A stretch of DNA of 64,000 nucleotides from Prochlorococcus sp. AG-402-N08 (GCA_003216535.1 QCIS01000004.1:62001-126000), one strand, 5' to 3'; counted from the stretch's first letter, positions 1-64,000 are shown. The notes: generated by a model from the letters alone, not told the origin. Translations and numbers: made by a program.

Positions 1-1
1 T

Positions 2-202
2 TTCAATTTTGATGAGGTTCTAAACAACTCTGAAAAAGATGTTGGTAAGAATTGGAAATCAATTACTGAAAAAGATCCTGAGGCTAATAAAACTTTTCCA
101 ATAATAGATTCTGCAAATATAGAGAAACTTAGATCTGCGATAAAAGAGGATTTGAGTTTATATATGAAAGATAATTACCCTTCATTAAAAAAGGATTTAT
201 AA
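2..202 (+). CDS. C-terminal end of a truncated upstream CDS (function not determined)
   Basis: Open frame from window start (FNFDEVLNNSEKDVGKNW...YPSLKKDL) to TAA at 200-202. Confidence 0.7.
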   Translation, partial: FNFDEVLNNSEKDVGKNWKSITEKDPEANKTFPIIDSANIEKLRSAIKEDLSLYMKDNYPSLKKDL

Positions 203-257
203 ATATTTATCTTTTTTTTTTTTTTTTTGGGACTTTTTTAAGTTAAATAGATAATAG

Positions 258-1601
<1,344 letters not shown>

Positions 1602-1614
1602 GAAAGGAGATTTA

Positions 1615-2505
1615 TTGGCTTTAATAATTCCTAGTAATTATCACAAGATTAGTGATGTTGAGAAAAATCATATATCTTGGATCGAACCAGAATTGGCAAA
1701 AAGACAAGATATACGTCCTCTTAGGATTGGTATTTTGAATATCATGCCTCTCGGCAAGCAGTATGAATTTAACTTATTACATCCACTTGGGTTATCTCCT
1801 CTTCAAATTGAGCCAGTTTGGATAAAGCTTAAAACTCACTCTTATAAAACATGGGATCTTAATCATCTAAATAATTTATACATAACTTGGGAAGAAGCAA
1901 ATAATCCAGAACCGTTAGATGGAATCATTATTACTGGAGCCCCCATTGAGCACCTAGCCTTTGAGGATGTTAAGTATTGGGATGAATTTGTGAAAATTGT
2001 AAATGAAGCCAGAAATTCTTGTGCGAGCACTCTTGGATTATGTTGGGCTGGCTTTGCGCTGGCTTATTTAGCAGGGGTCGATAAGAAAGTTTTTGATAAG
2101 AAATTATTTGGGGTATTCCCTTTAAAAAGTCTTGTTCCTGGCCATCCTTTGATGGGTACACAAGATGATGAATTTATTTGTCCTCAAAGTAGATTTGCAG
2201 GATTACCAGATCTGGAGATGGAGAAGGCCCAAAAAGAAGGAAGATTGAATTTGCTGGCTTATGGAGAAAACGTCGGATACACAATATTTGAATCTAATGA
2301 TCAAAAACAACTTATGCATTTAGGTCATCCTGAATATACGGTGCACAGAATTATTAGTGAAATTGAAAGAGACAAAGAAAAGGGAGATGTTCCTCCCCCC
2401 GAAAATTTTGATTTAAATAGTTCAAAAACTGCTTGGAGATCACATAGGAATTTGCTTTTTCAGCAATGGCTTTGGTTTTGTTATCAACAAGTTAGTCTTA
2501 ATTAA
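1615..2505 (+). CDS. metA: Homoserine O-acyltransferase (MetA/HTS family)
   Basis: IRPLRIGILNIMPLGKQYEFNLL, DGIIITGAPIE, LGLCWAGFALAYL; directly downstream of metY. Confidence 0.88.
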   Translation: MALIIPSNYHKISDVEKNHISWIEPELAKRQDIRPLRIGILNIMPLGKQYEFNLLHPLGLSPLQIEPVWIKLKTHSYKTWDLNHLNNLYITWEEANNPEPLDGIIITGAPIEHLAFEDVKYWDEFVKIVNEARNSCASTLGLCWAGFALAYLAGVDKKVFDKKLFGVFPLKSLVPGHPLMGTQDDEFICPQSRFAGLPDLEMEKAQKEGRLNLLAYGENVGYTIFESNDQKQLMHLGHPEYTVHRIISEIERDKEKGDVPPPENFDLNSSKTAWRSHRNLLFQQWLWFCYQQVSLN

Positions 2506-2511
2506 CTTTTT

Positions 2512-4077
2512 TTAATGAGCGCTTTCCATACCACCTAGTCTCTCAAATAAGTTAAGACTTTCTTTATTTAATCCTACAATTTCAACTTTAGAACCACCAT
2601 TCTGGAATTTTCTAATAATTTGTTCAAGAGCAACAACGCCGCTTTGATCCCAAATATGAGCTAAAGACATATCAATTACAATATTTTCTGGATGTTCATA
2701 AATATCAAATCCTTGTAAAAAATAAATTTTACTTACAAAAAATAATTGTCCTTTTACTTTGTAGGTAGTTAAATTATTTTCTTTCGCTCTTGAGACAGTT
2801 ATAACTTTTGCGACTTTTCTACTGAAAAGAATTGCAGCTAATGAAACTCCTGCAATCACTCCTAGTGCAAGATTATGAGGTTTTGTAAGCATAGTAACTG
2901 CAAAAGTCATAAGCATGACTGCAGTATCGCTTTTAGGTATCTTTCTAATATTTTTTAATCCATTTATATCTGCTGTACTTATTGCGATTGTTATCATGAT
3001 TGCTACTAAAGCAGCCATTGGTATTGCTCCAATCCAAGACTTCAAGAGGATGATCATAATTAGGAGAGATATTCCTGAGGAGAGGGTTGATAATCTAGAT
3101 TTACCACCATTTTCAGTATTCATTACAGATTGCCCAACTAAGGCACATCCTGCCATGCCCCCAAATAAAGATGCCACAATATTTGCGATTCCCTGTCCTC
3201 TTGCTTCTTTATTTTTATTAGAACTTGTATCAGTTACATCGTCTAAAATGTCTTGAGTTAAAAAGGTTTCCATTAAGCCCACAAGAGATATTGCAAGTGA
3301 GGTTGGTAAAATTATACCTAATGTTTCAAAGTTAAAAGGTACTTTCCCATTTTCTATTGATCCAAAAGGTAGAGAAATAGTTGGTAATCCATCAGGTAAT
3401 TTACCCAAATTGCTAACCGTTGGAACATCTAGATTAAAGAATATGCTTATAAGAGTAATTACTACTATTGCAACAAGTTGAGATGGGACTACTTTTGTGA
3501 TTTTTGGAAGCCCATAGATAATTACTAGTCCTAGGATTACAAGGATCCAAACTACTGGAATTTGAGAGTTAACTGGATATTGACTTAAAGTTTGTTCAAC
3601 TAATCCTTTTGATTCTTTAATTCCTATTCCCAACTGAGGTAGTTGTGCTTGAAAAATTAAAAGTGCCAGTGCATTTACAAATCCACTTAATACTCCTGTT
3701 GGCACGAATCGCATTTGGTAGGCAAGTCTTAAATATCCCCAAAGAATTTGGAAAATTCCAGTTAATATTCCAGCTGCAATAAGATATGGGACTCCTAATC
3801 CAGGAGCTTGTGATTCTCCATAAGCAACAAGTCCAGTCATCAAAAGAGCTGTTGAACCTGTAGCTGAAGTAATCATCCCCCTTCTTCCTCCAACAATCGC
3901 AATTGTTATAGATAAACAAAAAGCACCAAAAAGGCCAACTTTAGGATCTACACCAGCTATACCTGAAAAAGCAATAGCTTCTGGGATCATTGCAAAAGCA
4001 ACAACTAAGCCAGAGAGAATATTTGACTTTGGATCATCTAACCAATTTTTTGATAAATATCTTGAGAAATTTGACAT
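2512..4077 (-). CDS. SulP-family anion permease with C-terminal STAS domain
   Basis: NILSGLVVAFAMIPEAIAFSGIAGVDPKVGLFGAF; C-terminal NIVIDMSLAHIWDQSGVVAL STAS-like segment. Confidence 0.88.
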   Translation of the reverse strand: MSNFSRYLSKNWLDDPKSNILSGLVVAFAMIPEAIAFSGIAGVDPKVGLFGAFCLSITIAIVGGRRGMITSATGSTALLMTGLVAYGESQAPGLGVPYLIAAGILTGIFQILWGYLRLAYQMRFVPTGVLSGFVNALALLIFQAQLPQLGIGIKESKGLVEQTLSQYPVNSQIPVVWILVILGLVIIYGLPKITKVVPSQLVAIVVITLISIFFNLDVPTVSNLGKLPDGLPTISLPFGSIENGKVPFNFETLGIILPTSLAISLVGLMETFLTQDILDDVTDTSSNKNKEARGQGIANIVASLFGGMAGCALVGQSVMNTENGGKSRLSTLSSGISLLIMIILLKSWIGAIPMAALVAIMITIAISTADINGLKNIRKIPKSDTAVMLMTFAVTMLTKPHNLALGVIAGVSLAAILFSRKVAKVITVSRAKENNLTTYKVKGQLFFVSKIYFLQGFDIYEHPENIVIDMSLAHIWDQSGVVALEQIIRKFQNGGSKVEIVGLNKESLNLFERLGGMESAH

Positions 4078-4107
4078 TGTAAGTTTCTTTATAATTAAGA
4101 AGTTACC

Positions 4108-5388
4108 TCATAAAGGAGGTAAAACACCTTGTGGGTCAAAAATATTCTTTAAAGTTTTTAATTCATTCATTCTATTTCCAAAAGCTAATGCAAGTTCTTC
4201 CTTATGAGAATTTAAATGATTATGCAATTGGGCCAAGTGAATATTTGGGTAAAACCTTTTTAGGTTACTCCACGATTTATAAATCCAGTCCAAAGCGACT
4301 TCTTTTTCTTGAAGATCATTTTTTTTCCATGATGCATATATCCATGGTTTCCAAGTACTATTTCTGTTAACAAAAAAGCTTGAGCCATGATTTAACTTTT
4401 TAGTTTTGCAACCTAGTTGTTGAGAAGCAATATAACAGGAATCATTAGGTTTATTGTCCATTATTTCATTCAAACATTTTATAAAAATTGGGATATCATT
4501 TTTTAAATCTTCTCCAAGGAGACTAATTACCTCAGAATGGTTATTTGCATTGAGCTCATATAAATTTAATTCCTTTGGGAAGAAATTTATTTTATTAAAG
4601 TTCTCATATAGTTTTTTTTCTAGAGCAGGAAATTTGTCTAGAGGCATTAAGTATTCTTCTGTTCTTTTATCCTTTAAATTATTTTTGAGTTCAGCAAAAA
4701 CATATATATAAATTTTTTGGGCATAAATCCATTGAAGACTAATATTTTCTGGAAATTCCTCTGATAATTGTATTATTTCTGAAAGTTCATTTAGATTTAC
4801 AAATCCTTCTATAACCTTAATAGGATTAGATTGGATAGTTTTAAGTTCTATTTCAGTAATGATTGAGAAGAAGGGTGCTGCGCCTTTAATTGCTTCCCAA
4901 ATCAATTGTTCTTCTGGATTTATTTGATTTTTTTTTAAAGAGATAAATGTGCCATTACCCAAGAAACCTTTTATTGACTCAATATTATCAATGGCTAATC
5001 CGTAGGCTCTACTAAGTGGACTTACTCCACCAGTAAGTATATAGCCTGCCCCAGGTAGTTTAGAAAGACCGATTGGAAAACTTCGATTATGTTTTTGTAA
5101 ATGATTTACTAGATCCCCCATTATTACTCCACCTCCAATTGTTACAAAATTGCTTTCTCTATCTAGGTGAATTTTGCTGTGATTTTTTCTTAGATCAAGA
5201 GTTGTAAAACCATTTTTTGCACAGCTAGAGGTTGTACCTCCACTACATACGCAAAGGTGCTCAAATTTTTCCTTAGAATAATTATTCTCATTAAATAAGA
5301 AATCATCCACTTCATAAATTAATTTCTTTAACTTTGCATCCTTTGCGTTAATATTTGGAATTTCAAGCAAATTATTATTTTTTTTCAC
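4108..5388 (-). CDS. FAD-binding oxidoreductase (FAD_binding_4 type)
   Basis: VTIGGGVIMGDLVNHLQKHNRSFPIGLSKLPGAGYILTGGVSPLSRAYGLAIDNIE. Confidence 0.75.
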   Translation of the reverse strand: MKKNNNLLEIPNINAKDAKLKKLIYEVDDFLFNENNYSKEKFEHLCVCSGGTTSSCAKNGFTTLDLRKNHSKIHLDRESNFVTIGGGVIMGDLVNHLQKHNRSFPIGLSKLPGAGYILTGGVSPLSRAYGLAIDNIESIKGFLGNGTFISLKKNQINPEEQLIWEAIKGAAPFFSIITEIELKTIQSNPIKVIEGFVNLNELSEIIQLSEEFPENISLQWIYAQKIYIYVFAELKNNLKDKRTEEYLMPLDKFPALEKKLYENFNKINFFPKELNLYELNANNHSEVISLLGEDLKNDIPIFIKCLNEIMDNKPNDSCYIASQQLGCKTKKLNHGSSFFVNRNSTWKPWIYASWKKNDLQEKEVALDWIYKSWSNLKRFYPNIHLAQLHNHLNSHKEELALAFGNRMNELKTLKNIFDPQGVLPPL

Positions 5389-5432
5389 TACATAATATTG
5401 TTCTTTACTATTATGGTATAAGTAATAACTTA

Positions 5433-6590
5433 ATGTTGGCTAATTTAGATTCGAAGTTAAATAATCAAGTTGCGATTCTTATTTGTGGACACGGGAGTAG
5501 AAATAAACTAGCTATTACTGAATTCCAAGAATTAACTAAACTCATCCAAAAAAGATATCCAAACATTTTAGTTGAATATGGTTTCTTGGAATTTGCGAAA
5601 CCTTCAATTGTTGATGCGCTTGACAAGTTAAAAGATAATTCGATAAAAAAAGTAATTGCAATACCCGCAATGCTTTTCGCTGCTGGCCATGTGAAAAATG
5701 ATATACCTAGCTTGCTTATGAATTATTCAAGTAAAACTGGTATTGAAATAATTTATGGAAGAGAATTAGGTATTAATAATTTAATGATTAGTGCAGCTTG
5801 TGAAAGAGTAAAAGATGTATTTAAACAAAATAATAATCTCAAACCTGAAGAATCATTATTAGTTGTTGTTGGTAGAGGCTCTTCTGACCCAGATGCTAAT
5901 TCCAATGTTTCAAAAATTACGAGAATGATCGTAGAGGGTATTGGTTTAGGGTGGGGGGAAACAGTTTTTTCTGGAGTAACTTTCCCCCTTGTTGAACCTG
6001 GCTTGAAAAATGTTGTGAGACTGGGTTATAAAAATATAATTATTTTCCCTTATTTCCTTTTCTCAGGTGTGCTTGTCACAAGAATAAAAAGGCAAAGTGA
6101 ATTAGTTGCGATTAATAATCCTTATATTTCATTTTTACATGCAAAATATCTGTCTTCACAGTCTTATGTGGTCGATACTTTTGTAGAAAGGATTGGAGAG
6201 ATTCTTAATAACGAGGATAAGAATTTTATGAATTGCTCCACTTGTAAATATAGATCAAATTTATTTGGCTTTGAAAAAGAAGTTGGAATGGTACAAGAAA
6301 GTCATCATGACCATGTAGAGGGTTTGGGTATTAGCTGTGATTTATGTAATCCTGAATGTAATGGTGCTTGTGAGATGCAAAATCAAAACTTAACTCATAA
6401 TCAAGAAAAATCGAAGCTAGTAAAAGGTGATTACGTAGATCATGAACATGCGGAGGTTCATCAAAATGATCATAATCACCATCACCATCACCATAGTATT
6501 TATCCAAATTCAAAACACCCCTTAGGGCCTGTTACGCTTCGCTTGCCTAATGAAGATCAAATCTTAAGAAAATCCGTTGAAAATAACTGA
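5433..6590 (+). CDS. cbiX: Sirohydrochlorin cobaltochelatase-like protein (CbiX) with Cys/His-rich C-terminal tail; ORF track start at 5355 trimmed to ATG at 5433
   Basis: VAILICGHGSRNKLAITEFQEL, IPAMLFAAGHVKNDIP, FPYFLFSGVLVTRI; tail HDHVEGLGISCDLCNPECNGACEM...HEHAEVHQNDHNHHHHHH. Confidence 0.85.
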   Translation: MLANLDSKLNNQVAILICGHGSRNKLAITEFQELTKLIQKRYPNILVEYGFLEFAKPSIVDALDKLKDNSIKKVIAIPAMLFAAGHVKNDIPSLLMNYSSKTGIEIIYGRELGINNLMISAACERVKDVFKQNNNLKPEESLLVVVGRGSSDPDANSNVSKITRMIVEGIGLGWGETVFSGVTFPLVEPGLKNVVRLGYKNIIIFPYFLFSGVLVTRIKRQSELVAINNPYISFLHAKYLSSQSYVVDTFVERIGEILNNEDKNFMNCSTCKYRSNLFGFEKEVGMVQESHHDHVEGLGISCDLCNPECNGACEMQNQNLTHNQEKSKLVKGDYVDHEHAEVHQNDHNHHHHHHSIYPNSKHPLGPVTLRLPNEDQILRKSVENN

Positions 6591-6679
6591 ATCATCTGTC
6601 TCTTTCTCGACTAAGTCTTAATAGACTCGGTATATATAAGTATTCTTAATATAAAATCTTTAAAGTATTTTGATTCAGA

Positions 6680-6721
6680 TTTTCCACAATTTATAGGTTG
6701 TTTTCCACGTCCAAATCCACA
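6680..6721 (+). promoter_or_regulatory. Cluster of three DnaA-box-like nonamers (TTTTCCACA, TTTTCCACG, AAATCCACA)
   Basis: 6680-6688, 6701-6709 and 6713-6721, same orientation; resemble the cyanobacterial TTTTCCACA-type DnaA box. Confidence 0.35.
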
Positions 6722-6942
6722 TTGGATTAGAAGTGCCAGCAGTTTTAAAAAAAAACAGGACTTCAACATTATTGTTGACTTTTCTTATAGATCTAATCAA
6801 TTTCCTTGGTTAAAAAAATAAGTTTTTTAAAACCAAGTTATAACATGAGTCTCATTTGATAATTTGAAAAGTTTGCTAGCAGATTTTTTTTGATATTTTC
6901 AGAAAAAAATATCATTATATTCTTGTAAGAAAATATAGATTT

Positions 6943-7200
6943 ATGGATCAAATCAGACAATCAAATTTAACTGATAAGAAACTTGTCGAGTGCTCATCAA
7001 ACAAAGTTTCTTTAGAAACAGAGCTTTCAGAAACTCTTTATAACACTATGAAAGATTTTGTTTTAAGTAACCCAACTTGGGATCAATATAAACTTATAAA
7101 TTCAGCATTAGCTGCTTTTCTCGTTCAAAACGGATGTAAAGATAATTCTGTCTCAGAGATTTATTTAAATCAATTATTTACACCTTCTAAGTCTTTTTAA
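6943..7200 (+). CDS. DUF2811 family protein
   Basis: VSLETELSETLYNTMKDFVLSNPTWDQYKLINSALAAFLVQNGC matches my memory of the DUF2811 signature. Confidence 0.75.
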   Translation: MDQIRQSNLTDKKLVECSSNKVSLETELSETLYNTMKDFVLSNPTWDQYKLINSALAAFLVQNGCKDNSVSEIYLNQLFTPSKSF

Positions 7201-8827
7201 TATTTAAACAGGCTCTTCTACTCAAGGCCATCATTGTAAGTGTTGGGCTTTGCCAAGATGATGTAGGCCAGCATGCTCCATCTAGTACAAGTACATTCTT
7301 GCATCTCCATAATCTATTAAATTTATCAACTACGCTATTTTCTTCATTAGCCCCCATTGGCGCGCCTCCTACTTCATGTATGTAATATCCTGGGGAAGGG
7401 GGACTATCTGAAAGTGCGATCAAATTTTTTGTAAATAAACTCCCTAATGGGATATTTATTAGTTCATCAATATTTTTTATTTCTCCATTTGCAGCTTTTA
7501 TTGATTTTCGTATTGTGTTTTCCATATGTTTTGCCATATTTAACTCATTCTCGCTCCATTCGAATTCAATGAAGGGAATTGGGATACCCCATTCATCTGT
7601 TTTTTTTGAGAGAGAAACTGAGTTTTTCTCTCTAGGAAGGACTTCGCCATGGGCGATAAGAAAGCCAATGGATTTGTTTTTGTCTTTTTGCCAAAATTTA
7701 GGTATTCCTAATCTATCAATTGCCCCCCAGATTCCATAACCTCTATAGAAATTTATGTCGTCAATTTCTGGTAAATTTGAACCAAATGGAATAAAGAAGC
7801 TCCCTGCTCCAGAAAGATCCGAAGGATTATTTAATGGTTTTTCTGAATTTTTTGTTTTTGGCACTGAAAAAAATCTACAGATAGATATGTGATCCATGAG
7901 GTATTTACCTAATTTCCCAGAATTATCTTTAAACCCTGAGGAATTTGATTTGTATTCAGAGTTCAGTAGTATTCTCAGCGTTGAGATTGTTGATGCGCAA
8001 AGAAGAATTAAATCACAATTCAATACTTCTTTGTGTCCATTTTCTAGGTTTACGATCGTTAGTTTTGAGGCAAGCTCTGTTATCTTGTTAATCTCAAAAG
8101 ACTCTACTAGGTAATTAGAGATTATTTGTACATTTCCAGTATCTAAAGCTTTTTTTAAAGAGCTCCCTACGCTAGAGGAATTAGGCCATTTTTTATCTTT
8201 TACTGATGAATTTCGGTCAAATCCTCTTGATTGGATAAATGGATAGTTTAATTTTGATTTAACATTGCTGCCAAAAACATTTTCGTTTTCTGTAAGAGGA
8301 ATTTCTCCAATATATTTACCGTTCGGGACTTCTTTAATATCATCTTTTCGTCCATAAATTCCACAAAAATTTTCAATAAAATCATAGTGAGGGCAAAGGT
8401 CTTCGTATGAAATAGGCCAGTTTGGTCCAAATCCGTCTTTTTTAGCTGGATGAAAATCTTCTGAGGAAAGTCTTAATGTTATGCCTCCCCATGTTAATGA
8501 CCTCCCCCCATATTGTTTACCTTGAGTCCAAAGGAAGGGCTTTTTTTTGGGGAAGTCATAAGGATGCTTCAATTCATTTGAATATAAATCAGGATTATTT
8601 TTCCAATAACCAGGATGTTGGCATTGATTGGTATGTTTTTTTGTTAATACTCCTGATAATCTTTTAAACGTACTTTTTGGCTCATAATTACTAGCCTCAT
8701 GCCTTTTGATTTTTGGTCCGGCTTCTATTATTAAAACTTTGATCCCTTGTTCTGCCAATGTAAGTGCTGCTATTCCTCCCGTAGCTCCAGAACCAACAAC
8801 AATTGCATCATAGGGACTTATATCCAA
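7187..8827 (-). CDS. GMC-family FAD-dependent oxidoreductase
   Basis: DAIVVGSGATGGIAALTLAEQGIKVLIIEAG (Rossmann); GGRSLTWGG; C-terminal VLDGACWPTSSWQSPTLTMMALSRRA. Confidence 0.85.
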   Translation of the reverse strand: MDISPYDAIVVGSGATGGIAALTLAEQGIKVLIIEAGPKIKRHEASNYEPKSTFKRLSGVLTKKHTNQCQHPGYWKNNPDLYSNELKHPYDFPKKKPFLWTQGKQYGGRSLTWGGITLRLSSEDFHPAKKDGFGPNWPISYEDLCPHYDFIENFCGIYGRKDDIKEVPNGKYIGEIPLTENENVFGSNVKSKLNYPFIQSRGFDRNSSVKDKKWPNSSSVGSSLKKALDTGNVQIISNYLVESFEINKITELASKLTIVNLENGHKEVLNCDLILLCASTISTLRILLNSEYKSNSSGFKDNSGKLGKYLMDHISICRFFSVPKTKNSEKPLNNPSDLSGAGSFFIPFGSNLPEIDDINFYRGYGIWGAIDRLGIPKFWQKDKNKSIGFLIAHGEVLPREKNSVSLSKKTDEWGIPIPFIEFEWSENELNMAKHMENTIRKSIKAANGEIKNIDELINIPLGSLFTKNLIALSDSPPSPGYYIHEVGGAPMGANEENSVVDKFNRLWRCKNVLVLDGACWPTSSWQSPTLTMMALSRRACLNIKKT

Positions 8828-8934
8828 AACCTATTTCGTGATTTGTTATTTCAATAAATATAGCATTCAGTAAATAATTAATTTTTAGATTTTAGCCTAA
8901 GAAGTTAGAATTTATTGAAATACTACTCAAACAA

Positions 8935-9408
8935 ATGAGATTTATAATTTTAACTTTTTTAATAGTTGTTTTAACCCTTCCTTCTAGAAGCTTCGCTGCG
9001 TTGGATTATGGTAAACAATCTTTGGTTGGGGCTGATTTTTCTGGATCTGATTTAAAAGGAGCAACTTTCTATTTGACTGATTTACAAGACGCAAATTTGT
9101 CAGGTTGTGAGCTACAAAATGCGACTCTTTATGGAGCAAAATTGAAAGATACTAATTTAAGTAACTCCAACTTAAGAGAAGTAACTTTAGACTCAGCCGT
9201 TTTAGATGGAACAGATTTATCAAATACTAACTTGGAGGATTCTTTTGCTTATAGTACCCAGTTTGAAAATGTAAAAATACAAGGCGCAGACTTCACTAAT
9301 GTTTTTTTGCCAAAAGATATTATTAGGAAATTTTGTGAAAGTGCCACTGGAACTAATCCAATTACAAATAGAGAAACTAGAGAAACTTTAGAGTGCGATT
9401 ACATTTAA
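8935..9408 (+). CDS. Secreted pentapeptide-repeat protein
   Basis: Signal peptide followed by A(D/N)LxG pentapeptides: GADFSGSDLKGATFYLTDLQDANLSGCELQNATL... Confidence 0.9.
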   Translation: MRFIILTFLIVVLTLPSRSFAALDYGKQSLVGADFSGSDLKGATFYLTDLQDANLSGCELQNATLYGAKLKDTNLSNSNLREVTLDSAVLDGTDLSNTNLEDSFAYSTQFENVKIQGADFTNVFLPKDIIRKFCESATGTNPITNRETRETLECDYI

Positions 9409-9410
9409 AT

Positions 9411-9803
9411 TTATGCACATACAAGTTCTTTTTTAATCTTTCTTTGTTTATAAAGTGATCTTCCAACAGGCCAACCTAAAGTAGATAAATGTTTCATTAA
9501 AGAACCTGAGTATTTGAAATAAAAATTGTCTGAATAATTGATGCCAAGTTCTTTTAGAGTGGTTACTAATAAACATAGATCTTTCTTTTTGCCTTTTTTC
9601 ATATCCAATAATATCAATGCTTCACTTGATAATTTTTTTTCTAGAACCTTATCATTTCCAGCAAAACCAACTTTAAGTGAATTAAATTCATCAGAATAAA
9701 GAGTATAAATTATTCCATCTTTGAATTTATCTTCAGAATTATCTACATTAAATCTTGATGATATTAATGTTTTGTATCCTTTAATGATTTTTCTGTTATT
9801 CAT
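9411..9803 (-). CDS. Hypothetical protein
   Basis: 130 aa; start immediately follows the stop of the 9806-10303 ORF (2-bp gap), suggesting an operon. Confidence 0.6.
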   Translation of the reverse strand: MNNRKIIKGYKTLISSRFNVDNSEDKFKDGIIYTLYSDEFNSLKVGFAGNDKVLEKKLSSEALILLDMKKGKKKDLCLLVTTLKELGINYSDNFYFKYSGSLMKHLSTLGWPVGRSLYKQRKIKKELVCA

Positions 9804-9805
9804 AA

Positions 9806-10303
9806 TTATTTGATTTCATCCTGAGCTAATTCGTATTTCTCTAATAGATTGTTTACTTCTGCTAGTGCAATCCTCTTTTGACAGGCCGAGTCATATCTAT
9901 TTACTGCTACTGAAGGTATTGAACCTTTGCTTTTCATTTCCCTTATACCAGTTTCTAAACATTGAAAAGCAACACTTGATAGATCTCTTCCTTCTGCTGC
10001 GGCCCAAACTTTCAAAAGATAAGTAAGGTTTGATGGCACTGAGATCTGTACTTTGTTTGAATTTGAAGTATTTAATGCAATATCATCGAGACTAATTTCT
10101 TTAGAGGATATAGTTTCTTTAACCTTTTTCTTCAAAAATTTTACTTGGCTTACAGCGTCCTCTTTATTCTTAATTTTCTGCTCTATTTCAAATAACTCTT
10201 CTTCAGAATTAATTAAAGCTTCTAATGCCCATTTAGCATCATCTTTCCCAACAGCGGTTCTATCAAGCCATTCATCTCTTATTTTTGACCAATTGCTGGG
10301 CAT
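9806..10303 (-). CDS. Hypothetical protein, possible ribbon-helix-helix-like segment
   Basis: 165 aa; VQISVPSNLTYLLKVWAAAEGRDLSSVAFQCLETGIREM. Confidence 0.6.
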   Translation of the reverse strand: MPSNWSKIRDEWLDRTAVGKDDAKWALEALINSEEELFEIEQKIKNKEDAVSQVKFLKKKVKETISSKEISLDDIALNTSNSNKVQISVPSNLTYLLKVWAAAEGRDLSSVAFQCLETGIREMKSKGSIPSVAVNRYDSACQKRIALAEVNNLLEKYELAQDEIK

Positions 10304-10569
10304 AAGCTTTATGCGATAATTCTATAGTATATAATTCTGAATAGATTGTCTATCGATTCTAAATAGATTTAATATAGATTCAATAATGTTCTAATTTTAT
10401 CTTTAATAATTCCTCATCTTAGAAATAATCTTTTAAAAGAATTGAAACTGCAGAATCTATCCAATATGAACTTAGAGATATTTTTTCGTTAATTTAAAAC
10501 GATAAATTAGACAATTCAATCTTTTTAAATTTTAGTTATTTGTTTATTTAATTAAAGACTTCTGAGCTT

Positions 10570-10959
10570 TTAATCTCTTTCAATAAGTTCAATTTTATAA
10601 CCATCAGGATCCTCAACAAAAGCCAAGACAGTAGTACTGTTTTTCATTGTTTTAGGTTTGGTTATTATTTTGCAACCATTACTTTCTAATCCTTGGCAAA
10701 TTAGATGAATATCTTTTACTCCAATAGCTATATGACCATATTTATCTCCAAGCTCATAGTCTTCAGACTTTTTGTCCCAGTTATAAGTTAATTCAATTAC
10801 TGTGTTTTCTTTTTCTGAGCCATACCCAACAAATGCTAAAGTGAATTTTCCATGAGGGTAATCCTTTTTCCTTAATAAATTCATTCCTAATCTATTGACG
10901 TAGAAATCAATGGATCTATCTAAATCTCCGACCCTCAACATTGTATGTAGAATACGCAT
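10570..10959 (-). CDS. gloA: Lactoylglutathione lyase (glyoxalase I)
   Basis: [47 protein letters not shown]...[13 protein letters not shown]. Confidence 0.92.
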
Positions 10960-11091
10960 CTTAAATTATGAACCCTAACCAATTATCTTATATTTAATAA
11001 CCATCTGCCAAAGTTGATTTTTTCGAGGCTTAGTCTTTTATTAAGTTAAGAAAATTAGGTTAAAATACGAATACGAAATTTCAATAATATA

Positions 11092-11526
11092 TTGAATCAG
11101 ATATTCCAGAGACTCTCATCAGTATTTTTGTATACTTTGCCATTAAAGGCATCAATACCTTTTGGATATTATTTGTTCTATAAATATTCATTTTTAAAAA
11201 TACTATTATTTCTAACTTTCCCGATAGCAATAATTGAAAAATCTTTGCCTTTTGGTAGTTTTTTATTATTTATAATTTTGTTTGCTGGATTAGTAAGAAA
11301 TCCAAATGTTCCCTATTTCGTTAGATATAACGCATGCCAAGCATTACTTATTGATATTGCTTTGATAATAATTTCATATCTCTTGAGAATATTTCCCATA
11401 GTTGAATTAGGCTCAATAATTTTTATATTTACACTATGTATTTTTATTTATTCTATTTCGCTATGTATTTATGGAGTTGAACCTGAAATTCCCTTAATTA
11501 GTAAATCTGTAAGAATGCAAATTTAA
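11092..11526 (+). CDS. Tic20/Ycf60-like membrane protein
   Basis: 144 aa polytopic; PNVPYFVRYNACQALLIDIAL segment; TTG start. Confidence 0.7.
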   Translation: MNQIFQRLSSVFLYTLPLKASIPFGYYLFYKYSFLKILLFLTFPIAIIEKSLPFGSFLLFIILFAGLVRNPNVPYFVRYNACQALLIDIALIIISYLLRIFPIVELGSIIFIFTLCIFIYSISLCIYGVEPEIPLISKSVRMQI

Positions 11527-11553
11527 AAAGATTTATAGATTTAATGACTTTCT

Positions 11554-11883
11554 TCAACACTCATTCAGAATAGATTCCCATCTTTGTTGACTTGCCTTTA
11601 TTGCTTGCATTGGCGGATTAGCCCCCTCTATTTCAAAGGCTTTAATTAATGATTTATTAGCTAATAGACCTAATCTTGCTGCCTCTCTTTGCCTAGAACA
11701 TACTTTTTTTCTTGACCCCTCTTTTAAACTATTTTCGATTTCTCTAAGAATCTGGCTAGCTTCATTCGATTTAGAATAAAAATCATTCATGTAAACATCA
11801 AGTGCCGTATCAGCAAAGATTTCAACTGGAAAGATTATTGTGACTAAGCACACTATAAAACTTACAAATACAAATATTTTCAT
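11554..11883 (-). CDS. Secreted hypothetical protein
   Basis: 109 aa with N-terminal hydrophobic signal; RKKVCSRQREAARLGLLANKSLIKAFE. Confidence 0.6.
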   Translation of the reverse strand: MKIFVFVSFIVCLVTIIFPVEIFADTALDVYMNDFYSKSNEASQILREIENSLKEGSRKKVCSRQREAARLGLLANKSLIKAFEIEGANPPMQAIKASQQRWESILNEC

Positions 11884-11890
11884 AAGAATC

Positions 11891-12475
11891 TTAAGTTAAT
11901 TTTTTGTCTGATCTCTTTAATACTAAATAAAAGGTAAGAACGCTAATTGTTCCAGATGGGCCTATTAAAACATGCCAAAATTGATCGCCACTAATTGAGA
12001 GCCTTGTGCCAAAGAAAGTCGTAAAAATAATACCAAATATTGGGTAAAGAATAAAAAGCCAATCTTTAAAAATTCTTTGCCAATTTATAATAAGAAGGAT
12101 ACTTATTATTACTTGAAAAAGGAGAGTAATAGTTTTATCAAATAAAAAATATGAGATTATTGAACATAAAGAAATACAAATATTAGTTTTTTGAATAAAT
12201 TTATTTTTTATAACTGATATTGATAAACATGTTAGACCTAAAGATAGGAAAGAATAAAATAACCAATTAAATAAAGAGGAGTGATCTACATAAATCCAAG
12301 ATGTTTGGGTATGATCTATCATTTCAGAAATCGATGCCAATCCTAAAAAAATAAAACCGAAAGGTATCAATTTGTTCTTGCTTATATGTTTGAATTTATT
12401 GATCGATCTGATGCCTAATAATATTGGGATGATTACCGCTTGAAAGTGGGCAAAAAATAAAATTGAAAAAAACAA
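11891..12475 (-). CDS. Polytopic membrane protein, unknown function
   Basis: 194 aa, multiple hydrophobic segments. Confidence 0.6.
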   Translation of the reverse strand: MFFSILFFAHFQAVIIPILLGIRSINKFKHISKNKLIPFGFIFLGLASISEMIDHTQTSWIYVDHSSLFNWLFYSFLSLGLTCLSISVIKNKFIQKTNICISLCSIISYFLFDKTITLLFQVIISILLIINWQRIFKDWLFILYPIFGIIFTTFFGTRLSISGDQFWHVLIGPSGTISVLTFYLVLKRSDKKLT

Positions 12476-12529
12476 AATAAATTCTAAAATTTAATTCATT
12501 CTAATTTAAATAAAAAAAACAATTTCGGG

Positions 12530-12730
12530 TCACCTGAGTAGAGAAAGGTACCATTGCCCAATTACTATAATCAATATTGTAAGAACTAAAGGGAAAGCAG
12601 GATATCGTGTTTGAAAATTAGCAGGTGGCCAAGGAGACCAAGATATTAATCTTCCTTGCGGTTCATTTGAAATAACTTTTTTTTTCGATTTTTTGGATAT
12701 TAAATTTTCTGTGGCAAATCCTTTACTCAT
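12530..12730 (-). CDS. Small single-TM protein, unknown
   Basis: 66 aa; C-terminal FPLVLTILIIVIGQWYLSLL. Confidence 0.5.
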   Translation of the reverse strand: MSKGFATENLISKKSKKKVISNEPQGRLISWSPWPPANFQTRYPAFPLVLTILIIVIGQWYLSLLR

Positions 12731-12803
12731 AATCTAAATAAAATCCATCTTAACAAGAACGTTTCAAAAGGGCGTTGATATTATTAGGTTCTTTTTATTT
12801 GAA

Positions 12804-12864
12804 CGGAGGGAGTGGGATTCGAACCCACGGTGCCCTTGCAGACACGCTAGTTTTCAAGTCTAGA
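12804..12864 (-). pseudogene. tRNA-Ser 3'-half fragment (att-site-like remnant)
   Basis: cggagggagtgggattcgaacccacggtgcccttgcagacacgctagttttcaagtctaga matches 14245 onward with two mismatches, then diverges in the anticodon-stem region. Confidence 0.9.
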
Positions 12865-12910
12865 TGTAATCAAGTTATAGCAATAGATTTACTAAGCCTT
12901 AAGGAACAGA

Positions 12911-12929
12911 TATGACCGAAATATGCCCG
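12911..12929 (+). repeat. ATGACCG-type paired repeat, left copy
   Basis: TATGACCGAAATATGCCCG; 18/19 identical to 14098-14116; units 11 bp apart. Confidence 0.8.
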
Positions 12930-12986
12930 TTTTATAAATAGATTAATTCAATAAATATCTAGAGGATTTTGCAAGTAGTAAACGTT

Positions 12987-14006
12987 TCAACATCTCCACT
13001 CTCTGAAACTATCCCTAGCATCCTTATTTCCAAGTTTCTTAGAAGTTTTCCAATCATCACAGGCATTCTTCCTCTTATTTTTCATCCAGCTATAAACATT
13101 GCCTCTTGCCATATAAAGATCAGCAGGAGTAATTAAATCAACATCTCTATCCAATTCAATTCTTTCAGCTTCTTCTTGTGAAGGAGCTATAGAAATTGCT
13201 TTTGTATAATGTTCTATTGCTTCGTTTTGATATTTTTTTTCAGATATTTTATCTTTCTTATCCCTATACAATAAAAATAATTCAAACTTGGTATCTCCTA
13301 AAATAGCAGTTGTTGTATAGGTTACTCCTAGAGGAAAAATACTTTCAGCTGATTGATTCTTGTAAGTTTCAATATTGGCTAATGTTTTTTCAAAACTTTT
13401 TTTTGCATCCTCAAAGGATTGCAAAGATAATTCTTTTTTGTTTTTAGACTTTTTACTTAAGTCATTTGTATCTCCACCTAAGATTACGAATCCATTATCG
13501 TATTGAATATCTCCTGCTATAAAATTAATAAATGGGTCTTCAGGAGAAAGATTCATCCCTTTTCCCAAATATTTAAGAGTTTTTGCAAGGCTACCGTCCA
13601 AGTCCCAATAAAAAATATCAGCTTTAAGCGCATGAGCGTAAGCATAATCTTTATCTATATCAATAGCATTATCAATATCTCTAATAGCTTCGTCAAACTT
13701 CCCTAAATCATAAGCATTTATCAATGCGCTTAATATGAAGCCTTCTTTAGAATTTGGATTTTTCTTTAAGTAAGAATTTATTGATTTAATTGCTCTCAAG
13801 GAAGATCCCTCTTTAAAAAAAACTAAAGCATCATCAAATTCAGATTTATTATATGAATCTTTTCTTTTTTTGACAGACATGCTCTTTACACAGCCTTCAA
13901 AGTCAGTCGCTTTCATGCATATTTCAGCAACTTTTGGATCTATATTTGCATTGACAGCAATCGGCAACGCAAGTGCTGTTAGTAGTGGAAGTAAAAATCT
14001 TTTCAA
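12987..14006 (-). CDS. Secreted TPR-repeat protein
   Basis: Signal peptide MKRFLLPLLTALALPIAVNA; TPR-like helical repeats (AIRDIDNAIDIDKDYAYAHALKADIFYW). Confidence 0.75.
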   Translation of the reverse strand: MKRFLLPLLTALALPIAVNANIDPKVAEICMKATDFEGCVKSMSVKKRKDSYNKSEFDDALVFFKEGSSLRAIKSINSYLKKNPNSKEGFILSALINAYDLGKFDEAIRDIDNAIDIDKDYAYAHALKADIFYWDLDGSLAKTLKYLGKGMNLSPEDPFINFIAGDIQYDNGFVILGGDTNDLSKKSKNKKELSLQSFEDAKKSFEKTLANIETYKNQSAESIFPLGVTYTTTAILGDTKFELFLLYRDKKDKISEKKYQNEAIEHYTKAISIAPSQEEAERIELDRDVDLITPADLYMARGNVYSWMKNKRKNACDDWKTSKKLGNKDARDSFREWRC

Positions 14007-14080
14007 AACAAGGAGATATCTAACCCTTATTGTAAATTGAAATTCAAAAATTTAAATGCTCCAGTCATATATAACCACTT

Positions 14081-14116
14081 ATGACCGATTTTTATATTAT
14101 GACCGAAATATGACCG
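14081..14116 (+). repeat. ATGACCG repeats, right copy (3 units)
   Basis: ATGACCG at 14081, 14099 and 14110; last two spaced 11 bp. Confidence 0.8.
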
Positions 14117-14244
14117 CTTTTGTTCTTCAATATTCGGTAATAGGGAGGAACAGCAAGGAATAAATAATTATCTAAGGACAATAAAAAAAGACCCCGAAGA
14201 GGTCATAATCCTTGTAATAGCAATGTATATCAGGTTTTCAAGTA

Positions 14245-14331
14245 CGGAGGGGGTGGGATTCGAACCCACGGTGCCCTTGCAGACACGCTAGTTTTCAAGA
14301 CTAGAGCCTTAAACCACTCGACCACCCCTCC
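14245..14331 (-). tRNA. tRNA-Ser(UGA), intact
   Basis: Reverse complement GGAGGGGTGGTCGAGTGGTTTAAGGCTCTAGTCTTGAAAACTAGCGTGTCTGCAAGGGCACCGTGGGTTCGAATCCCACCCCCTCCG: class II tRNA with long variable arm, acceptor stem GGAGGGG/CCCCTCC, anticodon TGA. Confidence 0.96.
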
Positions 14332-14476
14332 AGGTGAAATATTTAGTTTTAACTTTTGAATTATAGCAGTATTGAGTTACAGAAAGGTTTTCTGATTTAG
14401 TGGATATTTAAAAATAAAAATATGTTTTATGATTTGAATTTACAAATGAGGTTTTAAAAGTAATTTTCAAAGAAAA

Positions 14477-14495
14477 TGGTCCCTATTTGGTCCCC
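14477..14495 (+). repeat. TGGTCCC paired repeat, left copy
   Basis: TGGTCCCtattTGGTCCCC, units 11 bp apart. Confidence 0.75.
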
Positions 14496-14519
14496 TTTAA
14501 TTTTAGATCGACTGTCAAT
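14492..14519 (-). repeat. Dispersed repeat (TTGACAGTCGATCTAAAAT...AAGGGG), copy 1
   Basis: cccctttaattttagatcgactgtcaat on + strand. Confidence 0.7.
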
Positions 14520-14558
14520 TACTAACTATTAGCAGTGCAAGTAGTAAGCGTTTCATCT

Positions 14559-14819
14559 TTATGCAATAAGCTCAATTGCATAGACGGTATCCTTACAATT
14601 ATTTTTTTTGTCCCACTCTTTAGCCGCATCTGAAGTCATTTCAGCTTCTAGTGCTTTCATATCTAGGACGTTCATAAGTAAATGAGATTTATTCTCGCCA
14701 GCTTGTACAAACTCATATTCTGAAATCACATCAACGCCCATAGCGGTAATAAATCCAGAGATGTCGTTTTTAAATTCTTCAAATGAGCAGCTAAAAGTCG
14801 AAATAATAAGGGTGTTCAT
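14559..14819 (-). CDS. Small hypothetical protein, perhaps related in role to the adjacent DUF3303-like gene
   Basis: 86 aa; preceded by dispersed repeat copy 2. Confidence 0.6.
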   Translation of the reverse strand: MNTLIISTFSCSFEEFKNDISGFITAMGVDVISEYEFVQAGENKSHLLMNVLDMKALEAEMTSDAAKEWDKKNNCKDTVYAIELIA

Positions 14820-14862
14820 AAAAAAGGAGCTAATTGCCCCTTATCTTAGATCGACTGTCAAT
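14820..14862 (-). repeat. Dispersed repeat copy 2, including GGGGC-AATTA-GCTCC-T-run hairpin
   Basis: aaaaaaggagctaattgccccttatcttagatcgactgtcaat; directly abuts the ATG of the 14559-14819 gene. Confidence 0.8.
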
Positions 14863-14868
14863 CTCTAT

Positions 14869-15141
14869 CTATGAGTAGACTTTAGCAACTATTGGACCAG
14901 CTTCTTCATCAGTAAATACAGGGGTGGTTTCCCAATTTAGAAATTCAGCCCATTCAGCGGCATGTTGATATATTGCTTTTGGATCATCAGTCTTTAAAAC
15001 TATCCAACCCTCTAAAGAACCAGGTGCATGATACCTTCCAATCATTTCAACTCCAGGATAATCTCCCCCACCACCAAGAAATTTTTCTGCACCTTTTTGA
15101 TGATATCCAGTCTTAAATGACCAATGCTGAACATAAAGCAT
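14869..15141 (-). CDS. DUF3303-like protein
   Basis: MLYVQHWSFKTGYHQKGAEKFLGGGGDYPGVEMIGRYHAPGSLEGWIVLKTDD. Confidence 0.7.
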   Translation of the reverse strand: MLYVQHWSFKTGYHQKGAEKFLGGGGDYPGVEMIGRYHAPGSLEGWIVLKTDDPKAIYQHAAEWAEFLNWETTPVFTDEEAGPIVAKVYS

Positions 15142-15257
15142 TTTTTTTAATTTTTATAGGCTTTATATTACTAGCAAAAAAAAAAATTCTTGAAAATAAA
15201 TAATGTTAATTGCCCCTTATTTTATCAGTGTGATTCTTAAATTATAGATATTTTTAC

Positions 15258-15276
15258 TGGTCCCAAAATGGTCCCC
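15258..15276 (+). repeat. TGGTCCC paired repeat, right copy
   Basis: TGGTCCCaaaaTGGTCCCC, units 11 bp apart, same arrangement as 14477-14495. Confidence 0.75.
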
Positions 15277-15378
15277 CTGTCTCGATGGCTAAACTTTATT
15301 ATCAATATTGTCTTATTGAGATCTATCTTATATCAATGCTTTTAAAAAATTCTTATAAATTCTTTTTATCGAGACTCC

Positions 15379-15422
15379 CTAGTTTTCAAGACTAGAGCCT
15401 TAAACCACTCGACCACCCCTCC
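15379..15422 (-). pseudogene. tRNA-Ser 5'-half fragment
   Basis: ctagttttcaagactagagccttaaaccactcgaccacccctcc identical to the 5' half of the intact tRNA (14288-14331). Confidence 0.92.
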
Positions 15423-15778
15423 AAATGGGTTATTCAGTCTTAACCACCTAATAAGTATAGCAAAGGGAAGTGACAGCCTAAAATAAGCGTTGTAGCGCAT
15501 TCTGAGACTCATACAAACTATTCTGTTAATGTTTGATATAGTACCAACTGCTGTAGCTGTATCACTCCATGTTGCAACCCTACTCCTATGTAGTAAACCT
15601 TCAAAGATATGTGGAGGCACTTCGCTATTAGCAATAGTTGGTCTTCCTCTAATAATTTCACTCATACTTATACGTTACCAACGTGACCGTGATACCGCAT
15701 CTGTGCATTAAAGTTATATTTTCTATTCTTAGATCTAAAAAATCTATAATTATTTAATACTAGAAAATTGAATTTAAA

Positions 15779-18049
15779 ATGAATTTAACCTCAAAAGAAC
15801 TCTTAAAATTAACTGATGATTTCTTCAAAACTAGTAATACAGAAAATTCATCAAATAATGAGCTTGTTAAGAATATTCATTATTTTTTGAACAAAAATCG
15901 GGTCAATTTTTCATTAGAGTCTTTATTGGCTACTTTCAATAGTTACAAACTAGAATTCAAAAAACTTACGAAAAAGAAAATTAAAGTTCTTTTTTATATA
16001 CTTTGCGGATCTTCTGAAGCTAAAGCTAAACTTGCTTTTCAATTAATTGATCCTGAAAATTCAAAGAAAGTAAAATCTGAAATATTGAAAAATATTTTAA
16101 AATTAATGGGAATTAATGAAAATTCAATAGACAAATTGTTGCTTGAACTTACCCAAGATGGGTCAGAAGAGATAACTGAAAGCAATTTCGTAAACTTTTT
16201 GCCTAAAGATTATAATTCTCATCCTAAGTCGTATAAGGCTATTCATAAAAATGTTATTAAAAATCCAATAAAAGTTGTAAAGGCTTCTAAAGAACTAAAA
16301 AAGAATCTAGATGAATTTGTATCTTCAGGAGGAACTTCTACTCTTCAATTACAAATTGGTTTTTTTAGATTATTACAAGGAGCTGCTTATCGTAGCTTTA
16401 GAGAAAGTTTTTCTGCTAATTGTGAAACACATTTAAGAGCTTATGATTTACCTTATTCAATTAAAGAATTTGTTCTATTTGTTCAATCTTTTGTTGAATA
16501 TTATTTGTCTTTGGGAATTGTAAAAAAGGAAGTTTATTCTATTTTTGATGATTTAGTAAATTCAGTCATTAAGTTAGAAGCAGAACTTCAATATAGAATG
16601 GAAAATTGGCATATGATCGAAAAATCAGATGAAATGCTATTTGCAGAAAAGTATTTAGAGAAGGAACTTGATGAACTTGAAAACCATCATCAACTTTTAT
16701 CAGTTTTAATTGAACTTATCTTAAGTGCTTCTTTACATGGTCATGATACTGAAAATATTAATATTGAAGATTTAGAATTTCATGAACTTAATAGATTAAG
16801 ACATCTAGAACTAAACTTGGAATTTGCAGATTCAAAACCTATTTCTGCATCTTCGTCAGATAAGGGGCTTTTTATAAATTCCTGGCAAAGAGTCATTTAC
16901 GATGCAGATAATACCTTTTATGAAGGATCAATAATACCCACCTCATATTGGTATCAAGAATTCATGCCATTATTATTAAAGGCTTCCTCAATTACAAATA
17001 AAGATGACCTTAAAAAGTGGGAAAAAATTTCTGACCAAGAACTTGATAACTGGTTTAATACCTTAAATCAGAAAAAAGAGTTTGACAATTATGCTAGAGA
17101 TCTTAAAGAGTATTTCCCAACTCTAAGTAGAGATAAAAAGATATTAATGAAGCAAGCATGGGCTATCTCTCGTCATTATTTAAATGGAGTTCAAAAAAGA
17201 AGAGAGCGTTTTGAATTTGGACGTGAATCAGGATATCTTTCTCAATATGTGGCATTTATTGATGTTGATTTAGGTAGAGACGATATAGAAAAAAGTCAAA
17301 TGAGACTAAGTTTTCCTTATTTTATCGGTCCACCTACTTGGAAATTTCTTCATACCTCAGCTGAAATAATCAAAAACCAAGAAAAAAATCATGAGCATGA
17401 TTCAGTAGAGAAATTTAAGAGATTCTTCAAGTCTTTAGCTACTATGTATCCTTGTCCTTACTGCAGATATCACTTAAATAAGTTTGTTGTTAAGAATAAA
17501 GAAGTTGCTATGTATCCCGTTGAATATTTATTGTTAGGAACTAAAAAAGAATTTAATTTTGATATTAATATTGAAGAAAAGATTTCCTCAATAAATGATG
17601 GTCAATCTCTAGGTTTATTCTTATGGAAACTTCACAATACTGTTTCATCATCAATTGCAAGATCTGAAGAATGGTTTCATTTAGATAAGACTTCCTATTA
17701 TACTTCTAGATATTGGCCAAGTCTTGATTCGGAATTAGAGCGAGCAAAATTACTTGATATTTTTTCTATTAGTACGGAAACCATTTCGAAAATTTATGGA
17801 ATAATTAGAAATGCTATAAAGTTATCAACACTAAAAGATGAATTGAAACTTTATCTTGAAACAGATCAATGCACCACCCAAATTTATAATAAATCGATTG
17901 ATTCTTCCAAGGAACTAGATGATGCACTTATTAGATCAAAATTTCTGGAAAGTCATTATTCCTATAACCCCTTTTTAGAAGATAAGGACCCTCACTTTTC
18001 TGTAGCAGAAGAATCCTTAGCTAGAAGTGGCAAATTTACTTTAGATTAA
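15779..18049 (+). CDS. Large protein with C-terminal Erv1/ALR-like FAD-linked sulfhydryl oxidase domain
   Basis: FPYFIGPPTWKFLHTSAEII...SLATMYPCPYCRYHLNKF...LFLWKLHNTVSSSIA: W-x3-H, CxxC and HN-x-V pattern of Erv/ALR. Confidence 0.75.
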   Translation: MNLTSKELLKLTDDFFKTSNTENSSNNELVKNIHYFLNKNRVNFSLESLLATFNSYKLEFKKLTKKKIKVLFYILCGSSEAKAKLAFQLIDPENSKKVKSEILKNILKLMGINENSIDKLLLELTQDGSEEITESNFVNFLPKDYNSHPKSYKAIHKNVIKNPIKVVKASKELKKNLDEFVSSGGTSTLQLQIGFFRLLQGAAYRSFRESFSANCETHLRAYDLPYSIKEFVLFVQSFVEYYLSLGIVKKEVYSIFDDLVNSVIKLEAELQYRMENWHMIEKSDEMLFAEKYLEKELDELENHHQLLSVLIELILSASLHGHDTENINIEDLEFHELNRLRHLELNLEFADSKPISASSSDKGLFINSWQRVIYDADNTFYEGSIIPTSYWYQEFMPLLLKASSITNKDDLKKWEKISDQELDNWFNTLNQKKEFDNYARDLKEYFPTLSRDKKILMKQAWAISRHYLNGVQKRRERFEFGRESGYLSQYVAFIDVDLGRDDIEKSQMRLSFPYFIGPPTWKFLHTSAEIIKNQEKNHEHDSVEKFKRFFKSLATMYPCPYCRYHLNKFVVKNKEVAMYPVEYLLLGTKKEFNFDINIEEKISSINDGQSLGLFLWKLHNTVSSSIARSEEWFHLDKTSYYTSRYWPSLDSELERAKLLDIFSISTETISKIYGIIRNAIKLSTLKDELKLYLETDQCTTQIYNKSIDSSKELDDALIRSKFLESHYSYNPFLEDKDPHFSVAEESLARSGKFTLD

Positions 18050-18127
18050 AAATTATAATTTGTTTATTTGGAAATTTAATAATAAGTGCAATAGTAATTA
18101 AAGTTTGTTTAGGATATAAATTATTTT

Positions 18128-18790
18128 TTGAACTATATGAGAGGTTCCTTATTAATAAAATCTTTTTGTGAAGCGTTAGGAACGGCAACAATAACTGCCA
18201 TGGCTCTAGCATCGAATAATATTACCAATTCTCTTTTAAGTAAGTCTTTGTTAATAGGAATGACGGTTACAACCTTAATTCATTGCTTCGGAAGGATAAG
18301 CGGAGCTCACTTTAATCCAGCCGTAAGCTGTTATTTATTTTCAAAAAATTTAATGTCAAAATTTGAATTGACAACCTATATATTTTCACAAATATTAGGT
18401 TCCTCAATAGTTGTTTTGGGATTTAGATATAGCTCAATATTATTGAAAGAAATTAATATTGAAAAATCGATTAATATCAATTCAACATTATTCACAGAAT
18501 TTATTTTTACTTCCTTCCTTTTGATTTTAATCTCTAGTTGGGCGAGAGAAGGGAAACTTTGTCCAATCTCTCAACCTTTGACTGGAATAGTTATTGGCGC
18601 AGGAATTTCGATATTCATAATATTGGCCGAATTTTTTGGAAGCGGCATTTTGAATCCTGCTATCTCAATTGGGTTATCAGTTAAAAACGGGCCAATTTTG
18701 ATGATTCCGCAAATTTTTTCTCAATTTGCAGCTGTTTTATTTGTTAAGATTGTTTTTTATTTTGTACCAGAAAAGTTTTTAGAAAACTAA
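18128..18790 (+). CDS. Divergent MIP/aquaporin family channel
   Basis: 220 aa polytopic; two NPA boxes: SGAHFNPAVSCY and GSGILNPAISIG. Confidence 0.85.
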   Translation: MNYMRGSLLIKSFCEALGTATITAMALASNNITNSLLSKSLLIGMTVTTLIHCFGRISGAHFNPAVSCYLFSKNLMSKFELTTYIFSQILGSSIVVLGFRYSSILLKEINIEKSININSTLFTEFIFTSFLLILISSWAREGKLCPISQPLTGIVIGAGISIFIILAEFFGSGILNPAISIGLSVKNGPILMIPQIFSQFAAVLFVKIVFYFVPEKFLEN

Positions 18791-18842
18791 AATTTTATTA
18801 ATAATTTTTATGGAGTTAATATTTAATCATTAATTAATTAAT

Positions 18843-20966
18843 TTAATTTTTTTGATCAAATGTTGTAGTTGGAAATGGAATTTTAATATTTTTCTCAGCA
18901 AATTTAGCAATCAATGATTTATTTAAATTATCGTAAGTTTTCAAGAAATTGGAATAGGTCCCTAATTCTCCAACTATACAAACAACAAAGTCATAACTAA
19001 ATTGATTTATTTGTGAAAATTTACAACCATTATATTCTAAATCATCAATTTCATTAACAATTTCTTTTATCAATTCTGGAATTTCAGCTAGTTGTTTTGA
19101 AGTAGTATCGTACGAAACTCCAACAACAAATCTAGAAAGTGAAACTTGACCTATTATTTCACTTGTTTTTAAGGAAAGTTTATCTCTTAATTGTAAAAAT
19201 TCCTCCCAATCTTTGTTCAAGATAAGAGCATAAATTATTAACGTAGTTTTTGATCCCTCTTTTTCTATTGAAACTATCGGATTGGAGAAACATTTATCGT
19301 CATTCAAAAATTTTTGGCAAAACCTTATAAGTTCTTTTTTTTGCCATGGAGAAAAGGTATTATCAATATCTATTTTGAGATTTAAACTTTGTTTAATTAA
19401 ATCACCTTCCAATGATGTGTAGTTAATAACATTTGTTCCTTCTGCGAAAGCATTAGGAATAGTTACACACCCTTCAAATGCCTGTATATCTATAGATCTT
19501 AAACCTACTCTCTTCACATAACCTAAAGTATCCCCGACTCTACAAAAATTACCAACATTCAAATGTTGATCAGCTTGCATTGCTAAACCAGATATTAAAT
19601 TTCCAAGCAATTTAGAAGCGCCTAAACCTATAGCCAAACCAGGTACAGCAGATAATGCTAAAACTGCATTTGTCGGAACTCCTAAAGAAAGAAGTAAATT
19701 ATAAATTAAAATAGTACATATTATTGTTGATGATGCCCTACAGATTGGCCTTACAAAAGTTTTTAATCTAAGAAGATCAATATATTTATTCCCAGATCTT
19801 GTTGAAGAAACCTTTTGTAATTTGTTGAAAAAATTGTTTCCTATAAATTCAAATAAGAAAATTGTAAAGATAACCAAAGAAAAGTAAAAAAGAATTTCAA
19901 ATATAAATGTAAAAAAGATTAAGGTATTTCCAGTGAAATTAAGAAATTTATCTATGAAAAGTTCTGAGACCTTTGTTAAGGGAATTGGTATAAAAGCGTA
20001 ATAGATTCTTAAATAATCTGACTTTACAGAGATATTTAATTTCTTTATAGCATTAGAAATTTTAATTACGATAATCGAATATAAAAGTACTGTTATAAAA
20101 GCGAAAACTATTTGAAATATTGTTTGATTTCCAATGATTTCAATTTCAAAAAATTCATGAACTTTATCAGGTAAAGATGCATACCATTTAGGTGGAACTA
20201 AAAGACCTGGCGTATGTATAAAATCCAAATAAAAGTGTGGAGTAGTATATTTATTTTTTGGTAACGATTCAGCTTCATACTCTATCTTTTTAAACGCATA
20301 TCTAATATTTCTTACTGTGTAATCCGAAAAATAATATTGTCCTGAAACAAAACCATCTTCACCATCAGATCTTATAAGGGATATTTTTGAATTAGGTAAT
20401 TTCCATTCTTTTTGTTCATATTCATTGAGTGCATTTAAATCCTTATAATCAGGCAGAATTATCTCATTTTTTGATGAATTAAAAATATAGTCAAATATAT
20501 GCTTTAATTCAACAGCCGCCTCATCCGAAAGATGTTCTCTAACGCTTTTTGCGAAGGATGATCCATCTAAAGTATGAGCTGCTTTAATAAAGCATGCTTC
20601 TCCCTTTTTTATTTTCTTTTTTGTTTCCTTATCCCAAAAGAGTCCAGGTTTTTTCTTCCCATAGTAATAAATATTATTTTCAATGTCGCCAGCTAATGAC
20701 ATCAAAGAGTAAAAATTTAATATTGTTTCTTTTGGACTTTTACCAGTACCTGGAGCTATCGGATTATTTTTCCACTTTTCATAATTCTTTTCTAAATCAT
20801 CAAAAAAAGGTTGTGAACTTAATCCAATTCCATATGGGAAACTAATATTTTCAAGAGTTGTTTTATTTTTTGAACCTCCCGCTTGAATTGATGAAATATT
20901 GAAAAAACCTGAAGATAAAAAAGCAAAACAGATAAAAATTATAAAATATTTTTTAAAGTTTTTCAT
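18843..20966 (-). CDS. MscS-family mechanosensitive channel with long N-terminal extracytoplasmic region
   Basis: LALSAVPGLAIGLGASKLLGNLISGLAMQADQHLNVGNFCRVGDTLGYVKRVGLRSIDIQAFEGCVTIPNAF. Confidence 0.88.
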   Translation of the reverse strand: MKNFKKYFIIFICFAFLSSGFFNISSIQAGGSKNKTTLENISFPYGIGLSSQPFFDDLEKNYEKWKNNPIAPGTGKSPKETILNFYSLMSLAGDIENNIYYYGKKKPGLFWDKETKKKIKKGEACFIKAAHTLDGSSFAKSVREHLSDEAAVELKHIFDYIFNSSKNEIILPDYKDLNALNEYEQKEWKLPNSKISLIRSDGEDGFVSGQYYFSDYTVRNIRYAFKKIEYEAESLPKNKYTTPHFYLDFIHTPGLLVPPKWYASLPDKVHEFFEIEIIGNQTIFQIVFAFITVLLYSIIVIKISNAIKKLNISVKSDYLRIYYAFIPIPLTKVSELFIDKFLNFTGNTLIFFTFIFEILFYFSLVIFTIFLFEFIGNNFFNKLQKVSSTRSGNKYIDLLRLKTFVRPICRASSTIICTILIYNLLLSLGVPTNAVLALSAVPGLAIGLGASKLLGNLISGLAMQADQHLNVGNFCRVGDTLGYVKRVGLRSIDIQAFEGCVTIPNAFAEGTNVINYTSLEGDLIKQSLNLKIDIDNTFSPWQKKELIRFCQKFLNDDKCFSNPIVSIEKEGSKTTLIIYALILNKDWEEFLQLRDKLSLKTSEIIGQVSLSRFVVGVSYDTTSKQLAEIPELIKEIVNEIDDLEYNGCKFSQINQFSYDFVVCIVGELGTYSNFLKTYDNLNKSLIAKFAEKNIKIPFPTTTFDQKN

Positions 20967-21177
20967 TATTAATTTTTCAATTATTTAAATATTAATTATA
21001 AATTAATTCAACAATGTAATTATTTTCATTAATTCACAATTTTAAAATTATTTATTTGTTTAAATAAGACAAAAATCAAAAAAAATTAATTTTACATTCA
21101 TTATATTTATAGTAAATTAAATGCCCGAATAAATAAATCTAATAATTTAGATTTTTAAAATTCACCAAAATTTTTAT

Positions 21178-22608
21178 ATGCCTTTAAAAAAAAAATATAA
21201 TAAACAAAATTTAAGCTTACCCTCTTGGGTTGAAAATGCAGTTGTTTATCAGATTTTTCCAGATCGTTTTAAAAGAAGTAAAAAATCATGTACAAATAAT
21301 AATTTAGAATTTATGAATTGGGAAGATCCTCCAGAGTTGCAAGGATTCCGCGGTGGAGATTTATTTGGAGTAATAGAAAAATTAGATTATCTAAATGAAA
21401 TTGGAATCAATTGTATTTATCTAAATCCAATTTTTAGTTCAGCTGCTAACCATCGTTACCATACGTATGATTATTTTAGAATTGATCCTATTTTAGGAGG
21501 GGATGAGGCACTTTACTCTTTAATTGATGAGTTGCATAAAAGAGATATGTTTATTGTGCTAGATGGTGTATTTAATCATTGCGGCAGGGGATTTTGGCCT
21601 TTTCACCACATAATTGAAAACGGCAAAAGTTCACCTTATAAAAATTGGTTTAATTTACATGAGACACCATTTAATCCATATCCAAAGAAAAATGAAACCT
21701 GCGGTTATGATTGTTGGTGGAATGATCCTGCATTACCTAAATTTAATTTTAAAAATAAAGAGGTAGAGGATTTTCTCTTATCTGTAGGAAAATATTGGGT
21801 TGAGAAAGGTATTGATGGTTGGAGACTAGATGTTGCAAAAGAGATACCTTTTTCTTTTTGGGATAAATTTAATTATGAAATGAAAAGTATCAATTCTGAA
21901 GTTTGGGTTGTAGGTGAAATTTGGGGTGATGCAAGAAAATGGTTAAATAAAAAATATTTTGATGGAGTAATGAATTATCGAGTTGGCTGGAGCACATTAT
22001 CTTGGGTAGCAGATTTTAAGTTAAATTCTCCCTATAAAAATCCTTTCTATCCACTAAAAAATTTAACTTCCAAAGAATACCTTAATACACTAAAGATTAC
22101 TGAATCATGGTATTCAAAAGAAAATAATCTTGGCAATCTAAATTTACTTGATAGTCATGATGTTCCACGGGCATTAAATACTCTAAAGAAAGATGTTAAA
22201 AGCTTAAAACTAGCACTTTTCTTACTTTTAATAAATAAAGGAGTCCCATGCATTTATTACGGAACCGAAATTGGTTTGTCTGGAGGAGCTGAACCTTATT
22301 GTAGAGAAAGTTTTCCTTCCACTAATCAATTTAAGAATGATATTAGAGAATTCATAAAAGCCATAATTAAATTTAGGAGGAAATTTAGAGTTTCTATAAA
22401 AGAGGGAATTAAGTGGACATCACCAGAAGAAAATATTATTTGCGGCAATTTAAATTCAAAAAAATATAAAATTATAGTTTTTGTTAACAGAAGCAAATTG
22501 AGTGAGTTTTATTTACCAAAAAAATATTCAAAAATAATTTTTAAATCAGATGAATTTATTTCAGAAGAGGTTTTAGCTCCTCAATCCTTTATTTGTTATT
22601 TAGATTAA
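21178..22608 (+). CDS. GH13 alpha-amylase family glycosidase (cyclomaltodextrinase/neopullulanase-like)
   Basis: AVVYQIFPDRFKRS, DGVFNHCG, DGWRLDVAKEI, VGEIWG, LLDSHDVPR: GH13 conserved regions. Confidence 0.9.
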   Translation: MPLKKKYNKQNLSLPSWVENAVVYQIFPDRFKRSKKSCTNNNLEFMNWEDPPELQGFRGGDLFGVIEKLDYLNEIGINCIYLNPIFSSAANHRYHTYDYFRIDPILGGDEALYSLIDELHKRDMFIVLDGVFNHCGRGFWPFHHIIENGKSSPYKNWFNLHETPFNPYPKKNETCGYDCWWNDPALPKFNFKNKEVEDFLLSVGKYWVEKGIDGWRLDVAKEIPFSFWDKFNYEMKSINSEVWVVGEIWGDARKWLNKKYFDGVMNYRVGWSTLSWVADFKLNSPYKNPFYPLKNLTSKEYLNTLKITESWYSKENNLGNLNLLDSHDVPRALNTLKKDVKSLKLALFLLLINKGVPCIYYGTEIGLSGGAEPYCRESFPSTNQFKNDIREFIKAIIKFRRKFRVSIKEGIKWTSPEENIICGNLNSKKYKIIVFVNRSKLSEFYLPKKYSKIIFKSDEFISEEVLAPQSFICYLD

Positions 22609-22629
22609 ATTTGGGAAAAAATGATTTAT

Positions 22630-23040
22630 TCATTCATCACTAAAACCTTGACTAATTTCGATAATTCTTCCATCTGGATCTTTAATCCAAACAGTTCTCC
22701 ATCCAGGAATCCAAGCATCAAAATCTATAGGACCTAGTGTGACATCAGCGTTGGGAATAGACTTTAACTTTTCATCCACATCATTTACTTTAAAAGCTAA
22801 ATGTCGAAAGCCTGGAAAAGTATGTCCATCATTTGTAGCCTCTGGACATGGAGATTCTTTTTCTGATTTAAAAAGTTCAAGATAAAATGAACTATCTGCC
22901 ATTTTAATAAAGATAATCTCATTACCATCCGGTAGCTTGGCGACTCTTGCTCTTTTAAAGCCAAAGTTTTCTACATACCAGTTTTCTGTAATTGATTGAT
23001 CCTTACAAGTTAAGGCTAATTGAGAAACTATCTGTAACAT
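22630..23040 (-). CDS. VOC superfamily (glyoxalase/dioxygenase fold) protein
   Basis: QLALTCKDQSITENWYVENFGFKRARVAKL...GFRHLAFKVNDVDEKL...WIKDPDGRIIEISQ. Confidence 0.82.
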   Translation of the reverse strand: MLQIVSQLALTCKDQSITENWYVENFGFKRARVAKLPDGNEIIFIKMADSSFYLELFKSEKESPCPEATNDGHTFPGFRHLAFKVNDVDEKLKSIPNADVTLGPIDFDAWIPGWRTVWIKDPDGRIIEISQGFSDE

Positions 23041-23046
23041 AATGAG

Positions 23047-23442
23047 CTAAGCAACGGAACCATCAGGGTATTGAGTCATTCCTGCAAAATGAATTGATAT
23101 TTTACCTTCACTATTTAAAACCCAGCTATCTGCAAATCTCATTTTTGCTTCACCATCAGGAGTTTGCATAGTTATCGCTTCTACAATCATTAAGGTAGTG
23201 GGATTTTCAGTTTCGGCCCAGAATGCTATATCAGTATCTAGACCATCAATACCTAAAATTCCTTCAAAATGCTTTTCTAACTCAGAATGACCTCTAAAAT
23301 ATTTGGGAGTTTTTTCAAAACTTGAAACTAAAATGCCATCTTCAGCATACTGATTTAGCAAACCGCTTATATCTTTTTTTAGGATGAGTTTAATATGTTC
23401 CCTGTAGAGATTTCCTAATTTTGATTCAGGTACATTTTTCAT
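23047..23442 (-). CDS. NTF2/SnoaL-like protein
   Basis: 131 aa; YREHIKLILKKDISGLLNQYAEDGILVS...YFRGHSELEKHFEGILG. Confidence 0.7.
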   Translation of the reverse strand: MKNVPESKLGNLYREHIKLILKKDISGLLNQYAEDGILVSSFEKTPKYFRGHSELEKHFEGILGIDGLDTDIAFWAETENPTTLMIVEAITMQTPDGEAKMRFADSWVLNSEGKISIHFAGMTQYPDGSVA

Positions 23443-23477
23443 AGTTAATTCTTACAAAATTTTTCAGATTAGTTAAA

Positions 23478-23903
23478 TTAAAGTTTACATGAACCTTCTT
23501 CATAATTCATGAAATTCACCAAATATTTTGAAACAGAAAGAGTTTTATCTTGATTCCTTAAAACTGTCCATGTTTGATCCGCATCCATCATTAATTTTGT
23601 GCTGCGAGCTTGCGGAGGGGACCAAATACTAGCATGCCAATTAACAACTACATGAATTTCGCAGGAATTTTCTTCTTGACTTAATATGTCAGCGACTTTC
23701 AAAGTATGTTGTTCATCAAAAAAAATTTCAATAACTTTGTTGTACCAATTTGCATAACCATCAAATCCTTTTAAAGTTGCTTCTGGAAAAACCAAATCTA
23801 CATTTTCACTAAGCAGTGGTTTATATGATTCAAGTGGTGCATGAATATCTAGTAAGCGATACCAATTGCTAGCGAAACTCCAAATTTCTGGATGAGTAAA
23901 CAT
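23478..23903 (-). CDS. NTF2/SnoaL-like protein (start MFTHPEIWSF chosen instead of the longer ORF overlapping the next gene)
   Basis: SNWYRLLDIHAPLESYKPLLSENVDLVFPEATLKGFDGYANWYNKVIEIFFDEQHTLK. Confidence 0.65.
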   Translation of the reverse strand: MFTHPEIWSFASNWYRLLDIHAPLESYKPLLSENVDLVFPEATLKGFDGYANWYNKVIEIFFDEQHTLKVADILSQEENSCEIHVVVNWHASIWSPPQARSTKLMMDADQTWTVLRNQDKTLSVSKYLVNFMNYEEGSCKL

Positions 23904-23922
23904 AGTGAAAAAAAATAAATTT

Positions 23923-25644
23923 TTATTGTCCGCAATGGACACCAACAAGTTCTGGATGAATATCACCATCAAGAACCAAATTGATCAGGTAAGGTTTTTT
24001 TGACGCCAACATTCTTTCAATGGCAGGTTTTACTTCATCAGGTTTAGTAACTGTTTCTGCTGCTATAGTAAAAGATTTTGCAATATCAGAAAAATCAATT
24101 TGAGGATTAGACAAATCAAATGCTATTGGAAGTTCTCTATTCTTGATTCCTCTTTCCTCCCAAAATTTACCAATATTAAGCTGAAGTAAATGATAAGATC
24201 TATTCTGACAAACTATAAATTTCGCAGCAATCCCATGTCTTGCGGCTGTCCATAAAACTTGTATGGTATACATACTGCCCCCGTCTCCTGAGAAGCCAAT
24301 TACTTCTTTATCTGGATATGCCAGCTTTGCACCAACAGCACCAGGAAAACCAGTCCCTAAAGACCCTCCTCTTGTTAACATTCTATCACCAGGATTGAGA
24401 CCAGGTATGTATTTATTTATAGGGGGGGAATTAGTTAATGCCTCGTCAAAGATAATATGATTTTTTGGTAAAAGTTCTGAAAGTGTTTTGATAAAATAGC
24501 CAGATTTCATAGAGAATTGTTTACCATCATATTTTTCAGAAGGATAAATAGGCTTCACTTCGTAAAGTTTATCAACATCATTATTAATGACGGGTGAATT
24601 CTTCTCCAAATTTTCTTTTCTAGATTTTGCTTTTGTTTTCCAACTATCTGGAAGATTCATGACTATATCATTTAATGCATCAATGACAGTTGCTGGTTTT
24701 GCGACAAAGGAAATATCAACTTTATGATTTTTTGCGATTTGATCAACATCAGTATCAATATGTATGACTTTTGTATCAGGTTTAAATATGTTTCCCAAGC
24801 AAGGATATACTTCAGGCAATAAATAACAACCCATAGCAATACACAAATCACATGACTGCATTATTGGTAAACTAGCATCTCCGAACATATGTCCGGTACT
24901 TCCATAATTTAATAAATGATTATCTGGAAAATTTATTTCTCCTCCATCAGCTGAATATACTTTTGCACCAATAGTTTCTGCTAATTTTATAACTTCTTTA
25001 TTTCCACCAGTCCATGCAACTCCATCTCCCAAAAGTAAAATTGGATTTTCTGCTTCTTCTATCAAGGAAGCAACTTTTTCAAGATCTTCATTAGAGGGTT
25101 TAGTAGAAAAACTTGGTACGTGCGCGGGATAAATATCTTCCGTTATTTCACTATCAAGAATATCTTCAGGTAAGCATAAATAAACTGGTCCGCATGGAGG
25201 TGTTGATGCAATTTTGATTGCCCTTCTAACCATTCTTAAAAGACTGCTAGGATGTTGGACCATTGCAGACCATTTAGTTACTGGTTCTGCCATAGCTACT
25301 AGATCAGCAGCCATTTGGGCATCCATAGCTTGGTATTTGATTCCTGCATCCCCTCCAATTACAACTAATGGGGAGTGTCCTCTTTTTGCTTGATAAAGAT
25401 TACCAATTGCATTACCTAACCCAGGGGAACTATGTATTTGAACTAATGCGGGTTTGAATCTAGCTCTTGCATATCCATCTGCACAAAGAACCGCGATTGA
25501 TTCTTGAAGAGTAAGAATATATTTCATTTCAGGTACATCACTTAGAGCATCTAAAAACCCCTGCTCAACTGTTCCTGGATTGCCAAACATATGATCAAGA
25601 CCGTTTGCTAAAAACTGTCTTAAAATTGCTTCATGACCTCTCAT
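23923..25644 (-). CDS. ThDP-dependent 2-oxo acid decarboxylase-like enzyme (benzoylformate decarboxylase/MdlC-like)
   Basis: GNPGTVEQGFL, YILTLQESIAVLCADGYARA, VQIHSSPGLGNAIGNLYQAKRGHSPLVV, GFSGDGGSMYTIQVLWTAARHGI (ThDP motif). Confidence 0.82.
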   Translation of the reverse strand: MRGHEAILRQFLANGLDHMFGNPGTVEQGFLDALSDVPEMKYILTLQESIAVLCADGYARARFKPALVQIHSSPGLGNAIGNLYQAKRGHSPLVVIGGDAGIKYQAMDAQMAADLVAMAEPVTKWSAMVQHPSSLLRMVRRAIKIASTPPCGPVYLCLPEDILDSEITEDIYPAHVPSFSTKPSNEDLEKVASLIEEAENPILLLGDGVAWTGGNKEVIKLAETIGAKVYSADGGEINFPDNHLLNYGSTGHMFGDASLPIMQSCDLCIAMGCYLLPEVYPCLGNIFKPDTKVIHIDTDVDQIAKNHKVDISFVAKPATVIDALNDIVMNLPDSWKTKAKSRKENLEKNSPVINNDVDKLYEVKPIYPSEKYDGKQFSMKSGYFIKTLSELLPKNHIIFDEALTNSPPINKYIPGLNPGDRMLTRGGSLGTGFPGAVGAKLAYPDKEVIGFSGDGGSMYTIQVLWTAARHGIAAKFIVCQNRSYHLLQLNIGKFWEERGIKNRELPIAFDLSNPQIDFSDIAKSFTIAAETVTKPDEVKPAIERMLASKKPYLINLVLDGDIHPELVGVHCGQ

Positions 25645-25705
25645 AATAGTAAAAAATTTTTAAAATTAACTAATCTTTGGGAGTAAGTTAATACTCCCTA
25701 AATTT

Positions 25706-26563
25706 TTACCATCCATATTTTTTTAGACCCTCCTCAAGAACTTTTACCATAAGCTCTCCAACAAGTTGAGAATCTTGAGTAGATCGACCTGTTAAGAAAG
25801 GGTAATCTAAAATTGTTGATAAAGTCCTACCTACACCTCCATGATATTTACCATTAGGACCTGTGGCATCTCTGAGAATATATTCAAGAGGATAAAATGG
25901 AGGGCCAAAGTTAGCTGATGTGTTCATCGGTAAGTCATCATAACCGTACATTTGAGCAAATCCAGTTCCCTCTTTATAGTCATATTCTCTTGCATGACCG
26001 GTAACATTCTTACCCCATATAATACTTTTTCGATCAGTCCAATCTCTCGCAAAAGCGAGGCAAGTAACACAGTAACATTCAGCTGCAATTAATTTATCTC
26101 TATTCACATAACCCAAAATCAGATTATGAAGTCTTTCATTATTTACCATATCTACCATCGGACCACTACCACCAGGGAGCAGTAAAGCATCATAGGGGTC
26201 TACAAATTCTTTCCAAAATTCATCTCTCAAATTATGGAATTTTTCTAATTCAAGGCCAAATTTATCACCATTAAAATAAGGCATTAAAGGTAATTTATGA
26301 CTTAAATTAATCGGAGATGATAGTAAATCAGATGTATCTACTTCTTTTGTCCTAGATGCAAAATGAGGACTTGTTACACATTTATTTAAAGGAGGATCAA
26401 TATATTCTTCATCCATACTTGGAGGGAGAGCAGGTGGTTTGCGGCCAAATGGGGTCATAAAATCTAATTCATACCCAGCTTCCGTTAGAACATCAAGCGG
26501 TCCGATAAGTTCTTCACCCCAATATCCCCACTCAGAGAGGACAACTAAAATTCGTTTTTTCAT
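25706..26563 (-). CDS. DJ-1/PfpI superfamily protein (Hsp31-like size)
   Basis: KRILVVLSEWGYWGEELIGPLDVLTEAGYELDFMTP; DALLLPGGSGPM; nucleophile elbow IAAECYCVTCLA. Confidence 0.8.
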   Translation of the reverse strand: MKKRILVVLSEWGYWGEELIGPLDVLTEAGYELDFMTPFGRKPPALPPSMDEEYIDPPLNKCVTSPHFASRTKEVDTSDLLSSPINLSHKLPLMPYFNGDKFGLELEKFHNLRDEFWKEFVDPYDALLLPGGSGPMVDMVNNERLHNLILGYVNRDKLIAAECYCVTCLAFARDWTDRKSIIWGKNVTGHAREYDYKEGTGFAQMYGYDDLPMNTSANFGPPFYPLEYILRDATGPNGKYHGGVGRTLSTILDYPFLTGRSTQDSQLVGELMVKVLEEGLKKYGW

Positions 26564-26671
26564 AGTAATAATAAAATTAATTTAAGAAATTTGTTTTGAA
26601 AGAAATAATTTAAGGACCATCTCTTATAGACTTTATAGCGCTTTTAAAGAATTTGACGTAATTAATTTTTT

Positions 26672-28090
26672 TCATTTCCTAGCATCTATTAAATTAAAAG
26701 CAATACAAATTCTTTCTTCAGAAGATTTAAATATTGTAGTTTCATGTGGTAAATAGCTTGGGAAAATAATTAATTCACCTGATGAGGGAGCTATAGATAA
26801 TTTTTTATAGGAAGGAAATAATAAATTGCCATATTCATTAGAGATTTCAGAAACAATATCAGGAGTTTTTAAATAGAGTACGCCACTAACTAATGAATCA
26901 GGATGTATATGTCTTTCTTGCCTCCCCTCAGATTGAAGAATAACAGCCCACCCACTTAATTTAAAATTTATTTGATCATAATTTCTTTCAAAGTTTAAAG
27001 AATCAAATAAATATTCTTTTGCTAAATTAAGTAATTTTTTATAAATTAGCTTACTAATATTACTTTCCTCATCAGCTAAGATTTCATGAGTTTGGAAGCC
27101 ATTTTTGGTAGGTTTTTCAGGTCTATTCCATACTAAGGTGGAACTATTTTTTATAAGTTTGATTAATGTGGAAATAACCTCATCAGATTCGTCAAAAAAT
27201 TTTTCACGTTTTACTAAATTTTGGGGGTCAAATTGTCTGACATCTCCAAATCTTGATTGATATTTTTCTGGTAAATATGTTAAGGCTGCAATAAATTTAG
27301 AATCTTTTTCAGAGTCATTTACTTTAGAAAGGTAATAAAATGATTTTTCCCAATCTTTTTTGTCTATAGCTAAATACACTTTATCAATATTGGTAGAGGC
27401 ATCTTTGTTTGATGTAAGTCTTTCCAAAATCTTTTTTTTGATATTTTTACCTTCAGGCGCATTAGGAACTATCTCTAATGCTTTGTTTATAGAATTCAAT
27501 GAGTCTTCGAATCTGTTTTGATTGTATAAAAATAAAGAATAATTGTAATATCCCAAAAATTGGCGAGGAGTAATTTTAATTACTTTCAAATAAATTTCTT
27601 CTGATTTTTTGTAGTCCCCTTTTTCTGATAGTACGATCGCTAAATTTGATAGAAGAGATGGGTTTTCTTGGTTGTATTTAATTGTCCTTTTTAAAATAGA
27701 AATTGCTTCTTCTAAATTTCCAAGTTTTAGGAATACTTGAGATAGAGGGAGAGCAAATTCAGCTTCTTTAGGGTTCTTATTATTTAATATCTCATATATT
27801 TCTCTGGCTAATGCATCATTGTTTGTTTGTATTGCAGATTGCCCTGCCAAAAAAAGTATGGAAGGATCCCAATTACTTCTAGTTTGAAAAGATGTTTTAC
27901 TAATAAAATCCAATATTTCTGAATATTTCTTTTGAATGTGTAAAACCTTTATAAAATTGAATAATAGAGCTTGATCAAGTGGGTTTAAATAGAATGCTTT
28001 TTTGAATTCATTTTCAGCAGTTAAAAAATCTCCTTTATTAGCTGCTTTAAAACCATTATTATTAAGTTCTTTTATGAGTGTATTAGACAT
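26672..28090 (-). CDS. TPR protein with C-terminal putative 2OG-Fe(II) oxygenase domain
   Basis: TPRs (SNLAIVLSEKGDYKKSEEIYLKVIKITPRQFLGYYNYSLFLY); RQERHIHPDSLVSGVLYLK...LIIFPSYLPHETTIFKSSEERICIAFNL. Confidence 0.8.
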   Translation of the reverse strand: MSNTLIKELNNNGFKAANKGDFLTAENEFKKAFYLNPLDQALLFNFIKVLHIQKKYSEILDFISKTSFQTRSNWDPSILFLAGQSAIQTNNDALAREIYEILNNKNPKEAEFALPLSQVFLKLGNLEEAISILKRTIKYNQENPSLLSNLAIVLSEKGDYKKSEEIYLKVIKITPRQFLGYYNYSLFLYNQNRFEDSLNSINKALEIVPNAPEGKNIKKKILERLTSNKDASTNIDKVYLAIDKKDWEKSFYYLSKVNDSEKDSKFIAALTYLPEKYQSRFGDVRQFDPQNLVKREKFFDESDEVISTLIKLIKNSSTLVWNRPEKPTKNGFQTHEILADEESNISKLIYKKLLNLAKEYLFDSLNFERNYDQINFKLSGWAVILQSEGRQERHIHPDSLVSGVLYLKTPDIVSEISNEYGNLLFPSYKKLSIAPSSGELIIFPSYLPHETTIFKSSEERICIAFNLIDARK

Positions 28091-28141
28091 TTTTGAAAAT
28101 TAATAAAAGAGATATTATTTTGTAAAATCTCTCAAGAGTTA

Positions 28142-30301
28142 TCAAGCTAATTGAAATTCTTCGTCAAGTTCAGCATCTTTTAAGCTTTGCTTTACACACT
28201 CATTAGCATTAGTAATTTTGAGAGTGTAATCAGCTCCCGCTCTTTGTTTTGTAAATAACAGATAATTCCATCCTATATCTGAAATCTCATCAAGATCATT
28301 TAAATCAAGAATTAATCCTCTTACACCATTTAAATTTTCTACCGATTTCTTTAATTTACTGACTGTAGAGCGTGTAAGTTTGCCCTTTAGAGCAAAAGAA
28401 GCAATTCCATCCTCAAATTTAATAAGATCAGCATCAAAAGTTAATCCTGCTGGAGCAATTCTACAACGTACTTGTAGTGCCTTATCAGACTCTGGTAGGA
28501 AAATATGCATTTTTTCCTTATCAAAATTGTCGTAAGATTTACCTGCAATCCAAACTTCAGATAGTTCAATACTACCTTTTGGCAGAAGATCAGGAGCAAC
28601 TCTTAGGATATTGTTTTCCCATGCATTTGGTTCTGGACAGAAGAAAAAGTCCATAGATTGTTTATTTATAAGTAAATTTGTATAAATTGCGGCCAAATAA
28701 CAAAGTTCAAATGAATGATAACCTGCCATGGAGTGGCTTCCTTTACCACGTTCAGTTCCTAAAGCATAAGGTTGCCCATTTGCTAAAACATTAAAGTATA
28801 TTCCACCTTCTTCATAATCAAGAAACCAACCATTATAAAAGGCAGTTCCCTCACGAGCAAAATTTAGGTATTCAGGTTTGTCATCGTAAACCCCAGCCAT
28901 TATGTAATAAGCAAGTATACCCTGCTCTTGTTGCCACCAAGCTTTTCGATCATGCCAAACTAATCTATGATTCTCTTCTCCATCTTTTAAGGTTCTTTCC
29001 ATCATGTCGTACCAACCGCCTCTTTGGTTATCACAACCAGAACCTGGAATTGCATCAGCTATTTGATGAGCAAAAACCTTATAACTTTCTTTTGGTTTAA
29101 GGCTATGCATTCTTGTTAAATTCCAAGCAACTTTTAAGTTATGACCTACTACACATCGAGCTTGATGAATACCCCAGTTTAAATCATGTGACCAATCTTT
29201 ATAAAATTTTTCATTCATAAATGGACTGTATCCATAATCAGGAAAATGCTCACAAATTGTATCGAAAGTATCCTCCAAGAAAGTTGAATAGCTTTCATCT
29301 TCTGTAGCTAAATAAAGGTTAATTAGATATGCAGGAGCATGATCTCCAACTGAGTTCCAATTTTTCTTAGCTTTATTAATTCCTAATGAATCAGCTTCAC
29401 CGTCGAAGGTAACTGGATCAATATGAGAGTAATAACCACCAAAAGGACCATGGTCTTTGTAATAACGATTAAGGAAGGATATTGTATCATCAAGATCCTC
29501 CTTGATATGGTCCCCTCCTGTAATTCGATAAGTTTGAGTTGGTCCAGCTAATGCATATATTTGCTCATAACAAGGAATTGCATTACCTCCTTCATCCCCT
29601 CCTGCAGTTGAACCCATATATTTCCTCACACTTCCATCAGATTGAATATCAATTTGGCTGTACCAATAGCAAATTCCTTCTGACTTATTTTGATGGCGAA
29701 AATGTTTTTGCATATATTCAGTTCCTTTTTTTGCCGCATCAAGAGCTCTATCGTCTCCTGTAATTAAATATGCTGAGGCAAATCCATAAACTAGTCTTGA
29801 AATAGTATCAAGATTTTGGACTCCATCCAATTTTGCACCTTCTGCACTTAAATCAGTTCTGAAATTTTTAAAATCTATTGTTTCACCCTCATAAACATTA
29901 AACTGCGATTCAAGATAAAAATTAAGTAATTGTTGTATCTGTTTTATCCACCAGTTTTGCTCTTCAAATCTCAAGTCATTAGTATTTCTTCCGAATAAAA
30001 GTAAATGCTTTGCTTCAAATTTTAATCTATCGCTTTCAGGATAGAAAAGTCCATATGCATGAACAAATCTTCCTTCAGTAAGAATATCTCTCAATTCGGG
30101 AGCAACTTGGAATGGCTCCCCTAAGTTGCGAACCAATTCTGCATAACAAGCAGCAGTTATTTTTACAGTGTAAAAACGTCCATCAGAAGTTTCTAATTCT
30201 ACTTCTCCTTGAGAATCAAATACATCTGGAAAATCAACTTTTCTTATATAACCTGCTATTAAATCAGAAAAAGAAAAATCTAATTGGTTTTTGGTAGTCA
30301 T
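28142..30301 (-). CDS. AGE (N-acylglucosamine 2-epimerase-like) protein with unusual N-terminal domain and C-terminal STAS-like domain
   Basis: CYWYSQIDIQSDGSVRKYMGSTAGGDEGGNAIPCYEQIYAL, EGGIYFNVLANGQPYALGTERGKGSHSMAGYHSFELCYLA; C-terminal GVRGLILDLNDLDEISDIGWNYLLFTKQRAGADYTLKI. Confidence 0.75.
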   Translation of the reverse strand: MTTKNQLDFSFSDLIAGYIRKVDFPDVFDSQGEVELETSDGRFYTVKITAACYAELVRNLGEPFQVAPELRDILTEGRFVHAYGLFYPESDRLKFEAKHLLLFGRNTNDLRFEEQNWWIKQIQQLLNFYLESQFNVYEGETIDFKNFRTDLSAEGAKLDGVQNLDTISRLVYGFASAYLITGDDRALDAAKKGTEYMQKHFRHQNKSEGICYWYSQIDIQSDGSVRKYMGSTAGGDEGGNAIPCYEQIYALAGPTQTYRITGGDHIKEDLDDTISFLNRYYKDHGPFGGYYSHIDPVTFDGEADSLGINKAKKNWNSVGDHAPAYLINLYLATEDESYSTFLEDTFDTICEHFPDYGYSPFMNEKFYKDWSHDLNWGIHQARCVVGHNLKVAWNLTRMHSLKPKESYKVFAHQIADAIPGSGCDNQRGGWYDMMERTLKDGEENHRLVWHDRKAWWQQEQGILAYYIMAGVYDDKPEYLNFAREGTAFYNGWFLDYEEGGIYFNVLANGQPYALGTERGKGSHSMAGYHSFELCYLAAIYTNLLINKQSMDFFFCPEPNAWENNILRVAPDLLPKGSIELSEVWIAGKSYDNFDKEKMHIFLPESDKALQVRCRIAPAGLTFDADLIKFEDGIASFALKGKLTRSTVSKLKKSVENLNGVRGLILDLNDLDEISDIGWNYLLFTKQRAGADYTLKITNANECVKQSLKDAELDEEFQLA

Positions 30302-30364
30302 GGTTGCTTATTTAAATTTTTGTGATTAATTTTTTGAAAGATTTGGATAATTTTGAATTGAATA

Positions 30365-32524
30365 TTATCCTGTTTCTTTCGAAACTAGAATCACTACACT
30401 TCTTCCAGTAAGTATATAGTTTGTTTCTGATATTTCTACATAATCTGCTGGATCAACAATATCCTGCGGTGAAGGTAAAGATGTATCAATTGATCTCTCC
30501 CAACAAAGCCCTTTAATTTGTGGGATATCAAATGAAACAGAATCCCAATGCATATTAAACATGCAATGTATATTTTCTGTTTGTTTTGACCCAGGTGTTA
30601 CGTCTCCAATTGTCATTGACAAACATTTGGATTCACTGTTGCTCCAATCAGGATTATTTAATTGGGTTCCATGCCAAGTAATATCAGAAAGACCAAATTT
30701 ATTCGTCTTTCCTGTAAAAAATTTTCCTTTGAAATGATCTAAATATCTTTTTCTTTTTTCAATAAGCTTTTTCCAAAATCTAATCATTTCTTGGCTCTCT
30801 TTACTACCTATAAGATCCCAGTTATACCAATTTAGTTCATTATCTTGACAGTAAGTATTATTATTCCCATTTTGACTTCTCATGAATTCGTCCCCACCTA
30901 CAATCATTGGAACTCCCATCGAAAGCATTAAAAGTGATGCATGGTTTTTAACTTGCCTTTTTCTTAAATCATTAATCCACTGATCATCTGTTGGCCCTTC
31001 AAAACCGCAATTCCAACTTAAGTTATCATTAATTCCATCATTATTATTTTCTCCATTGGCCCAATTATTTTTTTCGTTGTATGCACATAAGTCATAAAGT
31101 GTGAACCCATCATGAGCAGTTATGAAATTGACGCTGTTAGTTGGTTCTGAATGATGCCATTGGTATAAATCTGCACTTCCACTTATCCTAGAGGCAACTT
31201 CCCCAATTAATCCTGAATCTCCTTTGACGAATCCTCTTATCGCATCTCTATATTTACCATTCCATTCTGCCCATCTAGCTCCTGGAAAATATCCAATTTG
31301 ATAAAGACCAGCAGCATCCCAAGCTTCTGCAATAACTTTGGAATCAGCCAATATTTCATCTAATTCAATAGACCAAATTACTGGTGGATGCTCTAGAGGA
31401 GCACCATTTTCGCCCCTACTTAAAACCGATCCTTCATCAAACCGAAATCCATCAACATGCATTTCATCTACCCAAAACCTTAGGCAGTCAAGTATAAATT
31501 TTTCACCTATTGGATGATTACAATTAAAAGTGTTACCGCAACCCGTGTAATCATAATAAAATTCCTTGGAACTATCATCACCTGTCAGATAATAATAAGT
31601 AGAGTTATCAAATCCTTTAAAGCAAAAAGTAGGTCCTTGATGATTGCCTTCATCGGTATGATTAAATACAACATCCAAAATTACTTCAATGCCTGCTTTG
31701 TGGAGGGCTTTAACCATATCTCTAAATTCGTTTAAATGATATCCTGAATTTTCTGATGTACAGTAGGACTGATGAGGAGCAAAATACCCCATAGTGCTAT
31801 ATCCCCAGTAATTAACCAATTTGACTCCATCATGAACTCCAAAAACGTCTTTGTGATCGAAGCTAAAACAAGGTAATAATTCAACCGCAGTAATTCCCAA
31901 GCTTTGAAGATAAGGGATCTTTTCTATTAATCCTTTAAATGTACCTGGATTCTTAACTTTACTAGTAGGACTTTTAGTAAATCCAGCTACATGCATCTCG
32001 TAAACAATAGTCTCAGACATTGGTTTTTTAAGAGGCATATCTCCTTCCCAGTCGTAATTCCTAGAATCTATAACTACGCTTCTCATACTGCAATGTAAAT
32101 TATCTCCAGACCTGCATGCTGCACCCCTATCCCACAAAGTAAGGCAATTACCTTTTGAATAAGGATCTATTAAAACTTTTTCTTTATCAAAACGATGGCC
32201 ATTCCATGGCTCATTAGGCCCATCAACTCTGTAAGCATAACCCATTCCAGGCTTAACACCTTCAACAAATATATGCCACATATAAAATGTATGGTTATCA
32301 GTAGAATCAAGCTGAATTTTAGTTATAGGATCTAAGTCATCTGGATTCTTAAAGATTAATAATTCAACTGAAGTTGCATTTTGACTGTAAACAGAAAAAT
32401 TAACGCCATTTTCTGTAACAGTTGCGCCAAAAGGATGACCACTACCTTCAAATATTTTAAATCCCTCAAAAGATAGGTTTAGATTTTCACCTTTCAAGGA
32501 AGAATTTATTTTTGTTGAGATCAT
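30365..32524 (-). CDS. glgX: Glycogen debranching enzyme/isoamylase
   Basis: GHPFGATVTENGVNFSVYSQNA, YEMHVAGFTK, DVVFNHTDEGN, DGFRFDEGSVL, IAEAWDAAGLYQIGYFP, NFITAHDGFTLYDL. Confidence 0.92.
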   Translation of the reverse strand: MISTKINSSLKGENLNLSFEGFKIFEGSGHPFGATVTENGVNFSVYSQNATSVELLIFKNPDDLDPITKIQLDSTDNHTFYMWHIFVEGVKPGMGYAYRVDGPNEPWNGHRFDKEKVLIDPYSKGNCLTLWDRGAACRSGDNLHCSMRSVVIDSRNYDWEGDMPLKKPMSETIVYEMHVAGFTKSPTSKVKNPGTFKGLIEKIPYLQSLGITAVELLPCFSFDHKDVFGVHDGVKLVNYWGYSTMGYFAPHQSYCTSENSGYHLNEFRDMVKALHKAGIEVILDVVFNHTDEGNHQGPTFCFKGFDNSTYYYLTGDDSSKEFYYDYTGCGNTFNCNHPIGEKFILDCLRFWVDEMHVDGFRFDEGSVLSRGENGAPLEHPPVIWSIELDEILADSKVIAEAWDAAGLYQIGYFPGARWAEWNGKYRDAIRGFVKGDSGLIGEVASRISGSADLYQWHHSEPTNSVNFITAHDGFTLYDLCAYNEKNNWANGENNNDGINDNLSWNCGFEGPTDDQWINDLRKRQVKNHASLLMLSMGVPMIVGGDEFMRSQNGNNNTYCQDNELNWYNWDLIGSKESQEMIRFWKKLIEKRKRYLDHFKGKFFTGKTNKFGLSDITWHGTQLNNPDWSNSESKCLSMTIGDVTPGSKQTENIHCMFNMHWDSVSFDIPQIKGLCWERSIDTSLPSPQDIVDPADYVEISETNYILTGRSVVILVSKETG

Positions 32525-32709
32525 TTATGGTTCTTATTGATAAGATTTATACGAAAATTAAAAAAATAATTCGGTTATCAAAAACTATTTGAAAATCAAT
32601 TTAAAATTTAAAAGAAATAGCCTGTACTTAAAAAATTAATTTTTTTTTCCCTTTATGTAAAAGATTATCTTTTTATCAAGACATAATTTAAATAATTGAT
32701 CTCTTATTT

Positions 32710-34389
32710 TTGGCTATCTTTAGAGTACTATTTTCAAAATTCAAGGATAAAATGTCTCTGAAATTTCCATCTTATAAAAAGAATTTCATTTATTCCGAAA
32801 AATTAGAATCTATTTCTATTCTTGGTAATGTGCATGCAAAAAAATGGAGATGGAATCCTTTTGATAATTCATTAGACTTAAAAAGATTATCTAATGATCT
32901 TTGGAGTTTAAAGTTTAAAGTTTATGGGCCTTCTAAAGATTATTTCAATGGAGCATATTCAATAAGGTTTGTTATCAATCATAATTTTCGCCGCGTATTA
33001 AAAGTAAAGAGTTATTTAAATGGTGTTTGGAAACTTAAAGAGGAGCAAAACGGTGAGACGCTAGATAATGTAAATTTCCTCTTAAAAAAAGACCAAACCA
33101 TGGAATTAATTTTTAATTCAAGTAATTATGAATTGAATTTTATAGTTGACGGTTCATTCTCCGAGGATATTGAAGTAGTTACCAACTTTAAAAGTTATGA
33201 ACTTAATGGATTTGTATGGGATAACTTAAATATGTTTGAAAAATTTAATCCATATTTACCTAATCGATCTTTTGAAAAAGTTTCTGATAATTTGTGGTCT
33301 ATTCAAGTTCCATTAATGAAAAATGGTGGAATTGATTTTAGAGCTGATGGAGTTTATCAATTTCTTATATCTGCTGATAAAGAGGAAAATTTTGGATTTT
33401 CTGGATTTAACAATGGGCAAGGATCAATAGTAAAAGGTTGTGGGTTTTCCAGCAGCAATGGCACCTCAAAACACTCAGCTATCACTGTAAAAATATTTGA
33501 GGATGGTATTTACAAGATTAATTTGATAAACCCTAAAAGTAATCAGCCATATTTTAATATTGAATGTGTAAAGCCTAAGAATGTAAAAAAACCGGTAATT
33601 TTAAATGACTTAAAGAATTTTCAAATTTTAGGATCAATTTACAAGCAGGATTCCTTTGATCCAACAAAACCTGATAGAGATCTTACAAAACTTGAAAATA
33701 ATATTCATCAAATAGAATTAGAAGTTGACTCAGGAGAACATTCTGTAAATTTTGCAATTAGTAATGAACTGTTCTTAGATACCATGGCCTTAGGATGCTG
33801 GTTAGATATTAATGAATTAAATAATGGAAAAACAAATAAATTATCTGGTATTGCATGGCATGGTAAGCCTCACGAATTCAATATCCCTTTTTCCTTGGAT
33901 AAAAAAACAAAATTGAAATTTTCATATAATGAAAATAACGATAATTTTTCTATTGAAACAATCAATGGAGAGGAGCTATTAAAACCAACATTAGAGATAA
34001 ATAACTTATCTATTGTCGGGGATTTTGATAATCCTTTAGAAGCCTGGGATCCTAAATCTGATAAAAATTTAATGATTCATTTAGGAAAATCTCAATATTC
34101 TTTAAAAATTGATCTCATTGCTGACAAAACATATAACTACAAATATGTAGGCAATCTTTCAAATTGGTCGATGGTTTTTGCAGATTATGAATTGGATGGG
34201 TACGGAACTGACTTCAACGGTTCAAACCCCTATGCAGAGAATGCGACAGTTAAAGAATTGAAACTTTACGGTCAACTTACTAGTCATGGTAATCCGCCTG
34301 CATTACAATTCCAATCAAAACATACTGGTTCGCACGAGTTTTTCGCAGACCTTAATACTGGTGCATATTCTGTTAAGTATTTGGGTTGA
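32710..34389 (+). CDS. Multidomain protein with repeated E-set/carbohydrate-binding-like modules (TTG start as given; ATG at 32752 is an alternative)
   Basis: Recurring pattern ISILGNVHAKKWRWNPFDNSLDLKRLSNDLWSLKF / NGFVWDNLNMFEKFNPYLPNRSFEKVSDNLWSIQV / FQILGSIYKQDSFDPTKPDRDLTKLENNIHQIEL / LSIVGDFDNPLEAWDPKSDKNLMIHLGKSQYSLKI. Confidence 0.65.
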   Translation: MAIFRVLFSKFKDKMSLKFPSYKKNFIYSEKLESISILGNVHAKKWRWNPFDNSLDLKRLSNDLWSLKFKVYGPSKDYFNGAYSIRFVINHNFRRVLKVKSYLNGVWKLKEEQNGETLDNVNFLLKKDQTMELIFNSSNYELNFIVDGSFSEDIEVVTNFKSYELNGFVWDNLNMFEKFNPYLPNRSFEKVSDNLWSIQVPLMKNGGIDFRADGVYQFLISADKEENFGFSGFNNGQGSIVKGCGFSSSNGTSKHSAITVKIFEDGIYKINLINPKSNQPYFNIECVKPKNVKKPVILNDLKNFQILGSIYKQDSFDPTKPDRDLTKLENNIHQIELEVDSGEHSVNFAISNELFLDTMALGCWLDINELNNGKTNKLSGIAWHGKPHEFNIPFSLDKKTKLKFSYNENNDNFSIETINGEELLKPTLEINNLSIVGDFDNPLEAWDPKSDKNLMIHLGKSQYSLKIDLIADKTYNYKYVGNLSNWSMVFADYELDGYGTDFNGSNPYAENATVKELKLYGQLTSHGNPPALQFQSKHTGSHEFFADLNTGAYSVKYLG

Positions 34390-35210
34390 TGCTAGTAAAT
34401 TTTTCGAATCATTTTTTAGTACTTTCTGAAAATGTTCTTGTACCTGGGACTGCACTAGATGCATTATTTTGGGGATTTATTGCTTACTGTACTCAGCCTG
34501 TTGCAGCATTTTGTGGAGCAAGATTTGATATAAGTACTAAATTTATATCAATCTCTCTCGCTTTTACATCAGGAGTTTTAATCGCTTTATTATCATATGA
34601 CCTGCTAGATGTAGCTTTTGAAATGGGAGGGGTATATCCAACCTTAATTGGATTAATAACTGGTATATTGCTTTATATTTTTTTAAATAGATTACTTGTA
34701 AATTTAGGAGTGAGATTAGCACATTCACCTTCAACTGCCGAATCAGGAAAATGTAACTGTAAAGAGAAAAAATTTTCTTCGGCTCTTATCGTGGGGGCTC
34801 TAATAGATGGCATACCCGAATCTGCAAGTATTGGTATAAGTCTCCTTGAAAATAGGATAGTAAGTGCATCAATAATAGTAGGAATTATTTTAGCCAATAT
34901 TCCAGAAGGATTAGCAAGTGGAGCTGGATTACGAAAATCAGGAAGTAGTTTGAAAAACATAACAATAATATGGCTTACGGTGGCATTTTTATGTACATTT
35001 TCCTCTTTATGCGCATATGTCTTTCTGTCGGGAGCTCCACTATTTATGCAAGCCTTTATTATTTCTCTTGCAGGAGGAGGAGTTATGGCGATGATCTTAC
35101 AATCTGTTGTGCCTGAAGCTTATAAAGGGACTCATGAATATGTAAGTGTATTTGGAGCTTTGGGTTATTCTTCAATATTTATTCTGGCCAAAATAATTAG
35201 TCCGCATTGA
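34386..35210 (+). CDS. ZIP-family-like metal permease
   Basis: 274 aa polytopic; ALIDGIPESASIGISLLE and GIILANIPEGLASGAGLRKSG. Confidence 0.75.
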   Translation: MMLVNFSNHFLVLSENVLVPGTALDALFWGFIAYCTQPVAAFCGARFDISTKFISISLAFTSGVLIALLSYDLLDVAFEMGGVYPTLIGLITGILLYIFLNRLLVNLGVRLAHSPSTAESGKCNCKEKKFSSALIVGALIDGIPESASIGISLLENRIVSASIIVGIILANIPEGLASGAGLRKSGSSLKNITIIWLTVAFLCTFSSLCAYVFLSGAPLFMQAFIISLAGGGVMAMILQSVVPEAYKGTHEYVSVFGALGYSSIFILAKIISPH

Positions 35211-35213
35211 ACT

Positions 35214-36095
35214 TTAGGAAGTCATCTGTCCAATTAAAACAATTAAATTTTCATTTATATATGAAGATGATATCGTTCCATCACCATTAAGTATGCAAAT
35301 AGTAACCCCCTGATGACTAATTTTTTTATTGCTGGCTGGAATAGAGAAAAATGGATTAATATGATTTGCAGTAAATTCCCATCTATATGCATTGATTGAA
35401 TTTGAACGTTTTGCTTGTGTAATTTCAAATTTTACATTTTCAAATGAGCTCCAGTATTTTGAGAAGAAACTTGAAATTTGAGCTGTTCCAATTGCAGGTG
35501 ATAATAACAATGGATGGTCTAAATAAGTAGAACTTTTTGAAAGTTGTGAAATTGATGGAAATTCTGCCTTTATCGGAAACTGAAAGCCATAGACTAAAGA
35601 AGCTGCTGCATTCTTGTATAAATCTGAAAAATCCCTAACTTTTAAGTCATGAATAATTTTTAAAGTGTCCTCGTTAGCTAAATTTTCTCTTAACAATTCT
35701 CCATCTGCTTTTATCCAACTTACTCCTTGAATTAAGAAGCTATTGCCTGTTGCGGGTAAAGGCCCATTAGGAGTACTTAAAGGTTTGTCACCGGTGTGTG
35801 TCCCAGTACCCTTCCACAAACCAATTATCAGATCTTCGAAACACCACTTGTGATGAACATCTAGATGAACATCAGGGAATGCACCATGTAAGCCAGTTAC
35901 TTCTTCCTCAAAACCTTTTATACCTTTAAAAACCTCAGGATGTGTAGGGATTGTAAAGGTAAATTCATCATTTAAGATACTTGGTATTGAATTGATATCA
36001 GCATTATTCATTACTTTTTCATAGTAAATTTCTGATAATTTTTTATTCTTTTTTGTATTTAAGCTCTCATTTTTAGTTGTATTTTTAATGAACAT
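35214..36095 (-). CDS. Protein with SnoaL-like domain, probably two NTF2-like modules in tandem
   Basis: SILNDEFTFTIPTHPEVFKGIKGFEEEVTGLHGAFPDVHLDVHHKWCFEDLIIGLWKGTGTH; second half VYGFQFPIKAEFP...WSSFENVKFEITQAKRSNSINAYRWEFTANHI. Confidence 0.65.
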   Translation of the reverse strand: MFIKNTTKNESLNTKKNKKLSEIYYEKVMNNADINSIPSILNDEFTFTIPTHPEVFKGIKGFEEEVTGLHGAFPDVHLDVHHKWCFEDLIIGLWKGTGTHTGDKPLSTPNGPLPATGNSFLIQGVSWIKADGELLRENLANEDTLKIIHDLKVRDFSDLYKNAAASLVYGFQFPIKAEFPSISQLSKSSTYLDHPLLLSPAIGTAQISSFFSKYWSSFENVKFEITQAKRSNSINAYRWEFTANHINPFFSIPASNKKISHQGVTICILNGDGTISSSYINENLIVLIGQMTS

Positions 36096-36266
36096 AATAG
36101 ATACATTTTATAGACTTATAAACTTAAGTTATATCTTTCTGAATAGTTAAATTTATTTCTTTTTAAAAAAATATTGTTATCCTAACAAAACGATAATTTT
36201 ACCTGAAATTTTAACTCTTAATTAAACCTAGTGCTATTTTTTGGTTAAACAAGAATATTAAATTAA

Positions 36267-37775
36267 ATGCACGATTATATTATTGTTGGTGCGGGATCTA
36301 GTGGTTCAGTTCTTGCCAGGAGATTTGTAGATGCAGGAAAAAAAGTTCTTCTTATTGAGGCAGGTCATTTAGTAAAAGAAACTGCAAATATAGATAAAGT
36401 TGAGGGATTCCCTAATTTGTGGGGTAGTAAATATGATTGGGCTTACCAGACAATTCCTCAGAAGGATCTCTCTAATAGAATTATAAATATTAATCAGGGA
36501 AAAGTCGTAGGTGGTAGCGGTTCTATTAATGCAATGATGTTTGTTAGAGGTCATAAAAGTAATTATGAGCAACTATCTGAAAAAGGTGGTGAACTATGGA
36601 GCATGGGTAATTTAAATAAAGCTTTATCAAAAATTGAAAATTATATAGACGGTCCCAAGGAAGGCAGATTTCAGACAGGAATTATACAAGTAAGAAATTG
36701 CCCTGATCCCACATCATACTGTCCAGAATTTCAGCAATCTGCAAAAGATATTGGATATAAGTCGGATGATTGGGACTATAATGGTCCAGTTCAAGACTCT
36801 GGGGCAGGACCTCTTCAATTTAATATTGATGAAAATGGCGACAGGCATAGCCCATTCAAAGCTTATTTAAAAGAAATTCTTGATAATAAAAACCTTGAAA
36901 TAATTTCTAATGTAAAAGTCAACAGAATTTCCCTCCATAATAATGTAGCTAACGGTGTTGAAGTTGAATTAGCAGATGGTTCATTAAAAAAAATAACCTG
37001 TAATAAAAAAATAATTATTTCTGCTGGAGCTTTAGGTAGCCCAATACTCTTAGAAAAATCTGGTATTGGTGATCCTAAAATCCTTAAAAATGCAAATATA
37101 AATACTAAGGTTGAGGCACTTTCAGTGGGTAAAAATCTTATGGATCATTTGCAGTTACCAGTACTATTTAAATTAAAAAAACAACTCCCTAATCCAAAAC
37201 TTCTTACAGGAAATGTGCTTTTCGCGGATCTTAATAATAACAGCCCCTATGGTGCTCCAGATATTCAACTAAATTTTACTCCAGCAGCACCTCAGCCACT
37301 ACAAAGATTATTACCTCCATTGGAATTTCCAGTTATGATATTTTTGCCAATACTAATACAACCACAAAGTGTTGGATCCGTACATTGGGATGGTAAGAGA
37401 ATAATGTTAGATCCTCAATATTTATCTAATCAAAATGATATTGAAACATTAAAAAAAGCAATCGATCTATGTATTAAGTTAGCTAATGCAAATGGGCTCA
37501 ATCAATTAGCTTCTGATGCTCTTCTCCCTCCTAAAGAAGGGCATGAAGATTATATAAGAGAGAATGTAACTACTATATGGCATCCAGTAGGAACATGCAG
37601 AATCGGAAAAAATCCAACTGAAAGTGTAGTAAACCAGAAACTACAAGTTCATGGGGTTGAGAACCTACATGTTGTGGACTCATCAGTAACTCCATTTGTT
37701 ACAGGTGGTAATAATCATGTGCTGGCTTTAGTTATGGGAGAAATGGCTGCTGATATTCTTCTAAACTCAGAATAA
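36267..37775 (+). CDS. GMC oxidoreductase (choline dehydrogenase/glucose oxidase superfamily)
   Basis: HDYIIVGAGSSGSVLARRFVDAGKKVLLIEAG, GGSGSINAMMFVRG, TIWHPVGTCRIG, VVDSSVTPFVTGGNNHVLALVMGEMAAD. Confidence 0.93.
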   Translation: MHDYIIVGAGSSGSVLARRFVDAGKKVLLIEAGHLVKETANIDKVEGFPNLWGSKYDWAYQTIPQKDLSNRIININQGKVVGGSGSINAMMFVRGHKSNYEQLSEKGGELWSMGNLNKALSKIENYIDGPKEGRFQTGIIQVRNCPDPTSYCPEFQQSAKDIGYKSDDWDYNGPVQDSGAGPLQFNIDENGDRHSPFKAYLKEILDNKNLEIISNVKVNRISLHNNVANGVEVELADGSLKKITCNKKIIISAGALGSPILLEKSGIGDPKILKNANINTKVEALSVGKNLMDHLQLPVLFKLKKQLPNPKLLTGNVLFADLNNNSPYGAPDIQLNFTPAAPQPLQRLLPPLEFPVMIFLPILIQPQSVGSVHWDGKRIMLDPQYLSNQNDIETLKKAIDLCIKLANANGLNQLASDALLPPKEGHEDYIRENVTTIWHPVGTCRIGKNPTESVVNQKLQVHGVENLHVVDSSVTPFVTGGNNHVLALVMGEMAADILLNSE

Positions 37776-37817
37776 AGCTGTTTTTAGGAGCCTTCTTATA
37801 ATTTTATTTTTAAAATC

Positions 37818-38216
37818 ATGACTTCATCAAATATTGAAGCAGCCTCAAAATTTTATGAGGTTTACAACAACAAGGATTTAGATTTAATCGATAGTATATT
37901 TACTGATGGTTATGTTGGCCACGTAAATGCTCACGATATTGTCGGTGCCGAAAATGCAAAAGGATTTATAGGTGGGTTTATTAAAGGCATTCCTGATGCA
38001 TTTTATGATGTAAACGAAATCTTTGAGAGCGAGGATAAGGTTATTACAAGGTGGACTTGTACTGGTACACAAACAGGGGAATTTTATGGTATGCCTCCAA
38101 CTGGCAAATCAATAGATGTTAAAGGTATAACAATTTTTAAAATCTCAGAAGGCAAAATCGCTGAATTGTGGAATTGCTGGGATCAATTTACATTAGTGGA
38201 ACAGCTTAAATCTTAG
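37818..38216 (+). CDS. SnoaL-like polyketide-cyclase-family/NTF2-fold protein
   Basis: KGFIGGFIKGIPDAFYDVNEIFESEDKVITRWTCTGTQTGEFYGMPPTGKSIDVKGITIFKISEGKIAELWNCWDQ. Confidence 0.85.
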   Translation: MTSSNIEAASKFYEVYNNKDLDLIDSIFTDGYVGHVNAHDIVGAENAKGFIGGFIKGIPDAFYDVNEIFESEDKVITRWTCTGTQTGEFYGMPPTGKSIDVKGITIFKISEGKIAELWNCWDQFTLVEQLKS

Positions 38217-38229
38217 TTTTTACTACCAG

Positions 38230-39918
38230 ATGAATTCAAAAAATTTTTGTTTAACATTTTTATCAATCATTGCTCTAACCTCTCCATTAAAGGCAGAGGT
38301 TAAGGAAAGTAATTTCTTTTTAAATGAAAAAGTTGCCTTAAAGGAAACTATTGATAAAAAAAAGACTGAAGAACTTATAGCTAATCCCTTTGGATTGAAA
38401 TTGTATAAAAAAATTGATCCTAAAAATCTTAGTCAAAAAAAACACTGTGACGTCTTAAGGCACTTAAAAGTCCCAGCGACCCCAAGAAGACTCGATACTT
38501 ATATGAGGCCAGAATTTATTCTCGCAAGAAAAAATAATGATCAACTACTGAGCGCTATAAGTAATAATGATAAAAGGCAAAAAGTTTATGAGTCAGGAAT
38601 AGATCTTTATGGATGTTATGCGTTAGATTCTGCAGCTGATTTAGATAGTAATCTTTCAAGTGATAAAAGAATAGCCGGCGAAGGTCCTCATCAATATTGG
38701 CAAGCTAATTCTCAATTAATTCTTGGTTTAGATATTTTTTCTAGATTTGTTAGTGATGATTGGACGGGTGGTCAATTACATTTTTCATTTACTTGGCCAG
38801 AAGCACTTAATACTGGCCCATTGTATTCATATGGAAATACACTTAATCCAGCAGGATTAGGAACAAGACAATATCATGGTTATTTTTATACTGATGTAGG
38901 AAGAAGTAGAGATGTTAATACTGATATGCAGGGACCTAGAGTTTTTGAATATTGGTTTCAACAAGGATGGGGTAAGAATAATGGCCTTAATTACTGGCGA
39001 ATAGGTGCAGCAAATCCTTGGATAACGTTTAACAAATCAATAGTTTCTGGGCTTCATGGATTCTGGGCATTTAATGAACCCGGAATTATTGGAACGACAC
39101 CTAGCACAGCTAATGGACCTCTAATTACAACCGCTCCTATGGGCATTTCTTTAGCTAGAGAAGTTGGAAATAATCTTCATTTAAAAGGAATGATTATGAA
39201 TGGTTATTATGATCCAAGTGGTGGTTTAGATAATAAAAGAGGATTAGACCAGTATTGGGATCTAGATGAATACGGTGTAGAAATTATTTATGAAGCTACC
39301 TATAGAGGAGGAACTTATAGCCAAGATAAGACGAACTTTAAAAAGCCATGGTTTGTTAGATTAGGTGGCCAATTACATACTGGGCATAGCTTAAGCAATA
39401 CTTTCACTAATGATGGTGAATATTTCTTCCCAACAGCAGAAAACCCCGCAGGATATTCAAATGATGAAAGAGAAAAACTTTGGGGTAATTCTCAATATTA
39501 TTTCATGGCTGAAAAAATGATTTATCGAGAAGCAGGAAGTTATAATAGAGGTCTTACAAGTTGGTTTAAAGCAAAATATAGTCCATGGGAGAGGAGAGGT
39601 AGTACAACAAAAGGCCTTTATGGAGGTTTGGCTTATGAAGGTATTGGGAAAAGAGATAAAGATATTCTCTATTTGGGATATGCTCATATGCTTGTAAATG
39701 AAGGAGTTCTTGAAAGGAGTAGAAACCAATCACTTTGCACAGAAGTAGTCGGATGTGAAGTTAGTGATTTTCAGGGGGCTTGGGAAATTGGATATAATGC
39801 ACAAATAAAACCATATCTTTTCATAACTCCCAAAATTTATTATGTTGTTAACCCCAATGTAAGAAAAGATCTAGGAAATATATTAACTGTAGGGGTGGAA
39901 TTCAGATTGTCTTATTAA
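38230..39918 (+). CDS. Outer-membrane porin (OprB/carbohydrate-selective-like)
   Basis: Signal peptide; GGQLHFSFTWPEA, repeated amphipathic beta segments, C-terminal VGVEFRLSY; paralogous to 52334-54058. Confidence 0.65.
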   Translation: MNSKNFCLTFLSIIALTSPLKAEVKESNFFLNEKVALKETIDKKKTEELIANPFGLKLYKKIDPKNLSQKKHCDVLRHLKVPATPRRLDTYMRPEFILARKNNDQLLSAISNNDKRQKVYESGIDLYGCYALDSAADLDSNLSSDKRIAGEGPHQYWQANSQLILGLDIFSRFVSDDWTGGQLHFSFTWPEALNTGPLYSYGNTLNPAGLGTRQYHGYFYTDVGRSRDVNTDMQGPRVFEYWFQQGWGKNNGLNYWRIGAANPWITFNKSIVSGLHGFWAFNEPGIIGTTPSTANGPLITTAPMGISLAREVGNNLHLKGMIMNGYYDPSGGLDNKRGLDQYWDLDEYGVEIIYEATYRGGTYSQDKTNFKKPWFVRLGGQLHTGHSLSNTFTNDGEYFFPTAENPAGYSNDEREKLWGNSQYYFMAEKMIYREAGSYNRGLTSWFKAKYSPWERRGSTTKGLYGGLAYEGIGKRDKDILYLGYAHMLVNEGVLERSRNQSLCTEVVGCEVSDFQGAWEIGYNAQIKPYLFITPKIYYVVNPNVRKDLGNILTVGVEFRLSY

Positions 39919-39978
39919 ATTAAGAATAAATCCTATATTTTTAATTTTAAATTTAGAAGTTTAGAGGGATCTGATTTT

Positions 39979-40854
39979 TTATTTTTTTTCAACTTTTATG
40001 TAGTTTTCTAAAGAAACTTCATAAGCTTCCTCACTTGGCAAATAAGAAATCACAAGTTTGGTTGGAGCTTTATCTGATCCGTATGAAACTTTTGGGGATT
40101 TCAAATTTTGAATGTAATAATCTTTTGAATCTAAAAGTTTTTTGCTTACATAAGCTTCATATCCAATAGCTTTACCTTCATAAGAAAGATATAAAAAATT
40201 TCCGAGAAATTCTCCTCCTTTAAATTCTGGAGAATCTCCAGGACTGGCTGCGTGGGAATGACTTTGTAATGCATCTGTATCCCATGGGAATCCACTTCCA
40301 GGTAATACGATATATCCTTCAGGCAATTGATCAGAACTAGTTTTTGGAGCGTAGTATTTTGAACTATCCTTGCCTCCAGTAGGTTTCATGAAAGGAAAAT
40401 GGATATCAAATTGAGGCTTATCCCAAACACCTTCAGGTGCATGTCCATATGGGAGCCAACTTAAATCTAATTTTTTTATTCCGAGTTCTTTTACAACTTT
40501 TTTGGGCATATCAAGGGTTATGACCATAGTGTCATTCATTTTCCCTTTGTTTTCACCTTCTTTTGATTGACATATCAGCCATTGTGCTCCAGGTGTTGGG
40601 GCATCAACTCCACAATTTTGCGGCAATCCATTTAATGCATCTTCTGAGATGATAACTCCAACTTTTTTCAATTCTCCGTTTGAAAAAGTCCCAAAAGTTT
40701 TAACACCTCCATCACCTAATTTAACCGTATCTCCATAAAACGATTTTGAATAATTTTTATTACTATAGCCAGCGTTTGTTGTAACAGGTATCAAGGATCC
40801 AGAAATTACAGTAGTAGCAAGTATGGTTGAAAGGAATGGTAATTTTCTGCTCAT
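39979..40854 (-). CDS. Secreted DUF5602/TTHB210-like protein
   Basis: Signal peptide; LDLSWLPYGHAPEGVWDKPQFDIHFPFMKP; HSHAASPGDSPEFKGGEFLGNFLYLSYEGKAIGYEAYVS. Confidence 0.6.
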   Translation of the reverse strand: MSRKLPFLSTILATTVISGSLIPVTTNAGYSNKNYSKSFYGDTVKLGDGGVKTFGTFSNGELKKVGVIISEDALNGLPQNCGVDAPTPGAQWLICQSKEGENKGKMNDTMVITLDMPKKVVKELGIKKLDLSWLPYGHAPEGVWDKPQFDIHFPFMKPTGGKDSSKYYAPKTSSDQLPEGYIVLPGSGFPWDTDALQSHSHAASPGDSPEFKGGEFLGNFLYLSYEGKAIGYEAYVSKKLLDSKDYYIQNLKSPKVSYGSDKAPTKLVISYLPSEEAYEVSLENYIKVEKK

Positions 40855-41028
40855 TTTTTTTCAAATATCTCAATTAATATAATAAGTCTTTTTTTTTTAT
40901 GATTTTATTTTGTTACGAACTCCTGTTAGTTATTTATAAATCCTGAAAGTTAAAAAAGTTAAAGTAAGTGTTTTTTTTTGATTGGAATTACTATTAATGA
41001 AAATAGAGCTTAATAATTAAACTTTGAG

Positions 41029-41391
41029 ATGAATATCTCTTTAGATTTATCAACGAATACAATATTGCTTATTCCCTGTGTAATTCTTTTTATTATTGGT
41101 TGTTTTGGGTTGCTTAACTCAAAAACAATTTTTAATGCTCTATTTTCTTTGGATGTAATTGATACTGCGACCATTAGTACATTTGTAATAATTGCCGCAT
41201 TTCCTGGCTCACAAACTCCAATAATTGGTTACGAAAGATATTCATCTTATGCAGATCCTTATCCACAAGCAATTATATTAACGGCCATTGTCATAGGCTT
41301 CGCAACTCAGGCTTTATTATCTGCTATTGCACTTAGATTAAGTAGGAAATTTCCTTTACTAAGGTTTAAAGATTTAGAAAATGATAAGTAA
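41029..41391 (+). CDS. mrpC: Mrp-type Na+/H+ antiporter subunit C
   Basis: NuoK-like 120 aa; LLNSKTIFNALFSLDVIDTATISTFVIIAAF...DPYPQAIILTAIVIGFATQALLSAIALRL. Confidence 0.85.
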   Translation: MNISLDLSTNTILLIPCVILFIIGCFGLLNSKTIFNALFSLDVIDTATISTFVIIAAFPGSQTPIIGYERYSSYADPYPQAIILTAIVIGFATQALLSAIALRLSRKFPLLRFKDLENDK

Positions 41392-42904
41392 TCCAATTAT
41401 TTTTACATCTTTAATTTTTATTCCAATTATAACTGGTTTCGTTGGTTGCATTTTCCCTAAAGTTTTCTACAAAATTGGTTTTGGAATACTTTTCTTTTAT
41501 TCCATTTTGAGCTTAGTAGGATATCTAAATGGTTTTGAATATACTTATCACCTTATTAATAAAGATGGTATCCCTTTATCTTTTGATAATTATAGTCTTC
41601 CATTAATTTTTGGATCATCTGTAGTTATTATGATTACTTTTATTTTAAAAAGTAAAAATTTTAGTCATTACTTCTATCAAATTTGTTTGGTTTTATTTAG
41701 TGCTTTATCCATCAGTTTCATATCTAAAGATTTGGTGTCTTTGTATATAGCTTTAGAATTAACAGGTTTCTGCGCTTTCCTTTTAGTTGCAGATAGAAAT
41801 GATTCAAGGGCATTATTTAATTCTTTTCAATATCTGATTGGAGGTGGATTAGCTATGTTGATTTATCTGATTGGAGTGATACAAGCTTTTACATATACTG
41901 GAACATTTATTTTAAATGACCTTATAAATGCACCAGCAACATCTCTTTGCTTAATTTCCGCTGGACTATTAACTAAAGCTGGCATTTTTATTTGTGGGGT
42001 ATGGGTACCAAATATTTATAGTGATTCTAATACTCAATCAACTGCGATTCTTTCTGGATGTGTTACGTGTGCAGCAGTAGCGCCATTATCCAGAATGAGC
42101 GTAATTTTAGCTCCAATAGGAAACTCATTAATAATTATTGGTATTCTTAGTTCAATATTTGGAGCGATTTTTGCATTAATAGAAAATGATGATGGAAGAA
42201 CATTAGGTTGGAGTTCAGTTTCTCAATTAGGAATCGCAATGCTTTCCCCAACATATGGATGTTTATATGCAATGCAACATGGTATCTGTAAATCTATATT
42301 ATTTTTAACACTTAACAAAAATCAAACAGAAACAAATATCTATTCTAATAATTTAAATAATTTAGAAATAAATAATCAAGATATTGATGAGTTGATTAGA
42401 ATTTTTGCATTTATTATCGCAGGATTATCAATATCCGGATTTCCTTTTCTTTCAGGATACATAACCAAATTATTGGTGAAAAGTGATTTACCTAATGAGG
42501 CATTAATTATATTCAATAGCAGTGCTTTGTTGACTTCTGGAGTATATGTAAAATTAATAATTTCTAGATTAAATAATATAAAAATAAAATATCTTTTAAG
42601 AAAAGTCTCCAACTTTTTAAGATTAAATTTATTTAATGTTCTTTCTTCAAAAAATATTACTTTAATATTAGTATCTTTTTCTGTTTTTGGTTTCTCATTC
42701 ATACAAAGTAAATATTTTTCTTTAGAGAAAATCCAAATGTCTTTTATTACTTTATTGTTAGGTTTCGTTTTTTATCTCTCATTTATGGGAATTAAATCCA
42801 ACCCTAGTGTTAGTAATTTAAGAAAAACAATCGATATTATTGGCGCCCCATTTGTAGTTGCGGCTTTGCTTCTAGCAAACTTAACTTATCTTAAAATATT
42901 ATGA
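41381..42904 (+). CDS. mrpD: Mrp-type antiporter subunit D (proton-translocating NuoL/M/N-like)
   Basis: 507 aa polytopic; LYIALELTGFCAFLLVA, AGLLTKAGIFICGVWVPNIYSDSNTQSTAILSG. Confidence 0.88.
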   Translation: MISNPIIFTSLIFIPIITGFVGCIFPKVFYKIGFGILFFYSILSLVGYLNGFEYTYHLINKDGIPLSFDNYSLPLIFGSSVVIMITFILKSKNFSHYFYQICLVLFSALSISFISKDLVSLYIALELTGFCAFLLVADRNDSRALFNSFQYLIGGGLAMLIYLIGVIQAFTYTGTFILNDLINAPATSLCLISAGLLTKAGIFICGVWVPNIYSDSNTQSTAILSGCVTCAAVAPLSRMSVILAPIGNSLIIIGILSSIFGAIFALIENDDGRTLGWSSVSQLGIAMLSPTYGCLYAMQHGICKSILFLTLNKNQTETNIYSNNLNNLEINNQDIDELIRIFAFIIAGLSISGFPFLSGYITKLLVKSDLPNEALIIFNSSALLTSGVYVKLIISRLNNIKIKYLLRKVSNFLRLNLFNVLSSKNITLILVSFSVFGFSFIQSKYFSLEKIQMSFITLLLGFVFYLSFMGIKSNPSVSNLRKTIDIIGAPFVVAALLLANLTYLKIL

Positions 42905-43308
42905 GCCTTATTAATCCTATTAGATATCTATCACAAATTTTATTTAGATTATTAATCTGGTGCCTTTTAACCTCCAATTTTAGGATAAGTAATTTAATAA
43001 TTGGGATTACTATTTCTGTAATTTTGCCAAATGTAAGATTGCCTAATCTGAACTTAAGTTTTATGGCAATAGAGCTTTTAAAAACCATAATTGCTTTTCC
43101 TAAATCGATAAAAGAATCCGTAGATTTAATTTTCTTAAAAAATAAGGAAGAAGTATTTGTTAATCAAAGATCCTCTGTTGAAGAAGATGGGAGTCAATTT
43201 GTAAACTTCTTAGATTTGTTTAGAATAACTTTGACTCCATTGTCTCTAGTAACAAGAAGAAAAGATAGAAAAAGTTGGCGTGTACATACCATTAGGGATA
43301 GGAAATGA
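42901..43308 (+). CDS. mrpE: Mrp-type antiporter subunit E
   Basis: LTPLSLVTRRKDRKSWRVHTI; operon position after mrpD. Confidence 0.78.
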   Translation: MSLINPIRYLSQILFRLLIWCLLTSNFRISNLIIGITISVILPNVRLPNLNLSFMAIELLKTIIAFPKSIKESVDLIFLKNKEEVFVNQRSSVEEDGSQFVNFLDLFRITLTPLSLVTRRKDRKSWRVHTIRDRK

Positions 43309-43619
43309 TTACTTTTAATAATTACTCAATATTTTCAATAATTGCTGATTTTCAAAATTATGAAAATCTTGATATTTTTTTGATTTATTTTATGTTAATT
43401 GCAGCGATTATTCCCATAATATCAATCTCAAAACATACTAATTTGCCCGATAGACTTGCTGCTGCATCTAGTTTTGGTTCAAAACTCTCATTGATCATAA
43501 TTTTTTATTCCTTTGTTATTAGTGATTGGATGATTGGCTCAATTGGCGCCTTTACTTTAATTGTTGGAGATACAGGCTTAATTCTCCTCTCGTTACTTTA
43601 TAAAGAAGATTACACGTAG
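43305..43619 (+). CDS. mrpF: Mrp-type antiporter subunit F
   Basis: 104 aa, small TM protein; PDRLAAASSFGSKLSLIIIFYSFV. Confidence 0.78.
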   Translation: MITFNNYSIFSIIADFQNYENLDIFLIYFMLIAAIIPIISISKHTNLPDRLAAASSFGSKLSLIIIFYSFVISDWMIGSIGAFTLIVGDTGLILLSLLYKEDYT

Positions 43620-43622
43620 ATT

Positions 43623-43886
43623 ATGCTTTTCTTATCTTATTTATTATTATTTGTAGGATTATTTTTTTGGATATGGGGCACTTTCCCTTTACTGATAAAA
43701 AGAGATTCCTTGCTATATAAATTACACACACTTACAGTGGCAGATACTGTTGGATCTGGTCTGATTTTAATAGCTCTAATAATAAGAGATTCAAGCCATT
43801 GGCCTATTCTGTTAATCTCAATAATTACACTTACACTTTGGAATACAGTTTTTGGATATTTATTGGGAAACTTAGTTGATAACTAA
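43623..43886 (+). CDS. mrpG: Mrp-type antiporter subunit G
   Basis: LFFWIWGTFPLLIKRDSLLYKLHTLTVADTVGSGLILIALIIR. Confidence 0.82.
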   Translation: MLFLSYLLLFVGLFFWIWGTFPLLIKRDSLLYKLHTLTVADTVGSGLILIALIIRDSSHWPILLISIITLTLWNTVFGYLLGNLVDN

Positions 43887-44410
43887 TGGAAAAAATTACC
43901 TTAACATCTCTACTTCCATTCGAATTAATTTTGCCTTTCTTGGGTTTTTTATTAATACGCAGTAAATCTCCCACTCAAGCATTAATTTATAGATCTTTTC
44001 TTGGTTCAATAGCTGCTCTAGTTTATTCTATAGTCGGTGCTCCTGATGTAGCTTTAACGGAAGTATTAGTAGGAACTTTACTATCTACTTTGATATACAT
44101 TATTTCTATTAGAGGATGCTACTCTCTTGTACTTTTAGTGAAAGAAGATGAAATATTTGATAACTCAATGTATAAACACTTTAAGGATGCTATTAATGAA
44201 TTACATATACATTTAGTAGTCAAAAAAGTTGATGAAATATCTCTAGATGAAAAGGGCAATATTTTATGGAACAAGGTAAATATATTAAATGGATCACCTC
44301 ATGCGGCTTTAATTCAAAATAATTTATATGTAGAGTCTTCAATCCTGCGAGAAGAGTTATCCAAAACTTTTTCTTTAAGAAAGGCAAATTTTACAATAAT
44401 TAAGAAATGA
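43886..44410 (+). CDS. MbhD/DUF4040-like subunit (corresponds to part of MrpA C-terminal region)
   Basis: RSKSPTQALIYRSFLGSIAALVYSIVGAPDVALTEVLVGTLLSTLIYIISI. Confidence 0.75.
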   Translation: MEKITLTSLLPFELILPFLGFLLIRSKSPTQALIYRSFLGSIAALVYSIVGAPDVALTEVLVGTLLSTLIYIISIRGCYSLVLLVKEDEIFDNSMYKHFKDAINELHIHLVVKKVDEISLDEKGNILWNKVNILNGSPHAALIQNNLYVESSILREELSKTFSLRKANFTIIKK

Positions 44411-45111
44411 ATATTAAAAAGTATTTTACATTAAACAACTTAAAATCTATTTTTTATCTAAGCTCTATTTCGGCAGTGATGATAACTATATTATTCACTA
44501 AAAGCGATTTAAATATTAGGAATTCAGAATTAATAGTTGCAGAATTAGCTCAAATAACTCAAATCCCCAATACTGTTACATCAGTAATTCTAGGGACAAG
44601 ATTATTCGATACTATTGGTGAAGTTACCGTTTTTACACTTGCAGGATTAGGAGTTAAGATTCTTCTTCATGATGAAGAATCTGAGAAAAAATTATTGGGA
44701 ATTAAAGATACAACAATAATTCAACTCCTAGACCTATCAGCATTATTATGTGCTTTTTTAGCTATTGAACTTGCGATTAGGGGACATCTAACTCCTGGAG
44801 GAGGTTTTGCCTCTGGAGTCTCTGGAGCTACTGCAATTACTTTACTTATGATCACTGGGAGACTTCAGAAATTAGAGAATTACTATTTCAAATACAATGC
44901 TATTGCGATTGAGAAATTTGCAGTTGTTGTTTTTATTATTGTTTCTTTATTTAGTTTTATCAGTATTCTTGATCCATCAATTATATCTATAAGAGTTCCT
45001 CAAAAGCTTTTGATTCCCGTATTAAATATTATCTGTGCATCTAAGGTGACATTTGGTACTTGGTCTATTATTCGACTATTTATCTTAAAAAGAGGACTTC
45101 TCAGTAAATGA
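44407..45111 (+). CDS. mrpB: Mrp-type antiporter subunit B
   Basis: LAIELAIRGHLTPGGGFASGVSGATAITLLMITGR. Confidence 0.85.
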   Translation: MNIKKYFTLNNLKSIFYLSSISAVMITILFTKSDLNIRNSELIVAELAQITQIPNTVTSVILGTRLFDTIGEVTVFTLAGLGVKILLHDEESEKKLLGIKDTTIIQLLDLSALLCAFLAIELAIRGHLTPGGGFASGVSGATAITLLMITGRLQKLENYYFKYNAIAIEKFAVVVFIIVSLFSFISILDPSIISIRVPQKLLIPVLNIICASKVTFGTWSIIRLFILKRGLLSK

Positions 45112-45851
45112 GCAAAACCAAAGTTAATAATTGGTATTTTGGAGATTATTGGGGCAGTTATCAAGGATCATCATATAATAATTTAATTTATGCAGTTACA
45201 ATTACTTTTTTCTTCACAGTCGCTATTGAGACGGAAATTTCTTTTATAAATGAAAATAACTTTGACGTTATTGTCGAGTTTGTTTATGAATTAGTGCAAG
45301 CTTTTTTTCTATCAGATTATGTTGGCAAATTAGCTAATAGTTGGTCAAAAAAAGATTATCAATTTAATGAATTAATACCCTCTATCTTACATTTCAGAAG
45401 CTTATTTGATTTTTTCACATTGCTACTGCTAATTACTGACTATATTCCAAATCAAAGTCCAATAATCTTAACAGCTTATATCCTGAAAATTTCAATAAAT
45501 ATATATCAATCTCAATTTAGATCAATAATAAATAGGCTTAAATTTATTCTCTTCGAAAGGCCCTCTAAAACTTTTTTCCCAATTACTTTGCTATCTGTTT
45601 TGACATATACATTTGCTTCAGTGATGTTTTTGATAGAGAGAAATGCTGACGCAGAACATTTTGGATCTATAATTAGATCTTTATGGTTTTCTGTAGTTAG
45701 CATAACAACTGTTGGATATGGTGATATAACTCCCTCAACAGTACTAGGTAAAGTAGTCTCTACGATGTTTGTTTTTTTGGGAATAATTTGCATTGCTTTA
45801 TTGACAGCTAATATTATTGAAATCAACTCGGAATATGAAAAAAATTTATAA
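45108..45851 (+). CDS. Potassium channel family protein
   Basis: Pore-loop selectivity filter SITTVGYGDITPSTVLGKV; overlaps mrpB by 4 bp. Confidence 0.88.
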   Translation: MSKTKVNNWYFGDYWGSYQGSSYNNLIYAVTITFFFTVAIETEISFINENNFDVIVEFVYELVQAFFLSDYVGKLANSWSKKDYQFNELIPSILHFRSLFDFFTLLLLITDYIPNQSPIILTAYILKISINIYQSQFRSIINRLKFILFERPSKTFFPITLLSVLTYTFASVMFLIERNADAEHFGSIIRSLWFSVVSITTVGYGDITPSTVLGKVVSTMFVFLGIICIALLTANIIEINSEYEKNL

Positions 45852-45962
45852 AAAACTTTAATTCATTAAATTAGAAGTTACAAATATTTATGCCTATACT
45901 GAATCAGGTTGATTTGTTTTTGATAAGTTTCATAATATGGATATTTATGTGATTAAAATCTT

Positions 45963-46826
45963 ATGAGAAGAATAATAAATTGTTTAATAGTAATTTTTAT
46001 ATTTGTAACTTCATTTTTTTCTTCTAGCATATCTGAGGCAGTTGAAATAGATTACATAAAAAAAATTAAAGACAGAGGCTCGTTAATTGTAGGAATGCCG
46101 CCCTTTAATAATCCACCATATTATTACAAGGATAGCCCTCCAGAGATAGAAGATTCAAAGTCAATGAGAGGAAACGATGTAGAATTAATTAGGAAGTTTG
46201 CAAAAAATCTAGGCGTTAATGTGTTTTTTGATCAGTCTTCAAGCAGTTTCAATGAAACAGTTAACAGAGCTGGAGCAGGGGATTTTGATATAGCTATAGG
46301 TAAATTAAGTACAAATTATTCAAGAATGTCAAATGCGCATCCTCATATATATATGAATTTTAGACAATCTTTATTAGCTAATAGATCATTTCTTTCTAAA
46401 TTTTCAAAAGTGCCAGAACAAAATCTTGGCTCAGAAATTCTTCAATCAAATATAAAAGTTGGTTTTATCTCTAATTCATCCTACGAAACTTCTGCAAAAG
46501 AACTTATGCCTTATGCAATTAAAAAAGGTTTCTCAAATTGGGACGAGTGTAAAGAAGCTTTAATCAATGGAACAATTGATGCCATTTATCGCGATGCTAC
46601 AGAAATAAAAAAAATTGTTTATCAAGATCCAAATCTTTCCATTAAATTTGTTCCGGTCCTTTTTGACGATGTGAAGGATAAAATTTCTATTTATTTGTCT
46701 ACGGAAGCTAATACAGGTTTGTCAGACGTACTTGAATATTATTTAGGTGAGGAAGAGATTAAAACTGATACTCAGGTACTCAACGAATTTTCAAATTACT
46801 ATAAACCTATCTTGTCCAAAAAATAA
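45963..46826 (+). CDS. Extracellular solute-binding protein family 3
   Basis: Signal peptide; KIKDRGSLIVGMPPFNNPPYYYKDSP...GNDVELIRKFAKNLGVNVFF...GDFDIAIGKLS. Confidence 0.82.
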   Translation: MRRIINCLIVIFIFVTSFFSSSISEAVEIDYIKKIKDRGSLIVGMPPFNNPPYYYKDSPPEIEDSKSMRGNDVELIRKFAKNLGVNVFFDQSSSSFNETVNRAGAGDFDIAIGKLSTNYSRMSNAHPHIYMNFRQSLLANRSFLSKFSKVPEQNLGSEILQSNIKVGFISNSSYETSAKELMPYAIKKGFSNWDECKEALINGTIDAIYRDATEIKKIVYQDPNLSIKFVPVLFDDVKDKISIYLSTEANTGLSDVLEYYLGEEEIKTDTQVLNEFSNYYKPILSKK

Positions 46827-46835
46827 TCTTAAAAC

Positions 46836-48110
46836 ATGCATTATTCAACATTAAAATCATTTCTAATTACTTCCAGAAAACCTAAATATTTTTTATTTCT
46901 TATTCTTCCTATCTCAATATTAATTGGTAGATTTTTACCTTTTTTGTCTCAACCTCTTAATGATATTGGTCTTACGTTAATACAATTAATATCTTTTCCT
47001 GCTATTCCTTTAGTTTTATCAGCAGTTGTTATTTCTATTACTTCAATATTTACTTCTAAAGAAGAACAAGGCTTAGAAAAAAATAATTTCGCAAAAACAT
47101 TACTGTTTACAATAATAATATTTGTAGTATCTCTTTCATTCTTAGCGGTACTATTATCTCTTTATTCAAAACCGGGTATTTTGTCTCCGGAGGGCAAACT
47201 TTCAATTGGTAGGTTCATGCTAGATGTTACTGATATCAATGTAGTAGTAAATTCCAACCCAATAATTGAAGATATTGTAAAACCGAGTTTTTGGAAAAGT
47301 CTTATTCCTACAAATATAATTACTGATGTATCCAGTGGCCAAACACTAAAAGTTATTAGTGGTTCCATTTTAGCAGGATTAGGTTTGTCAGCTTTACCAA
47401 AAGAGACTTCTCAACCAATGATATCCTTCCTAAGAAGTCTAAATACATTATCCGTTAAGGTTTTAGACGAATTACTTGTATTATCTCCATTAATTTTAAT
47501 CTGTTTAATTGCAGGGGCGATGGCTTCCATTAGTGCTGAGATAATAGTTGCTCTTCTTAATTTGGCTATATGCATTCTTTTAGCTTCAGTTGCATCGTTG
47601 GGAGTAGCAAAATTAATATTACGAAAATTCACTACCTCCGCTGAAAGGGAGAAATTTGATATAAATCCTGCAGATTCCGTTTTTTTATTAGCTCTATCAA
47701 CAGGTAGTAGTATGGCTTGTTATCCCACAATTGTGAAATCACTTCAAGAAATTGGGAGATCAAAGTCTGAAACCGAAGCCTCTGCCTCCTTGAGCTTGTT
47801 GATAGCAAGATTAGGAAATGTGGTTTACAACGTTATTGTCATTATTTTTGCATTGAATTTGTATGAAGTAAGATTAACCCCCTTAGTTTTATTTCAAATT
47901 TTAATTTTTGGAATTTTTACGGGCATATCTGCTGCAGGATTGAATGGAGTTGCAGTACTGCCTACAATAGGATTTGCACTCGCATTTTTTGCAGTGCCAT
48001 TACCTCCTATTTTGATTCTTTTAATAGCAATTGATCCTATTCTTACACTCGCAAGATCAGCAATAACAGGAGTTCTTTCACTCGCAATTACAACAATTTC
48101 AACTAGGTAG
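46836..48110 (+). CDS. Dicarboxylate/amino acid:cation symporter (DAACS family)
   Basis: DVSSGQTLKVISGSILAGLGLSAL; DSVFLLALSTGSSMACYPTIVKSLQEIG; C-terminal IDPILTLARSAITG. Confidence 0.85.
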   Translation: MHYSTLKSFLITSRKPKYFLFLILPISILIGRFLPFLSQPLNDIGLTLIQLISFPAIPLVLSAVVISITSIFTSKEEQGLEKNNFAKTLLFTIIIFVVSLSFLAVLLSLYSKPGILSPEGKLSIGRFMLDVTDINVVVNSNPIIEDIVKPSFWKSLIPTNIITDVSSGQTLKVISGSILAGLGLSALPKETSQPMISFLRSLNTLSVKVLDELLVLSPLILICLIAGAMASISAEIIVALLNLAICILLASVASLGVAKLILRKFTTSAEREKFDINPADSVFLLALSTGSSMACYPTIVKSLQEIGRSKSETEASASLSLLIARLGNVVYNVIVIIFALNLYEVRLTPLVLFQILIFGIFTGISAAGLNGVAVLPTIGFALAFFAVPLPPILILLIAIDPILTLARSAITGVLSLAITTISTR

Positions 48111-48384
48111 AGTTATTACATTATAAATTTTTTTATTTTACAGAAATATACTTTTTTTATTTTTAAATAATTTTTGAGTAAATTAGAAATTTTGATTTCT
48201 TATTCTTAAAAAGATATTTGCGCTTCAGCTTACTGAATTATATCTTTGACATGAAATTTTATATATGTAAAAAAATAAGTAATTTATCTAAAAAAGATAA
48301 TTTATGTTTTGTATAAAGAGACAAATATGTAATGAAGTTCAAAAGGGTAAATTCTTTTAACATAATTCAGTTAAATGAAAAAGT

Positions 48385-48720
48385 TTATGGTTTATAAAAA
48401 TCATTGGCAGACCAATTACTTGATCCAGGTACATTTGAAGCTAATTCCTTGAATTCTCTTGTATTAATAGCTTCTTCATAATCTGTTAATTGATTCCATT
48501 CCTCTTGGAGTTTATATGTATTTGAATTAACTTTTTCTAAACTTGCTTCAATAAAACCTTTTTTATTTGAGAAAAAACTATGAATTTCAGAGAACGACTT
48601 TTCCAATTGCATACTCTCTTCAGGTACTACATTTATTTGCATATCTAATACTAATGCATCAACAGGAGATGTAGGCATTAAAAATAGCAAAAAAGCTATA
48701 CAGCTTAAAAAAAACCTCAT
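48385..48720 (-). CDS. Secreted hypothetical protein
   Basis: 111 aa with signal-peptide-like N-terminus. Confidence 0.55.
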   Translation of the reverse strand: MRFFLSCIAFLLFLMPTSPVDALVLDMQINVVPEESMQLEKSFSEIHSFFSNKKGFIEASLEKVNSNTYKLQEEWNQLTDYEEAINTREFKELASNVPGSSNWSANDFYKP

Positions 48721-49178
48721 GTTTTAGTTTAACAATTACTTTAAATATTAATAAACTTTATAAATAATAAAAGTATTTTTAGATTAATTTGAAACCTAAT
48801 TTTGCCCTAAATATAGATTAACCGAAAAAATTATATTTTTTGAGTTTTTAATGATTTAAAAAAAAATTAAATTTATTACTTGTGTGAATTCAAAATAAGT
48901 TTTTGAATTTTTCATGAGAAAAAATTAAAAAATAAATCCTTTGAATTATTAGCAAAATATTTTAAAAAAGAAAATTGAAAGGTATATGATTTAGATGAGA
49001 AACGTTTACTTTTGAAGTAGAGGATTAAATAATGATTTATTTAGTATTTATACTTATAAAATAAGATGCTTTCTTCTCGCATAAAACAAGAGTTAGTACT
49101 ACAGTCTCAAGCTTTAAAAGCATCTATTCTATCCATTGACAATAGATCTAAAATAAGATCAAAAACCTTTTTATTTAA

Positions 49179-49601
49179 ATGGGAAATTATACAAATACCA
49201 TTAATTGGTTATTTGGTAGAGAAAGGAATTTTTTTGGTCCTCAACCAGGATCTTTAGTACCATTAAATATTTTGGCAGCATTTTTTTCTCATCAACACTC
49301 TGATGCTTCAATGAGGATATTGCATGGATATACTTCACTAGGACTAATAATCGGCATTTTTAGTACATTCAGTATTCTTGTAAATATTCGTTCAAAATTT
49401 AAGAAAATTCGCATTTTTGTCCCTCTATTGATAATAAATGTTTGGGCATTTTATACGAATACATGGGTAGCTATAAATGGTATGGGAATACCTTATGGAA
49501 GACAATTCCATGTTTTTTTAGCAGTTTTAATAATCTTTAATTTTTTTATTTTCCGTAAATATACAAATTTAAAAGAAACTAGTGATCTAATAATTAAATG
49601 A
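49179..49601 (+). CDS. Small polytopic membrane protein, unknown
   Basis: 140 aa; several hydrophobic stretches. Confidence 0.55.
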   Translation: MGNYTNTINWLFGRERNFFGPQPGSLVPLNILAAFFSHQHSDASMRILHGYTSLGLIIGIFSTFSILVNIRSKFKKIRIFVPLLIINVWAFYTNTWVAINGMGIPYGRQFHVFLAVLIIFNFFIFRKYTNLKETSDLIIK

Positions 49602-49925
49602 AACGCTTACTACTCCAATTAAATAATATTTTCTGTTAAAAATGATTTTACTATTCCCATATAAAAGAAGCTAATTGCCTGGTTCTTCTGGGTTTGTCGT
49701 GATCCCTTACAAATACATGGGAAAATTTATTGCAGCCAGATAATTTTTGCTATATGTAGGTAACTAAGCCGTTACTTGGTTTGTTTCAGTCGATCTTATA
49801 GCGAATTGAGAGAAGCTTCCCTAACAGACCTTGAGTCGGAACGATCAAACGACTGACTAAGAGTAATAGCATTAGCACTTTTTTTTGTCTATTAATAATT
49901 AATGGATAAAAAGGAATCAAAATAA

Positions 49926-50951
49926 TCAAAAATCATAACCTACATTTAAAGAATATTTATCTTCAAATTTTGGGCTACTAAACTCTTTATAATCATTTTC
50001 ATATTCAAAAAAAGTATTAAAACCAGAACTATCACTTGGTCTAAAAGTTAAGGTAGTTGATAATTCATTTCCATAAATAGCAGTACTTGCGTAACTTGAA
50101 GTAAACATATTATTTATTTCTAATTGAAATTTTTTATTTAGTTTATTTGAAAAATTTAATTTAAAAACACTTGATAGATAATTTTCACCACAATCAGTAA
50201 TTATATCGCATTCATCACCGCCATAAACAAAATGTATTGCAGGTCCAGCAGAGATTGATAAAGAAGTATCATCTGAGTCGAAAAATCCTTTGGTCAAACC
50301 AATAGATGAAATTAATGAATTCCTACCATAGGATGCATCCGAGTTATAGTCATAATTATTAGAATAATATATGGCCATATTTCTATTACTTATATCCCTA
50401 CTTGTTTTTTGATCAATTTCTAGAGAATCACTCACGTTGTATGGTCCTCCCATTTCATATTGAGATTCATCTTTTGTCCAATCAAATGAAATGGAATTTG
50501 TATAGATACTTTTTTCATTAGTTAAATCAATACTTAAATCTAAATCTAATGATCTTGAAAAATCTTCATATCCAATATCCTCATCTAAACCTATACTTAT
50601 TGATCCACTCCATTTCGAAATTTCATCATTACTTTTTACTTCTGAAATATTATTGTTAGAAATTGAAGAAGTGGAAGTATTTGTCTCAACGGTTTTATTA
50701 GTTTTATCTTCAGTATTTTTTACATCAAACTTAAAATTTTGGATTATTGATTCTCTAATAGTAAGCTCTCCTAATTGTGGATGATCTAAAAATTTTGCAT
50801 CATTTGTACTTTTACTCTCAATTAAAGTTCCATTCAATGTATCCCCATTCTTGAGAGTAATAACTACTTTCTTATCATCGGTTGAAGCATAAATTTTAAG
50901 AGGAGAAATAACAGAAAATATAATTATGATTTTGAAAAAATAATCATACAT
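49926..50951 (-). CDS. DUF481-type outer-membrane beta-barrel protein
   Basis: KVVITLKNGDTLNGTLIES...WSGSISIGLDED...; C-terminal DKYSLNVGYDF. Confidence 0.72.
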   Translation of the reverse strand: MYDYFFKIIIIFSVISPLKIYASTDDKKVVITLKNGDTLNGTLIESKSTNDAKFLDHPQLGELTIRESIIQNFKFDVKNTEDKTNKTVETNTSTSSISNNNISEVKSNDEISKWSGSISIGLDEDIGYEDFSRSLDLDLSIDLTNEKSIYTNSISFDWTKDESQYEMGGPYNVSDSLEIDQKTSRDISNRNMAIYYSNNYDYNSDASYGRNSLISSIGLTKGFFDSDDTSLSISAGPAIHFVYGGDECDIITDCGENYLSSVFKLNFSNKLNKKFQLEINNMFTSSYASTAIYGNELSTTLTFRPSDSSGFNTFFEYENDYKEFSSPKFEDKYSLNVGYDF

Positions 50952-50964
50952 ATAGCAAGATAAA

Positions 50965-51007
50965 AAAAAGGAGCTTATTGCCCCTTATTTTATATCGACT
51001 GTCAATC
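50965..51007 (-). repeat. Dispersed repeat copy upstream of the DUF481 gene
   Basis: aaaaaaaaggagcttattgccccttattttatatcgactgtcaat on + strand. Confidence 0.78.
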
Positions 51008-51038
51008 AAGTAAATATACCCTGTAGGGTATATGTTTA

Positions 51039-51214
51039 TTACGTCATTATAAGTATTAATCCTTCTGCGATAGCTTCTTCACAAGTCATACCTAATTTTT
51101 TGCATATTTATCACACTCCTTAAATGTATCAACAACTTTGTGTGCCTCTACTGAGGGAGGTATCGCTAATGCAAATAAGGAAGTAAAAATTATTGCTGAA
51201 AAAAGTTTTTTCAT
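51039..51214 (-). pseudogene. Small secreted protein gene interrupted by an apparent 1-nt frameshift in an A-run
   Basis: MKKLFSAIIFTSLFALAIPPSVEAHKVVDTFKECDKYAKN* ; adding one A restores ...KYAKKLGMTCEEAIAEGLILIMT*. Confidence 0.6.
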
Positions 51215-51270
51215 TATTATTAACGATCTTAGTTTATTAAATACTTTTTTTGTATAGCTTAAAACAAAAA

Positions 51271-51310
51271 AAGGAACTAATTGCCCCTTATTTTAGGTCG
51301 ACTCTCAATT
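51271..51310 (-). repeat. Dispersed repeat copy upstream of the small secreted pseudogene
   Basis: aaaaaaggaactaattgccccttattttaggtcgactctcaat. Confidence 0.75.
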
Positions 51311-51591
51311 AATAATATTGTCTATATAGATTTCCATTTTTAGAAGTCCTATAACGAAATCTACCTCCTCTTTTTTCCATAAATTTAAGAAGATGAACTT
51401 CTATCAGTTGGTCTTTGCTTTTCACTATTTAATTGTTCTACTCTTTTTTTTTGCTAATTTTTTTAAAAGAGCTTTTCTTTCTTCCTTTGATTTATCTTTA
51501 TTAGCTTTAGATTTATTTAGGCATTTCACAATTGTTTATAAAACAAAATATTTAGTTTATATTATTTATTATTTTTTTTAAATTTACATTA

Positions 51592-51972
51592 ATGATACTA
51601 AAAAAAAAAATGAAATTTTTTAAAAGTTCTCTTTCCTTTTTACTCGTTTGCTTATTTTACTCAACTATTTCAATCCCAATAATTACAAGTCCACCTTTAT
51701 TTGCTGAAACCAATGCTGAAAAAACGCTTCTGAAATGGCTTAAAAAAGCAGGTAATAATGTACTTCTTGGAAAATTGCAGAAATTTCGAATTCCCTGCCA
51801 AGTTAATTGTTATATAGTTGATGAAATGATTTTAAACGCAAAAGCAGCACAAGAGGATAACCTTGATCCAGGTACAGCTATGAATATGGTTTATAATGCT
51901 GCAAATCGTCATGGATCCAAAGGCAAAGTTATCCTTTCAGAATTTTATAGTTTTATTGGCTTACCATTTTGA
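51592..51972 (+). CDS. Secreted small hypothetical protein
   Basis: 126 aa; signal-like N-terminus; KFRIPCQVNCYIVDEMILNAKAAQEDNLDPGTAMNMVYNAANRHG. Confidence 0.55.
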   Translation: MILKKKMKFFKSSLSFLLVCLFYSTISIPIITSPPLFAETNAEKTLLKWLKKAGNNVLLGKLQKFRIPCQVNCYIVDEMILNAKAAQEDNLDPGTAMNMVYNAANRHGSKGKVILSEFYSFIGLPF

Positions 51973-52333
51973 CTTAACTGAGTAAATTTAATTCCTCATT
52001 ACATTTTTGAATTATTAAAAAAATTTTTAAATTTAAAAAATAAAATTAAAAATTATCTGTGGTATAAAAAAAATTTTTTAACCTAAGATGAGCTATTTAT
52101 TTCAAAACATTGATATTTTATGAGTGAGATTTGAGAGAGATTCTGCTTATTTATGCAACACCTTGCAATATCTTGCCCCTTCTTGAGACTCAAATATTTT
52201 CTTTTAATACCAACTAATAAGCTATATTCTCACTTGTTTATTTAGCCTACTGTCCTAATTTATGTAGCAGGTGCTTCGGTAGCACTAGATCATATATTTT
52301 ATAAATTTATTAGTTAACTCTTTGATTTATATC

Positions 52334-54058
52334 TTAAAAAGAAATTCCAGTCGAAAATGTAAATGTAGTTATATTCCCTAAATCAGTTCGGCCGGCTGGA
52401 TCAATAACAAATTGGATTCCTGGTTGTATAAACCACCAGGGCGTTAGCTTTGCTGAATAACCAATTTCAACTACTTCCTGCTTACCCGTACTATTACAAT
52501 CACCTTTTATCTTTTGCGCACAAGATTGAGATTTCGTATTCCAATCACGAACACCATCAGTCATGTTTTTTATTCCATAACCAATAAAAATAACATCTTG
52601 ATTACGATTAGGGAAAAGACCTTCGTAACCCAAACCGAAGACGTAAGTGTTTTTTAAAAGATTGCCATAATCAAGGAAATATTGCGATGTCTTAGCAAAT
52701 CCTGTAAGACCTTGGTTATAACTTCCTTTTTCACGAAACAACATTTTCTCAAAGGTCGAGTAAAGACCTCCATTGGAATTATAAATTTTTCTTTGCAAGC
52801 CTGTATCTTGAAATGGATTTCCGTTTATATCTTTGTAATTACTAAAAAGTTTACCTGTGTGATAATGCCCACCAATTCGTATAAACCATGGATTACCAAA
52901 GTCATTTGTACGTTCATTATAGGTTCCACCCTTATAAGTTAATTCTGCGAATGTTTCAGTACCATTATCCTTATTAAGAAACCAAGTCAGACCTCGACGA
53001 TTATCTATTCCAGAGGAAGGATCATAATAACCAGCACCAAATTGAAGTCGAAAATCAAAATCTTTATTTAAAATTTGTTGCCACTGAACCCCTAATGGAG
53101 CTGTTGGATTGATTGGACCTCTACCTGTATATTGGTTAGTGCCAATACTTCCTGGCTCATCAAATGTCCAGAAATTGAACATCCCTGCTAGGATTGAACG
53201 ATTGAACATAATCCAAGGATTGATATTGCCCACTCTCAAGTAATTTTGCATATTTTCACCATAACGCTGTTGGTACCATATCTCGAAAACACGAAATCCT
53301 TGGTATGCCTCAGGTTCTCGTAAAGTACCAGTATCGTAATAAAAATTACCATGTAAACTATGAGTTTTAATGGGCGTTACGGCATTTCCATAAAGCCAGA
53401 TTGGTTTTGATTCAGGCCAGGCAAATGAGAAATGCATTTGACCACCTTCCCATGCCTCGTCAATTAAACTTGAATAAAAATCCAAACCATATAGCTGTAT
53501 GTAATTTTGTTGTTCTTTACGATTGGGATCGCTTGTTTTTACGTTAGGATCATCGGATAAATTGCTTTTGATCAGATTTAGATGATCGAAACCATAACAG
53601 CCGTAGAAATCAATTCCATCTTTGTATAGGGCGCGTCGTTTTCCTCCCCACTGACCAGTAGCATAATCTCTGGAAAATAAATCCTCGTCTTTAGCCTCTG
53701 GCAAGATAGCTTGTGGTTTCATATATGTATCAAGCCTTCTATAAGTTGAGGGGGTTTTGAGGTGCCTTACTACATCGCAACGAATTGCACGATTCGGTTT
53801 ATAGTTTTTGCCTTGAGGAGGTAAGTTAAATGTTTCAAAAAAATTCTTTTGGGAGGAATCTGTTTTTATCTTTGGCACGTAATCTAACGAACCATTTACA
53901 ATTTCGGTCTCAATATCTGTATTAGAGTGGTTGTCAGTGGCAGATGAATTATTTCTTGTTTGAGCAAGCAAACAACTGACTGGATTAAAAGTAAAAAGTG
54001 CAAAAAGAATATATAAACTTATTTTTTTTTTTTCATATTTTACGCTCAACTTTTTCAA
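52334..54058 (-). CDS. Outer-membrane porin, paralogue of 38230-39918
   Basis: Shares CDVVRHLKTPSTYRRLDTYMKP, GIDFYGCYGFD, GGQMHFSFAWPE, NPWIMFNRSI, GGTYNE with the other porin. Confidence 0.68.
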   Translation of the reverse strand: MKKLSVKYEKKKISLYILFALFTFNPVSCLLAQTRNNSSATDNHSNTDIETEIVNGSLDYVPKIKTDSSQKNFFETFNLPPQGKNYKPNRAIRCDVVRHLKTPSTYRRLDTYMKPQAILPEAKDEDLFSRDYATGQWGGKRRALYKDGIDFYGCYGFDHLNLIKSNLSDDPNVKTSDPNRKEQQNYIQLYGLDFYSSLIDEAWEGGQMHFSFAWPESKPIWLYGNAVTPIKTHSLHGNFYYDTGTLREPEAYQGFRVFEIWYQQRYGENMQNYLRVGNINPWIMFNRSILAGMFNFWTFDEPGSIGTNQYTGRGPINPTAPLGVQWQQILNKDFDFRLQFGAGYYDPSSGIDNRRGLTWFLNKDNGTETFAELTYKGGTYNERTNDFGNPWFIRIGGHYHTGKLFSNYKDINGNPFQDTGLQRKIYNSNGGLYSTFEKMLFREKGSYNQGLTGFAKTSQYFLDYGNLLKNTYVFGLGYEGLFPNRNQDVIFIGYGIKNMTDGVRDWNTKSQSCAQKIKGDCNSTGKQEVVEIGYSAKLTPWWFIQPGIQFVIDPAGRTDLGNITTFTFSTGISF

Positions 54059-54368
54059 TTCAATAATATACTTAAAAGAAAATTTTTGTCTTTATATAAG
54101 TATCTCCTTATATTAATAATTTAGTTTTTTTCAATACTACTAAATAAAAAGTTTTGCATTTCTATATTTGATCTTTTTCAAAAAAGATTGAAATTAATGA
54201 TTATAACTTAATAAATTAGTCACAGTCTATAAATTCAAAGATTTAAAAATTATTGTAAGAAACTAGTTTGAGGTAGGAATTTTTATTAATAATGATTAGT
54301 TAAATCGTTATAACAATCTATTATTAGTCAAATTTAGTCCGCAAAAATATAGTCTGCTTCCAAAAAAA

Positions 54369-54518
54369 TCACCCAAAGTTGATATTTTCTTGAAATAAAC
54401 CAAATAAGTTATTACCAACTATTGCTGCGATTATTAATACGAAGGCAACTATAGCGAAAAGAGCACTAACATCTTTTATGTCATAAGGAGCTTTAAATAA
54501 AGGTTTCTGGTCTGCCAT
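54369..54518 (-). CDS. Small single-TM protein, 49 aa
   Basis: MADQKPLFKAPYDIKDVSALFAIVAFVLIIAAIVGNNLFGLFQENINFG*; read directly from sequence, absent from the ORF track. Confidence 0.55.
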   Translation of the reverse strand: MADQKPLFKAPYDIKDVSALFAIVAFVLIIAAIVGNNLFGLFQENINFG

Positions 54519-54608
54519 AATTATCAAATCTATAAATGCAATTGAAACACATTATTTTAATGCTTGTGAGAAGTATTAAGTTATTTTTTTTAGTCTAAGT
54601 TTGGACAA

Positions 54609-54638
54609 TAAAAAAGCCACTAAAAGTGGCTTTTTTAT
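54609..54638. terminator. Bidirectional Rho-independent-type terminator
   Basis: aaaaaagccactaaaagtggctttttta: perfect GCCAC/GTGGC stem flanked by A- and T-runs. Confidence 0.88.
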
Positions 54639-54654
54639 TTAACTATTAAATAAA

Positions 54655-54756
54655 CTAGCTTGTATAAGCTTTGCCTCTGTAAGTTAGTTCATTATGCTGC
54701 TTCTTAGCTGCTTCTTTGTTCTGGACGTACTTTTGTCCTCTGTAAATTAGAGTCAT
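54655..54756 (-). CDS. 33-aa DUF4278-like small protein
   Basis: MTLIYRGQKYVQNKEAAKKQHNELTYRGKAYTS*; two (L/T)xYRGxxY motifs; followed by a strong terminator. Confidence 0.78.
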   Translation of the reverse strand: MTLIYRGQKYVQNKEAAKKQHNELTYRGKAYTS

Positions 54757-54855
54757 TTTTTAAGCTCCGGTTTCGCTTAAGTCCCCGTTCCATGGCTTAA
54801 GTCGATTTGCGGCTTGCTAAACGCAAGTTGAACGTTTTGGTAGCGGTTGCTACAA
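54757..54855 (-). ncRNA. Structured 5' leader (possible sRNA) of the 33-aa ORF
   Basis: Three inverted repeats: GTAGC-GGTT-GCTAC (54840-54853), CTTGC-TAAAC-GCAAG (54813-54827), CTTAAG...CTTAAG (54776-54801). Confidence 0.5.
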
Positions 54856-55062
54856 ACTTAAGATAACATCCAAGGAAATTATTTGTCTAGCTCTTTAATA
54901 AATAAACTTAATATATTAATGATAGATTAGGTTTCTGCTAAAAATATTTATACATTATCGCTATGTAATTGCTTACAGGTTACATTTTGTTCGTTTTTGA
55001 GAAGTATTTTTTATTTAATGAACTTTTAAATGTAAAATTCTTAAGATTATAAAATTTGTTTT

Positions 55063-55257
55063 ATGTTTTCTAGAAGCAAAAAAACTACAGTAAAAAAATC
55101 TGCAATAGTTGAAGAGACACCATTATTTGCTCAATTACTACCATTCGCAAACAGAATGAATGATAAAGTTCAATTAGTAAATGCTTTAGCCTTTACTTTT
55201 ATTATGGGATTCTCAATTTTTGGAATTGCTCTGTGGAAACTTTCAGGACTTACTTAA
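55063..55257 (+). CDS. Small single-TM protein, unknown
   Basis: 64 aa; PFANRMNDKVQLVNALAFTFIMGFSIFGIALWKLSG. Confidence 0.6.
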   Translation: MFSRSKKTTVKKSAIVEETPLFAQLLPFANRMNDKVQLVNALAFTFIMGFSIFGIALWKLSGLT

Positions 55258-55520
55258 TTATTTAATTTTTGCAAAGCATTTATTTTTGATTCTTTGTTTT
55301 TGATTATTGTTACTAACCACTTAGAGGCAAGTCCCCTAGATATTGATCTATTTTTTAGAAATCTACATATATAGATGTGTAGATTTTTTTCATTTTTGGA
55401 GTTAAATTTTTCTTCAAAGTCTAGTATTTCTTCTTCTGAGCTTCTTTTTCTTAGCTCATCCACTAAGGCATGACTAGAGGAATCATTAAATAAGTTCCCA
55501 ATATTTAAGCTTAATGTCAT
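55254..55520 (-). CDS. Hypothetical protein
   Basis: 88 aa, convergent with and overlapping the end of 55063-55257. Confidence 0.5.
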   Translation of the reverse strand: MTLSLNIGNLFNDSSSHALVDELRKRSSEEEILDFEEKFNSKNEKNLHIYICRFLKNRSISRGLASKWLVTIIKNKESKINALQKLNN

Positions 55521-55608
55521 AAATCATTTATGTCCCTACTTAAGAGTTAGCCATAAATTAAATTTTTAAAAACTAATTTATATTTTTTATTTACAAATAA
55601 TTTAAAAT

Positions 55609-57942
55609 TTAATCTTTAGGTTTAGCCAAAGGAAGCAGGCACTTATCTGAATCGCACCCAGCTGGCCCAGCTTCAGATAGTTCTCCAACATCATATTTAT
55701 TAAGAGCGTCAAAGAAGTCGTTATTAACTTTCCTCTCTATTACTTTATTTTGCAATGATATATATTCCTCTTTACTTATTGGTTCAAAAGGCAATCTCGG
55801 GAAAGTTGCGTTGGCACTAAATCGAGCTAGTAATGCTGCCGAAATATACCCCTCATTATTTTCTATTGCACTATGAATAACCTTAGCTATATCCTCGATT
55901 TCATTTTCTCTAAATTCTACGGTTGCAGAGGTATTATGCTCTGTGTAAAATTTCTGCACTTGCATGTAAAAATCAAATTGAGCTAATGCTGAGAAATTAT
56001 TGATGTCTATAAGGTCTGCGCCTTCTATATTTGCCCAGCTAACTTCTGTAGGGATTTCAACTAACCATTCTGTACATCTTGGATCAAATGGATTATCGAG
56101 CAAGCATCCATTTTCATCTTTATCAGATTGAGATGGAACAACTGAGTAACCATAATCCATGCAAGCTAAAGCAATTGGATCATTTTTCCTGAAAGTTATT
56201 CTTCTAATGAATCTTTGAGCTTTTGGAGGATGCCATCCTGGAGCCGCTCCTGTTAGAAGACTTTTAGTCCCAGCTGGCTGAACAGTTGTACATCGATTTG
56301 GTCTTCTTAGATTATGTTTATCGCAATATTCCCAGACAGTTTCTTTTACTATTTTTCTCCAGGAATCTAGGAATTTAGCCTCCTTCTCCTTGAAAGCCTT
56401 TCCTTCTTCGTTATTTGGCCTTCCTTCTTCCCACCACTTCAACCATGGCGTCCCAAAAGCATGGACACAAAAATCAAATAATCCAGTGAAACTTACCCCT
56501 ACAATAGGGTCATATTCTCTACTTTTTCTGTAACGCTCAACTTCAAATTCATGATTAAGTAAGCATGCTACAGAAAGAGCTGCTGCTTTAAAAGCTTTTT
56601 TTTGCTCTTCAAGATTTCCTGGATCAATCTGATTTAAATGAACTTCAGCCAAATTGCAGTGGAAATCATTTCCTAAGATCTCCCCACAAGGGTTAAGTCC
56701 ATATCTGCTCATCCTGTGGTCTAACTCTTCTTCAGAAAATGGACCATAACTACTATTTATCCAATTTCTCGCTTCATCCTTACCTTGTTCTGAGTAGATT
56801 TCAATAAATTCCTTTCTCAATTCATCATCTTTGAGAATATCTGCATTTGACCTTGCGATTGCTTCTGGAGCAAATTGAATTGCCCCCTCACCTGAATGGA
56901 ATTGTTTTGTTACGGCATCCAAAACAGTTTGGTAAGTGGGTTTTGTATGGTAAACCCTAGTATGATTAGCCATCCTAAGGGCATCTTTTTCAGGATCTAT
57001 TCTCCAATTACCATTTTCATCTTGACTCCATAAATTTTCTTTTGCCGATGCTGCCTCCTTGTCATCTGAAGCAAATTGTCTCATTCCAGCACTTCTTCTT
57101 ATATTCCCAGCAACTATGGTTACTGCAGCTTCATCAATTAATAAACAACATTCTACTGTACTTAGTTTCCTTCCAATTGCCTTTCCAAGAAGTGATGCGA
57201 CTCTAGAGTAGAGATCTTTCAATTTGATAGGATTTGCCATGCCACCAAAACCTTTTAATGATTCTCCAGCAGGCCTAATATCTTCCAAATTAATGTAAAC
57301 ATCAATTTCTCTTTCAAGACTCTCATTACTTGATGCCTCAAGAAGATATTTATAGCTATCTACCCACCCTCTTCTGCTATCTCCAACTTTGATATGAAGA
57401 TCTTTTCCTTTGATTTCTAATGATGATTTTTCTTCTCTTTGATCTTTAGGAGTTATTCCAACTTCACTAACTGACTTAATATTTATATTGTTTATTACCG
57501 TAGGTAGATTATTTATAAAATGAGGCTCAATTATTGCACCTGTTCCACATCCCATCATTGCTAAGTCCATCATCAAAGCAAAGGCTTCCCAATCAATTAA
57601 GTTTGTTGAAGTACAGTTGTATGCCCCAGAGAAATTTTGGTTTTTATTAATCCAAGGAGTGCCTCCAATCCATAACCATCTCCCTGAAGGTTGGGCTTTT
57701 TGGTTGCTTTGCATCTCTCTCATTAGGATCAATTCTTCATCAGAAAGTTTTCCTAATTCTTTTAAACCCGATAAATTTCTTTCACCTACTTCGCTCCAGT
57801 TCTCCCTTTTGCCAGAGGTAGTTTTCCTGCTGTAAGATCTGAAAAAAACAGGATAAGCAGCTGGCGCAGTCTTTGGAAAATCATCTTTTTTAAGATTATT
57901 GGAATTGCTCTCTGAAGGAGCTTTATTTGGTGCAACAGTCAC
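55609..57942 (-). CDS. nrdJ: Adenosylcobalamin-dependent (class II) ribonucleoside-triphosphate reductase; GTG start at 57942 preferred to the ORF track start
   Basis: NPCGEILGNDFHCNLAEVHLNQIDP, GCGTGAIIEPHF, TTVQPAGTKSLLTGAAPGWHPPKAQRFIRR, C-terminal Cys pair region CDSDKC. Confidence 0.93.
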   Translation of the reverse strand: MTVAPNKAPSESNSNNLKKDDFPKTAPAAYPVFFRSYSRKTTSGKRENWSEVGERNLSGLKELGKLSDEELILMREMQSNQKAQPSGRWLWIGGTPWINKNQNFSGAYNCTSTNLIDWEAFALMMDLAMMGCGTGAIIEPHFINNLPTVINNINIKSVSEVGITPKDQREEKSSLEIKGKDLHIKVGDSRRGWVDSYKYLLEASSNESLEREIDVYINLEDIRPAGESLKGFGGMANPIKLKDLYSRVASLLGKAIGRKLSTVECCLLIDEAAVTIVAGNIRRSAGMRQFASDDKEAASAKENLWSQDENGNWRIDPEKDALRMANHTRVYHTKPTYQTVLDAVTKQFHSGEGAIQFAPEAIARSNADILKDDELRKEFIEIYSEQGKDEARNWINSSYGPFSEEELDHRMSRYGLNPCGEILGNDFHCNLAEVHLNQIDPGNLEEQKKAFKAAALSVACLLNHEFEVERYRKSREYDPIVGVSFTGLFDFCVHAFGTPWLKWWEEGRPNNEEGKAFKEKEAKFLDSWRKIVKETVWEYCDKHNLRRPNRCTTVQPAGTKSLLTGAAPGWHPPKAQRFIRRITFRKNDPIALACMDYGYSVVPSQSDKDENGCLLDNPFDPRCTEWLVEIPTEVSWANIEGADLIDINNFSALAQFDFYMQVQKFYTEHNTSATVEFRENEIEDIAKVIHSAIENNEGYISAALLARFSANATFPRLPFEPISKEEYISLQNKVIERKVNNDFFDALNKYDVGELSEAGPAGCDSDKCLLPLAKPKD

Positions 57943-58076
57943 GATAAAAAAAACGTATGTAAATAACCCGTACTGGAAGAATAACTCTACCTGTGGCGTC
58001 TGCAACCATTCTTACCACTATTTAACGGTTTGTGTAGAATTATGTTTAATATGAAATCTTTGTTTCAAGAAAGGAT

Positions 58077-58772
58077 ATGGAAAGAATACCTGAACCTGAA
58101 TTAATGGAAGAAAAAAAGCAGGTCATTTCTTATGACGAAGCTGATTTTTCAGAAGGAGAAATTAATCTAATTAATCAAATAGATCATTATCTTTTGAGAA
58201 AAAATATTTCTTTAGGTGAAGAAGATTTAATAGTTGATTTAGGATGCGGCCCAGGAAATATTTCTGAAAAGTTAGCCATAAAATGGCCTAATACTGAAGT
58301 AGTTGGAATAGATGGTTCTAAAGAGATGATTTTGAGAGCAGAACATAACAAAAATATCTCTACCATTCAAAAAAAATTGAAAAAATTACGTTATGTTTGT
58401 TCTGATATCAAAGACATTAAATCAAATAATTTTTTACTTAAAAAAAGAATTAGTTTACTCGTAAGTAATAGTTTGATCCATCACATTACCAATCTTGAAG
58501 ATTTCTTCAAAACTATAAGAAGTTTGTCTAGTAATATCACTGTAAATTTTCACAAGGACTTAAAAAGGCCATTAGATGAAAAGTCAGCTCTAGAACTCAA
58601 AATACAATGTGAAACAAAATATAATGAGATTTTGTGTAATGATTATTATGCATCTTTAAGAGCTTCTTATACATTTAATGAGTTAAAAAATTTCACTTTA
58701 GAGAATGATCTATCCTCTTTAGATGTGTATGAAGATGGTGATAAATATTTAATAGTCTATGGTAATGTTTAG
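58077..58772 (+). CDS. SAM-dependent class I methyltransferase
   Basis: LIVDLGCGPGNISEKLAIKWPNTEVVGIDGSKEMI. Confidence 0.85.
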   Translation: MERIPEPELMEEKKQVISYDEADFSEGEINLINQIDHYLLRKNISLGEEDLIVDLGCGPGNISEKLAIKWPNTEVVGIDGSKEMILRAEHNKNISTIQKKLKKLRYVCSDIKDIKSNNFLLKKRISLLVSNSLIHHITNLEDFFKTIRSLSSNITVNFHKDLKRPLDEKSALELKIQCETKYNEILCNDYYASLRASYTFNELKNFTLENDLSSLDVYEDGDKYLIVYGNV

Positions 58773-58803
58773 GAACTAAGTCAAAGGCCCTTATATTATA
58801 TAG

Positions 58804-60441
58804 ATGAGCTTGGGTAGTAAAATTCTAAATAATAAAGACATACTGGATGCGGTAAATAAAAGAAGAAATTTTGCCATTATTTCACATCCAGATGCTGGGA
58901 AAACCACTCTTACTGAGAAGCTTCTTTTATATGGAGGTGCCATTCAACAGGCAGGAGCAGTAAAGGCTAGGGGTAATCAGAGAAAAGCCACGTCAGACTG
59001 GATGGAACTTGAGAAACAAAGAGGAATTTCTATTACATCAACTGTATTACAATTTGAATATGAAAGATCAGTCATCAATCTATTAGATACACCCGGTCAC
59101 CAAGATTTCTCCGAAGATACTTATAGAACATTAGCTGCTGCTGATAATGCAGTTATGTTGGAAGATGCTGCTAAAGGATTAGAACCTCAAACTAGAAAAT
59201 TGTTTGAAGTTTGCAAGATGCGAAAAATACCAATATTTACTTTCATAAATAAAATGGATAGACCAGGAAGAGAGCCATTTTCTTTACTTGATGAAATTGA
59301 ATCAGAACTTGGATTAAATACTTTACCTATTAACTGGCCAATTGGGAGTGGCGAGGAATTTAGAGGAGTTATTGATAGATTTTCGAGAGAGGTGATTTTA
59401 TTTGATAAAGCCGTGAGAGGGAAACAATCGAATGAGAAAAGATTAAGTCTTGAAGATGAAGAACTATCAAAATATGTAGAGAGAGATTTACTTGAAAACT
59501 CACTTGAAGAATTGGAGGTTCTTGATGAGGCAGGATCGAAATTTGAAAAAGAAAAAGTTTTTAATGGCTCTTTAACTCCAGTTTTCTTTGGATCTGCAAT
59601 GACTAATTTTGGTGTAAGACCATTTTTAGATAGTTTTTTAAAAATGGCTCAAAAGCCAACTTCAAGAAATAGTAATAAAGGGGATATTGAACCTGCAAGC
59701 GATGAATTTAGTGGGTTTGTTTTTAAGCTTCAGGCAAATATGGATCCAAAGCACAGAGATAGAGTTGCTTTTATAAGAGTTTGTAGTGGAAAATTTGAAA
59801 AGGATATGTCAGTTAAACATTCCAGAACTGGGAAAACAATCAGATTATCAAGACCACAAAAAATATTTGGGCAAGATAGAGAAGTAGTTGACGATGCCTA
59901 TCCTGGAGATGTTATTGGCTTGAATAATCCAGGTATGTTTTCTATTGGGGATACTCTTTATACTGGGACTCATCTGGAGTACGAAGGTATACCATCTTTT
60001 AGTCCTGAAATATTCAGCTGGCTAAGAAATCCAAATCCCTCAGCATTTAAAAACTTTAGAAAGGGTATTAATGAACTTCGTGAAGAAGGAGCTGTACAGA
60101 TTCTTTATGACTTTGATGAGAGCAAAAGAGATCCTATACTCGCAGCTGTTGGTCAATTGCAGTTGGAGGTAGTAACTCACAGGTTAAAAAGTGAATATGG
60201 TGTAGATGCAAATCTTGAATCAATACCTTATCAATTGGCTAGATGGGTTTCTGATGGATGGCCAGCCATTGAAAAACTAGGCAGAATATTCAATTGTAAA
60301 ATAGTTAAGGATTGTTGGAATAGGCCAGTTATTCTTTTTAAAAATGAGTGGAATCTAAACCAATTTGTTGAAGACAATAATCAATTAACTTTAAACAAAG
60401 TCGCTCCAGTTGTTAGTGGAGTCGAACCAATTGTTTTATAA
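58804..60441 (+). CDS. prfC: Peptide chain release factor 3
   Basis: [65 protein letters not shown]...[18 protein letters not shown]. Confidence 0.97.
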
Positions 60442-60492
60442 AGCCTTAATGGATTATAAAATTGGTTAATCTGTTAGTATTGGAAAAAAATT

Positions 60493-61167
60493 TTGGATTC
60501 AAACAGTAGTAAAAACAATAATGAAAAATCACCTTATGAAATTTTAGGTGTAAAAGAAGGTGCTGCTTTTGAGGATATTCAGAAGGCTAGAGATTTTAAA
60601 GTTAAAGAGGCTGGTGAAGATTTAATTTTGAAAGCGAAAATAGAATCTTCCTTCGACCAATTACTTATGGGGAGTTTGAAAGCCAGGCAATCAGGGAATG
60701 TAAGCTATGAAGCTGTAAGTGCCTCAAAAAAAGAAAAACAAATTAATCAATTTACCAATAATAATTTCCCACTGCTTTCTAAGATAAAAAATTTAAATAA
60801 CAAATCTAAGAACTCAAGTCAGTATAGTCTGCCGAAAATAACCCCCCCCTCATTTGATAATCTTTCAATAAAAATATCTGTTGGTCTATTATTTTTAATT
60901 TTGTTATTTCTCAGTCCAGACTCTAATAATAGACTTTTGCTTTCTATCTCAACATTAATACTTACCTATACTCAAATTAAATCGGGAAAAAGATTTATAG
61001 GTTCTCTAGGTTGGAGTGTTGCCTTTCTTTCTATAGGATTAATATTTGGTGGATTACTTGAAAATAATTCTTTCATTCAGGAAGTATCAAACAATTCTTT
61101 ATCAATACAAAAAATTCAAAGTTTTCCAGCCATGGTTATTTTATGGATAGGAGTAATTTTCTTATGA
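60493..61167 (+). CDS. CPP1-like/DUF3353 J-domain-like membrane protein
   Basis: [32 protein letters not shown]-terminal TM helices. Confidence 0.75.
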
Positions 61168-62070
61168 TTGATTTTCTATCATCGTTTTAATTTCTTCATA
61201 ATTTATAAGATATTTATTCTTACAAAATTCACAAACCAATTCTGCTTCGCCCTCTTTCTTGAGGATGTCCTCCAACTCTCTCTTATCAAGCATTTTCATT
61301 GCATTTAAACTTCTTTTTTTGGAACACTTGCATTTAAAACTAACTTCTTGGGAACGAGCTTTTTCAGATATTGATTTATCATCAATATCTGGAAATATAT
61401 TTCTTATTAACGAAAGAAGATTGTCTTTAGACTGAAATAGTTCTTCGCTAAAAGAATTAATTTCTTTACATCTTTCTTCAAGTAGTGCGACTAGTAAAGG
61501 GTCAGTATCTTTTTTAGGTAAAACTTGAGCCAATAGGCCCCCACTACAAATAATACTTTTATTTTTGATTTTTTCTCCAATGAATACAGCAGAAGGAGTT
61601 TGTTCTGAATGATATAAATATGAGGCTAAGTCTTCTGCAATATTTCCATTTACTAATTCAACTGTACTTGTAAAGGGCTCTCCAATTCCACTATCTCTAA
61701 TAACATTTAAATATCCAGTACCTAATGCTTGTGTGAAATCAAAAGAATATTTGTTACTATCTATTTTGACTAGATCTAATTCTAAATTGGGATTCCCTAC
61801 ATAACCTCTGACTTTGCCGTCTCTACCCGCATCAACCAACAATCCTTTCAAAGGTCCATCAGATCTAACTCTTAAAGTTACTCTCCCATGCATTATCTTC
61901 ATTGAACTTGCTAGAAGTAGTGAAGCACTAAATGCTCTTCCTAAGATACAGGTGGTTAGATAAGAAAGACCGTGTCTTTTTTTAGCTTCTAGAGAAGATT
62001 CTGTTGTTAAGACCGCAACTAATCTTATTCCTCCGTTTGCTGCAGTAGCTCTTACTATTCTATCCTTCAT
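61162..62070 (-). CDS. hslO: Hsp33 redox-regulated chaperone
   Basis: Zinc/redox motif FKCKCSKKR...CEFCKNKYL (CxC...CxxC); [18 protein letters not shown]. Confidence 0.93.
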
Positions 62071-62707
62071 GATTATCTTTCATAAGATTTTTGATTTTCC
62101 CTTTTTCCAGAATTAATATCCTAGATGGAATGCCCTCAAATAAGGAAGGTTCATGAGTAACAATAATAATAGTATTTTTATTTTTTAGATCAAGAATTAA
62201 ATTCTTCACATCATTTCTCATTGAATAATCTAATCCAGCAGTTGGTTCATCAAGTAAAAGAATTGAGGGGTTTCTAAGTAGCTGAACTGCTACAGCTAAC
62301 CTTCTTTGTTGTCCTCCACTTAGTTGTTCTGGTGGTTGAGTTAGATTAATTTTTTTCAAACCAACCTTATTTAGGACTATTTCTATATGTTTCTCTCTTA
62401 AAGATTTATGGCCTATTTTTAATTCTTTACCAATGGTAGTACCTATAAAGTATCTTTCAGGAAATTGGAATACTACTCCACAAAACCATCTTCTTTGTCT
62501 AGAAGATAAAATTTTATTCTTCCAAGTAATTTTTCCTTTTTGTGGATTTGTTAATCCGCTTATTATTTCGAGTAGTGTTGTTTTCCCAGAACCACTATTG
62601 CCGCAAATTAAAATGATTTCATTTTCATGAACTTTTAAATTTAGATCATCTATTATTTTTCTTTCACCAGTTTGAGGTTGATAAGATATTTGTTTTAAAT
62701 CAAGCAT
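62060..62707 (-). CDS. ABC transporter ATP-binding protein (EcfA/energy-coupling-like)
   Basis: [18 protein letters not shown] (Walker A), [32 protein letters not shown]. Confidence 0.9.
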
Positions 62708-62790
62708 TATTAATTAACTTATAGCTATGAATTTTAATCTAGTAATAACTTATTTATAATAGCTATAGATCTAAAAAGCTATTAGTCAAT

Positions 62791-63234
62791 ATGAATATTA
62801 TTTTTAGAGAAGTTGATCCTTTTAATTGCTGGATATGGATAAGGTTTTCAGAATCACCAACACAAGATGAAAAAAATTATTTAGATGGTGTTTTTGATAG
62901 TTGGTACGTTTTAGGAAGGTTAGGGGGATTTAATTCTGAAAATTTGCAAACTCATGAAGAGGGTTCCGATCTAAGTTGGATGTCCTACGATAATGACCAA
63001 AAAAACGCATCTCTCCCCGCATTAATGCATAATTTAGGCATTATGGAATATCAAAACCTTTGGGGAAGATGTTGGGTTGATTTTGGAACTTCAGACTCCC
63101 TTTCAATAGATATATTAATTAATTCTTTGAATGAGATATCAAATAATTATGTAAAAATTGAAGAGTTAATTATTGGTGGTGAAAATAATGATTGGGCTAT
63201 AGAAGAACATGAAGATTTAGTTTTTAAAGATTAA
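62791..63234 (+). CDS. DUF3531 family protein
   Basis: MNIIFREVDPFNCWIWIRFSESPTQDEKNYLDGVFDSWYVLGRLGGFNSENLQ. Confidence 0.75.
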   Translation: MNIIFREVDPFNCWIWIRFSESPTQDEKNYLDGVFDSWYVLGRLGGFNSENLQTHEEGSDLSWMSYDNDQKNASLPALMHNLGIMEYQNLWGRCWVDFGTSDSLSIDILINSLNEISNNYVKIEELIIGGENNDWAIEEHEDLVFKD

Positions 63235-63243
63235 GTGTTTTAG

Positions 63244-64000
63244 ATGGAAGACTTAACAAGATTAATTATTTCCCATGAAAGAATTGAAAATATTAAGAAC
63301 AATAATATAGAACTGACTAAAGAAGAGGCTCATTACATAAATAAAGTAATGAGGATAAAAAATGGTAAAGAAATTTTTATTGCTAACGGAGAGGGTTCAT
63401 TATGGAAAGCTATAAAAGTTAAAAATGATTTTTTAGAAATATGTCAATTTCAAAAACCTTACTTATTTCAAAAACAAGAAATTTACTTATTAGGAATAGC
63501 TGTTGTTATACCAAAAAGTGGTTTTGAGGATATTTTAAAAATGTGTACTGAAATTGGAATTGATTTTATACAACCATTATTTTCAGAAAGACAGGTAAAC
63601 AAAAATTTAAATTATACGAGAAAACTTTTGAGATGGAATTCAATTATCAAAGAAGCAGTTGAGCAAAGTGAGAGATTATGGAAACCATCTATTTTAAATG
63701 GTATGAATATTATTGAATGGCTAAAAATTAGAGATAATCAAGAAAGAGTTTCAATTTCTATAACTAGAGAAGATACTCCTTATGACTTAAATCAATGGTT
63801 AAGAATACATCAAGAATTTTTAAATAAAAAAGGAGGTATTTTTTGGAATGTAATTGGCCCTGAAGGAGGTTGGTCCCCTAAAGAAATTGAATTTTTTAAT
63901 AAAAATAATATAGCCTTTGTTAAACTCTCTGATACTATCTTGAGAACTTCAACAGCTAGTATTAATGCATCATCAATTCTAAATCAGTGGAGAATTGATT
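63244..64000 (+). CDS. rsmE: 16S rRNA (uracil(1498)-N(3))-methyltransferase, truncated by window end
   Basis: Translation MEDLTRLIISHERIE...HYINKVMRIKNGKEIFIANG...FWNVIGPEGGWSPKEIEFF...LSDTILRTSTASINA. Confidence 0.85.
   Translation, partial: MEDLTRLIISHERIENIKNNNIELTKEEAHYINKVMRIKNGKEIFIANGEGSLWKAIKVKNDFLEICQFQKPYLFQKQEIYLLGIAVVIPKSGFEDILKMCTEIGIDFIQPLFSERQVNKNLNYTRKLLRWNSIIKEAVEQSERLWKPSILNGMNIIEWLKIRDNQERVSISITREDTPYDLNQWLRIHQEFLNKKGGIFWNVIGPEGGWSPKEIEFFNKNNIAFVKLSDTILRTSTASINASSILNQWRID

Follow-up and report, generated by a model that had tools for sequence, protein, structure and literature searches.

The 64,000-nucleotide stretch of Prochlorococcus sp. AG-402-N08 analysed in this study, which we refer to as the window, contains an intact gene for tRNA-Ser(UGA) that is flanked on either side by a partial copy of itself, raising the question of how such an arrangement arose at an essential gene and what it reveals about the traffic of mobile DNA at this site.

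The target gene and its displaced halves

The single tRNA of the window was assigned by ARAGORN to tRNA-Ser(TGA/UGA) and extends over positions 14244–14332 on the minus strand. Downstream of it, a displaced native 3′ half on the same strand (12803–12864) covers tRNA positions 28–89 and is identical to the intact gene at 60 of 62 nucleotides (97% to 14244–14305 in a repeat search of the window), with one of the two differing positions residing in the core arm adjoining the element. Upstream, a displaced 5′ half (15379–15423, minus strand) comprises tRNA positions 1–45 with identity at all 45 of them, and the repeat search extends this match to 73 nt at 88% (15372–15444 to 14281–14353). Both copies include the entire 17-nt anticodon stem-loop CTAGT-CTTGAAA-ACTAG, which is located at 14288–14304 in the intact gene, at 12847–12863 in the 3′ half and at 15379–15395 in the 5′ half. 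A preliminary description of the locus had proposed this order and common orientation, an identical 5′ half and breaks that meet at the anticodon stem-loop, all of which is borne out; the halves and the intact gene it had listed are real, with small shifts in their coordinates such as an end of the 5′ half at 15423 instead of 15422.

Within the genus, tRNA-Ser(UGA) is present in 247 of 266 genomes (E≤0.001). Since the genome of the window contains three matches in total, the two half copies included, its intact gene appears to be the sole, single-copy tRNA-Ser(UGA) gene. A chance origin of the half copies is excluded because dozens of relatives contain the same class of copy with the same break, whereas empty alleles contain none.

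The half copies of relatives define the position of the break. Similarity to the tRNA ends at approximately position 41–43 in their 5′ halves and begins at approximately position 33–34 in their 3′ halves, and the part common to both is the 7-nt anticodon loop, with variable core bases on the side of the element. Judged from these boundaries, the crossover falls within this loop (14293–14299 in the window). At 14 of its 17 positions, the stem-loop is identical to its reverse complement. Lambda-type recombination uses a tyrosine-recombinase core in which the overlap measures 7 bp, and the stem-loop at this site presumably constitutes such a core.

Two classes of mini-elements and their arm pairs

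The two sides of the tRNA harbour different classes of elements, one restoring the 3′ half and the other the 5′ half of the gene. The left, 3′-half-restoring mini-element (12865–14243, about 1.38 kb) is assigned by its ends to a left-element family (DN cluster 1, J2 cluster 0) whose terminal sequences are conserved. It has brought a terminator-like hairpin, GACCTCTTCGGGGTC-T7 (14183–14204, minus strand), directly 3′ of the tRNA, and other DN cluster 1 elements have terminator-like sequences at the equivalent position. Its cargo is a 339-aa TPR protein (12987–14006, minus strand; TPR_1 E=4.1e-9) with a leader that is common to the cargo of many such elements; 46 ORFs, all located in variable intervals, share a similar secretory leader (MKRLLLPLLAALALPTAVNA-like) that precedes otherwise different proteins. 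The right mini-element (14333–15378, 1,046 bp), located between the tRNA and the displaced 5′ half, restores the 5′ half and the promoter. It encodes an 86-aa protein without family match (14559–14819, minus strand) and a 90-aa DUF3303 protein (14869–15141, minus strand; PF11746 E=1e-24), a gene pair that is found at the locus in other genomes in inverted orientation and outside of the 5′ half. The ends of this element recur in five relatives (L010, L018, L059, L175 and L195), and its tRNA-proximal end had no exact match in IMG/VR viral contigs. A PADLOC search of 43 mini-element cargo proteins returned no match.

Both elements thus have the intact tRNA at one end and a correctly oriented displaced fragment at the other, as is characteristic of elements integrated at tRNA genes, and both retain their att sites while carrying neither recombinase nor transfer genes, as described for CIMEs. 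No integrase was found in either of the two intervals, in line with the preliminary description, or in a 39-kb island that follows upstream; 30 genomes have an integrase-bearing relative at this site. The elements had previously been viewed as 'minimal or collapsed'; their matching ends give these short intervals the appearance of bounded non-autonomous elements and not merely of collapsed remains.

These ends are distinguished by pairs of 7-mers with a spacing of 11 nt, which are found at each end of both elements. In the left element, the distal pair is ATGACCG/ATGCCCG (12912–12929; CGGTCAT/CGGGCAT on the other strand) and the tRNA-proximal pair ATGACCG/ATGACCG (14099–14116, with a further copy at 14081–14087), whereas both the tRNA-proximal (14477–14494) and the distal pair (15258–15275) of the right element consist of two copies of TGGTCCC, or GGGACCA on the minus strand. 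In 9 of 17 right elements including that of the window, the pairs of the two ends correspond to each other, agreeing at 6–7 of 7 positions, and their sequence varies between elements (GGGACCA, GAGACCA, GTGGACT, GTGGCCT, TGTTTCC). The mean arm score of right elements is 3.6, compared to 1.7 when ends of different elements are paired and to about 0 when ends are shuffled. The signal is weaker in left elements, with a mean score of 2.9 compared to 2.0 for mismatched pairs, and a shared pair is lacking in 8 of the 17 right elements and in 11 of the 24 on the left, which could reflect decay, composites or the use of other arms. Two loci initially considered as clean complete elements (L056 and L058) were rejected as such since their two ends bear different arms, and were treated as composites. 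Because arm pairs match within an element and differ between families, they can serve to predict the recombinase responsible for moving a given element; no recombinase with the arm types of the two window elements was found.

Alleles in relatives and the order of insertions

The history of the locus is recorded in the alleles of 123 Prochlorococcus genomes including that of the window, each of which contributed one locus and about 30 of which were picked for encoding a recombinase, so that the frequencies below do not describe a random sample. Many of these genomes are draft or single-cell assemblies, and the same allele classes are found in the near-closed genomes G001, G022, G029, G031 and G044. 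Of 100 genomes in which the left side was measurable, 46 are empty there, with the tRNA located 72–107 bp from gene G, the flank downstream of the tRNA in relatives (12530–12730 in the window, minus strand), and none of these alleles contains a 3′ half. Among the 54 occupied left sides, a long 3′ half is kept in 18. On the right, the corresponding flank is gene R1 (55254–55520, minus strand), which is followed by R2 (55609–58005) and is separated from the tRNA by about 1.08 kb in empty alleles. This side is empty in 20 of 60 measurable genomes (1077–1108 bp between tRNA and R1), again with a 5′ half in none, and occupied in 40, with a 5′ half kept in 29. Both sides are empty in 11 genomes. The outermost 3′ halves are found at 72–152 bp from gene G in 18 of 24 measurable cases, that of the window being located at the empty-site distance of 73 bp, and 13 of 29 outermost 5′ halves have remained at their native position 1020–1111 bp from R1, with the others found further out. 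Comparison of the upstream sequences also shows an exchange of the promoter, as a 5′ half accompanies none of 28 tRNAs preceded by native sequence, whereas 22 of the 30 tRNAs in the largest element-type upstream cluster have one at a distance of about 122 nt.

Besides empty and doubly occupied loci, the survey contains right-only (such as L018, L056 and L148) and left-only alleles (such as L048 and L182), in agreement with the earlier proposal of separate integrations at the anticodon loop that each regenerate a complete tRNA. The uninterrupted tRNA that had been anticipated at this synteny point is found with the left, the right or both sides empty, and the opposite outcome, an identical three-part arrangement in all relatives, did not occur. 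Although a single element (12865–15378) that split the tRNA at the anticodon loop and carried a complete rescue tRNA in its middle would equally fit the order of 3′ half, intact gene and 5′ half, we have rejected this explanation as highly improbable, since one-sided alleles of either kind exist, the occupancy of the two sides is independent in relatives (Fisher p=0.42) and the two intervals are bounded by different arm pairs, GGGACCA marking both ends of the right one and CGGTCAT both ends of the left one.

The extent of the inserted DNA is defined by comparison with the doubly empty relative L174, where positions 9110–9974 correspond to 12000–12864 of the window (96%), in a stretch that runs through the 3′ half, and positions 10021–12242 to 54189–56400 (91%). 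Since the flanks of the window are adjacent in L174, all of 12865–54188 has been inserted at the tRNA, in the order of the left element of about 1.4 kb, the intact tRNA, the right element of about 1.05 kb, the 5′ half and a strain-specific island of about 39 kb (15424–54188). This island represents an older insertion on the 5′ side of the tRNA, and its genes are almost all absent from other sampled loci. It starts with the relic of a satellite (15424–15648) consisting of a tRNA-proximal end (15424–15496) and a small-terminase-like fragment (15526–15648); in comparison to the recombinase-bearing satellite of L158, the identity is 90% for the 73-nt end and 80% for the fragment. Because this end and fragment are found beside it, the 5′ half at 15379–15423 came from an earlier 5′-restoring element, and because it carries the older satellite end with the 39-kb island behind, at least three integrations have taken place in the window. 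The two successive integrations proposed initially are thus supported as separate events, whereas their number has to be raised. A decayed native 5′ half might be located near 54.12–54.17 kb, where a possible match is non-significant.

Elements at the locus are generally small. On the left, 22 of 23 have a size of 0.5–1.6 kb, and the innermost right elements fall into three groups of 120–128 bp (22 elements), 0.6–2.1 kb (11) and 6.6–9.1 kb (8), the last of which contains a recombinase in seven of its eight members. Most elements are integrase-less minis of about 120 bp to 2.1 kb. When mapped on a flanking-gene tree of 90 genomes and compared to shuffled labels, occupancy changed 28 times on the left (29.6 in shuffled data) and 13 times on the right (16.2), and the type of end 56 times upstream (56.9) and 44 times downstream (43.0). 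The lack of tree signal in occupancy together with the independence of both sides indicates that turnover is rapid, proceeding through integration, homologous exchange or both. Turnover without tree signal would also be compatible with homologous recombination between the flanks. In 11 arrays of stacked copies, the inner copy was better preserved in six and the outer in three according to a script count; after three weak hits (identity ≤0.61: L151 6503, L157 8632 and L175 left 2310) were dropped by hand and post hoc, the result of eight arrays with a better inner copy and two ties is supportive only.

Recombinases, mechanism and relation to known systems

In nearly all of the 30 recombinase-bearing genomes, the gene for a member of a divergent tyrosine-recombinase family starts 146–230 nt upstream of the tRNA and is directed away from it, with exceptions in L148 (699 nt) and L058 (428 nt, for the called ORF). 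The 5′-side recombinase is also encoded by the laboratory strain MIT 9302. The match of these proteins to PF00589 (E of about 1e-4) is below the curated cut-off. In their alignment (A1), R247, K272, R340, H363 and Y372 are invariant, the position of His308 of the lambda enzyme is non-conserved, and a PDB profile search with these proteins identified no relative. The distance from the tRNA to the next clear 5′ half in these elements is 6.6–9.1 kb, and several, although not all, of the full elements contain genes for a VapE-like helicase (PF05272 E=1.5e-55), a Prim-Pol and a small-terminase-like protein (TerS). Several of these relatives hence combine the small size of phage satellites with their integrase, VapE, Prim-Pol and TerS genes, which is not the case for the elements of the window. 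The full elements with tyrosine recombinase and cargo that had been predicted for the same att site do therefore exist, and in L147 two recombinase-bearing elements are stacked head to tail, as a further recombinase is encoded about 213 nt past the displaced 5′ half.

Homologous recombinases are also found on the other side. In the 12.5-kb IMG/VR contig L073, such a protein is encoded on the 3′ side at a distance of about 185 nt and in an orientation leading away from the tRNA, together with Prim-Pol, VapE-like and TerS-like genes. In our reading, the tRNA-proximal end of this contig would assign it to the family of the left mini-elements. In L155, a recombinase of the same family resides beside a displaced 3′ half, and it is assigned to the 3′ side because it lies between this half and the element. 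Mirror-image, satellite-like elements consequently use both halves of one tRNA. Since L073 groups with one 5′-side clade of the recombinase tree (90/83) and L155 with the other (84/78), the family seems to have switched sides at least twice in a tree whose root and two long branches are uncertain. Queries against IMG/VR returned no relative for one 5′-side recombinase, only its own contig for the 3′-side recombinase and, for the 5′ half, almost only complete phage-borne tRNA-Ser genes. That the halves are debris of tandem duplication or recombination around the tRNA, formed without a recombinase, would agree with the lack of an integrase in the window intervals but is barely credible in light of the constant breakpoint in the 7-nt loop, the empty alleles, the recombinase-bearing versions at the same site and the common ends with paired arms.

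We thus consider it very likely that integration and stacking account for the locus. The 17-bp anticodon stem-loop would act as attB for lambda-type tyrosine-recombinase elements, with the arms CTAGT/ACTAG as inverted core sites and the loop CTTGAAA as overlap. The attP of an element would carry either a 3′ half with its own terminator or a 5′ half with its own promoter, and integration would generate a complete tRNA beside the element and leave the displaced native half at its far end. Because every integration leaves an intact tRNA, later elements could enter next to it and push older ones outward, on both sides independently. On the 5′ side of the window, the satellite-derived island of about 39 kb would have entered first, followed by the 1.05-kb integrase-less element, and the 1.38-kb integrase-less element would have entered on the 3′ side, before or after these. 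The recombinase probably catalyses integration and would act in trans on the mini-elements, which are presumably mobile. In a tentative extension of this mechanism, which we find nearly as plausible as its opposite, the near-symmetric stem-loop would allow one recombinase family to use both orientations, with mirror-image satellites and cassette-sized followers restoring either half of an essential tRNA and at least two switches of side, turning the locus into a two-ended array in which exchangeable cargo, much of it preceded by a common secretion leader, is stacked roughly by age, and into a promoter-exchange site for the sole tRNA-Ser(UGA). The locus would explain how a streamlined and abundant ocean bacterium can repeatedly gain and lose very small gene cassettes next to an essential tRNA and suffer no harm, and the promoter replacement raises a question on tRNA expression that is amenable to experiment.

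Integration and stacking have to be weighed against two explanations that we regard as unlikely but far from negligible. According to the first, the elements were integrated in the past by a recombinase and the minis now spread chiefly when strains exchange the tRNA locus by homologous recombination, and would thus be fossils. The missing helper recombinase for the arm types of the window, the occupancy without tree signal and the decay of some half copies are consistent with this view, whereas the intact state of the 5′ half in the window (45/45), inserts that differ while flanks stay close (1.3% flank divergence between L064 and L169) and arm pairs that still match in many elements and differ between families, suggestive of selection by active binding, argue against it. 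The second, which takes up the tycheposon-like nature suggested in the preliminary description, equates the elements with tycheposons, which were reportedly defined by Hackl et al. 2023. Genus, tRNA site, tyrosine recombinase, cargo and the satellite-like genes of larger relatives are in line with this assignment, which appears doubtful for the window elements, as these contain no recombinase and, with about 1.05 and 1.38 kb, remain below the range of 4–200 kb quoted in PMC10872708.

Integration into a 5′ half is already known but rare, whereas the two-sided system looks new. In PMC6563490, which cites Zhao and Williams 2002, 5′-half integration is termed 'considerably less frequent' than its 3′ counterpart, and the elements described there, such as CalSub-E1, equally recombine with the 5′ part of a tRNA and displace a 5′ fragment. 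While rare in that account, such elements are very frequent here, where they replace the promoter and have mirror-image counterparts on the 3′ side that belong to the same recombinase family. A picocyanobacterial integrase upstream of tRNA-Phe or tRNA-Cys, described as novel and distinct from tycheposon integrases (PMC10187409), resembles the present family by its description as a divergent tyrosine recombinase, typically 5′ of the tRNA and associated with variable islands; it differs in the tRNA used, and the accessible portion of this description contains neither half copies nor 3′-side counterparts. In the literature we found no description of 3′- and 5′-restoring elements of one recombinase family at one tRNA, part of which Hackl et al. 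2023 may cover. CIMEs (PMC5704250) are likewise recombinase-less, att-flanked and stacked in tandem at one target, but their relatives are conjugative, whereas those found here are phage-satellite-like; the present elements also accrete on both sides of the target and can be as small as about 120 bp. In gene content and size, the larger relatives resemble PICI and P4-like phage satellites, with integrase, Prim-Pol, VapE-like helicase and a small-terminase-like gene in 6.6–9.1 kb. As in the islands catalogued by Islander (PMC4383910), an intact tRNA and a fragment mark the ends of each element, and an anticodon-centred crossover is a common subsite in that collection (2083 of the listed islands), where a 5′ fragment is recorded for 159 of 3919 islands; here, 3′- and 5′-restoring elements share one tRNA gene. 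Most elements described in this study are integrase-less and smaller than 2 kb and would fail the integrase and 2-kb filters of its pipeline, and since they are invisible to standard island finders, such traffic has probably been undercounted.

Leader and upstream motif of the cargo genes

The proteins encoded as cargo by the elements at tRNA-Ser(UGA) have in common a near-identical secretory leader, MKRLLLPLLAALALPTAVNA..., which is followed by mature parts that are unrelated to each other. All 46 open reading frames carrying this leader are located within variable intervals of the examined loci, including L058, L157, L181 and others among the relatives; its sites in the window are found at 12987-14006, 14536-14555 and 12970-12989. 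Leader copies are also encountered elsewhere in the genomes, as in the Prochlorococcus genome G044, where those at 1411652 and 1416221 flank a recombinase at 1414312. Several cargo genes of the window genome (at window positions 14500-14535 and 14843-14878) and of other genomes have a repeated motif upstream, TTGACAGTCGATCTAAAAT(AAGGGGCAATTAGCTCC), which is perhaps a common regulatory site.

Gene content of the right element and the island

The right mini-element contains a gene pair encoding an 86-residue and a DUF3303 protein (14559-15141). Since the same pair is inverted and located beyond the displaced 5' half in other genomes (L001, L004, L012, L034, L060, L066 and L073), an element has apparently captured adjacent DNA. 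Between 15779 and 54058, the strain-specific island upstream of the tRNA encodes, among other products, an Erv1/Alr-domain protein, an alpha-amylase, a TPP enzyme, two OprB porins, an Mrp-type antiporter subunit and an SDF symporter.

Recombinases and a tRNA fragment in a cyanophage

In L074, a 46.9-kb IMG/VR contig of a T7-like cyanophage, the integrase region (1139-2194) encodes a protein sharing 39.6% identity with that of S-CBP1 and 36% with that of P-SSP7. The adjoining 56 nucleotides, a likely attP, match the 3' part of tRNA-Ser(UGA) at every position. For phages of this kind, the attP sites reported in PMC8776855 correspond solely to tRNA-Leu.

Several satellites encode, besides their integrase, another tyrosine recombinase, a short XerC-like protein of 188-211 residues that comprises only the catalytic domain (L157 8039-8674 and L158 3931-4503, both in analysis orientation; L159 16142-16777; L073 3413-3979). 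The contig of locus L163 (G185 C15), as assembled, carries a tRNA-Ser and a recombinase at each end in inverted orientation, reflecting either an assembly artefact or a real duplication.
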